A stretch of DNA of 42,573 nt from Acetobacteraceae bacterium (GTDB lineage: Bacteria > Pseudomonadota > Alphaproteobacteria > Acetobacterales > Acetobacteraceae), in NCBI GenBank assembly GCA_003133065.1, contig PKZM01000186.1:10957-53529 (forward strand). Direction: 5' to 3'. The notes beneath the pieces were generated by a model. The model did not search any database. It was given only the letters and a program-made list of their open reading frames with translations, and was not told the DNA's origin. Below, piece by piece: positions 1 to 42,573 of this stretch. The stretch's first letter is position 1; each line of letters opens with the position of its first letter. The translations under genes and the position numbers were made by a program.

Positions 1-638
1 CCCCGGCCCAGCGCACCACGCTGCACCCCGCCACCATCCTGCGCACCTACCGTGCCTTGCTGATGGACCGCCGCTTTCTCGGCCCCGTGCTGATCGCCGG
101 CTGCGCCCAATCCGTGCTGTTCGTGTTTATCTCCGCGTCCCCTTTCCTGTTCGTCACGCTCCATCACGTGCCACCCACGGGCTTTGGCGTGATCTTCGCC
201 CTGCACGCCATCTGCCTGATCGGCACCAGCCAGTTCAACGCGCCCATGCTGCGCGCCTGGGGCACAAAACGCCTGATCGGTGCGGGCGCCATCTGCCTGG
301 CCGCCAGCGGCGCCACCTTCGCCGCCTTGGTCTTCGGCGGCGCCACCGCGCTGTGGCCGCTGGTTCTGGCAACGCTGGCCATGTTCACCAGCCTCAGCCT
401 GATCCTCGCCCCCGCCTTCCTGGCCGCCATGGAACCCTTTGGTGAGACCGCCGGCGCCGCCGCGGCCCTGGCCTCCGCCGCGGAATTCACCGTCAGCTCG
501 CTCGTCACCCTCGCGCTCGGCCTGGCCGCGGACGGCACCGCGCGGCCGATGGCGATCGCCTTTCTCGCCGGCGCCATCGGCACGCTCGCCGGCTGGGTCG
601 CCGTGTTCAGCCCGGCGCAGGCGGCGGCAAAGGCGTAA
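1..638 (+). CDS. MFS transporter, Bcr/CflA-like drug efflux family (C-terminal part; 5' end outside window)
   Basis: Frame of the 57..638 ORF is open to the window edge (PAQRTTLHPATILRTYRALLMDRRFLG...); hydrophobic TM segments and MFS-like loops; stop at 636-638. Confidence 0.8.
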   Translation, partial: PAQRTTLHPATILRTYRALLMDRRFLGPVLIAGCAQSVLFVFISASPFLFVTLHHVPPTGFGVIFALHAICLIGTSQFNAPMLRAWGTKRLIGAGAICLAASGATFAALVFGGATALWPLVLATLAMFTSLSLILAPAFLAAMEPFGETAGAAAALASAAEFTVSSLVTLALGLAADGTARPMAIAFLAGAIGTLAGWVAVFSPAQAAAKA

Positions 639-655
639 GAGGAAGGAAGGTCTTC

Positions 656-1171
656 CTACCCCGCCGCCTGCGCCAACCGCCTCAGCAACCGATCAAACCG
701 ATCCCCCGCCAACGACACCGTATCCAGCACCATCTCATCCAACTCATCCTCCCCCTCGCCCGATCGCTTCCCCTCCAACCCCCGCAACCTGTCCGCCAGC
801 AGCAGCGAAATCGCTTTGTAGAACCGGAACCCGAACCCGGAATCATCCTCGATCCGCCGCGCCAGCGCCGCCTTGGGCACCTCAAGCACAATGGCCTCCC
901 CCAGCGCCACCACCGTGGCGGACGGCGGCGCGCTATCCACGAAACTCATCTCGCCCAAAATCTCGCCCTGCTGCAGCACCGCCACGCGCCCGATGCCTGC
1001 CACATCCACCGCCAGAGCGCCCTCGATCAGAATGAACAGCGATGGGCTCGCCTCCCCTTGCGAAATGATCCGTTCCCCATCCGCCACAGGCCGCCGCCGC
1101 CCAACCCGCGAAAGCCACTGCACATCCAGATCATCCAACTGCCCCAGAACGTACAAAATCTTACGCATCAC
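656..1171 (-). CDS. Cyclic nucleotide-binding domain protein without an evident HTH
   Basis: 171 aa; ...GERIISQGEASPSLFILIEGALAVDV...LQQGEILGEMSFVDSAPPSATVVA matches the cNMP_binding fold pattern; the C-terminus is short with no obvious DNA-binding domain. Lies 10 bp downstream of the ABC gene, same strand. Confidence 0.8.
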   Translation of the reverse strand: MMRKILYVLGQLDDLDVQWLSRVGRRRPVADGERIISQGEASPSLFILIEGALAVDVAGIGRVAVLQQGEILGEMSFVDSAPPSATVVALGEAIVLEVPKAALARRIEDDSGFGFRFYKAISLLLADRLRGLEGKRSGEGEDELDEMVLDTVSLAGDRFDRLLRRLAQAAG

Positions 1172-1181
1172 ACCGCCCCGA

Positions 1182-4052
1182 TCACGTCAGTTGCCGGCGC
1201 GCCAGATCCGCGAACAATCCGGGCGCATTCGCCAGCTCGGCAAAACCGCCGCTCTGCACAAGCCTGCCGCCATCCAGCACCAGCACCCGGTCCACCCGCG
1301 CAATGGTGGAAAGCCGGTGCGCGATCACCACGCGCGTCAGCCCCAGGCTCGCCACCGCATCGGTCACGATTGCCTGCGTGCGGTTGTCCAGCGCGCTGGT
1401 GGCTTCATCCAGCAGCAAAATCTTCGGCCGCCGCGCCAAGGCCCGCGCGATCATCAGCCGCTGCCGCTGGCCACCGGAGAGCGTATTGCCGCCATCGGTC
1501 AGCATGGTGTGCATGCCCATCGGCATCGCCTTGATATCGGCCTCCAGCCCCGCCATCCGCGCCGCGTGCCAGCCATCCTCCAGCGCGATCGGCCGCCCGC
1601 CGCCGATATTCTCGATCAGGCTGCCCGGCTGCACCCGCCCGTTCTGCAGCACCACCCCGATCTGACGCCGCAGCGCCACCACATCCAGCGTGGCGAGGCT
1701 GCTGCCCTCGAACAGGATCTCCCCTGCCTGCGGTACCTCGAACCCCAGCATCAGCCGCAGGATCGTCGATTTGCCGCACCCTGACGGCCCCACGATCGCC
1801 ACGAACTCGCCCGGCCTGATGCTGAAGGAGAGATCCTGCAGCACCGGCGGCGCCCCTGGCAGATAGCCGAAGGTGATGCCGCTGAACGCGATGGCGCCGG
1901 CCACCACCCCCGGCGGCCGCGCGGGGGCCGCCGTTTCCGGCATCGCCTCTAGCAGCGGCCGTGCCCGCTCATACAGCGGCAGAACGCCCAGCATCTCCCC
2001 GGCCGCCTCCACCATGAACCCCAGCCCGGCCGTCAGTTGCCCAAACGCCGCGCTGAAGGCCACCCACGCCGCCAACCCCAAAACACCGGCACCCGGCGCC
2101 CCCAGCGCCAGCCCCGCCGCCAGCGTGAACAGCAGCGCGGTTCCCGCCGGCAACAGCAGCGCCGGCACGACCGACTGCCATGCCCGCGTTCTCTGAACCG
2201 CGACGAACGCGTCCCGCTGCCCGGCGAACAGCCGCGCCCACAGCGCGAATGCCCGATCCGCGGCACTCGCCGTGCGCAGCTTCGCCAACCCGCCGATGCA
2301 TTGCAGAACGAAGCTCTCCGCCTGCCCGCGGCGGTTCGCCAGAACCCGCTCCCGCCGCAACTGAAGCGCCGCCAGAACCGCCCCCGCGCCCGCCTGCGCC
2401 ACCGCCACGCCAAGCCCGACCATGGCCAGCCGCGCGCTGCACACGAACATCACCGACAGGTTCACCAGCGACATCAGCCCGGCGAACAGCGCTCCCAGCG
2501 TGCTGCCGGTGATCAGCCGGCGCATCTCCTGCACGCCCATCACCCGGTCCGCCAGATCCCCCGCCGCGAAGCCGCGAAAGAACGTGGGGTGCAGCCGCAG
2601 CATCCGGTCGAACAGCGCCGGCTGCGAATTCAAATCCAGCCGCCCTTCCAGTTGCAGCAGGATGATCGCCCGCACGATATTCACCGCCGCCTGGCCGAAC
2701 GCCGCCGCCGCCAGGCCCAGTGCCAGCACCGCGATATCGCCGCCGGCCGAAGCCGGGATCACCGTCTCCACCAGCACGCCCGTCGCCAGCGGCACCCCCA
2801 GGCCCAGTACCGACCCCGCCAGCGAGGCCACCATCAGCCGCATGCCCAATGGGCCGCCGCCCGCAAAGGCAAAACTGGCCAATGCCCATGGTTTCGGCGA
2901 CGCATCGGGAAGGCTGCGATACAGCATCCATGCCGTCGGCGAGAGCGCGCCCGCCATTGCCGCGTCCACCACAGGCGAGGAAGCCGCGGGCGCGGTCCAT
3001 ATCCGCGTGCGCTTGCCGTCCGGCAGCAGGGCCACCGCCGTACCATCGCCCGCCCGCATCCCAATCAGCGGCCCGGTCTTCCACCCCCACCACCCGGTGC
3101 GCAGCAGCACCCGGCGCCCGCGCAGCCCCGCCTCGTCGATCATGGCATCGATGCGCGCCGCTCCAGCCGGCAACTGCAAGGTCGCCTCCGTGACGCCACG
3201 CGGCGACATGCCCAATTCGCCGGCCACCCGCGCGATCACCCGCAAGTCGTCATCATCGATCGCCGCGGCATCGCTCTCGGCGCCCGCTTCCCCCGCCAGG
3301 CGCATCAGCCCGCTGGTCAGCCCGTGCCGCGTCGCCCGGTCGCTGCTGCCCAGTTGCGCCGTCAGTGACGCCATGCGCGCCGCGATCAGCCCTTGGGTGC
3401 GCGACAGAAGCGCCGCGTGCCAGGCGACCAGCGCCGTCTGAAGCCCCGCATCGCCTATCAGCGCCGCGGTGGTGGTCACCACCAGCGTGCTCTCCTCCGC
3501 CGCGCGCAGCGGTGCCGCCGCGGTGCACGGCACCGCCGGCATGCCCGGCTGCACCACCTCACCCGCTGGCGCATGCAGGCTGCCGGATTGCACTTTCACC
3601 CACGCGACCGGCGGACTCTCCGCGGCCAGCGCCTCGCCGGCCTCAAGCTCCATCCGGCCGGTCGCCGCCAGCCGCACCACACCCCAATGCGCCTCCGGAT
3701 CACGGAACAACTCGTCGAATGCCACGATCCAGGTGTCCACCGCTTCCGCGCTGGCCGGCCCCGGCGGCGCCCCTACCGCCTCCGATGCCAGCCCCCCCAC
3801 CGCCAGGATGGACCAGCCGGCCGCCTCGGCTTCGACGCCCAAGCCCAGCAGCGGCATCCCGTTCGTCAGCCGCAGCAGAAAATGCCGCCGCCCCACCGGC
3901 TGCCCATCCTCCCACCGCACCGCAAACAGATCCGCGAACCGCCCGCGAATGCGCCAGATCCCCTCCAGCCGATGCAGCGGCAGCGGCGTATCAGCCGTCA
4001 GCGCCAACACCGCACCCGCGCCGGTGGCCGCAAGCGCGGTAATGACGTTCAT
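1182..4052 (-). CDS. NHLP-type bacteriocin/RiPP export ABC transporter permease/ATPase (no peptidase)
   Basis: 956 aa; C-terminal ABC with GPSGCGKST, TLSGGQRQRLMIARAL, ILLLDEATSALD, VIAHRLSTIARVDRVLVLDGG; long N-terminal domain and TM region; overlaps the stop of the next gene by 4 bp. Confidence 0.85.
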   Translation of the reverse strand: MNVITALAATGAGAVLALTADTPLPLHRLEGIWRIRGRFADLFAVRWEDGQPVGRRHFLLRLTNGMPLLGLGVEAEAAGWSILAVGGLASEAVGAPPGPASAEAVDTWIVAFDELFRDPEAHWGVVRLAATGRMELEAGEALAAESPPVAWVKVQSGSLHAPAGEVVQPGMPAVPCTAAAPLRAAEESTLVVTTTAALIGDAGLQTALVAWHAALLSRTQGLIAARMASLTAQLGSSDRATRHGLTSGLMRLAGEAGAESDAAAIDDDDLRVIARVAGELGMSPRGVTEATLQLPAGAARIDAMIDEAGLRGRRVLLRTGWWGWKTGPLIGMRAGDGTAVALLPDGKRTRIWTAPAASSPVVDAAMAGALSPTAWMLYRSLPDASPKPWALASFAFAGGGPLGMRLMVASLAGSVLGLGVPLATGVLVETVIPASAGGDIAVLALGLAAAAFGQAAVNIVRAIILLQLEGRLDLNSQPALFDRMLRLHPTFFRGFAAGDLADRVMGVQEMRRLITGSTLGALFAGLMSLVNLSVMFVCSARLAMVGLGVAVAQAGAGAVLAALQLRRERVLANRRGQAESFVLQCIGGLAKLRTASAADRAFALWARLFAGQRDAFVAVQRTRAWQSVVPALLLPAGTALLFTLAAGLALGAPGAGVLGLAAWVAFSAAFGQLTAGLGFMVEAAGEMLGVLPLYERARPLLEAMPETAAPARPPGVVAGAIAFSGITFGYLPGAPPVLQDLSFSIRPGEFVAIVGPSGCGKSTILRLMLGFEVPQAGEILFEGSSLATLDVVALRRQIGVVLQNGRVQPGSLIENIGGGRPIALEDGWHAARMAGLEADIKAMPMGMHTMLTDGGNTLSGGQRQRLMIARALARRPKILLLDEATSALDNRTQAIVTDAVASLGLTRVVIAHRLSTIARVDRVLVLDGGRLVQSGGFAELANAPGLFADLARRQLT

Positions 4053-6313
4053 GCCGCCGCCGCCATGCCGAACAGCCCAGCATACAGCCCCTGTTCGTCC
4101 ATCAGCCGCGCATGCGTGCCGCGTTCCACCACCGCCCCGCGCTGCATCACCACGATCTCGTCTGCATCCCGCACCGTGGAGAGCCGGTGCGCGATGATCA
4201 GCCCGGTGCAGCCGCGCCTGCGAATGCTCTCGTCGATCCGCTGCTCCAGCAGCGGATCCAGCGCCGCCGTCGCCTCATCCAGCACCAGCACGGAAGGGTT
4301 GCCCACGAGCGCCCGCGCAATTTCCAGCCGCTGCCGCTGGCCGCCGGAAAAATTCGTCCCGCCCTCCGCCACCACGCTATCCAGCGCGCCCGGCCGCACC
4401 GCGACATCGGCGTAGATTTCGGCATCCTTCAGCGCGTCCACCAGCGTGGTTTCCGGCGGCGTCGGGTCCCACAGCGTCAGGTTGTCGCGCACCGTGCCGG
4501 CGAACAAAAAGATATCCTGATCCACATAGGCCAGCGAGGCCGCCCGCAGCGCGGGTGGCAGCGCCTGGATCGGCTGCCCATCCAGCAGGATCTCGCCCGA
4601 CCACGGCTCCAGCAGCCCGCACAGCAGCCGCCCGATGGTGGATTTGCCGCTGCCCGATCCGCCCACCAGCGCCACCCGCGTGCCGGGCTCCAGCACCAGG
4701 GTGAAATCGCTGATCAGCGGCGGCTCCGCCGGGCTGTAGCCGAAGGTGATGTTGCGGAACTCCACCCGCCCCGCCAGCCGCGCCGCCCCGGGCGGCAGCG
4801 GCGCCGCGGGCGCCGGCCTGCCACGCAGCAGATCGTTGATCCGGTTCAGATCGCCCTGCGCCTGCTGCGCCCGCGCGGCCAGCGCCGCCAACTGATTGAA
4901 CGGCCCCACGAAGCTGCTCATCAGCAATTGCAGCGCCAGCAGCGATCCGATGCTCAACTCCCCCTGGATCACCCGTATCCCACCCACGATCACCACCGCC
5001 CCTGCGCCGATCGAGCCCAGCAGGGCCGGCGCCACCCCCGCGATCCCGTTCATCAGGCCCAGGGCCTGCTGGCCGGACAGCGCGCGGGCGTGATATCCCG
5101 CCCAGCGCGCGAAGGCTTCACCCTCCCCGCCCGACACCTTGATCGTTTCTATCCCGACGATCGCGCCGACCGCTGCCCCCTCCATGCGGCCTTCCACCAG
5201 GTTGATCGCGCGGTTCAGTTCCGCCGCGCGGTGACGCAGCGCGCGCAGCAGCGCCACGTTCGCCACCGGCACCAGCAGTGCCACCGCCGCAACCAGCGGA
5301 TCGAACACCGCCATGGCCGCGCCGTACAAGACCACGGCCACCACGTTGAACGCGCTGGTCGCCAGCTCGCCGCTGAGCAGCCCCGCCACGCGCGCCGCGC
5401 AGGCCACCCGCATGGCCATTTCGCCGGCGGTGCGCTGGGCCACGAACGCCATCGGCAGCGCCAGCATCGATGCCATCACGCGGCCCGCCAGCACGGCCGC
5501 CAGCTTCGCTTCCAGCCGGATCAGGTAATGTTGCTGGAACCGGATGATGATCGCCTGCAAGGCGCCAGCGCCCACCAGCACCGCACAGAGCGGCAGCAAC
5601 CAGCCGTGCAGGCGTTGCAGCAGCACCTTTTCCACGAATAGTTTCGCAATCCCGGGGATCAGCAGCCCCGGCACCACCAGCATCAGGCTGAAGGCGAACA
5701 CCAGCGCCACCGCCGCTTTCGACCGCGCGAGCAGGTGCACGATCTCCCGCAGCGGCTGCGGCGGATTGCCCCCTTTGGTGAAGGAAGCCGTGCGTGTGAA
5801 CGCCAGCACCACGCCGGTAAAGCTCTGGTCGAATTCCGCGCGCGCCACCCGCACGCGCCCCCGCGCCGGATCGTTGATGAAGGCAAACGCGCCGTGAAAC
5901 CCCTCGAACACGACGTAATGATTGAAATTCCAGTGGATGATGCTCGGCACCGGCAGGTCCGCCAGCCCCGCCGGTTCCTTGCGGTAGCCTTTCGCCTCCA
6001 GCCCGAAGCTGCGCGCCGCTTTGAGGATATTGGAGGCTTTGCTCCCATCCCGGCTGACCCCGCAGGCGATTCGCAGCGCCTCCAGCGGCACCCAGCGCCC
6101 ATAGAACCCCAGCACCATCCCCAGCGACGCTGCCCCACATTCCAACGCCGACAACTGCAAGATCGTCGGCGTGTGTCGAGCCCCAACAGGCAAAAGTTTT
6201 TTGCTTCTTTTTTTCAAAAAAGAAGAATCTTTCTCTTTTGCCGCTCCGCGGGGGGCTTCTTTCTTGAAAGAAAGCAGCAAAGACCTTTTGCCTGTTGGCG
6301 CATCGCTCACCAT
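4049..6313 (-). CDS. NHLP-type export ABC transporter with N-terminal C39 peptidase (peptidase/permease/ATPase)
   Basis: 754 aa; C39 motifs TPTILQLSALECGAASLGMVLGFYGRWV, NHYVVFEG, FINDPARG (Cys/His/Asp present); ABC GGSGSGKST, FSGGQRQRLEIARAL, VLVLDEATAALD. ATG at 6313 follows the hlyD TAG directly. The true start is uncertain because an AT-rich palindromic element lies at the 5' end. Confidence 0.88.
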   Translation of the reverse strand: MVSDAPTGKRSLLLSFKKEAPRGAAKEKDSSFLKKRSKKLLPVGARHTPTILQLSALECGAASLGMVLGFYGRWVPLEALRIACGVSRDGSKASNILKAARSFGLEAKGYRKEPAGLADLPVPSIIHWNFNHYVVFEGFHGAFAFINDPARGRVRVARAEFDQSFTGVVLAFTRTASFTKGGNPPQPLREIVHLLARSKAAVALVFAFSLMLVVPGLLIPGIAKLFVEKVLLQRLHGWLLPLCAVLVGAGALQAIIIRFQQHYLIRLEAKLAAVLAGRVMASMLALPMAFVAQRTAGEMAMRVACAARVAGLLSGELATSAFNVVAVVLYGAAMAVFDPLVAAVALLVPVANVALLRALRHRAAELNRAINLVEGRMEGAAVGAIVGIETIKVSGGEGEAFARWAGYHARALSGQQALGLMNGIAGVAPALLGSIGAGAVVIVGGIRVIQGELSIGSLLALQLLMSSFVGPFNQLAALAARAQQAQGDLNRINDLLRGRPAPAAPLPPGAARLAGRVEFRNITFGYSPAEPPLISDFTLVLEPGTRVALVGGSGSGKSTIGRLLCGLLEPWSGEILLDGQPIQALPPALRAASLAYVDQDIFLFAGTVRDNLTLWDPTPPETTLVDALKDAEIYADVAVRPGALDSVVAEGGTNFSGGQRQRLEIARALVGNPSVLVLDEATAALDPLLEQRIDESIRRRGCTGLIIAHRLSTVRDADEIVVMQRGAVVERGTHARLMDEQGLYAGLFGMAAAA
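6183..6298. repeat. Palindromic element, converging form with terminal inverted repeat CCAACAGGCAAAAG/CTTTTGCCTGTTGG, inside the 5' end of the C39-ABC ORF
   Basis: Exact 14-bp terminal inverted repeats at 6183-6196 and 6285-6298, with internal hairpins GCTTCTTTTTTTCAAAAAAGAAG and CTTCTTTCTTGAAAGAAAGCAG. Confidence 0.9.
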
Positions 6314-7564
6314 CTAGCGCCCGTGGTGAAACGGCAAAATTAAGTTAATCGGTGCCTGCACGCGCACGGTGATCCACACCTGCACCGTGGTGCCGCTGGT
6401 CAGGTCCAGCGCCGGCCCTGCGCCGGAGCTCCACGCGTAGCCCGTTGGCGTATCGGCCGCCAGCAGATCGATCCGTGTCTCATACGGTGTTCCCGCGGCG
6501 GCGAATTCCGTAACCAGGCTCTGGTTCTGCAGTTCGGAGAGCATGCCCTGCGGCGTGGAGGGAAAGGCGGAGACGGCCTGTACCACGCCGCGCATCGTGC
6601 CGTATTCCTCCCGCCGCACCGTCGAGGGCGCCACCCGCACCACCATGCCCGGCAGCACGCTCTTGCCCTGGCCGGTCGGCACATACACCACCGCTTGCAG
6701 CCGGTGCCCAGCCGTTTCCAGATTCATGACCAGCGCGTTGGCGGCCAGGCGCTGGCCCTCCGTTACCGCCAGTTCCGTGATCCGCCCGCTGGCCGGCGCC
6801 AGCACCGCGCCGCTGATCCGCAACTGCAATTTCAGCTCCGCCACCTGCCGTTCCGCGTCCGCCACGGCCCGCCGCGCGGTTGCCACATCCCGATCCGCCT
6901 GTGCCTGCCCGTGCAGCGCCTCGGAATCGAGCTCGGCCAGCTTGGCCCGCGTGGCATCGATATCCTCCTCGCCCTGTTCGATGGTCACCCGCATTTGCTC
7001 CACCGTCTCGTCCGAAACGAGGCCGTTACGGCGCAGCCCTTCACGCAGAGCCAACTGCCCCTGCAAGCGCGCCAGCCTTTCCGTGGTCAACCGGATCACT
7101 TCGGTATAGGTGGTGCGCCGCTCGGCGCTGTTGCGCGCGATTGCCGCTGCTTCGCGTGCGATCGCCGCCTGCAACTGCGTCAACTGCGTGCGTTGCTCTG
7201 CGGCGGCGGCTTCGGCGTTGGCCAGGCGCAGCTGCGTCTCATCCTGACTCAGCACCGCCAGCGTCTGCCCCTTCACCACGCTGTCGCCCGCGTGCACCAG
7301 CACGCGTTCCACCAGGCCCGACGCCGGCGCCACGGCGCTGACCACCTGGCCGCTCTCCCGCACCAGGATCCCCGGCGCTTCCACCTCTGTGCGGATTGTT
7401 CCAAAGACGCTCCACGCGAGCAGTGCGACCACCACCACCCCCAGGCCGAGTGCCGCGATCCAGCCGCGCGTGTCCGCCACCGTGACGAGTTCATCCAGTT
7501 GCTCGGGCGAGGCCAATTTCTCCAGGGCAGCCTGCCTGAAGATCCGTGTCGCAGCGTCGGTCAT
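6314..7564 (-). CDS. HlyD/membrane-fusion adaptor of the NHLP export system
   Basis: 416 aa; single N-terminal TM (ALGLGVVVVALLAWSVFGTI), lipoyl-type GILVRESGQVVSAVAPASGLVERVLVHAGDSVVKGQTLAVL, coiled coil; operonic with both ABC genes. Confidence 0.85.
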   Translation of the reverse strand: MTDAATRIFRQAALEKLASPEQLDELVTVADTRGWIAALGLGVVVVALLAWSVFGTIRTEVEAPGILVRESGQVVSAVAPASGLVERVLVHAGDSVVKGQTLAVLSQDETQLRLANAEAAAAEQRTQLTQLQAAIAREAAAIARNSAERRTTYTEVIRLTTERLARLQGQLALREGLRRNGLVSDETVEQMRVTIEQGEEDIDATRAKLAELDSEALHGQAQADRDVATARRAVADAERQVAELKLQLRISGAVLAPASGRITELAVTEGQRLAANALVMNLETAGHRLQAVVYVPTGQGKSVLPGMVVRVAPSTVRREEYGTMRGVVQAVSAFPSTPQGMLSELQNQSLVTEFAAAGTPYETRIDLLAADTPTGYAWSSGAGPALDLTSGTTVQVWITVRVQAPINLILPFHHGR

Positions 7565-7675
7565 CTCTGCCCTATGGTGGATGGGATTACTCTAGAGGTA
7601 GCAGCCGCGCCTGCAACACGGAAAACCACGCCACCGGCACGGTGCATCTTAGCTGATCCTGCCGGCTTCAGAGAT

Positions 7676-7691
7676 TGTGACGTAGGTCACA
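7676..7691. promoter_or_regulatory. CRP/FNR-type palindrome TGTGACGTAGGTCACA in the hlyD/peptide divergent region
   Basis: Exact TGTGA-N6-TCACA arrangement read from the sequence; extends to TTGTGAC-GTAG-GTCACAA at 7675..7692. Confidence 0.6.
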
Positions 7692-7784
7692 ACAATAGTT
7701 GTTCCGCGCGCGGCTTTACCCAATTGACCCCAACGGCACTTGATGTAAGTTACACTCGTTACTTTTAATGGAAAGGGTTTTACG

Positions 7785-7940
7785 ATGCCAATCCAAGATG
7801 ACGGGAAGATCGAAGATAAGGCCGAAATTCTGTCGGAAGACGAACTGGATGACGTGTCCGGCGGTGTTCACGCCGACAAAGTCAAAGAGGGCCCAGATCG
7901 GGTCAAAGCCGCCGTCAAGGAAAACTTCTTCAAGGCCTGA
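7785..7940 (+). CDS. Short double-glycine leader peptide; candidate substrate of the adjacent C39/NHLP exporter
   Basis: 51 aa: MPIQDDGKIEDKAEILSEDELDDVSGGVHADKVKEGPDRVKAAVKENFFKA*; acidic leader with ELDDVSGG; GGAAAGGG RBS about 8 nt upstream; not in the ORF track because of its length. Confidence 0.75.
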   Translation: MPIQDDGKIEDKAEILSEDELDDVSGGVHADKVKEGPDRVKAAVKENFFKA

Positions 7941-7989
7941 AGCAGGGCTGCGGCCCCCGGGCGCAGCTTTCGCCATGCTTGCCCGCGGT

Positions 7990-8060
7990 TAAAGTTTTTT
8001 GCTTCTTTTTTCAAAAAAGTAAGGTCTTCTTTTTTGAAAAAAAGAAGCAAAAAACTTTTA
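7990..8060. repeat. Palindromic element, converging form
   Basis: AAAGTTTTTTGCTTCTTTTTTCAAAAAAGTAAGGTCTTCTTTTTTGAAAAAAAGAAGCAAAAAACTTTT; imperfect inverted repeat. Confidence 0.85.
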
Positions 8061-8104
8061 TTCGTCTGGTGACGCGACTCCGCGGCACGGCCTAGGCTAA
8101 AGCG

Positions 8105-9073
8105 ATGATGCAGCAGGGGCGGGTAAGGCCGGAAGAGGCGCTGATCTCGGTGATCGTGCCCGTGTATAATGAGGCCGAGGCAATCGATGCCTTCCTGCGG
8201 CAAATCACTCCCGAACTGACCCAAGCCGGCGTCCGGTTTGAAACCATCTTCGTCAATGACGGTTCGACGGACGCGACACTCACCCTCCTGCTCGACCGCG
8301 CCTCAACCCAGTCCGGCCTGCGGGTGATCAACCTCTCCCGCAATTTCGGCAAGGAAGCGGCCATGACCGCGGGGCTGGACCATGCGCGTGGCGACGCCGC
8401 CGTGCTGATCGACGTGGACCTGCAGGACCCGCCCGAATTGCTAGGCAAATTCATCACGCTGTGGCGCCAGGGCTACGACGTCGTCTACGGCCTGCGGGAA
8501 AGCCGCCAGGCCGATGCCCGCCTCAAGCGCGTCACCGCCGGGCTATTCTATGCGGTGTTCAACATGATGTCGCCCACGCCGATCCCGCCCAATGTCGGCG
8601 ACTTCCGGCTGATCGACCGGCGCGTGATCGAGGCCTTGCACCTTCTGCCCGAACGCGGCCGCTTCATGAAGGGCCTGTTCGCCTGGGTCGGCTTCCCCTC
8701 CATCGGCGTGCCCTATGTGCGCCCCGCCCGCGTGCTGGGCCAGAGCAAATGGAATTACTGGCGCCTATGGAATTTCGCACTCGACGGCATCGTCAGCTTC
8801 TCCACGGCGCCCTTACGCGTATGGACCTATTGCGGTATCGCCATCGCCGCCGGCGCGCTGTTCTACGCGCTGTTCATCGCGCTCTACACGCTTATCCTGG
8901 GCAACCGCGTGCCCGGCTACGCATCGCTGATAATCGTTGTGCTGTTCTCCACAGCGGCCAACCTGATCTCGCTCGGCATGATCGGCGAATATGTCGGCCG
9001 GCTTTTCGTGGAAACCAAGCAGCGGCCGATTTATCTGCTGGAAGGGATCTACCCGCCGGACAAGGCCGCGTGA
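8105..9073 (+). CDS. Glycosyltransferase family 2, DPM1/GtrB/ArnC-like polyprenyl-phosphate glycosyltransferase with two C-terminal TM helices
   Basis: 322 aa; ISVIVPVYNEAEAIDAFL, ETIFVNDGSTDATL, NLSRNFGKEAAMTAGLDHARGDAAVLIDVDLQDPPEL; C-terminal hydrophobic helices. Confidence 0.88.
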   Translation: MMQQGRVRPEEALISVIVPVYNEAEAIDAFLRQITPELTQAGVRFETIFVNDGSTDATLTLLLDRASTQSGLRVINLSRNFGKEAAMTAGLDHARGDAAVLIDVDLQDPPELLGKFITLWRQGYDVVYGLRESRQADARLKRVTAGLFYAVFNMMSPTPIPPNVGDFRLIDRRVIEALHLLPERGRFMKGLFAWVGFPSIGVPYVRPARVLGQSKWNYWRLWNFALDGIVSFSTAPLRVWTYCGIAIAAGALFYALFIALYTLILGNRVPGYASLIIVVLFSTAANLISLGMIGEYVGRLFVETKQRPIYLLEGIYPPDKAA

Positions 9074-9201
9074 AGAAAGCGTGCTCTTTTCTTGAAAAAA
9101 ACCAAAAAACCGTTACCCGTTTGCGCACGCTGCCGGCGAGGCGCGCGCCACCAGTCAAAAGTCTTTTGCTTCTTTTCTTCAGAAAAGAAGACCTTTCTTC
9201 C
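9074..9201. repeat. Composite palindromic element, diverging form with GC-rich core (degenerate left arm)
   Basis: GAAGAAAGCGTGCTCTTTTCTTGAAAAAAACC...GCACGCTGCCGGCGAGGCGCGCGCC...CAAAAGTCTTTTGCTTCTTTTCTTCAGAAAAGAAGACC. Confidence 0.8.
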
Positions 9202-9237
9202 TAAACCTGACCGCACACAGGATTCGATTTAAACCCC

Positions 9238-9954
9238 ATGGACCTCAAGGAAGAAGCCATTCTTGGCGACTCCGCCGCCTCCCACTGGTATTACCGTGCC
9301 AAATCCGCCGCCATGCTGCGCATGCTCGGGTCCGCGCCCATCGGCGACATCCTCGATGTCGGCGCCGGCTCAGGGTTTTTCTCCCGCGTGCTGCTTGATC
9401 GCACATCTGCCACAGGCGCCACCTGCGTGGATCCCAATTACGCTCGCGAACACGCGGAAATTCACAACACCAAGCCGATCCGCTTCGCCTTTCGCGTGAA
9501 CCGCTTCCCCGGCGATCTGGTTCTGATGATGGACGTGCTGGAACACGTGCCGGACGATACCGCCCTGCTCGCGGAATATGCCGCCTGCGTTTCCCCTCGC
9601 ACGCGCTTTCTCATCACCGTACCGGCCCTGCAATGGATGTGGAGCGGCCACGACGTGTTCCTGGAACATTACCGCCGCTATACGCTGCGCCAAGTGGATC
9701 GCCTGATCGCCCGCGTGGGCCTGAAACCCTTGGCCAGCAGCTACTATTACGGCTTTACTTTACCCATCGCCGCGGCGGCGCGCATCCCCGGCCGCATCGC
9801 CTCGGGCGGCCGAGTTGTTGCTGCATCCGGCATGAAACGTCATTCACCGCTGGTGAACGGCGCGCTCGCCGCCCTGTGCGCGGCCGAACTGCCGTTGCTG
9901 GGGCATAATAAGCTTGCTGGTCTTTCGGTCTTCGCCCTTGCGGAGAAGCCGTAG
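9238..9954 (+). CDS. Class I SAM-dependent methyltransferase
   Basis: 238 aa; IGDILDVGAGSGFFSRVLLD motif I and DLVLMMDVLEHVPDDTALLAEYA. Confidence 0.85.
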   Translation: MDLKEEAILGDSAASHWYYRAKSAAMLRMLGSAPIGDILDVGAGSGFFSRVLLDRTSATGATCVDPNYAREHAEIHNTKPIRFAFRVNRFPGDLVLMMDVLEHVPDDTALLAEYAACVSPRTRFLITVPALQWMWSGHDVFLEHYRRYTLRQVDRLIARVGLKPLASSYYYGFTLPIAAAARIPGRIASGGRVVAASGMKRHSPLVNGALAALCAAELPLLGHNKLAGLSVFALAEKP

Positions 9955-10015
9955 GGTGTGCATGGCGGATTGCGGCGAATGACAACGTACCCGCCGATCC
10001 CGGCCCGGGAGAAAT

Positions 10016-10114
10016 TAACCACGACGGCACACAGACACGGAGAGTACTCGAAGAAGAATTTAAATCGAGAATCATCTACGTGTTTTTCTTCGTGCCTTTG
10101 TGCCTTCGTGGTTT
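10016..10114. repeat. Imperfect inverted repeat of the ACCACGAAGGCACAAAGGCACGAAGA type
   Basis: Left AACCACGACGGCACACAGACACGGAGAG; right TCTTCGTGCCTTTGTGCCTTCGTGGTTTTTC is its approximate reverse complement. Confidence 0.65.
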
Positions 10115-10133
10115 TTCTTATCCTGCTCAAACT

Positions 10134-12497
10134 TCAGAACTTATATCCCACCCGCCCGATAAACTGCCGCGGCGGAACATAGTAGTTTGCCGTAATGAAA
10201 GTCCCGAAATCGTCCGAGTACCGCGAATTCACCGAATTGTTGTTCGTCAGATTCGTGATCACGAAATCCGCATGCCAATGCCCATCCGCCGTCGCATAGG
10301 TGAAGTTCACATCGATCTGCCGCTGCGACGGCACCAGATCCGTCTCCTTCACATTATATACCCGGAAATAATACGGGTTGCGGTAGACGAGATGAATGCT
10401 GGATGTCAGCCGGCCCCCCTCCTCGAAATGATACACATGCTGTAGCGCGATGTTCCCGGTGAACGGCGGCACTTTCGGCAGTTGATGGCCGTACACTTCA
10501 CTCGCCGCCGCGTAATAGGCAGCGAAACGCTGGGCGACGTCGTTGCCATTGAACGGCCCGCCATTGGCCAGATCAATCTGTTCGGCTTGCGACGGGTCCA
10601 GCAGATGCTGGTGACTATCGACCCTGCTTTCCTGCACAGTAAAGTTTCCATCCAGGCGGAAGCCCGCGGGCAGCAATTCGGTCGCCTCACCCTCAACCCC
10701 ATCGACATGGGAAGCCTTGAGATTCGTCAGCCCGCCCTGGAACGGAATTGGGTCTTCGCTATCAACCTGATAGCCATGGATCATGTTGTAGAAGGCTGAG
10801 ACATTGATACGCAAAGTTTTTTCGAGGAACTCGTTCTTCGATCCAAGTTCAAACGCATCCACCCGCTCCGGCGCAAACACCAGCGGAATAGCCACGGCCT
10901 GCGGATTGAGGTTCGCCCCACCCGGCTTCAGACCGTTGGAGACCATGGCATACACCGTGTTCGTCGGTGCCACATCGTATTCCACCTCGGCTCGGCCTGT
11001 TGCCTTCTGGAACTTCGTTTTCAAAATTGTAAAAAAGTCTACGCCGTTTTTTGTCGTAACCAGGGGCGGTGCCGCATTCCGATCGGCCAGGCCAAAGAAA
11101 TCCTGAATCACACCAATCTGGTTATCGATCGTGCCACGACCGCCGAGCGTGAAGCGCAACTGGTCCGTCACGTGGTACACGCCCTGGCCATAAATGGATC
11201 CAGAGGTGAGCTTTTGCGTATCACGCGTCTCGAATGCGACGGGCCCTGAAAACCCTGCCGTTTCGCCGTAATACGGATTGGTCGGCCCCAAATTGACCGG
11301 CAGCCCGTAAGGTATGTCACCATCTGTGTACTGATACTCCAGCACACCCTCGTTATATCTCTGCTCCAGGAAGAACGCGCCGACAATCCAGTCCAGACGC
11401 GTCCCGGGCTTGGATGTCAGATCAAATTCGCTCGTATAGCTGTGTCCCGAACGATCATTCTCCACATCGATGTCATGCACGCCCAGTAGTGGCAGGGCCA
11501 GCGCATAATCCAGCTTGTCGAGATCTTCCGACCCAGTCAACGCAGCCTGCTGATAGCTGCCCAGATATTTCGCGGTCGCCCAATCCAGATCATAGGAAAC
11601 CGTCAGCGCCAGATCATCCGACCGCTGATGCATCTTCGCCGGCCAATCCTGGGACAATACGCGCGGATTGGTGCTCGGATCATCGATATTCTGATAACCG
11701 TCGCCATTGGTATCATTCGCATAATGCTCGGCCCACACTTCGATGGTCAGCGGCGCAATCGGCTTCCACAGGGCATCTATGCGCCCATTGAAGGAGTTCT
11801 CGTTGCTCTCGGGATATTTGCCGTTGGTGCCGGGTACCTCGTTGGCATTCTCCCACCCGTCATGCGCCTCCTGCTCGAAGGCCACACGAACCGCCGCCGT
11901 CTCGCCCAGCGGAAAATTGCCGGCAATCCGAAACCGGTCATAATCGTAGCTGCCATAGCTCATGTCGGTATAGCCGCCATACACGCCCAATTGCGGCCGC
12001 ACCGTGGTCACGTTGATCGCGCCGCCATCGGAATTCTGCCCCAGCACCGTACCCTGGGGTCCCCGCAACACTTCCAGCGTGTCGATATCGAGGAAACTCG
12101 CATTCAGTGAAATTGGGCTGGCGATATAAATCCCGTTCTGATTGTAGGAAACGCCAGGCTGGGCCGAGGTATTTTCCGTGCCTTCATAACCCGCGCCGCG
12201 AATGCTGATGGCCAGCGGGTTCGATGGCGTGGTATTCACCACCAGCCCCGGCACGATATTATCCAGATCCTTGGGCGCCGCGATGTGCTCCCGATCCAGC
12301 GCCGCACCCGAAAGGGCTGTCACCGCCAACGGCGTCTTTTGCAGGTTGGTCTTCACCTTGGTCGCCGTCACGATCACTTCCTCGATCGCGGCCGGCTTGC
12401 CCGGCGCCGCCACAATCTGCGCCATTGCCCCCGTCGCGGCACTCATCGCGAGCGCGGACGCGCCGCACAGCAGAAACCTTGTCCGAATCATGATCAC
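10134..12497 (-). CDS. TonB-dependent receptor
   Basis: 787 aa; signal peptide, EEVIVTATKVKTNLQKTPLAVTALSG plug start, LEVLRGPQGTVLGQNSDGGAINVTT; terminal F (FIGRVGYKF). Confidence 0.9.
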   Translation of the reverse strand: MIMIRTRFLLCGASALAMSAATGAMAQIVAAPGKPAAIEEVIVTATKVKTNLQKTPLAVTALSGAALDREHIAAPKDLDNIVPGLVVNTTPSNPLAISIRGAGYEGTENTSAQPGVSYNQNGIYIASPISLNASFLDIDTLEVLRGPQGTVLGQNSDGGAINVTTVRPQLGVYGGYTDMSYGSYDYDRFRIAGNFPLGETAAVRVAFEQEAHDGWENANEVPGTNGKYPESNENSFNGRIDALWKPIAPLTIEVWAEHYANDTNGDGYQNIDDPSTNPRVLSQDWPAKMHQRSDDLALTVSYDLDWATAKYLGSYQQAALTGSEDLDKLDYALALPLLGVHDIDVENDRSGHSYTSEFDLTSKPGTRLDWIVGAFFLEQRYNEGVLEYQYTDGDIPYGLPVNLGPTNPYYGETAGFSGPVAFETRDTQKLTSGSIYGQGVYHVTDQLRFTLGGRGTIDNQIGVIQDFFGLADRNAAPPLVTTKNGVDFFTILKTKFQKATGRAEVEYDVAPTNTVYAMVSNGLKPGGANLNPQAVAIPLVFAPERVDAFELGSKNEFLEKTLRINVSAFYNMIHGYQVDSEDPIPFQGGLTNLKASHVDGVEGEATELLPAGFRLDGNFTVQESRVDSHQHLLDPSQAEQIDLANGGPFNGNDVAQRFAAYYAAASEVYGHQLPKVPPFTGNIALQHVYHFEEGGRLTSSIHLVYRNPYYFRVYNVKETDLVPSQRQIDVNFTYATADGHWHADFVITNLTNNNSVNSRYSDDFGTFITANYYVPPRQFIGRVGYKF

Positions 12498-12576
12498 TCC
12501 CCCTCCAACGCAGCCAAGCTTTGTGCCGGCACGGCCCAGCGCTAGGCCGTGTCGATCGCCGCAATCCTGTTACTCA

Positions 12577-12590
12577 CCGTAATGTTACGG
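12577..12590. promoter_or_regulatory. Palindrome CCGTAA-TG-TTACGG in the TonB receptor/LysR divergent region
   Basis: Perfect 6-bp arms read directly; position suits an operator. Confidence 0.4.
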
Positions 12591-12676
12591 ATGCATGGCG
12601 TTGATCTCAATATCCGAATACCGCATGATGCGTTCGAAAAATTGGAGCACCCCTTCTGCCCGCCTTCTCCCGTTTC

Positions 12677-13573
12677 ATGGAGTATTTCGTTGCCACGGCC
12701 CGGTTCGGATCCATCCGAAAGGCCTCCGAGCATCTCCACATCTCGGCCTCCGCCATCGACCGCCAGATCCTGCTCGCCGAGCAGGAACTGGGCTGCGAGT
12801 TGTTCGAACGCCTGCCAACCGGCCTGCGCCTGACTGCCGCGGGCGAAATCATGCTCAATGCCACCATGGCCTGGCGCAAGGATCTCGCAACCGTCAGGCT
12901 GCAACTGAACGATCTGCGCGGCCTGCGTCGCGGCCAGGTGCAGATCGCTGCGATCGACGCCCTCACCCGCGGCTTCCTACCCGCCCTCATCGAACGTCTG
13001 CGCCGGGAACACCCCTTCATCACAACACGGCTCCTGGTGCTCGATAACAAGGACATCCCGGCCGCCATCACCTCCGGCGAAGTGGATTTTGGCCTCCTCC
13101 TCAACCCCCAAGCCTCGCGCGATCTCTCCGTGCGGGCCCACCGCGAGATTCTCCTCGGCTTCGTCAGCCGCACCGATCACCCGGTCACGCGGCAATCCAC
13201 CCCGGTTCACCTCAGCGAAGCCGCGGAATATCCCGTCGTCGCGCCCGCCGAACCCCTCGCCCTGTGCGTGCAACTGCGTGCCCTGCAGGCCGCCACCGGC
13301 GTGGTGATGAACATCGTTGCAGAATCCAACAATATCCAGATGATCAAATCCCTGGCGCGGGAAGGCGTGGGCCTGGGCCTGCTCTGCTGGCTCGATGCCG
13401 CCGACGAAGTCGCTCGCGGTGAACTCGCCTTCACCCCCATCGCCCGCGCCGGCGCGCACCCGCTCACGCTCGCCCTCTGCGTCGATCGCTCCCGCCAGCT
13501 CTCCGCCGCACCGCGCTTGCTGCTGGGGTGGCTGGAGGTGGCCATTGCTGATGTCCGCGTTGCGGGAAGCTAA
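12677..13573 (+). CDS. LysR-family transcriptional regulator
   Basis: 298 aa; N-terminal HTH MEYFVATARFGSIRKASEHLHISASAIDRQILLAEQELGCELFERLPTGLRLTAAGE. Confidence 0.9.
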   Translation: MEYFVATARFGSIRKASEHLHISASAIDRQILLAEQELGCELFERLPTGLRLTAAGEIMLNATMAWRKDLATVRLQLNDLRGLRRGQVQIAAIDALTRGFLPALIERLRREHPFITTRLLVLDNKDIPAAITSGEVDFGLLLNPQASRDLSVRAHREILLGFVSRTDHPVTRQSTPVHLSEAAEYPVVAPAEPLALCVQLRALQAATGVVMNIVAESNNIQMIKSLAREGVGLGLLCWLDAADEVARGELAFTPIARAGAHPLTLALCVDRSRQLSAAPRLLLGWLEVAIADVRVAGS

Positions 13574-13578
13574 GGCGA

Positions 13579-13625
13579 GGCCTTCTTTTTTGAAAAAAAG
13601 AAGCAAAAAACTTTTGTCTGTTGGC
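13579..13625. repeat. Palindromic element, single half copy
   Basis: GGCCTTCTTTTTTGAAAAAAAGAAGCAAAAAACTTTTGTCTG between convergent genes. Confidence 0.8.
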
Positions 13626-13631
13626 TACGAC

Positions 13632-14684
13632 CTAGGGTTTCAATCGCGTGCACGGGCTTTGCTTGGGCGCGCAAACACCAACAAAGGCGTGATTCACATA
13701 AGACGCATCCAGCCATATGCCGACAAACGACCCGCCCCCATTCGCCGCGGTAATCGTCGTCTGCTGCGCGCCGGGCACCGCAATCGGATGGAAAACGCCT
13801 TGATACAGAACGAAACTATGGGTCAACCCCGTCGCATCCGCGTAAGTACCAAACACCTCGCCCGCCGTCCCGATCGAGAGAATAATCGTCGTATTCCCCT
13901 CAGGATTGTCGACCGTCGTGATCGCACCGGCAATATCGGTAAATCCGTGGATATTGCCGCGCACGTCCGAATACCAGCCGGCAATGTCCCCGGCGGCATC
14001 AATGAACAACGGCTCCGTCACCGGCGCGCCCGGCACAGTCAAACTGGTGAACTTGCCGCCGGTATAAATGAACCCGCTCGTGGCGGCATAACTCGCCTGG
14101 TCGCTGCCGATAATGGTACCGGCATCGTTGATAGCATTGCCCAGCGTGGAGAGCGATGCCCCGGGCACCGTAAATACGTTCGCGCTATGCCCATGGCTGG
14201 TCAGGCCACGCGCCTGCCCGAAGGTTTCGGTCACGTAGCCGGCAATAACACCATGCACGTTTATCCCCGCCACATACGCGTTCAGCGTGGTGCTCATCGC
14301 GATCGGGGTGAATCCCCCGCCATGGCTATCGAACATGACCGGAATGGCGCGGCCATTGGCCGCCACGGCTTGCCCCGCCGCAATGCCCCGCGCATTGATT
14401 GCCTCAAACCTGGTGTCTTCGCCGTCATAAACGCCGATCACTGCGCGCCCGCTGGTCCATACAAATCCCTCCGCGGCGCCGGTGGGTGTAGCGAAATCAT
14501 ACCCCGCCACCTGCCCGCCGGCATTGATCGCGGTGGCAACGCTCGTGCTCCCCGCAGGCCGGCCCAGCGTCACCAGCGTGTACACGCCGGCAGCGGCCGG
14601 GCAAGCCGCCATGCACAGCATCGCGAGCCCCAGCCCGCCATACGCGGCACATCGCCGCACCTCAGTGCGTGAAGGTGAACGCAT
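13632..14684 (-). CDS. Secreted HAF-repeat-like protein
   Basis: Repeated INAGGQVAGY / INARGIAAGQ / INVHGVIAGY / INDAGTIIGS motifs; preferred start MRSPSRTEVRRC gives a signal peptide; the longer ORF begins at 14771. Confidence 0.65.
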   Translation of the reverse strand: MRSPSRTEVRRCAAYGGLGLAMLCMAACPAAAGVYTLVTLGRPAGSTSVATAINAGGQVAGYDFATPTGAAEGFVWTSGRAVIGVYDGEDTRFEAINARGIAAGQAVAANGRAIPVMFDSHGGGFTPIAMSTTLNAYVAGINVHGVIAGYVTETFGQARGLTSHGHSANVFTVPGASLSTLGNAINDAGTIIGSDQASYAATSGFIYTGGKFTSLTVPGAPVTEPLFIDAAGDIAGWYSDVRGNIHGFTDIAGAITTVDNPEGNTTIILSIGTAGEVFGTYADATGLTHSFVLYQGVFHPIAVPGAQQTTITAANGGGSFVGIWLDASYVNHAFVGVCAPKQSPCTRLKP

Positions 14685-16131
14685 AAACGGTCCCCGATCC
14701 TGCCACATACAAATGGCTATTGGCTGCCAGGATGGTGGAGAAATGCTGCAAGCCGGACATGCTATCCGCACCGCCGCCGCCGCCGAACACCACAGCGCCG
14801 GTCAATGCGTTAAACCCGTGCAGCTCATTATCGCCCTGCGCGCCCGTCACCCACACGATGGGATCGCTATTGCCGGCGCCCGTCGTGATGATGGGCGCGC
14901 CAGCACCATTCAGCTCCTGGCACCACGTCTCCGTAATCGGCGTGGTCGTGCTGTTGGTAATGCTCAGCATGCTCAGGCTTTCACCCGCGCAGGTGCGGCC
15001 GGCAAAATTGGTGAACGCGACCATCGTCGCCTTGGCCGTGCTGTGCACGGCCGGCCCCGTGATGATCACCGTGTTGGAAACGGGGGCGGACGCGACCTCG
15101 CCGCCGATCCCCCCCAGGCTCGTGCGGTTCACCAAATAGGCACGGCCATCCTTGCCCAGGGCCAGCAGTCGCGCCGCCTCACCGCCCCCGGGCTGCGGGA
15201 CGTTGAAGGGTATTGCCCCGGTCCCGCCCAGATCCAGATCCTCGTCATCCAGGGTCAGCCAATCCGCCGGCGTAAAGAAATCCGCCGGCGCGGACGAAAA
15301 CGCCAGCCCCGGGGCTAGCTTGATGATCGCCTCGCCGCCGCCCCAGCTGCTGGCACCCCCGGTATTGCCGGTGGTGGCGAAGATCGACGTTCCATCGGAG
15401 GTGGCACCCCCCTGCGCCCAGATACCGCCATGCACCGCGCTGGTTGCCCATACCGCGGTGATCCCCGGCTTGCTGCGGCTCGCCTGCACCATCATGCCGT
15501 GATAACTGCCGCAATCGCCGTAGCGGCCGGCATAGGTGATGTAGAGATTGCCGCCGAACAGCAGCAGCGCGCTGCGTTCCCCCTGCACCGTCGGGTCGAA
15601 ACTCTGGTGCAGCGCCGCCAGCCCCGCCGTCACGTCCACTGGCCATTTCGGCAAAACATGCCCGGTGGTCACGGAAATGGCGTATAGCCGGTGGTGCACC
15701 CCGCCGGGGCTGAGATTCACCAGCGCATCCAGATAGATCGTGCCGTTGGCGGGATCCATCACCGGTGTCCCGGTGATGCCTTCCGGATTCACATTCCCGC
15801 AGCCCAGCGCGCTCAGCGGTGCGGCCGGCGCGAGTTGGGTGCTCCACACCGTGGCGCCGGTGCTGGCGTTGAGCGCCTCCACCGTATTGCTCTCGGTGGC
15901 AACGATCAGCGTATTCGTGGGCGCCCAGTACAGTGGCTGCGCATAGACATTCCCGGTCACGCTCGCTTTGAAGGCCGGATCAAGGTGCATCGTTGCGGCG
16001 GCGGCCAGTGTCAGCCCCGGCACGACATAATCGCCGTGGCGATTGACGCTGTTATGGTAGGTCGTCACGCTTTGCGCCCGCGCCACGCCCAGTGACAACG
16101 CCGCCACCACCACCGCCCAAACCGCCCGCAT
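14662..16131 (-). CDS. Secreted PQQ-like/WD beta-propeller protein
   Basis: Preferred start MRAVWAVVVAALSLGVARAQ (signal peptide). The extra N-terminus in the ORF track ([12 protein letters not shown]...) is encoded by a palindromic element. Repeats such as NTLIVATESNTVEALNASTGATVWSTQL. Confidence 0.75.
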   Translation of the reverse strand: MRAVWAVVVAALSLGVARAQSVTTYHNSVNRHGDYVVPGLTLAAAATMHLDPAFKASVTGNVYAQPLYWAPTNTLIVATESNTVEALNASTGATVWSTQLAPAAPLSALGCGNVNPEGITGTPVMDPANGTIYLDALVNLSPGGVHHRLYAISVTTGHVLPKWPVDVTAGLAALHQSFDPTVQGERSALLLFGGNLYITYAGRYGDCGSYHGMMVQASRSKPGITAVWATSAVHGGIWAQGGATSDGTSIFATTGNTGGASSWGGGEAIIKLAPGLAFSSAPADFFTPADWLTLDDEDLDLGGTGAIPFNVPQPGGGEAARLLALGKDGRAYLVNRTSLGGIGGEVASAPVSNTVIITGPAVHSTAKATMVAFTNFAGRTCAGESLSMLSITNSTTTPITETWCQELNGAGAPIITTGAGNSDPIVWVTGAQGDNELHGFNALTGAVVFGGGGGADSMSGLQHFSTILAANSHLYVAGSGTVYAFTFTH

Positions 16132-16186
16132 AATACCCTCCTCAAATTGTTTCGGGAAAAATTGTATTCCGTACGCGGAAACAAAA

Positions 16187-16236
16187 CAGTTAAAAGTTTC
16201 TTGGTTCTTTTTTTCAAAAAAGAACATTCTTTCTCA
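16187..16236. repeat. Palindromic element, single half copy (GGTTC subtype)
   Basis: TTAAAAGTTTCTTGGTTCTTTTTTTCAAAAAAGAACATTCTTTCTC. Confidence 0.8.
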
Positions 16237-16248
16237 TCTCTGATGAGG

Positions 16249-16791
16249 TTACCCCCCTTTCACCCCCAGTGCCAGCGTCGCCGTATGTTCCCGCCCCACC
16301 AAGTCCAGCACCACCAGCCCGTCCAGCGTGGCGATCACGCGCGATGCTGTGGCCTGGCGTATCGTTTCGTTGTCAATCGCCAACCGGCTTGCGACCAGGG
16401 CCACGAAACTATCTGCGATCTGACCGGCAACGCTGCGGTACGGTTCCTCCCCGCGGGAGGAGAGGATCGTCACTTCCAGCCATAGCCGCATATAGGGCCG
16501 CACCGCCGCACCGCGGATGATCCCGGCCATGTCCGCCAGCACCTTTTCCGGATCGGCTGAGCATGGTCCGCCCAGCGCGGTGTGCAGGATGGCGCCAAGC
16601 CGGGTTGCGATCGTGCCCAGGGCGGAGACGAGGATGTCGTCCTTGCCGGCAAAATAATACAGCAGCATGCGGTCGCTGGTGCCGGCCGTTTGTGCCAGGG
16701 CGCGCAGGCTGGAATCCGCCAGGCCGTGCGCCAGCATGTGGTCGGCGATCCGGTCCAGGGCGGCGGCGCGGCGCTTTTCACGTACCGACAT
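16249..16791 (-). CDS. TetR-family transcriptional regulator
   Basis: MSVREKRRAAALDRIADHMLAHGLADSSLRALAQTAGTSDRMLLYYFAGKDDILVSALG: TetR_N HTH. Confidence 0.88.
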   Translation of the reverse strand: MSVREKRRAAALDRIADHMLAHGLADSSLRALAQTAGTSDRMLLYYFAGKDDILVSALGTIATRLGAILHTALGGPCSADPEKVLADMAGIIRGAAVRPYMRLWLEVTILSSRGEEPYRSVAGQIADSFVALVASRLAIDNETIRQATASRVIATLDGLVVLDLVGREHTATLALGVKGG

Positions 16792-16800
16792 CAAAATTCC

Positions 16801-16816
16801 TGTAGCAGCCGCTACA
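16801..16816. promoter_or_regulatory. TetR operator candidate 1, TGTAGCAGCCGCTACA
   Basis: TGTAG-N6-CTACA palindrome between divergent tetR and the DUF5367-like gene. Confidence 0.7.
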
Positions 16817-16827
16817 AAAATCGGATA

Positions 16828-16843
16828 TGTAGTGCGCGCTACA
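16828..16843. promoter_or_regulatory. TetR operator candidate 2, TGTAGTGCGCGCTACA
   Basis: Second TGTAG-N6-CTACA site, 27 bp centre to centre from site 1. Confidence 0.7.
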
Positions 16844-16861
16844 TTGGCACAGGAGGCGAAC

Positions 16862-17281
16862 ATGTCGGGTTTGGTTCATGCGGGCAATATACGCGGTGGT
16901 TTGGGTTCGGCGCGTGCCGTGAAGCTGGCGCTGCTGGGCATAGCATTATGGGCGATCGGTGTGGGCGGGGTCCACCTGGCAGCATCTCGGGGTGTGTTCG
17001 GGCCGGCAGGGTCGCCGCTTCTGCTGGCGATGACGCTGCCGCTGGCATGGGCCACGCTGCGCCTGATCCGGCGTGTATCCGGCGCAGGTGCGGGGATGGT
17101 GGAGGCAACGGCGCTGGTCAGCGCGCCGGCGCTGCTGCTGGATGGCGTGGTGCTGACCTGGGCACCCTGGCTGTATGACGCAACAGAGTCCGGCCAGCGC
17201 GCCGCCGGGGCATGGCTGTTGTGGTTCGTCGGTGTCAGCCTGGTGATCGCCTTCGCCGGCGCGCGGCAGGCGCGGCGCTAG
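16862..17281 (+). CDS. DUF5367-like small membrane protein
   Basis: 139 aa MSGLVHAGNIRGGLGSARAVKLALLGIALWAIGVGGVHLA...; four TM segments; AGGAGG RBS. Confidence 0.65.
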   Translation: MSGLVHAGNIRGGLGSARAVKLALLGIALWAIGVGGVHLAASRGVFGPAGSPLLLAMTLPLAWATLRLIRRVSGAGAGMVEATALVSAPALLLDGVVLTWAPWLYDATESGQRAAGAWLLWFVGVSLVIAFAGARQARR

Positions 17282-17374
17282 ACCCGCACGGGTACACGCG
17301 CCAGAACAGGCGCAGGCAGGATCGTTCACGCCGCTGCGGTCCTGCCTTCCCCCTGAGCACCAAGGAGCCGCGCC

Positions 17375-18385
17375 ATGCGCCTTTACCGCCTGCCCAAGCA
17401 CGAGGGCTTTGATGACCTCACCCTCATGGAGGGCGACATCCCCACCCCCGGACGCGGCCAGGTACTCGTACGCATACGCGCCGCCTCGTTGAATTTTCGC
17501 GATCTCTCGGTCGCCAACGGCCGATACGTGATGGGTACCCTCGCGCCGAACCTGGTGCCGCTCTCCGATGGCGCCGGCGAGGTGGTGGAGACCGGCCCGG
17601 ACGTGACGCGCGTAAAACCCGGCGACCGCGTGGCCGGCATCTTCATGCAGGGCTGGCTCGGCGGCGAGATCGAGCCTTCCTACCGCGACACTGCGCTGGG
17701 CGGCGCCATCGACGGCGTGCTCGCCGAATACGTGGTGTTCGATCAGCAAGGCCTGGTGCACATCCCCGCGCATCTCTCCTACGCCCAGGCCGCCACCCTG
17801 CCCTGTGCCGCGGTCACGGCGTGGAACGCGCTGACCGGCCTGCACCCCATCCTGCCGGGCCAAACGGTGCTCGTGCTTGGCACCGGCGGCGTCTCCATCT
17901 TCGCCCTGCAATTCGCGGTCGCCGCCGGCGCGCGCGTGATCGCCACCTCATCCAGCGATGCGAAGCTGCAGCGTGCCCGCGCGTTCGGCGCCGCGGACGG
18001 CATCAACTACACGCAAACGCCCGAATGGCAGGCCGAGGTGCGGCGCCTTACGGACGGTCGCGGCGTGGACCATGTGGTGGAAGTGGGCGGCCCCGGCACC
18101 CTGCCACGCTCCATCGCCGCCGCGCGCCTCGGCGGCGTGGTCTCCATGATCGGCGTTCTCACACGCGGCCAGATCGACCCGCTCTCCATCCTCGCCGGCG
18201 GCGTCATCGTGCGCGGCGTGTTCGTCGGCTCCCGCGCGATGTTCGAAGCCATGAACAGGGCCATCGCGCTGCATAGGATCGAGCCGGTGATCGACCGTAT
18301 CTTCCCGCTGGAAGCAGCGGCACAAGCCTACCGCGCGCTGAAATCCGCCCAGCATGTCGGCAAGATCGTGATCAGCCTGGAATGA
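17375..18385 (+). CDS. NAD(P)-dependent alcohol dehydrogenase / quinone oxidoreductase-like MDR protein
   Basis: 336 aa; GRGQVLVRIRAASLNFRDLSVANG, LSYAQAATLPCAAVTAWNAL, VLVLGTGGVSIFALQFAVAAGARVIATSSSDAKL. Confidence 0.9.
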   Translation: MRLYRLPKHEGFDDLTLMEGDIPTPGRGQVLVRIRAASLNFRDLSVANGRYVMGTLAPNLVPLSDGAGEVVETGPDVTRVKPGDRVAGIFMQGWLGGEIEPSYRDTALGGAIDGVLAEYVVFDQQGLVHIPAHLSYAQAATLPCAAVTAWNALTGLHPILPGQTVLVLGTGGVSIFALQFAVAAGARVIATSSSDAKLQRARAFGAADGINYTQTPEWQAEVRRLTDGRGVDHVVEVGGPGTLPRSIAAARLGGVVSMIGVLTRGQIDPLSILAGGVIVRGVFVGSRAMFEAMNRAIALHRIEPVIDRIFPLEAAAQAYRALKSAQHVGKIVISLE

Positions 18386-18392
18386 CGCCGTC

Positions 18393-19547
18393 ATGATCTC
18401 CGAACGCCGGCTGCTGCGGGCAGAACCCGATTTCGGGCTGCTGAACAAGCTGTGGCGGATCAACTGGCTGTACGTTCTGCTGCTCTGCGCGCTCGCCGGC
18501 TGCGGCTACGTGGCGCTGTATTCCGCCGGCGGCGGTCCGGAACCCTATGCCTGGCGCCACGGCCTGCGCTTCGGCTTCAGCCTGGTGCTGATGCTTTCGC
18601 TGGCGATGGTCGATATCCGCTTCATCGCGCGCTTCTCCTGGCCGGCCTATCTGGGCGCGCTGGTGCTGCTGGTGCTAGTGCTGAAGATGGGCCATGTCGG
18701 CAAAGGCGCGGAACGCTGGCTGGATATCGGCCCGGTGCAGTTGCAGCCGAGCGAGATCATGAAACTCGCGCTCGCCATGGCGCTCGCCAGCTGGTTCAAC
18801 CGGGCGAGTTGGGCACGCGTGGGCAACCCGCTGTTCCTGCTGCCGCCCGCCATTGCCGTATTGCTCCCCGTGGGGTTGATCCTCAAGGAACCCAATCTCG
18901 GCACCGCCTTCATCACCGCGGTGGTGGGATTCTCCATCTTCGTCGCAGCAGGCATGCGCCTGTGGCAAATGGCCCTTCTGGCGGCGCCGCTGCCGCTTCT
19001 GGCTGAATTCGCCTACAAGCACCTGCACGATTACCAGCGCGCCCGGATCACCACCTTTCTCAATCCGGAAAGCGATCCGCTCGGCGCCGGCTACAACATC
19101 ATCCAAAGCAAGATCGCACTCGGCTCCGGCGGGATGTGGGGCAAGGGTTTTATGCAGGGCACCCAAGCGCATCTCAATTTCCTGCCGGAAAAACAGACCG
19201 ACTTCATCTTCTCCATCGTCGCCGAGGAATGGGGCCTGGTAGGCGCGCTGGCACTTCTCACGCTGCTGCTCGCCATCATCCTCGGCGGCATGCTCATCGC
19301 GCTGCGCTGCCGCCACCAATACGGCCGCCTGCTGGCTTTGGGCATATCGGTGAACATGTTCATGTATGTGTTCGTCAACGTCGCCATGGTCGTCGGCGCC
19401 ATCCCCGTCGGCGGTGTCCCGCTACCTTTGGTCAGCCACGGCGGCAGTGCGATGCTCACGGTAATGACGGCGATGGGCCTGCTGATGTCCGTGCATGTGC
19501 ACCGCGACGTCGTGTTTCCCGACAAGCGTGATCCGTTCGACGATTAG
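18393..19547 (+). CDS. rodA: Rod shape-determining protein RodA (SEDS family)
   Basis: 384 aa; KGAERWLDIGPVQLQPSEIMKL, NPESDPLGAGYNIIQSKIALGSGGMWGKGFMQGTQAHLNFLPEKQTDFIFSIVAEEWG. Confidence 0.92.
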   Translation: MISERRLLRAEPDFGLLNKLWRINWLYVLLLCALAGCGYVALYSAGGGPEPYAWRHGLRFGFSLVLMLSLAMVDIRFIARFSWPAYLGALVLLVLVLKMGHVGKGAERWLDIGPVQLQPSEIMKLALAMALASWFNRASWARVGNPLFLLPPAIAVLLPVGLILKEPNLGTAFITAVVGFSIFVAAGMRLWQMALLAAPLPLLAEFAYKHLHDYQRARITTFLNPESDPLGAGYNIIQSKIALGSGGMWGKGFMQGTQAHLNFLPEKQTDFIFSIVAEEWGLVGALALLTLLLAIILGGMLIALRCRHQYGRLLALGISVNMFMYVFVNVAMVVGAIPVGGVPLPLVSHGGSAMLTVMTAMGLLMSVHVHRDVVFPDKRDPFDD

Positions 19548-19553
19548 CCGTAT

Positions 19554-19690
19554 CGTAGGAAGAAAGATGTTCTTTTTTGAAAAAAAGAACCAAAAAACTT
19601 TTGTTCCTTTACGTGCGCTGCCGGCAAGGCGCGCGCCAACAGGCAAAAGTTTTTTGCTTCTTTTTTTCAAAAAAGAAGACCTTCTCTCTC
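19554..19690. repeat. Composite palindromic element, diverging form with GC-rich core
   Basis: CGTAGGAAGAAAGATGTTCTTTTTTGAAAAAAAGAACCAAAAAACTTTTG...GCGCTGCCGGCAAGGCGCGCGCC...CAAAAGTTTTTTGCTTCTTTTTTTCAAAAAAGAAGACCTTCT. Confidence 0.9.
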
Positions 19691-19695
19691 CTCAA

Positions 19696-19869
19696 TCATC
19701 GACTCTGCCGCCGCGTGTAATTCCTGAGCTTCCCCCGCAAAATCTCCAGATCAAAACCCGCCGCCGCCACGCGCTTCGGTATCGTGAAATACACGCGCCG
19801 GCCGACATAGATCAGGATATGATCCTTTAACTCGCTCCACTTCACAACTCTGCCGGTAGCACGCGCAGG
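19696..19869 (-). pseudogene. Truncated protein remnant, possibly the C-terminus of a YcxB-like membrane protein
   Basis: PARATGRVVKWSELKDHILIYVGRRVYFTIPKRVAAAGFDLEILRGKLRNYTRRQSR* reads coherently but has an in-frame TGA just upstream (19870-19872) and no N-terminal TM part. Confidence 0.5.
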
Positions 19870-19902
19870 TCAGGACGTGTCGGTCCATCACGCCGGCGGA
19901 AA

Positions 19903-20038
19903 CGTAGGAAGAAAGATGTTCTTTTTTGAAAAAAAGAACCAAAAAACTTTTATCCCTTTGCGCACGCTGCCGGCGAGTCGCGCGCCAACAGTCAAAAGTT
20001 TTTTGCTTCTTTTTCTCAAAAAAGAAGATCTTCCTTTA
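19903..20038. repeat. Composite palindromic element, diverging form with GC-rich core; overlaps the lexA stop
   Basis: The first 49 nt are identical to 19554..19602; right arm CAAAAGTTTTTTGCTTCTTTTTCTCAAAAAAGAAGATCTTCC. Confidence 0.9.
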
Positions 20039-20764
20039 ATACTTCCTCAGCAAAGCCACCAGCCGCCCCTGCACCTTCACCCTATCCGGCGGTAGCAACC
20101 GCGTTTCATACCGCGCATTCGCCGGCTCCAGCGCAATCGAATTTCCCCGCCGCCGCAGCCGCTTCAGCGTCACCTCGGCCTCGTCGATCAGCGCCACGAT
20201 GATCTGCCCGGTCTCCGCCGTCTCGCCTTTACGGATGATCACCGTATCGCCATCCAGGATCCCCGCTTCCACCATCGAATCGCCGGCCACTTCCAGAGCG
20301 AAATGGTCGCCATTGCCCAGCATCGCCACCGGCACCTCGATATGCACGCCATCATCCCGCAATGCCTCGATCGGCAAGCCCGCGGCAATGCGCCCATACA
20401 AGGGCAGTTGCACGGCCGCAGCATCGTTAGCCGCGCGCACCCCAGGCAAACGATTTGTGAAATCCCCCCGGATCACGTTTGGTGAAAACGCCGAGGCAGC
20501 GGCGGCCGCGGCCGGCGCTGGCCGTGCGGCTTCCCGGCGTGGTGCCATGTTCTCAGGCAGCCGCACCACTTCCAGCGCCCGCGCCCGGTGATGATGCCGG
20601 CGCAGGAATCCCCGCTCCTCCAGCGCAGAAATCAGCCGGTGGATGCCGGATTTGGAGCGCAGGGTCAGTGCCTCCTTCATCTCCTCGAAACTCGGGGAGA
20701 CGCCCGTTTCCTTCAGGTGGCTGTCGATGAATATCAGCAATTCGTGCTGCTTGCGGGTCAACAT
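20036..20764 (-). CDS. lexA: LexA SOS repressor
   Basis: [57 protein letters not shown]-terminal S24 domain [36 protein letters not shown]. Confidence 0.95.
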
Positions 20765-20866
20765 GGCGCTGCCTCGTACCAATTCCGCCGCCGGACGTGA
20801 CATGCGGGCGGCTGCCAGCACGGGGGATGCCACGGGCGGAGTGAACAAACCGGCAACCCTGCCGAT

Positions 20867-20881
20867 GTTCTAATTTAGTTC
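20867..20881. promoter_or_regulatory. Alphaproteobacterial SOS box GTTC-TAATTTA-GTTC upstream of lexA
   Basis: Exact GTTC-N7-GTTC upstream of lexA. Confidence 0.75.
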
Positions 20882-20951
20882 CTGAGACTCCGTCAATAAC
20901 CTTCTGTTAAATCACTGAGTCAGCACGCCGCCCAAAGCCATTCTGCAAAAA

Positions 20952-22154
20952 TCATACGCCGAGATCATGCAGGCGTATGATTTCGACGCTGCTCCCCGCC
21001 TCCAGCGCCGGCGCGTGCGGTGCCCGCAGCACCAGCGCATCCGCCTCAGCCAACGCGCGCAGCAGCGCGGAATCCTGCCGCACGAAAGGCGTCACCACCA
21101 GCGCGCCCGAGTCGCTGCGTGCCAGCGTTGCCCGCAAATGGTCGGCGCGATGGTCATTGGCGCGCACCGCCACCCCGAGCACGGCGGTTTCCGTTGCCGG
21201 CCCGGTCACCGCTAGCCCCGCAAGCCTGGCGATCGCCGGCAGCAGAAACAGCGTGGCGCACACGAAAGCGGAAACCGGGTTGCCCGGCAGCCCCAATACG
21301 GGCGTGCCACCCAGATACCCATGCATCATCGGCTTGCCCGGACGCATGGCGATCTTCCAGAAATCCAGGGCAAACCCGGCCTTTGTCAGCCCCGCCTGCA
21401 CCAGATCGTGGTCGCCCACACTGGCGCCCCCGGTGGTCACCAGCAGATCGGCGCGCGCACCCGCAGCGGCCGCGGCAATCTCGTCCACGCGATCGGCCGC
21501 CACCGGCAGCAGCACCGGCGTGCCGCCATGCGCCCGCACGAGTGCCGCCAAGGCATGGGAATTGGAACTGACGATACCGCCGTTGCCGATCGGCTCGCCC
21601 GGCATCGAGATTTCATCCCCCGTGGCCAGAATGGCCAGCACCGGGCGGCGATGCACGGTCAGCCACGGATGGTTGGCCGCCGCCGCCAACCCGATATCGC
21701 GGGCGCCCAGACGCAGCCCAGGCGCCAGCAGCGTGTCGCCAACGGAAAAATCCTGACCCTGCCGCCGGATATGCTGCCCGGGCGCCGGCTGCTCCCGCAC
21801 CATCACCGTTTCGGCATCCGGTTCCGCATCTTCCTGCAACAGCACCGTATCTGCGCCGGCCGGGATGACGCTGCCGGTGAACAACCTCACCGCCTCGCCC
21901 CATTTCAGCGTGCCGTCGAACGGCCGCCCCGCGGGCGCCGCACCGACCACGCGCAGCCGCGCGCCCGCGGCCGCATCCGCGGCCCGCAGCGCATAGCCAT
22001 CCATGGCGGACACATCTGCCGGCGGCTGCGTCAGGCGCGCGATCACCGGCGCCGCCAGCACGCGGTTCCAGGCATCGGACAGCGCCACCATCTCGGCCGA
22101 AACCGGGGCAAGCCCGGCCAGAATGCGCCTCCTTGCCTCCTCGACACTCAACAT
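20952..22154 (-). CDS. moeA: Molybdopterin molybdenumtransferase MoeA
   Basis: 400 aa; PPADVSAMDGYALRAADA, LLVTTGGASVGDHDLVQAGL, GKPMMHGYLGGTPVLGLPGNPVSAFVC. Confidence 0.93.
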   Translation of the reverse strand: MLSVEEARRRILAGLAPVSAEMVALSDAWNRVLAAPVIARLTQPPADVSAMDGYALRAADAAAGARLRVVGAAPAGRPFDGTLKWGEAVRLFTGSVIPAGADTVLLQEDAEPDAETVMVREQPAPGQHIRRQGQDFSVGDTLLAPGLRLGARDIGLAAAANHPWLTVHRRPVLAILATGDEISMPGEPIGNGGIVSSNSHALAALVRAHGGTPVLLPVAADRVDEIAAAAAGARADLLVTTGGASVGDHDLVQAGLTKAGFALDFWKIAMRPGKPMMHGYLGGTPVLGLPGNPVSAFVCATLFLLPAIARLAGLAVTGPATETAVLGVAVRANDHRADHLRATLARSDSGALVVTPFVRQDSALLRALAEADALVLRAPHAPALEAGSSVEIIRLHDLGV

Positions 22155-22160
22155 GTGCGG

Positions 22161-22637
22161 CTAGTCCTGACGGAAGGCACCTGATGCCCCGCCTTCCTTA
22201 TGCACAACCCGCACTGCCTCGATCCGCATGCCCCGGTCGATCGCCTTGCACATGTCATACACGGTCAGCGCCGCCACGCTCACGGCGGTCAGCGCCTCCA
22301 TCTCCACCCCGGTACGCCCGGTGGTGCGAACGGTGGCGGAAATCTCGACCGCGCCGCCCTCCGTCGCCTCCAGCTCCAGCGTCACCGACGTGATCGGGAT
22401 CGGGTGGCACAGCGGGATCAGATCGGCCGTGCGCTTGGCCGCCATGATGCCGGCCAGCCGAGCCGTGCCCAGCACATCGCCCTTTTTCGCCGTGCCGGCC
22501 ACCACCACCGCCAGCGTCTCCGGCTGCATCACCACCCGCGCGCGGGCCGTCGCGGCGCGCTGGCTGTCCGGCTTGTCGGTCACGTCCACCATCACCGCAC
22601 GGCCCGTGGCGTCGAAATGGGTCAGCGCCACACTCAC
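22161..22637 (-). CDS. moaC: Cyclic pyranopterin monophosphate synthase MoaC
   Basis: [88 protein letters not shown] start overlapping the trpC stop. Confidence 0.92.
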
Positions 22638-23479
22638 GCCACACTGCCCAGCAAAGCGCGCGTCGCCGAAACCAGGTCCGCCTGGCGCAGCAGGCTTTCG
22701 CCCACCAGCAGGCAATGCGCGCCCACCGCAGCCAGCCGCGTCACATCCTCATGGTCGCGTATGCCGCTCTCGCTCACCAAAATCCGGTCGGGCGACACCG
22801 ATGGTGCCAACCCGATGGTGGTCTCGATGCTTGTCTGAAGCGTCTTGAGGTTGCGGTTGTTGATGCCGATCAGCGGTGTTTGCAGCCCAAGCGCACGGTC
22901 CAGTTCGCGCGCGTCATGCACTTCCACCAGCACATCGAGGTCCAGATCGCGCGCGACCCCCTCCAGCTCGATGGCCTGCGCGTCGCTGAGTGCGGCCATG
23001 ATCAGCAGGATACAATCCGCCCCCGCCGCCCGGCTCTCATACACCTGCCAGGGATCCAGCATGAAATCCTTGCGCAGAATGGGCAGGTGCGTAGCCGCGC
23101 GGGCGGCCTGCAGATCGGCCAGACTGCCCTGAAAATTCGGCCCCTCGGTCAACACCGACAGGCAGGCCGCACCGCCCTGCGTGTAGTGCCGTGCCGCCTC
23201 CGCCACATCCAGCCGTTCCCGGATCGGGCCGCCGGAGGGGGATGCCCGCTTGATTTCGGCAATCAGCCCGCTTCGCCCCGCGATCAGCGCCTGCTTCAGC
23301 GACTCGCCGAATCCCCGCGGGCGGTCGCGCCGGCTGTGGATACGCGATCTTAAAGCCGCGATCGGCATGGCCGCGCGCCGCCGATCCACCTCGGAAGCGG
23401 TTTGGGCACAAATTCGCGCCAGCGTACCGGCTGAAGAGTGAATTAAGTGGGCGTGATCGTCGGGCATAGGCACATCCAT
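22634..23479 (-). CDS. trpC: Indole-3-glycerol phosphate synthase TrpC
   Basis: [92 protein letters not shown]. Confidence 0.95.
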
Positions 23480-23489
23480 GGAGAGGTCT

Positions 23490-24521
23490 TCAGCGCGCGG
23501 CAACCGGCACACCGGCCGTCTCACGCAACAATGTTTCAAGCACGTTCGATGCCGCGCCACGATCGATCGCGCCAGCCGCCACGACCGCGCCCTCGGCCAG
23601 GCTGTCCGCACGGCCGGCGATGATCAGGGCGGCCGCGGCGTTCAGCAGCACCGTGTCGCGGTAGGGTCCTCGTGTGCCGTGCAACAACGCACGCAGCGCC
23701 GCCGCGTTCTCGGCCGCCGCGCCGCCGGCGATGCTGACCACCGGCGCACGCGCCAGGCCCGCCTGTTCAGGCGTCACGCTGAAGCGGCGCAGCGTGCCAT
23801 GGCGCCACTCAGCAACCTCGCTCTGCCCGGCCAGCGTGAGCTCGTCGAGGCCCTGCCCGTGCACCACCCACACATGCTCGGCCCCCAGCGCGCCCAGCGT
23901 CTCCGCCATCGCCGGGGCCCAGGCCGGGTCGTACACCCCGGTCAATTGGCGCCGCACACGCGCCGGATTGGCCAGCGGCCCCAGCAAATTGAAGATGGTG
24001 CGAAAGCCAAGTTCGGCGCGCACCGCGGCTGCATGGCGCATGCCCGGATGGTGGCGTGGTGCCGCCAGAAAGGTCAGGTTCGTGCGCCGCAATTGCGCCT
24101 CCATCGCGTCGAACGGCAGATCGATGGGGAGCCCAAGTTCGGCCAGCACGTCTACCCCGCCGGTGCGCGAGGAGAGCGCGCGGTTGCCATGCTTGGCCAC
24201 CGGCACGCCGCACGCCGCCACCACGAAGGCGGTCGCGGTGGACACATTGAGCGTGCCAAGCCCATCGCCGCCGGTGCCGCACACATCGATGGCGCCATCT
24301 GGTGCCGCGATCGGCGCCATGCCCGCCCGCATGGCACGCACGGCGCCGGTGAGTTCGGCGCGGGTTTCGCCGCGCAGATGCAGCGCGGTCAGCAGGCTGG
24401 CGATCTGCGCCGGCGTCGCCTGCCCCTCCATGATGGTGGCGAAGGCCGCTTCGGCTTCGTCCTGCCCGAGCGTTTCGCCGCGCGCCACGCGCGCCAGCAC
24501 TGGTTTGAGGGGCAGCGACAT
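23490..24521 (-). CDS. trpD: Anthranilate phosphoribosyltransferase TrpD
   Basis: 343 aa; [63 protein letters not shown]. Confidence 0.95.
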
Positions 24522-24528
24522 CGCCGTG

Positions 24529-25125
24529 TCAGGCCGCCACGTTGGGCTGGTTCGTGCCGCGGGCGATCGCCAGGAAATTGGCCAGCAGTTCGTGGCCGTA
24601 TTCGCTGGCGATGCTTTCGGGGTGGAACTGCACGCCGAAGATCGGGAGAATCCGGTGGCGCAGGCCCATGATCACACCGTCCTCGGTATGGGCGGTGGCG
24701 ATGAGGGTGGCCGGCAGGGTTTCGGGTTTGATGGTCAGGCTATGGTAGCGCGTGGCGCCAAAGGGGGACGGCAGGCCGGCGAAGATATCGGTGCCGGCGT
24801 GCTGCACGGGGCTGACCTTGCCGTGCATCGGCGTGGGCGCGCGGACCACGTCGCCGCCGAACACCTGGCCGATCGCCTGGTGGCCGAGGCAGACGCCCAG
24901 CATCGGCACGCGGCCGGCGGCGGCGCGGATCAGATCGAGGCAGATGCCGGCCTCGTTGGGCGTGCAAGGGCCGGGGGAGAGCACGATGGCGTCCGGCTTC
25001 AGGGCGAGGGCTTCGGCCGGGGTGAGGGAGTCGTTGCGCCGGACATCGCAGGCGGCGCCGAGATCGCCGAGGAAGTGGACGAGGTTGAACGTAAAACTGT
25101 CGTAGTTGTCGATCAGGAGGATCAT
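24529..25125 (-). CDS. trpG: Anthranilate synthase component II TrpG
   Basis: [70 protein letters not shown]. Confidence 0.95.
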
Positions 25126-25154
25126 GGGGGGTCTTTTAGGCGCCTAGACAAGAC

Positions 25155-25178
25155 AAAAAAAGGCCAGGGCCTTTTTTT
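25155..25178. terminator. Bidirectional Rho-independent terminator overlapping the stop of the ABC ATPase gene
   Basis: AAAAAAAGGCC-AG-GGCCTTTTTTT perfect stem flanked by A and T tracts. Confidence 0.8.
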
Positions 25179-26265
25179 ACGGCGCCCGAAACGCCGCCCC
25201 ATGATGCGGCATCCACGCCACCGCCACCCCCGCCCCAACCCCCATCCCCCGCAATCCCGCCGCCGCCGACCGCCGCACCACCAGCTCCGCCCCCGACCCG
25301 ATCAACATCCGCAACCGATACGCATCCCCCAGAAACACCACCTCCACCACCGTCGCATCCACCGCCGGACCACCCAGATCGGCCGCCGACGCCGCCGCCA
25401 CCGCAATCCGGTCCGGCCGCACCGTGAACACACACGGATCACCCGGCTGCAAAATCCGCCCACACCGCGCCTGCACCACCGGGCCACACGCCAGGCGCAC
25501 CATCGCCAGGCCATCCTCGACCCGCAGCGCCACCCCCGCCAGCCGGTTCACCTCACCCAGTTGCGCCGCCACGTAATCGTTGCGCGGCTCATCGAAAACC
25601 TCGGCGCTCCCGCCCAGTTGCTCCAAACCTCCATCGCGCAGCACCGCAATCCGATCGGCCAGCGCCAGCGCATCCGCCCCCGCCCGCGTCGCCAACACCG
25701 TCGTGCACCCCAATAGCGCCTGTATCCGGCGCAAGCTGGCGATCAGCGACGCCCGTCCTGCCATGTCCTGCGCGGCAAGGGGTTCATCCAACAGCAATAC
25801 CGCGGGCGCGAACACCGTGGCCCGGGCAATCGCCGCGCGCTGGCGCTCTGCCGGGGTGGCCGAGGCCGCACGCTGATGCGCCACGCCGGAAAGCTGCACC
25901 AGGTCCAGCGCGGTCGCCACCAGCCCGTGCCGCGCCTGCTGCCGAATACCCCGCATGCGCAGGGGAAACGCCACATTCTCCGCCAGCGTCAGATGCGGAA
26001 ACAATCCATCCGACGGCAACACAACGCCGAACCCGCGCCGCCAGGCAGGCACGCGAGCAATATCATTACCATCCAGTTCCACGCTGCCGCCCTGAGGGGC
26101 CTGCAATCCGGCAATGCAACGGATCAGCGTGGATTTGCCACACCCGGCCGGCCCCACCACAGCGGTCACCAGGCCCGGCTCGGCCGACATCGTGAAACCA
26201 TCCAGCACGCGGCGGGATCCGGCACGGCTGGTCAGGCTGGAAAGCTTAAGCGCCGCTGAACCCAT
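25177..26265 (-). CDS. Orphan ABC ATPase (sugar/spermidine-type MalK/PotA-like) with degenerate catalytic motifs
   Basis: 362 aa from MGSAALKLSSL; Walker A GPAGCGKST and Walker B VLLLDEPLA intact; LSGGQ replaced by ATPAERQR; Q-loop VLPSDGLFPH; H-loop VLATRAGADALALADRIAVL; TOBE-like C-terminus. Confidence 0.8.
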   Translation of the reverse strand: MGSAALKLSSLTSRAGSRRVLDGFTMSAEPGLVTAVVGPAGCGKSTLIRCIAGLQAPQGGSVELDGNDIARVPAWRRGFGVVLPSDGLFPHLTLAENVAFPLRMRGIRQQARHGLVATALDLVQLSGVAHQRAASATPAERQRAAIARATVFAPAVLLLDEPLAAQDMAGRASLIASLRRIQALLGCTTVLATRAGADALALADRIAVLRDGGLEQLGGSAEVFDEPRNDYVAAQLGEVNRLAGVALRVEDGLAMVRLACGPVVQARCGRILQPGDPCVFTVRPDRIAVAAASAADLGGPAVDATVVEVVFLGDAYRLRMLIGSGAELVVRRSAAAGLRGMGVGAGVAVAWMPHHGAAFRAP

Positions 26266-26374
26266 TCTATCTTTTTCTCTCACGCAACCGGCCCCGGAAG
26301 GGGGCGTTTGGTCGGGCAACGGCGCAAACGCCGCCTGGCCCAACCCGCTTATACCCCCCAAGGAGTGCCCGACC

Positions 26375-26623
26375 ATGGCCGTGACCGATAGCGCCCGAGA
26401 CGAAATCCGCGCCCTGCGCGACCAGGTGAACCAGCTCATGGAAGACCGCGTCAGCCCCGCCCTGTCGGACGCCGGACGGCGCGCGAGCGAAGCCGCCCAC
26501 CGCGCCCGCGTCTACACCGAGGATCAGGCCGATGCGGTGGCCGACCGCGTGCGCGACCAGCCGCTGATCGCCATCGGCGTTGCCGCCGCCGTCGGCTTCC
26601 TGTTCGGCCGCTTCACGAAGTAA
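26375..26623 (+). CDS. DUF883/ElaB/YqjD-like membrane-anchored protein
   Basis: MAVTDSARDEIRALRDQVNQLMEDRVSPALSD...VADRVRDQPLIAIGVAAAVGFLFGRFTK. Confidence 0.8.
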   Translation: MAVTDSARDEIRALRDQVNQLMEDRVSPALSDAGRRASEAAHRARVYTEDQADAVADRVRDQPLIAIGVAAAVGFLFGRFTK

Positions 26624-26632
26624 GGCACCACC

Positions 26633-27073
26633 ATGCGCACCGTCCGCCTCGCCCGAGTCGCCGCTCAGGCGGAAATCATCCTGATCCGGCGCACCGTGGC
26701 GGTGGCGGTGCGCCGTGCCATCTACGGTGCCGTCGCGGCGGTGTTCGCGCTCGCGGTCCTGACATTGATGCACATCCTGGCGGTTCTCGCGCTGGAGCGC
26801 TTCGCGACGTTCACCCCCATCATCGCCTGCGCCATCGTGCTGGGCGTGGATCTGGTGATCGCGATCATCTTCGGGCTTCTGGCCGCCGGCAAGATTTCCG
26901 ACCCCGTCGCCGAAGAAGCGCGCCAGGTGCGCGACCAAAGCCTGGAGCAAGCCCGCCAAAGCCTGACCCTCGCCGCCCTTCTCGCCCCCGCCACGCGGAT
27001 GATCGCCCAAACCGGCCTCATCCGCATCCTCATCCGCGCCGTCAACGGCACTCTCCGCCGTTCCCGCGCCTAA
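26633..27073 (+). CDS. Small membrane protein (phage-holin/Actinobacterial holin-X-like superfamily)
   Basis: 146 aa, two TM segments, 9 bp after the DUF883 gene. Confidence 0.5.
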   Translation: MRTVRLARVAAQAEIILIRRTVAVAVRRAIYGAVAAVFALAVLTLMHILAVLALERFATFTPIIACAIVLGVDLVIAIIFGLLAAGKISDPVAEEARQVRDQSLEQARQSLTLAALLAPATRMIAQTGLIRILIRAVNGTLRRSRA

Positions 27074-27150
27074 ACAAGCAAAAGTCTTTTGCTTCTTTTC
27101 TTCAGAAAAGAAGAATCTTCTTTCTTGAAAGAAAGAAGCAAAGAACTTTT
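27074..27150. repeat. Palindromic element, converging form, between convergent genes
   Basis: ACAAGCAAAAGTCTTTTGCTTCTTTTCTTCAGAAAAGAAGAATCTTCTTTCTTGAAAGAAAGAAGCAAAGAACTTTT. Confidence 0.85.
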
Positions 27151-27751
27151 AGTCCTTCAGGCATGCTGCGGAGAGTTGCGCCATCGCACGCGCCCGGTGG
27201 CTGTCCGCGTGCTTCTCGGCGGGCGCCATCTCCCCATACGTCTGCAGCCCACCCAACGGCACAAACATCGGATCATAGCCAAAACCCGCGCCCCCCCGCG
27301 GCGGCCACGCCACCTGCCCCTCCACACGCCCCATGAAACTCGCCGTCTCGCCATCCGGCCAGGCCAGACACAGCACGCACACGAACCAGGCGCGCCGATC
27401 CTCGCACCCCGCCATCTCCCTGTTCACCCGCGCCATCGCGGCCGCGAAATCCTTGCCCGGCCCCGCCCAGCGCGCCGAATACACGCCCGGTGCCCCACCC
27501 AGCGCCGCCACGCAAAATCCCGAATCATCCGCCAGCGCCGGCAACCCGGCAGCCGACGCGGCCGCCACAGCCTTCAGCCGCGCGTTGCCCACAAAATCCG
27601 GCTCCGTCTCGTCGGGTTCCGGCAAGCCGAGTTCGCCCGCCGAAACCATGTCGATGCCATGCGGCGCCACCAGCTCGGCAATCTCGCGCAGCTTGCCGCG
27701 GTTATGGCTGGCCAACACCAGCCGGCTGCCCGGCACCAGGCGCCGCGTCAC
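27149..27751 (-). CDS. rdgB: XTP/dITP diphosphatase (Ham1/RdgB)
   Basis: [87 protein letters not shown]. Confidence 0.94.
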
Positions 27752-28461
27752 GCCAGGGCCGCGCGCTGCGCCTCGAACAAGCGCGCGGTGCCCATCTTGG
27801 CCAGGCGCAGCAACTCTAAGAACTGCGCCTCGCTGAACGGCGCCTGCTCGGCCGTGCCCTGGATCTCCACAATGCCGCCCGTCTCGGTCAGCACGAAATT
27901 GGCATCGGCCTCCGCACCGCTATCCTCCACATAATCCAGATCCAGGACCGCCTGGCCCCCCACCAGCCCACAGGATACCGCCGCCACCTGGCCCAGCAAC
28001 GGCACCGCGGCAATCACCTTGTTGGCCACCAGCCGGCGGAAGGCGAGCGTCAGCGCCACATACGCGCCGGTGATGCTCGCGCAGCGCGTGCCACCATCCG
28101 CGTTCAGCACATCGCAATCCAGCGTCACCGACATCTCGCCCATCGCGCCCCGATCCGCCACCGCCCGCAGCGAGCGGCCGATCAAGCGCTGGATCTCCTG
28201 CGTGCGGCCAGACTGCTTGCCCCGCGCCGCCTCCCGATCGCCGCGCGTATGCGTCGCCCGCGGCAACATGCCGTATTCCGCCGTCACCCAGCCCTTGCCC
28301 TGGCCGCGCATGAACGGTGGTACTTTCGGCTCCACGCTGGCGGTGCACAGAACCTCCGTCCCGCCCATGCGGATCAGGCAACTGCCCTCGGCGTGGTGGG
28401 AGAAGCCGGGCTCGATGGAGATGGGGCGGAGGCAGTCGGGGGCGCGGTCGTTCAGGCGCAT
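27748..28461 (-). CDS. rph: Ribonuclease PH
   Basis: [44 protein letters not shown]..., [33 protein letters not shown]; the longer ORF start is a palindromic-element artefact. Confidence 0.93.
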
Positions 28462-28473
28462 AATGATCCAATC

Positions 28474-28618
28474 GAAGAAAGAGTGTTCTTTTTTGAAAAA
28501 AAAGAACCAGATAACTTTTGCCTGTTCGCTCTCACCGGCTATCCGACACGCCAGCACCATGCGCACCTGAACGAATAAAAGTTTTTTGGTTCTTTTTTTC
28601 AAAAAAGAACACTCTTTA
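28474..28618. repeat. Composite palindromic element, diverging form (both arms GGTTC subtype), in the rph/hrcA divergent region
   Basis: Left GAAAGAGTGTTCTTTTTTGAAAAAAAAGAACC; right AAAAGTTTTTTGGTTCTTTTTTTCAAAAAAGAACACTCTTT is its near-exact reverse complement. Confidence 0.9.
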
Positions 28619-28651
28619 GGCATTCACCCCATAACACGCTATACTCCTGCG

Positions 28652-29707
28652 ATGGATTTCTCCCCCAAACCTCTGCCGCCTGGGCTGGACCCGCGCGCCG
28701 CGGCGGTGCTGCGGGAGATTGTGGAACAATACGTGGGCACCGGCGAGCCGGTCGGCAGCCGAACACTGGCGCGCCGCCTGCCGATCGCGCTCTCGCCCGC
28801 CACCATACGCAACGTCATGGCCGACCTCACCGATGCGGGCCTGCTGTTCGCACCCCATACCTCGGCCGGCCGTCTTCCCACCGATCGCGGGTTGCGGCTG
28901 TTCGTGGATGGGCTGCTGCAATTCGGCGACTTGCCGGATGACGAGCGCGAAGCCATCAGCCGCCAGCTCGCCGCCCACGGCCGCAGCCTGCAGGATACGC
29001 TGGCGGATGCCTCGGCCATGCTCTCCGGCCTCAGCCAGGCCGCCGGCATGGTGCTGGCGCCGAAATCCGATGGCGCCATCAAGCATATCGAATTCGCCTC
29101 GCTCGGCTCCGGCCGCGCACTGGTGATCCTGGTGGCGGCCGACGGACAGGTGGAAAACCGGGTGATCCAAATCCCCCCCGGCCTGCCGCCCTCGGCCCTG
29201 ACCGAAGCGGCCAATTACCTCAACAGCAGGGCGGCGGGCCGCACCCTGACCGAACTGCGGCGCAAGGTGGCAGAGGAAATGGCGCAGGACCGCGGCCAGC
29301 TCGATCTGCTCGCCGCCGGCGTGGTGGAAGCGGGGCTGGCGACCTGGACCGACACCGGGCGCGGCGGATCGCTGATCGTGCGCGGCCAGGCCAGGCTGCT
29401 GGCGGATGTGACGCAGATCGAGAACCTCGCCGCCATCCAGGTGCTGTTCGAACGGCTGGAGACGCAGGAGACGATGCTGCGCCTGCTGGAACTGGCGGAA
29501 CAATCCGACGGCGTACGAATCTTCATCGGCGCCGAGAGCCTGCTGTTCGGCAGCACCGGCGTCTCCATGATCGTGGCACCGGCGCGCAACCAGGCGGACC
29601 GCATCGTGGGCGCCATCGGCGTGATCGGCCCCACCCGGATCAATTACGGCCGGATCATCCCGGTGGTGGATTATACCGCGCGCGTCATCGGCAGGCTGCT
29701 GGGCTAG
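28652..29707 (+). CDS. hrcA: Heat-inducible transcription repressor HrcA
   Basis: LREIVEQYVGTGEPVGSRTLARRLPIALSPATIRNVMADLTDAGLLFAPHTSAGRLPTDRGLRLFVDGLL. Confidence 0.95.
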   Translation: MDFSPKPLPPGLDPRAAAVLREIVEQYVGTGEPVGSRTLARRLPIALSPATIRNVMADLTDAGLLFAPHTSAGRLPTDRGLRLFVDGLLQFGDLPDDEREAISRQLAAHGRSLQDTLADASAMLSGLSQAAGMVLAPKSDGAIKHIEFASLGSGRALVILVAADGQVENRVIQIPPGLPPSALTEAANYLNSRAAGRTLTELRRKVAEEMAQDRGQLDLLAAGVVEAGLATWTDTGRGGSLIVRGQARLLADVTQIENLAAIQVLFERLETQETMLRLLELAEQSDGVRIFIGAESLLFGSTGVSMIVAPARNQADRIVGAIGVIGPTRINYGRIIPVVDYTARVIGRLLG

Positions 29708-29822
29708 AAACGTCGCACTTGCCAAGCCGTGACGTTATGTCCTTTTTTGGAAACTCACGCTCATTAATGTAACCCGGCGGGCTGAGTGGCCTGGCGTAAG
29801 CGATTGAGGTAAATGCGGCCCG

Positions 29823-30503
29823 GTGATCGAGACGCTCCTGCAAATTTGGCGTTGGCTGAAATACCGGCGCGCGGCCTTCGTCAGTAGCCGTGATGAGCTT
29901 GAAGCCGCGCTCCGCCGCGCGCCCCCCCGCATTATCGTGGAGGGCAACGAGGCGCTGCGGGCCTATGCGGCCACCCTGGCCCATCGCGGCGGCGAGCATG
30001 CGGCCGCGTTGGAGGCCAGTGCACCCCCGCCGGGGTGCGGGCCGACCTACATGGTGGTGCCAACGATCGGCCGCATCCGCGATGGCTACCGCCACCGCAG
30101 GCCGACAGAGAAAAAGCGATCCCGGTTCCGGCTGAAGGCGGGCATGGGCACCGTCGTGATAGCGGCAGTGGGAATCGCCGCTGCCCTGCTGGTGGAATTG
30201 ATCAGCTTACCGGTCACGGAACCCCAAATCATCCGCGGGCCGCGCCATGCCGGCGTGGCGTTGCTGCGGCGGCACCAGGAAATCCGGCTGCCGACCCGCG
30301 CGCCACCGCCACCGCCGCCACCGATCAGCTCGCAAATCGAGGCCGTGGCGATCCCGGTGCTGCTCACCCTGGCAGTGGCGGCGCTGCTGTATCTTGCCTG
30401 GCAGGCCATCGGGCCCAATCGCCCCGTGCGGATCAGCTGGCGGGTGGAGCACCGCATCCAAGGCCGGCTGGTTATCGCCCGTGTTCGAACCCGCATCGCC
30501 TGA
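29823..30503 (+). CDS. Hypothetical membrane protein with two TM segments and a Pro-rich loop
   Basis: 226 aa, GTG start; TM TVVIAAVGIAAALLVELISL; PTRAPPPPPPPISSQ. Confidence 0.55.
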   Translation: MIETLLQIWRWLKYRRAAFVSSRDELEAALRRAPPRIIVEGNEALRAYAATLAHRGGEHAAALEASAPPPGCGPTYMVVPTIGRIRDGYRHRRPTEKKRSRFRLKAGMGTVVIAAVGIAAALLVELISLPVTEPQIIRGPRHAGVALLRRHQEIRLPTRAPPPPPPPISSQIEAVAIPVLLTLAVAALLYLAWQAIGPNRPVRISWRVEHRIQGRLVIARVRTRIA

Positions 30504-30535
30504 GTGTCCGTCTCGAGAGCGCAGGACGCCTTCCC

Positions 30536-31867
30536 TCAGGCGTCGGCCATTGCCAGAAGGCGCCCCTGGATGGCCGCAAGCGCCAGTTCGATGGCTTCCC
30601 CCAAATCACGCGCGGCGCCCGGCCGTTCCGCGGGCGCGCCGAGGCTCGCCCGCTCATATTGCGCGGATCGGGCGGAGAGAAGCCTGAAGCCCAGAAGACC
30701 CGCGCTTCCGGCCAGGTCATGCGTGGCATTCAGCAAGTCCGCCTCTTCCCCGGGTACAGGGGGTGCCCGCAGCCGGCCCAGCAGGGCCCCGCCCGCACGG
30801 GCCAAAAGACGCAGATGCCCGGCCACCACGGCCTGAGGCAGAAGCTTGCCGATCGACTCCAGGGCCGCCTCATCCAGAACAGGCGGCGCTGCCGCTTCAC
30901 CCTGGCTGGGCTGCCCCGCCATGTCGCACCGCACCCCCAAGGGTTCGGCGCCCAGCAGGCGCGACAGACTGCCGAGATCGCCTATGCAGATCAGATCGCG
31001 CGGCGGATTGCGCCGTCGATAGGCCACGCTGCGCCGCACGGAAGCGGCAAGGGCGGCCACGCCGTTCGCTTTGGAGATGATTTCGTCGAAGACGCTGGTC
31101 GTGCCGGACTCGCGCCGGCGCAGCAGATCGGGGGCGGAGGTCAGCGCGATCAGGCGTGGCCGGTCGGCACGCGAGAGCACATCCAGCACCAGCCTGGCCG
31201 TGGCCAGACCGTCGATCTGTGGCATCTGCACGTCCAGCACAACAACGTCATAGGGCGCCCGCGCAATCTCGCGGAAGGCGGCCAGCCCGTCGCCCGCGAT
31301 AGCCACGTCGCAGCCAGCCTCACGCAATGCGGCCTGAACCACGTCGCGCAGCCTGGCGTCGTCATCAACCACCAGAACGCGGGCGCACGACGATGTACCC
31401 GCATCGACAACGTCCTGCTGGATCGGCGCGCGCGGATCCCTGTTCTCGCTGCCGTCCGGGGACCCATCGCACGCCAGCGCCGCATCATCCCGGCGTTGAC
31501 GGCCCAGGCGCTCCACCAGGCAAAGCAATCTTTCCTCCGGGCACGGGATGGTCAGCATCGTGTCGAACACACCGTCCGGCAGGGGCGGTGGCGCGGGAGC
31601 ACCGGGTAAAGCCGCGCTCAGCCCAACCAAATGGGGGCGCCCTCGGCGTGGCGCCATATCCTGAATCAGGCTCGCCACGGCAGCGCCTTCCACCTCCGGC
31701 AGCCGGCCATCGATCAGCACAAGGTCGAAGGCGATGCTGCGCGCCTTGCGCAGCGCCTCGATCCCGTCCGCCGCCGTTTCCACAAAATACCTTTGCGCCG
31801 CCAGGCAACAGACCAAAGCCTGCAACTGAACCGCATCATCCGTGACCACCAGGATCCTGATGTACAA
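30536..31867 (-). CDS. Response regulator, REC-REC-Hpt architecture
   Basis: ILVVTDD...DLVLIDGRLPEVEG; VLVVDDDARLRDVVQAALREAGCDVAIAGDGLAAFREIARAPYDVVVLDVQMPQIDG; Hpt-like NATHDLAGSAGLLGFRLLS. TTG start at 31867 preceded by a GGAGGAGGGGG RBS; the longer ORF begins at 32089. Confidence 0.75.
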   Translation of the reverse strand: MYIRILVVTDDAVQLQALVCCLAAQRYFVETAADGIEALRKARSIAFDLVLIDGRLPEVEGAAVASLIQDMAPRRGRPHLVGLSAALPGAPAPPPLPDGVFDTMLTIPCPEERLLCLVERLGRQRRDDAALACDGSPDGSENRDPRAPIQQDVVDAGTSSCARVLVVDDDARLRDVVQAALREAGCDVAIAGDGLAAFREIARAPYDVVVLDVQMPQIDGLATARLVLDVLSRADRPRLIALTSAPDLLRRRESGTTSVFDEIISKANGVAALAASVRRSVAYRRRNPPRDLICIGDLGSLSRLLGAEPLGVRCDMAGQPSQGEAAAPPVLDEAALESIGKLLPQAVVAGHLRLLARAGGALLGRLRAPPVPGEEADLLNATHDLAGSAGLLGFRLLSARSAQYERASLGAPAERPGAARDLGEAIELALAAIQGRLLAMADA

Positions 31868-31982
31868 AGTTGCCCCCTCCTCCGCGCGGTTAGGGTCACT
31901 TTCTGCAATAGGCGTTAAGTTTACGTGACCAAATGCCTGGGACGGAAACACGGGCCGCAATGAACCCAGTAAATGTCCACCC

Positions 31983-33176
31983 TCACGCCGTGTAAATCGC
32001 CGCGGCTTCTTGCCGCGTCCGCATCGGCGCTGCAACGCAGACCTGGTTACGTCCGCCTTGTTTGGCTCTGTACAAGGCCTGGTCAGCAAGGGTGATAAAC
32101 GTCGCCGGCACGTCGTCCAACCCGGGCGCCGTGGTGGCGACCCCGACGCTGATGGTCACACGGCCGATTGGGCTTGCGGCGTGCGGCAAGTTGGCATCGT
32201 ACACGGCGCGGCGCATGCGTTCCGCCACATCGCTTGCCCCCTGATCCGCGTTGCCCCGCAGCAATACCACAAATTCTTCCCCGCCATACCGCGCGGGCAG
32301 ATCGGAGGCGCGCAGCACCGAACCCGAGACGTGTCTGGCGATGGCGCGCAGGCAATCATCACCGGCGAGATGGCCATAATGATCGTTGTATCGTTTGAAG
32401 TAGTCGACATCCACGAGCACGACCGCGATATCGGCCGCGTCCCGCACAGCAAAGGCCCAGTCCGCTGCCAGCCTCTCATCAAACGCGCGCCGGTTGGCGA
32501 TACCGGTGAGCCCGTCCGTGCACGACAGTTTCAGCAATTCCGCGTTCGCCGCCGCCAGACGCTGCTCGGATTCCATCAGCGATAGCATCTGGACGCCGTA
32601 AAACCGTCCGATCTTGAGCACTACAAGCATAAACACGAAGCAGCCGGGCGAGAGAACCCGCACCAGCAGGCTGGTCCCGCAGAATGTGCAGACAATTGTG
32701 GGCACCACGGTGACCAGCGTCTGTCCCAGGATGGCCGATGGGGAGGCAGCATTGCGGATGCCGGCGCCGGCAATCCAGGCATTCTGGATGAGCAGCACAA
32801 ACATCAGCAACTGCATGTCGGCAACCACGAAGGTGACGCTGCTCACAAGCGACGACCACAGCGAGGCCATGACGCAGATACCGATTGTGTAGCTCCGCGC
32901 CCATGCTTCCGGCGATGGCGCGCCTGCGCGGCGGTCGCGGCGGGCACGGACAAAGCGGCGCCAATGCAACAAGCGCACTATGGTCACCACCCCTGTCGCG
33001 GCAGCCAGCACCCAAAAGCCCCACCAGTCTTTGTAGTACGCGCACACGGCAAGCGTAGCCAACAGCGCAACACTTCCTTCAACGAGCGAACGCACCTGGT
33101 CGTACAGGGACGAGGCCAACTGCCAGCGTTGCGCTTCAGACAGAACGCGCGATGACAGAAGTACGGCAACACGCAT
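31983..33176 (-). CDS. Membrane diguanylate cyclase (GGDEF domain)
   Basis: 397 aa; N-terminal TM region; LSCTDGLTGIANRRAFDERL...RASDLPARYGGEEFVVLL with I-site RxxD. Confidence 0.9.
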   Translation of the reverse strand: MRVAVLLSSRVLSEAQRWQLASSLYDQVRSLVEGSVALLATLAVCAYYKDWWGFWVLAAATGVVTIVRLLHWRRFVRARRDRRAGAPSPEAWARSYTIGICVMASLWSSLVSSVTFVVADMQLLMFVLLIQNAWIAGAGIRNAASPSAILGQTLVTVVPTIVCTFCGTSLLVRVLSPGCFVFMLVVLKIGRFYGVQMLSLMESEQRLAAANAELLKLSCTDGLTGIANRRAFDERLAADWAFAVRDAADIAVVLVDVDYFKRYNDHYGHLAGDDCLRAIARHVSGSVLRASDLPARYGGEEFVVLLRGNADQGASDVAERMRRAVYDANLPHAASPIGRVTISVGVATTAPGLDDVPATFITLADQALYRAKQGGRNQVCVAAPMRTRQEAAAIYTA

Positions 33177-33265
33177 GATTGGGCACCGGGCTGCGTCAGA
33201 GGAACCTGGTCAGCCTAGCCGAGCAAGATTAACATTTCTGCCCGAGTGTGCGGGGTGGTGGTGGA

Positions 33266-33396
33266 AGAGGAAGAATGTTCTTTTTTGAAAAAAAGAACCA
33301 AAAAACTTTATCCCTTTGCGCGCGCTGCCGGCACGGCGCGCGCCAATAGACAAAAGTATTTTGCTTCTTTTTTTCAAAAAAGAAGGCCTTCCTTAC
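33266..33396. repeat. Composite palindromic element, diverging form with GC-rich core; overlaps the stop of the phytochrome kinase
   Basis: GAGGAAGAATGTTCTTTTTTGAAAAAAAGAACCAAAAAACTTT...GCGCGCGCTGCCGGCACGGCGCGCGC...CAAAAGTATTTTGCTTCTTTTTTTCAAAAAAGAAGGCCTTCC. Confidence 0.9.
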
Positions 33397-36116
33397 CCCC
33401 CCTGCGCGAAGCCGGTGCCATCGCGCGGGCCTGTGGCGCGCGCCAGCGCTGCAAGCAGGCTTTCCATGGTGAAGGGCTTGGCAAGATGCCCGTCCATGCA
33501 CGCGCTGCGGCATTCGTCGACCTGATCGGAGAAGGCGGAAGCCGTCAAAGCAACGACCGGCACCTGGCCGCGCGGGCCCTCCAGGCCGCGGATGCGGCGT
33601 GTCGCCTCCAACCCACCCATACGGGGCATCCGGATATCCATCAGAACGACGTCGAAATCACTGTCGGCAACCGCGGCCACGGCTTCCATGCCATCCTCCG
33701 CGAAACTCACCTCGTGGCCGGCGGCAAGCAGGAAGGCTTGCGCGACATCGCGGTTGATGGCGGAATCGTCAGCAACCAGAACGCGCAGAGGGCTGGCATT
33801 GGGCGAATCGGCCGGCGGCCTATCGGGGGTTTGGCGTAAGGGGGGCGGTTCAACCGGGGCGGCCTGCACCATATCCGTCAATGGCAATTCCAGCCAGAAG
33901 ATACTGCCGCCATCCGGATTTTCCTTATGGCCCAGGCAGCCGCCCAGAAGGTTGACCAGGCGCGCCGTAATGGCCAGGCCCAAACCGGCGCTGCCGCCAG
34001 CGCCCTCCACCAGCGCGCCCAATTGCTGGAATTCGCGGAACAGGCGATGCCGCTGTGCCACATCGATGCCGGGGCCTGTATCGACCACGTCCACCCGCAG
34101 GGATATGCCGTCCGCGGCCCGGCGCAGGCGCAGCTCCACACCGCCGGTCTGGGTGAATTTCACGGCGTTGCCGAGCAGGTTGAACAGGATCTGGCGGAAG
34201 CGCGTGGGATCGGTGGTCATGAGCGCCGGCACATCGGGGGCGGTGAACGACCGCAGGAAAAGCGCTTTGGCGTCGGCCATTGGGCGCACCAGATTCAGGC
34301 ACTCGCTGGCCACGACGCGCGGGTCGAACATGGCGGGCTCGAAGGCTGCATGCTCCGCTTCGATTTCTGAAAGCTCCAACACGCGGCTTATAATTCGCAA
34401 AAGATGCGTGCCTGCGGTCATCATCGCGTCCACCCGTCGGCTCTGCAGCGCGCTCAAGCCGCCTTCCATCCCCAGCAATTGCGCATAGCCCAGGATGCCG
34501 TTCAGCGGGGTACGCAGTTCGTGGCTGATGCCCGCCAGAAAACGCGATTTGGCGCGGCTTTCACCCAGAGCGCGCTCTAGCGCGACGCGTGTGCACTGCG
34601 CGGACTCGGCTTGCACCGCAGTGCCGACATCCTGGGCCAGGGCACGGTCCGCCTCGCTCCAGGGTGCCGCACGCCCCCGCACCACTTGCTGCCAGGCGCG
34701 GAACGAGGCGCGTGGTGAGAGACGGCCGGTCAGCGGGTCGGCGGTCGCGTGCGATGCGGGGTCGCCGCCCCACGTGATGGTCACCGGCTGCTCCGGCCGT
34801 AGCCATAGCAGCGCATCCCTGCCGCCCTGGCCCAAAGGCACCAGCAAGGCACCGCAGATATCCTCCGGCCAGCCGGCCAAGCCCAGGTCCAACCGGGCCA
34901 GGCTCTCCACCGCCAGCGTATGGCCGCCGGCCGCTTGCCTCAGGATGCCCATGGCGCGTTCCACGATACGGCGCGGCGGTGTGCGCCCGACGCAGATGAA
35001 CGCGTCGCCGAGGCAGATGGCGCCGCCACTGGCCCCGACCACGTCCAGGAACGCGTCGGCCATGCCGGCGAGAAGATCGGGCAGTAATCCAGGCCCCTTC
35101 AGCCCCTGCAGAAGGGTGCATAACAGGGCGTGGCGCTGCGCGCGCTGCGCATCGGTTTCCAGCTCGCGCAGGATGATCAGCCGCGCAGAGACAACCTGGC
35201 CGATCACTTCCGCGGCGGCGCGGATCTCCACGCTGGCGATCAGCGGGGTGGCATGATGGCAAACCAGCATGCCCCACAGAGCATCCTCGGCCGTCAAGGC
35301 AACCGTCAGGCTCGCGGCCGTCTGCATGTTGCGCATATACGCGCGGTGCAGAGGCGAGACGCTGCGCAGGGCGCTGTGTGTCAGGTCCAACGGCGCGCCA
35401 CCATCCAGCGTCGGGTCGCTGAGCAGGGACACGGGCACGTAGGCTGAATCGGCGATCATGCCAACGGGCTGCCGCAGATACTGCACCCGTGCCTGGGCCG
35501 GAATGTCGGAGGCCGGATAGCGCAGGCCAAGATACGGATCCAGGCCGCCGCGAACCACCTCGGCCACCACCTCGCCATTGCCATCCTCGCCGAACCGGTA
35601 GGCCATGACGCGGTCGTAGCCGCTGATGGTGCTCAGCGCGCGCACCGCGGTCTCGCAGAGCTCCGATTCGCCGGAAGCGTGGCGCACGCTCTCCAGCACG
35701 GGCTGCACGGCCAGGAGTTGGGAGAGCGAACCCGCCTCCGGCGCTGCGGGCTCGATATCGACGCAGATATACGGGCCGGTCGCATGGCCGCGCAAAGTGA
35801 GGCGCTGACCCCAGAAGCCTGGCACGCAGCTCTGCATGGCTTCGGCCACGCCCGCCCGCGCCGCGGCGGCGGCCGCAATGTCGTGCCAGGCGGCCGCGCC
35901 GATCACCTCGGCGAGCGGAATGCCCAGGACCGCTTCAGGCGAGAAGCCGATGAAGGCAGCCAGGTTCGCGCTGGCGTGGCTGATCAGGCCCGTTTCGGCC
36001 ACGGCCGCGATCAACGCCCCATGCGGCTGTATGGCGCCTGGGATGTGGATGGGCTCCGCCTCGCAGAGCGAGAGGTCCGGCTGAGTCGTGGTTTCAGGCA
36101 GGTCAGCCACGATCAC
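33393..36116 (-). CDS. Bacteriophytochrome hybrid histidine kinase (PAS-GAF-PHY-HisKA-HATPase-REC)
   Basis: 907 aa; LCEAEPIHIPGAIQPHGALIA (candidate bilin Cys), LRYPASDIPAQARVQYLRQPVGMIAD, PRASFRAW, AGISHELRTPLNGILGYAQLL, C-terminal REC VLVADDSAINRDV...DVVLMDIRMPRMGG. Confidence 0.93.
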   Translation of the reverse strand: MIVADLPETTTQPDLSLCEAEPIHIPGAIQPHGALIAAVAETGLISHASANLAAFIGFSPEAVLGIPLAEVIGAAAWHDIAAAAAARAGVAEAMQSCVPGFWGQRLTLRGHATGPYICVDIEPAAPEAGSLSQLLAVQPVLESVRHASGESELCETAVRALSTISGYDRVMAYRFGEDGNGEVVAEVVRGGLDPYLGLRYPASDIPAQARVQYLRQPVGMIADSAYVPVSLLSDPTLDGGAPLDLTHSALRSVSPLHRAYMRNMQTAASLTVALTAEDALWGMLVCHHATPLIASVEIRAAAEVIGQVVSARLIILRELETDAQRAQRHALLCTLLQGLKGPGLLPDLLAGMADAFLDVVGASGGAICLGDAFICVGRTPPRRIVERAMGILRQAAGGHTLAVESLARLDLGLAGWPEDICGALLVPLGQGGRDALLWLRPEQPVTITWGGDPASHATADPLTGRLSPRASFRAWQQVVRGRAAPWSEADRALAQDVGTAVQAESAQCTRVALERALGESRAKSRFLAGISHELRTPLNGILGYAQLLGMEGGLSALQSRRVDAMMTAGTHLLRIISRVLELSEIEAEHAAFEPAMFDPRVVASECLNLVRPMADAKALFLRSFTAPDVPALMTTDPTRFRQILFNLLGNAVKFTQTGGVELRLRRAADGISLRVDVVDTGPGIDVAQRHRLFREFQQLGALVEGAGGSAGLGLAITARLVNLLGGCLGHKENPDGGSIFWLELPLTDMVQAAPVEPPPLRQTPDRPPADSPNASPLRVLVADDSAINRDVAQAFLLAAGHEVSFAEDGMEAVAAVADSDFDVVLMDIRMPRMGGLEATRRIRGLEGPRGQVPVVALTASAFSDQVDECRSACMDGHLAKPFTMESLLAALARATGPRDGTGFAQGG

Positions 36117-36237
36117 CGGCCAGGGTCACGGTGAAACATGCGCGCCATCCTGGCTCCGCTGCGGTTCGATTGATGGCCGAAAGGATACGGGAACGCGGGT
36201 AAAGAAACGGTTCACCACCGTCTGTGCGCTGTCCGGT

Positions 36238-37137
36238 TCAGGCGGAGCGTATCCTCTCGGCCAAAGGGTGATGCGCTTCCACCAGCTTCTGCAGGCGCTC
36301 GGCCAGCACGTGGGTGTAGATCTGCGTGGTGGCGATGTCGGCGTGGCCGAGCAGAAGCTGCAGGCTGCGCAAATCGGCCCCGTGCGCCAGCATGTGGGAG
36401 GCGAAGGCGTGCCGCAGCACATGCGGCGAGACGCGGCCGGGATCGATCCCGGCCGCCAGACACACATCGCGCAGGATCAGATCGAAGCCCTGGCGGGTCA
36501 GCTTGCGGCGTGGATCACGGCCGGGGAACAGCCAGCGTGATGTGACCGAAGCATCGGCGGTAATAGCGGCGGCGGCGCGGCGCGCAGTGTCGGACAGGGG
36601 CACGATGCGTTCGCGCCCGCCCTTGCCGCGGATGAAGAGAATATCCCCAGTGCCGGCAAGGGCCTCGCGCGGCAGTCCGAGCAGTTCGGAAATGCGCAGC
36701 CCCGTCGAATACAGGATTTCCAGCGCCGCTTCTGCCGTCAGGCCACGGCGCGCGGGCAGGGTGGCGGCGGCATCGAGCAGGGACGTGACCTCCGCTTCGG
36801 ACAGCAGCTTGGGCAGCGTGCGCGGGAGTTTGGGCGCGTCCAGCAGGTCGGTGGGGTCGTCGCCGCGCACGCCCTGCCGGGCCAGAAAGCGGTGAAAGTG
36901 ACGCAGGCAGGACAGGCGCCGCGCCGCACTGCGCGCGGACAGGCCGACGGCCCGCATATGGGCAAGATAGGCGCCGAGCGTGTCGCGATCGGCCTGATGC
37001 ACACCCTGCGCCAGCGTGGCGGCGAACCGGGCGAAGTCGTTGAGGTCCCGCTCATAGGCCAGCAGCGTGTTGGTGGCCGCCCCCCGCTCCGCCGCGAGCA
37101 TCTCGAGAAACGCCTCGATATGGCGGCTGCCGATCAT
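36238..37137 (-). CDS. xerD: Site-specific tyrosine recombinase XerD
   Basis: MIGSRHIEAFLEMLAAERGAATNTLLAYERDL; STGLRISELLGL, RGKGGRERIVPLS, PHVLRHAFASHMLAHGADLRSLQLLLGHADIATTQIYTHV. Confidence 0.93.
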   Translation of the reverse strand: MIGSRHIEAFLEMLAAERGAATNTLLAYERDLNDFARFAATLAQGVHQADRDTLGAYLAHMRAVGLSARSAARRLSCLRHFHRFLARQGVRGDDPTDLLDAPKLPRTLPKLLSEAEVTSLLDAAATLPARRGLTAEAALEILYSTGLRISELLGLPREALAGTGDILFIRGKGGRERIVPLSDTARRAAAAITADASVTSRWLFPGRDPRRKLTRQGFDLILRDVCLAAGIDPGRVSPHVLRHAFASHMLAHGADLRSLQLLLGHADIATTQIYTHVLAERLQKLVEAHHPLAERIRSA

Positions 37138-37155
37138 CTGGTCGATACGCCATAG

Positions 37156-37231
37156 GTAAAAGTTTTTTGCTTCTTTTTTTCAAAAAAGAAGGCCTTCTTT
37201 CTTGAAAGAAAGAAGCAAAGAACTTTTGTCC
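37156..37231. repeat. Palindromic element, converging form
   Basis: GTAAAAGTTTTTTGCTTCTTTTTTTCAAAAAAGAAGGCCTTCTTTCTTGAAAGAAAGAAGCAAAGAACTTTTG. Confidence 0.88.
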
Positions 37232-37401
37232 GTTTGGGTGTCGGATGCACCAGCGTCAGGGCCTGTTCGGAAACGGGGGATGGCGAGTCATATGGTGCGG
37301 CGTTTGGAGGACCGGAGCGGAGCGGCCGTTTGGGGCCGTGAGCACGGGGCCGCACAAACGTCGTGCCAGATGACCGCCAACGCTTGTTTACCGACTGGCC
37401 T

Positions 37402-37539
37402 TTAGTGGAACTTGTCGTTGGGGAGGACATGCTCGATGGGCTGGCGGTGGGCGTGGGGGGGGAAAGCGCCGATGATCAGGAAGCCGGAGAGCACCAGGGC
37501 GAGAAAAAGGACGAAGACGATGGCAAAGAATCGGCTCAT
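37402..37539 (-). CDS. 45-aa small single-TM protein
   Basis: MSRFFAIVFVLFLALVLSGFLIIGAFPPHAHRQPIEHVLPNDKFH*; strong N-terminal TM helix; below the ORF-track length cutoff. Confidence 0.65.
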   Translation of the reverse strand: MSRFFAIVFVLFLALVLSGFLIIGAFPPHAHRQPIEHVLPNDKFH

Positions 37540-37593
37540 CCGGCGTGCAGCCTCCCATGGTGTCGCAAGCCGCGTGTGCTAGCCTTGCCCTCC

Positions 37594-39318
37594 ATGACGC
37601 GCAACACCGGCCTGACACAAGATGATATGATGAGCGCCCGCGCCGCCCAGCGGGAGACCACGCGGCGGCCGCATCTGCCGGCAATCATCGCCGGCCGCTC
37701 TGTGGTGCTGGTGGGGCTGATGGGCGCCGGCAAAACCTCGATCGGTCGGCGCCTGGCGCTGCGCCTGGGGATGCCGTTCCGCGATGCGGATGCGGAGATC
37801 GAGCAGGCCTCCGGCTGCACCGTCAGCGAACTATTCGCACGATTCGGCGAACCCGCGTTCCGTGAGGGCGAGCGCCGGGTGATCAAGCGGCTGCTGGCTG
37901 GTCCGCCCATGGTGCTGGCCACCGGCGGCGGCGCGTTCATGGACCCTCAGACGCGCGCGGAGATCGCCGCACAAGCCACCAGCATCTGGCTGCGCTGCGC
38001 GCTGCATACCCTGGTTCGCCGAACCGCAGGGCGTAGCCACCGCCCACTGCTGGCGGGCGGCGACCCGGAAACGATCCTGGCAGGGCTGATGGCACAGCGC
38101 CATCCGGTGTATGCGCAGGCCGACATCGTGGTTCACTGCGGCGAGGATAGTCCCGACATGACAACCGCCCGGGTGATCGATTCGCTGCACGGCTTCGTGC
38201 CCTTGCGGCGCGTGCCGGTTCCACTGGCCCAGGCGCCTTACGAGGTGCTGGTGGGCAGCGGGCTGATCGCGCGCGCCGGCGTGCTGCTGGCGCCGGTGCT
38301 GCCGCAAAACCGCGTGGTGGTGGTGGCCGACGAAACCGTCGCACGCCTGCATTTGCCCGCGCTGACGGCAGGCTTAGGCGAAGCCGGGTTTTCCTGGCGC
38401 AGCGTGGTGGTCCGGCCGGGGGAGGCATCCAAGTCGCTGGCGAGCTACGCCTATGTGACGGATGCGCTGCTGGAAGCCGGGGTGGAGCGGCGCACCGCGG
38501 TGGTGGCGCTGGGCGGCGGGGTGATCGGCGACCTGGCGGGGTTCGCGGCGGCAACGGTGCTGCGCGGCCTGCCCTTCGTGCAGATCCCCACGACACTGCT
38601 CGCCCAGGTGGATTCCAGCGTCGGCGGCAAAACCGGCATCAACACCGCCTATGGCAAGAACCTGCTCGGCGCCTTCCACCAGCCCCGGCTGGTGCTGGCC
38701 GATACGGCGGCTTTGGACACGCTGCCCATCCGCGAGTTGCGGGCGGGGTACGCCGAGATCGTCAAGGCGGGGCTGATCGGCGATGCGGCGTTCTTCGCCT
38801 GGTGCGAGAGTCATGGCCCGGCGCTATTGAACGGTGACCGCGCCGCCCAGGCCGACGCGGTGGAACGGGCCTGCGCGTTCAAGGCACGCGTGGTCTGCGC
38901 CGATGAGCGGGAGGAAGCGGCGGAAGATGGCCGCGCGCTGCTGAATCTGGGCCATACCTTCGGCCATGCGCTGGAAGCCGAGTACGGCTACACGGGTGAG
39001 TTGCTGCATGGCGAGGCAGTGAGCCTGGGGCTGGTTCTGGCCTTCCGGCTGTCGGTGAAATTGTCGGTCTGCGCGCGCGCCGATGCGGACCGGGTCAGCG
39101 CGCATCTGGCGGCGACCGGGATGCCCTATGAGCTGGGCGCGTTGGGTCGGCGGTTTTCAGCATCGCGGCTGATAGGGCACATGCAGAGCGACAAGAAGAT
39201 GCGCGATGGCCGGCTCGCCTTTGTCCTGGCGCGCGGCGTGGGCGAGGCCTTCACCAGCCGCGATGTTCCCGAGGCGGCGGTGGCTTCCGTGTTGCGGGAT
39301 GCAGGCTGCGATAGCTGA
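37594..39318 (+). CDS. aroKB: Fused shikimate kinase / 3-dehydroquinate synthase (AroK-AroB)
   Basis: One continuous frame: AroK VLVGLMGAGKTSIGRRLALRLGMPFRDADAEIE...LATGGGAFMD, then AroB VVALGGGVIGDLAGFAAATVLRGLPFVQIPTTLLAQVDSSVGGKTGIN...NLGHTFGHALE. Confidence 0.92.
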   Translation: MTRNTGLTQDDMMSARAAQRETTRRPHLPAIIAGRSVVLVGLMGAGKTSIGRRLALRLGMPFRDADAEIEQASGCTVSELFARFGEPAFREGERRVIKRLLAGPPMVLATGGGAFMDPQTRAEIAAQATSIWLRCALHTLVRRTAGRSHRPLLAGGDPETILAGLMAQRHPVYAQADIVVHCGEDSPDMTTARVIDSLHGFVPLRRVPVPLAQAPYEVLVGSGLIARAGVLLAPVLPQNRVVVVADETVARLHLPALTAGLGEAGFSWRSVVVRPGEASKSLASYAYVTDALLEAGVERRTAVVALGGGVIGDLAGFAAATVLRGLPFVQIPTTLLAQVDSSVGGKTGINTAYGKNLLGAFHQPRLVLADTAALDTLPIRELRAGYAEIVKAGLIGDAAFFAWCESHGPALLNGDRAAQADAVERACAFKARVVCADEREEAAEDGRALLNLGHTFGHALEAEYGYTGELLHGEAVSLGLVLAFRLSVKLSVCARADADRVSAHLAATGMPYELGALGRRFSASRLIGHMQSDKKMRDGRLAFVLARGVGEAFTSRDVPEAAVASVLRDAGCDS

Positions 39319-39332
39319 GCCCGGGTTGACAA

Positions 39333-39368
39333 CCGGCAGTATATTTCGATATCGTTATATTCTGCCGG
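39333..39368. promoter_or_regulatory. 36-bp near-perfect palindrome after aroKB, overlapping a possible promoter for the next gene
   Basis: CCGGCAGTATATTTCGATATCGTTATATTCTGCCGG, 18-bp arms with 3 mismatches; TTGACA at 39326-39331. Confidence 0.5.
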
Positions 39369-39387
39369 CGCTGGAGCATGTTCGGCC

Positions 39388-39855
39388 GTGATCGCGAGAC
39401 CTCCTGGTCCCTACCCCCGTGTCTATCGGTCATGGCGCTGGATGCGATGGACTGGAATTGGCTTAGCCGTGCTGACCGTGCCGGCGCTGTGCTGGCTATC
39501 GGCGCATATCGTGCTGCTCACCGGGGGGATCACGCAGCCGCAGCGGCTGGAGGGGGCCGCGATGTGCCTTCTCGCCGCGGCCTTCATCGCCTGCATGGTA
39601 GCTGATTGCCTGGTGACCCGCGTGGTGCTGCGGGAGGACCGCATCGAGATCATCCGGTTGTTCCACGTGATTCGCATTCCCTACAAGAACATCCGGGGGA
39701 AAATCCGCTGTCCGGAAGGCGAATGGCGTATCGAGCACACGCAGCCGCCCGGCCGGCTCGCGATCATCACCGCTGGCGCCGGCTACGATGATGTCTTCAA
39801 GGCCTGGTTCGCGACGCTGCCGGAGCGCAGGCTCCCGATGTTCGGGCGGACGTGA
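39388..39855 (+). CDS. Hypothetical membrane protein with PH/YcxB-like C-terminal region
   Basis: 155 aa, two TM segments then TRVVLREDRIEIIRLFHVIRIPYKNIRGKIRCPEGEWRIEHT. Confidence 0.5.
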   Translation: MIARPPGPYPRVYRSWRWMRWTGIGLAVLTVPALCWLSAHIVLLTGGITQPQRLEGAAMCLLAAAFIACMVADCLVTRVVLREDRIEIIRLFHVIRIPYKNIRGKIRCPEGEWRIEHTQPPGRLAIITAGAGYDDVFKAWFATLPERRLPMFGRT

Positions 39856-39970
39856 TGCGACCAAGGCAGCTGTGGCACGCGGAACACAGTTGCGGGTGAC
39901 TCTGTTGCACGCGGGCGCCGCCAGTGCGAAAGCCTGCGCGCCTTCACCTTGGAACACGTATTCTCGCGCC

Positions 39971-42573
39971 ATGACTCCCCCGTTCGCCACCAGCGCGCTG
40001 CTCGCCCGGCTGGTGGAACTATGCGCGCACGCTCGGCTGCGCGTCATCATCGCGGCGCTGCTGCTGGCCGGCGCCTGCGCGTTCGCCAGCGCCTCGCTGC
40101 TCGGGGTCAGCACCGATACCGGAAAACTCTTCGCGTCCAGCCTGCCCTGGAAGCAACGGGCTGCTGATCTGGCCAGGCTGTTCCCGCAGAACGACAAGCT
40201 GATCGTGGCCGTGGTGAGCGCGGAGATTCCCGAGGAGGCGGACGCGGCCGCCGCTTCCCTCGCGGCCCGGCTGGCCGGCGATCATGCGCATTTCACCGAT
40301 GTGCGGCGGCCGGATGCCCTGGCCTATTTGCAGAAGAACGCCTTCCTGCTGATCAGCAAGGCCGACCTGGAATCAGTACTCGACCAGACCATCGATGCGC
40401 AGCCTTTCCTGGGCGCACTGGTGGCCGATCCGTCCTTGCGCGGGCTCTTCGCTGCCCTTGGGCTGGTGGTGCAGGGGGTTGAGCACCATCAGGACCTGGG
40501 CAGCGCCAGCGCGGCGCTGGGGAAATTTCATGCGGCACTGGACGCAGCCGCCTCGGGTCACGCGGCGCCGCTCTCCTGGCAGCGCCTGCTGGGCGGCCGA
40601 CTGGCCGACGAGGCGGGGCGGTATCGTTTCGTGCTGCTCAACCCGGTACTGGATTACGGCAGCCTGCAACCGGGCGGGAAAGCCTCCGCCGCAGTGCGCG
40701 CCGCCGCCGCAACCCTGCCCGAGGTGCAGCAGGGTCTGGCGCAGGTGCGGCTGACCGGCCAGGTGGTGCTGGACGACGAGGAGTTCTCCACGGTCGCGGA
40801 AGGCGCGCTGGCCGGCCTCGTCGGCAGTTTCCTGCTGGTGATGCTGTGGCTTTTTCTGGCGGTGCGCTCGTGGCGGCTGATGCTGCCGATCATGGGCACG
40901 CTGGTGCTCGGCCTGGTGTTCACCACGGGCTTCGCGGCGGTGGCGATCGGCACGCTGAACCTGGTGTCGGTCGCGTTCGCGGTGCTGTTCGTTGGCATTG
41001 CCGTGGATTTCGCCATCCAGTTCACCGTGCGCTTCCGTGACCGGCTGCACCACACGCCTGATATGGGCCTGGCCCTGCGCGAAACCGGGCGGCGCAGCGG
41101 GACGCAGATTTTGGTGGCCGCCCTGGCGACGGCGGCCGGGTTCCTCGCGTTCGCGCCGACGCGCTTCGTGGGTGTGGCACAGCTCGGCATCATTGCCGGC
41201 GTGGGGATGGTGATCGCGTTCGTGTGCACTCTCACTGTGCTGCCGGCGCTGCTCTCGCTGTGCCAGCCGACGAGTGAGGCCGAAGAGGTGGGGTTTGCCT
41301 GGGCCGCGGCGCTGGATCCGCTGCTGGCGCGCCTGCGCTGGCCGGTGGTGATCGGCTTCGCGGCGCTGGCGCTGGGTGGCCTGGTGGCGGGCCGCGCGAT
41401 CCCGTTCGATGGCGATCCGCTGCACACGAAGAACCAGAAGACCGAGGCGATCCGCACGCTGAAGGACCTGATGCAGGACCCGGTGACGAATCCGTATTCG
41501 ATCCAGGCGCTGTTGCCGTCCATGACGGCAGCGCGGCAGGCCGCCAGCGCCTATGCGGCCCTGTATCAGACCCAGGCTGTGCTCAGCGTGGACAGTTTTC
41601 TTCCCGCGGACCAGGCGGAGAAGCTGGCGGCAATCAGTGACGCAGCTTCTCTGCTCGCCCCTACACTCTCGGCACCTCCGCCCGTGCAGACGGTGACGGC
41701 GGCGGAGATACGCGCCGCGGCGATGAAGCTGTCGGCGGCGATCGCAGGCGTTTCCAGCCGGTTGCACGCGGGCGATTCGCTGCTGGCGATCGGCGAGGAT
41801 TTGCTGCGGCTGGAAGCGGCGCCGGATGCGACACTGATAAAGGCCAATGACGCCCTGACGCGCTTCCTTCCCATGCAGCTCGCGCGGCTGCGCGCGGCGC
41901 TGACGACGCCGGGTGTGACGATCGCGGATTTGCCCGCAGAACTGCGCGCGGACTGGATCCTGCCGGATGGTCGGGTGCGCGTGCAGGCGCTGCCCAAGCC
42001 GGGCGTGCGTGATGCCGGGGCCTTGCGGGCCTGGGCGGAGGCGGCGTTGCAGGCGGTGCCGCAATCCTCCGGCTCCGCGATCTATATCGTGAAGAGTGCC
42101 GACACGATTACCGGCGCCTTCGCCATCGCCGCGTTCAGCGCGGTCGGGGCCATTACGCTGATCCTGGCGCTGGCCCTGCACAAGGCGCGCGATGTGGCAC
42201 TGGTGATGGCGCCGCTGATGACATCGATGCTGCTGACGGCGCTGCTGCTGCGGATGTTCGGGCTGGATCTCAATTTTGCCAATATCATCGCGCTGCCGCT
42301 GCTGCTGGGCGTGGGGGTATCGTTCAATATCTACTTCGTCATGAACTGGCGCAGCGGGGTCACGCGTTTCATCAGCACGGCGACGGCCCGCGCGGTGGTG
42401 TTTTCCGCGCTGACGACGAGCACGGCATTCGGTTCGCTGGCGCTGTCCTCCCACCCCGGCACCGCCAGCATGGGCGTGCTTCTGCTGATCAGCCTCGCCT
42501 GCACAGTGTTCACCACGCTCGTCTTCGTCCCCGCCCTTCTCGCTCTGATGCCCCGGCAGGACGCCGTGACGGC
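39971..42573 (+). CDS. hpnN: MMPL/RND family transporter, HpnN-like (hopanoid transporter); runs off the right edge
   Basis: MTPPFATSALLARLVELCAHARLRVII...SLPWKQRAADLARLFPQNDKLIVAVV; AVLFVGIAVDFAIQFTVRFRDRLHHTPDMGLALRETGRRSGTQILVAALATAAGFLAFAPT; second RND repeat near the end. Confidence 0.82.
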   Translation, partial: MTPPFATSALLARLVELCAHARLRVIIAALLLAGACAFASASLLGVSTDTGKLFASSLPWKQRAADLARLFPQNDKLIVAVVSAEIPEEADAAAASLAARLAGDHAHFTDVRRPDALAYLQKNAFLLISKADLESVLDQTIDAQPFLGALVADPSLRGLFAALGLVVQGVEHHQDLGSASAALGKFHAALDAAASGHAAPLSWQRLLGGRLADEAGRYRFVLLNPVLDYGSLQPGGKASAAVRAAAATLPEVQQGLAQVRLTGQVVLDDEEFSTVAEGALAGLVGSFLLVMLWLFLAVRSWRLMLPIMGTLVLGLVFTTGFAAVAIGTLNLVSVAFAVLFVGIAVDFAIQFTVRFRDRLHHTPDMGLALRETGRRSGTQILVAALATAAGFLAFAPTRFVGVAQLGIIAGVGMVIAFVCTLTVLPALLSLCQPTSEAEEVGFAWAAALDPLLARLRWPVVIGFAALALGGLVAGRAIPFDGDPLHTKNQKTEAIRTLKDLMQDPVTNPYSIQALLPSMTAARQAASAYAALYQTQAVLSVDSFLPADQAEKLAAISDAASLLAPTLSAPPPVQTVTAAEIRAAAMKLSAAIAGVSSRLHAGDSLLAIGEDLLRLEAAPDATLIKANDALTRFLPMQLARLRAALTTPGVTIADLPAELRADWILPDGRVRVQALPKPGVRDAGALRAWAEAALQAVPQSSGSAIYIVKSADTITGAFAIAAFSAVGAITLILALALHKARDVALVMAPLMTSMLLTALLLRMFGLDLNFANIIALPLLLGVGVSFNIYFVMNWRSGVTRFISTATARAVVFSALTTSTAFGSLALSSHPGTASMGVLLLISLACTVFTTLVFVPALLALMPRQDAVT

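Follow-up and report, generated by a model that had tools for sequence, protein, structure and literature searches.

Does a short open reading frame (ORF) lying divergent from an NHLP-type exporter in an uncultured Acetobacteraceae bacterium encode the cargo of this exporter, and if so, what kind of peptide is secreted? The window, i.e., the whole stretch of 42,573 nucleotides analysed here, belongs to a MAG of 4.19 Mb that is about 90% complete. The ORF at 7785-7940 (+ strand) very probably encodes a short class-II-type double-glycine (GG) precursor, which serves as cargo of the adjoining exporter. It represents a short, synthesizable secreted-peptide candidate with a predicted cleavage site from an uncultured bacterium.

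The exporter cassette and the peptide gene

The minus strand of the window encodes a HlyD-type membrane fusion protein of the NHLP system (6314-7564; TIGR03794, 280.5 bits, cut-off 156.2), a C39 peptidase/permease/ATPase (4049-6313; TIGR03796, 912.5 bits, cut-off 853.3; Pfam Peptidase_C39, 1.5e-32) and a second ABC permease/ATPase without a peptidase (1182-4052; TIGR03797, 746.4 bits, cut-off 709.4). All three export proteins exceed the curated cut-offs, in agreement with the NHLP-type exporter named beside the peptide in the initial annotation, and by these models the exporter belongs fully to the NHLP-type system. Furthermore, a cyclic-nucleotide-binding-domain protein (656-1171, - strand; PF00027, 2.8e-16) resembles the bacteriocin-type transport-associated family TIGR03896 at a score below the cut-off (112.8 versus 161 bits), and its gene has an equivalent place in related cassettes.

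The peptide gene, which had previously not been listed, encodes a product of 51 aa, MPIQDDGKIEDKAEILSEDELDDVSGG|VHADKVKEGPDRVKAAVKENFFKA, consisting of a 27-aa leader and a 24-aa core. It is recognizable by its ORF, ribosome-binding site (RBS), codon bias and a leader end of the form LSxxELxxVxGG. The RBS (GGAAAGG, 7770-7776, + strand) is located 8 nt ahead of the ATG, and the gene is divergent from hlyD, which starts at 7564 at a separation of 220 bp; coordinates, RBS and divergence all correspond to those initially described. The codon log-likelihood of the ORF in frame is +21.2 bits, compared to a mean of -34 for base-shuffled sequences (0 of 5000 shuffles reached +21.2), and its GC content of 0.69/0.28/0.65 at codon positions 1/2/3 is a coding pattern. 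Mirror frames commonly score positive because codons are mirrored, and the mirror frame of the peptide ORF (an 86-aa ORF at 7716-7976, - strand) reaches +15.6 bits, so the strand is not settled by codon bias alone. A search for a sigma-70 consensus promoter of the peptide gene gave no result. The missing promoter consensus, together with the missing homologue of the peptide, was counted against its assignment as cargo, as was the divergent position, from which co-regulation does not necessarily follow.

The region directly 3' of the peptide gene contains an A/T-rich inverted repeat with 33-nt arms (7991-8058). This repeat is one of a dispersed set in the window, in which TTTTTTGCTTCTTTTTTCAAAAAAG and its reverse complement often form inverted pairs (further sites at 6203-6220, 13585-13604, 16209, 19572-19675, 19921-20024, 28488-28606, 33280-33381 and 37169-37188).

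The 51-aa peptide contains a textbook leader end, LSEDELDDVSGG. A strict GG scanner (motif [LIM][DESNTGA]x[VIAT][SANT]GG, ORFs no longer than 140 aa, a start preceded by an RBS, and a composition filter) identified ORF 7785-7940 as the sole match in the window. It yielded no matches in 2.55 Mb of shuffled sequence (60 first-order Markov shuffles of the window) or in unrelated DNA of the family (87.9 kb), which served as control. That the region is non-coding, a divergent intergenic stretch in which the frame is open by chance, is highly improbable. The positive score of the mirror frame, the lack of any homologue of the peptide and the GC content around the ORF (0.49-0.53 versus 0.66 for the window) would be compatible with such a frame, but motif, RBS, codon signal and position are jointly far beyond shuffled controls. 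A degenerate search for E/D-L-D-x-[IVM]-x-G-G across the 4.19 Mb of the genome gave three sites including the peptide ORF; the two others (C36 and C113) are located within longer ORFs and were rejected as precursors. A looser LSxxELxx pattern gave three further matches in the genome.

Leader recognition and cargo assignment

Among solved structures, LahT150 (6mpz; E 7.5e-53) is the best match to the C39 domain, with 62% identity over 127 aligned columns. Cys59 (6137-6139), His132 (5918-5920) and Asp148 (5870-5872; all - strand) align with Cys27, His101 and Asp117 of LahT, which constitute the catalytic triad named in PMC6363468. The Cys, His and Asp residues of an active C39 peptidase, which had been noted in the neighbouring ABC protein, are thus intact by alignment to 6mpz. 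In LahT150, the last 13 leader residues are enough for cleavage and varied cores are tolerated; V-4, L-7 and L-12 of the leader occupy a hydrophobic groove, and cleavage is stopped by charged residues at -4 or -7 and by most changes at -12 (PMC6363468). Like PCAT leaders, the window leader (7785-7865, + strand) has hydrophobic residues at -4, -7 and -12 ahead of a terminal GG, and its V-4, L-7 and L-12 are found at the LahT150-contacting positions. Its motif is the one described for NHLP, N11P and class II leaders, and agrees with the logo published by Haft et al. (PMC2887384) at Leu2, Ser3, the acidic positions 4 and 6, Leu7, Val10 and GG, departing from it at position 1, which is Ile and not acidic. 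With 27 aa, the leader is close to the mean length of class II leaders (TIGR01847, 24 aa) and far from those of NHLP (83 aa) and N11P leaders (70 aa; PMC2887384). Leader end, ORF and exporter fit support the earlier designation of the peptide as a double-glycine leader precursor.

Neither the NHLP precursor model (TIGR03793) nor the Nif11 precursor model (TIGR03798) matched the peptide, which bears out its proposed position outside the classical NHLP and Nif11 families, and no precursor of either type was detected in the genome. As the genome contains no detectable NHLP or Nif11 leader, ORF 7785-7940 is the sole cargo candidate found; however, in an assembly of about 90% completeness, a missing NHLP or Nif11 precursor is no proof of absence.

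In the proposed mechanism, the last 12 residues of the leader would form a short helix, with V-4, L-7 and L-12 docking in the C39 groove. Cys59/His132/Asp148 would cut after GG (residue 27) and free the 24-aa peptide VHADKVKEGPDRVKAAVKENFFKA, which would then leave by way of the ABC core, HlyD and an outer-membrane channel whose gene lies elsewhere. Judged from family membership, such cleavage and export of the 51-mer are to be expected with high probability. We infer that the gene is expressed and that its product is cleaved and exported as a linear, unmodified peptide.

It is very unlikely that the ORF is translated while the exporter in truth serves the product of a different gene, possibly one in the part of the genome that the assembly lacks. 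The incompleteness of the genome would allow for this, and in G161, one of the genomes compared, the ATP-grasp gene and the conserved GG precursor lie apart from the intact cassettes, so remote cargo is possible. A point against the cargo assignment of the 51-mer is that at 26 of 36 related loci the strict scanner gave no GG ORF within 2 kb, so the cargo of these exporters is often encoded elsewhere or is of another form. However, apart from the 51-mer, the window genome gave no short GG ORF in a motif search and no detectable leader of the NHLP or Nif11 type, and the leader of the 51-mer matches the C39 domain residue by residue.

The core peptide and its putative role

The core VHADKVKEGPDRVKAAVKENFFKA (7866-7937, + strand) has a net charge of +2 and lacks not only Cys, as stated in the initial annotation, but also Ser and Thr. 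This excludes lanthionine and azole chemistry and places the product outside the lanthipeptides and azole-modified RiPPs. No YcaO, lanthionine or radical-SAM enzyme was identified among the window proteins scanned, which comprise glycosyltransferase, methyltransferase, TonB receptor plug, LysR, LexA, TrpC/TrpD-like, RNase PH, HrcA, phytochrome kinase, integrase and shikimate kinase/DHQ synthase proteins, in line with the earlier remark that no RiPP maturase is encoded nearby. The core peptide is likely unmodified; this falls short of proof because the assembly lacks roughly 10% of the genome and because an ATP-grasp-like protein accompanies the nearest relatives of the exporter. It is quite unlikely that the product is a modified RiPP whose core is altered before export by an enzyme encoded elsewhere (e.g., a YcaO, an ATP-grasp or a radical-SAM epimerase). 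Modified peptides are the usual cargo of NHLP exporters (PMC2887384), the closest exporter relatives pair a GG precursor with the ATP-grasp-like protein directly before hlyD, and the window contains a methyltransferase gene at 9238-9954. However, the absence of Cys, Ser and Thr from the core, of a maturase among the scanned window proteins and of a homologue of this ATP-grasp-like protein in the window genome argues against modification.

The product had been described as mildly cationic and amphipathic. The former holds true, whereas the latter is not supported, as the helical moment of the core is equalled or exceeded by 19% of its shuffles. With a mean Eisenberg hydropathy of -0.2 the core is hydrophilic, and a Gly-Pro within it breaks up any long helix. 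Based on this short, soluble and charged core and on the lack of an evident immunity-like gene beside the ORF, we tentatively favour a peptide that acts as a cell-to-cell signal or on surfaces; a pore-forming bacteriocin fits slightly less well. A role in killing related bacteria as a bacteriocin (class II microcin), which would be compatible with the proposed export mechanism, is possible but doubtful. A GG leader combined with a C39 exporter is the arrangement of class II microcins and bacteriocins, the net charge of +2 would fit, and the leader, though not the core, shows weak likeness to the Bacteriocin_IIc and CTB bacteriocin models. These similarities remain below cut-off (PF10439, 14.1 versus 27.1; NF038167, 14.8 versus 32), and no match to TIGR01847 was reported. 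In addition to the absent immunity gene, the hydrophilic core is no more amphipathic than its shuffles, and it lacks the Gly/Ala-rich hydrophobic stretch of the GG peptides at three related loci (L077, L083 and L116).

Among the closest known systems, compared by description, is EbfG1-4/PteB of Synechococcus elongatus: EbfG proteins are small GG proteins that lack homologues and are secreted by a C39 transporter, and they show that such proteins can serve biofilm formation, a role other than that of a bacteriocin (PMC4997328). Their mature parts of 6-7 kDa differ from the 24-residue core of the window peptide.

Relatives of the peptide and comparable systems

No homologues of the 51-mer were detected by pattern seeds in GTDB genome contigs, in 398 family genomes (only noise, E 0.1-1), in 397 order genomes or in plasmids. 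GG-peptide cores are hypervariable, so the lack of homologues is expected for such a gene and no sign of an artefact. Of the refuting observations named in the initial annotation, a lack of conserved homologues applies to the peptide sequence itself, but not to the arrangement, as GG peptides recur beside related exporters.

The TIGR03794 HlyD protein is encoded in 33 of the 398 family genomes, including the window genome, and no exporter was found in two genomes of the same genus. The nearest cassettes, identified in another genus (g16), share the gene order and 63-65% (HlyD) and 74-75% (ABC1) identity. At the 36 related loci, 14 strict GG ORFs were identified in the 123 kb within 2 kb of the cassettes (10 of 36 loci) versus 2 in 246 kb farther away. 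Short GG peptides that are neither NHLP nor Nif11 precursors were also found near NHLP-type exporters in Bradyrhizobium acaciae, Bradyrhizobium sp. CB82 and Methylobacterium radiotolerans, and the sole invariant positions in an alignment of 18 short GG peptides from such neighbourhoods are L21 (-7) and both glycines. No GG peptide was found at the best plasmid match, a cassette of Azospirillum oryzae. Alphaproteobacterial NHLP exporters often adjoin short GG peptides outside the NHLP and Nif11 models, and since these models do not describe them, model-based precursor searches miss such peptides. In cyanobacteria, Wang et al. assigned 150 of 290 precursors to no named family (PMC3140520). Among the papers searched, none dealt with ATP-grasp/GG pairs or with GG peptides from Acetobacteraceae. 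It seems rather unlikely that Alphaproteobacteria use the NHLP-type two-ABC exporter not for RiPPs but as a general device for secreting short GG peptides which are unmodified, private and fast-changing (in the window, a 24-residue cell-to-cell signal without relatives).

Further GG peptides were observed at related loci. At L077:97-757 and L083:10146-10827, NHLP-type exporters adjoin GG peptides rich in Gly and Ala (ALSDAQLDDVAGG...), which are encoded as tandem pairs and resemble hydrophobic class II bacteriocins or microcins. Plasmid pCB82_1 of Bradyrhizobium sp. CB82 (L125:16890-19234) encodes at least three short GG peptides (MIRELIDTELEVVAGG...) that are related or nearly identical and are annotated only as hypothetical proteins, with an NHLP exporter nearby.

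The window system is an orphan, lineage-specific new example of the known combination of a GG-leader peptide and a PCAT exporter. The system shares with the unmodified class II GG peptides of Gram-negative bacteria, surveyed in Dirix 2004 (as cited in PMC3140520), a short leader of the form LSxxELxxVxGG, an adjacent C39 exporter with HlyD and a variable core, but differs in its two-ABC NHLP-type exporter and in a core that resembles no known peptide. In common with NHLP/Nif11 RiPP systems (PMC2887384), the exporter cassette matches all three models and the GG motif is the same; contrastingly, the leader comprises 27 instead of 70-83 aa, TIGR03793 and TIGR03798 are not matched, no maturase was found and the core lacks Cys, Ser and Thr. 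The PCAT LahT of Lachnospiraceae (6mpz, PMC6363468) is similar in its C39 domain, with the same triad and leader contact residues, but serves Nif11-type lanthipeptide precursors in a Gram-positive host.

The g16 loci (L066-L069), which hold the closest exporter relatives, share with the window the four-gene cassette and have a comparable leader, which ends in LDQVSGG. They differ in an acidic core, in the orientation of the precursor gene, which is that of hlyD, and in an enzyme gene without counterpart in the window genome. The conserved g16 precursor of 63-82 aa is encoded ahead of the exporter (e.g., KKSNSEDETNEVEDLEVIPIFDPTSIIE in L066), and its core ends in a conserved FDPTS/T. It is followed by an ATP-grasp-like gene (~360 aa, sub-threshold PF14397 match) directly before hlyD (L066:7124-8522, L067:7550-10240, L068:6969-8536 and L069:7243-8650). 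Among the 398 family genomes, this ATP-grasp-like protein occurs only in five genomes of g16. In G161 (L118:4860-7500 and L130; G161:C462), precursor and ATP-grasp gene are kept while the ABC genes are missing, and hlyD appears truncated or decayed and joined to the cyclic-nucleotide-protein region; the intact cassettes of this genome are on other contigs. The g16 precursor/ATP-grasp pair possibly constitutes an uncharacterized modified-peptide system, and may merit more attention than the window peptide.
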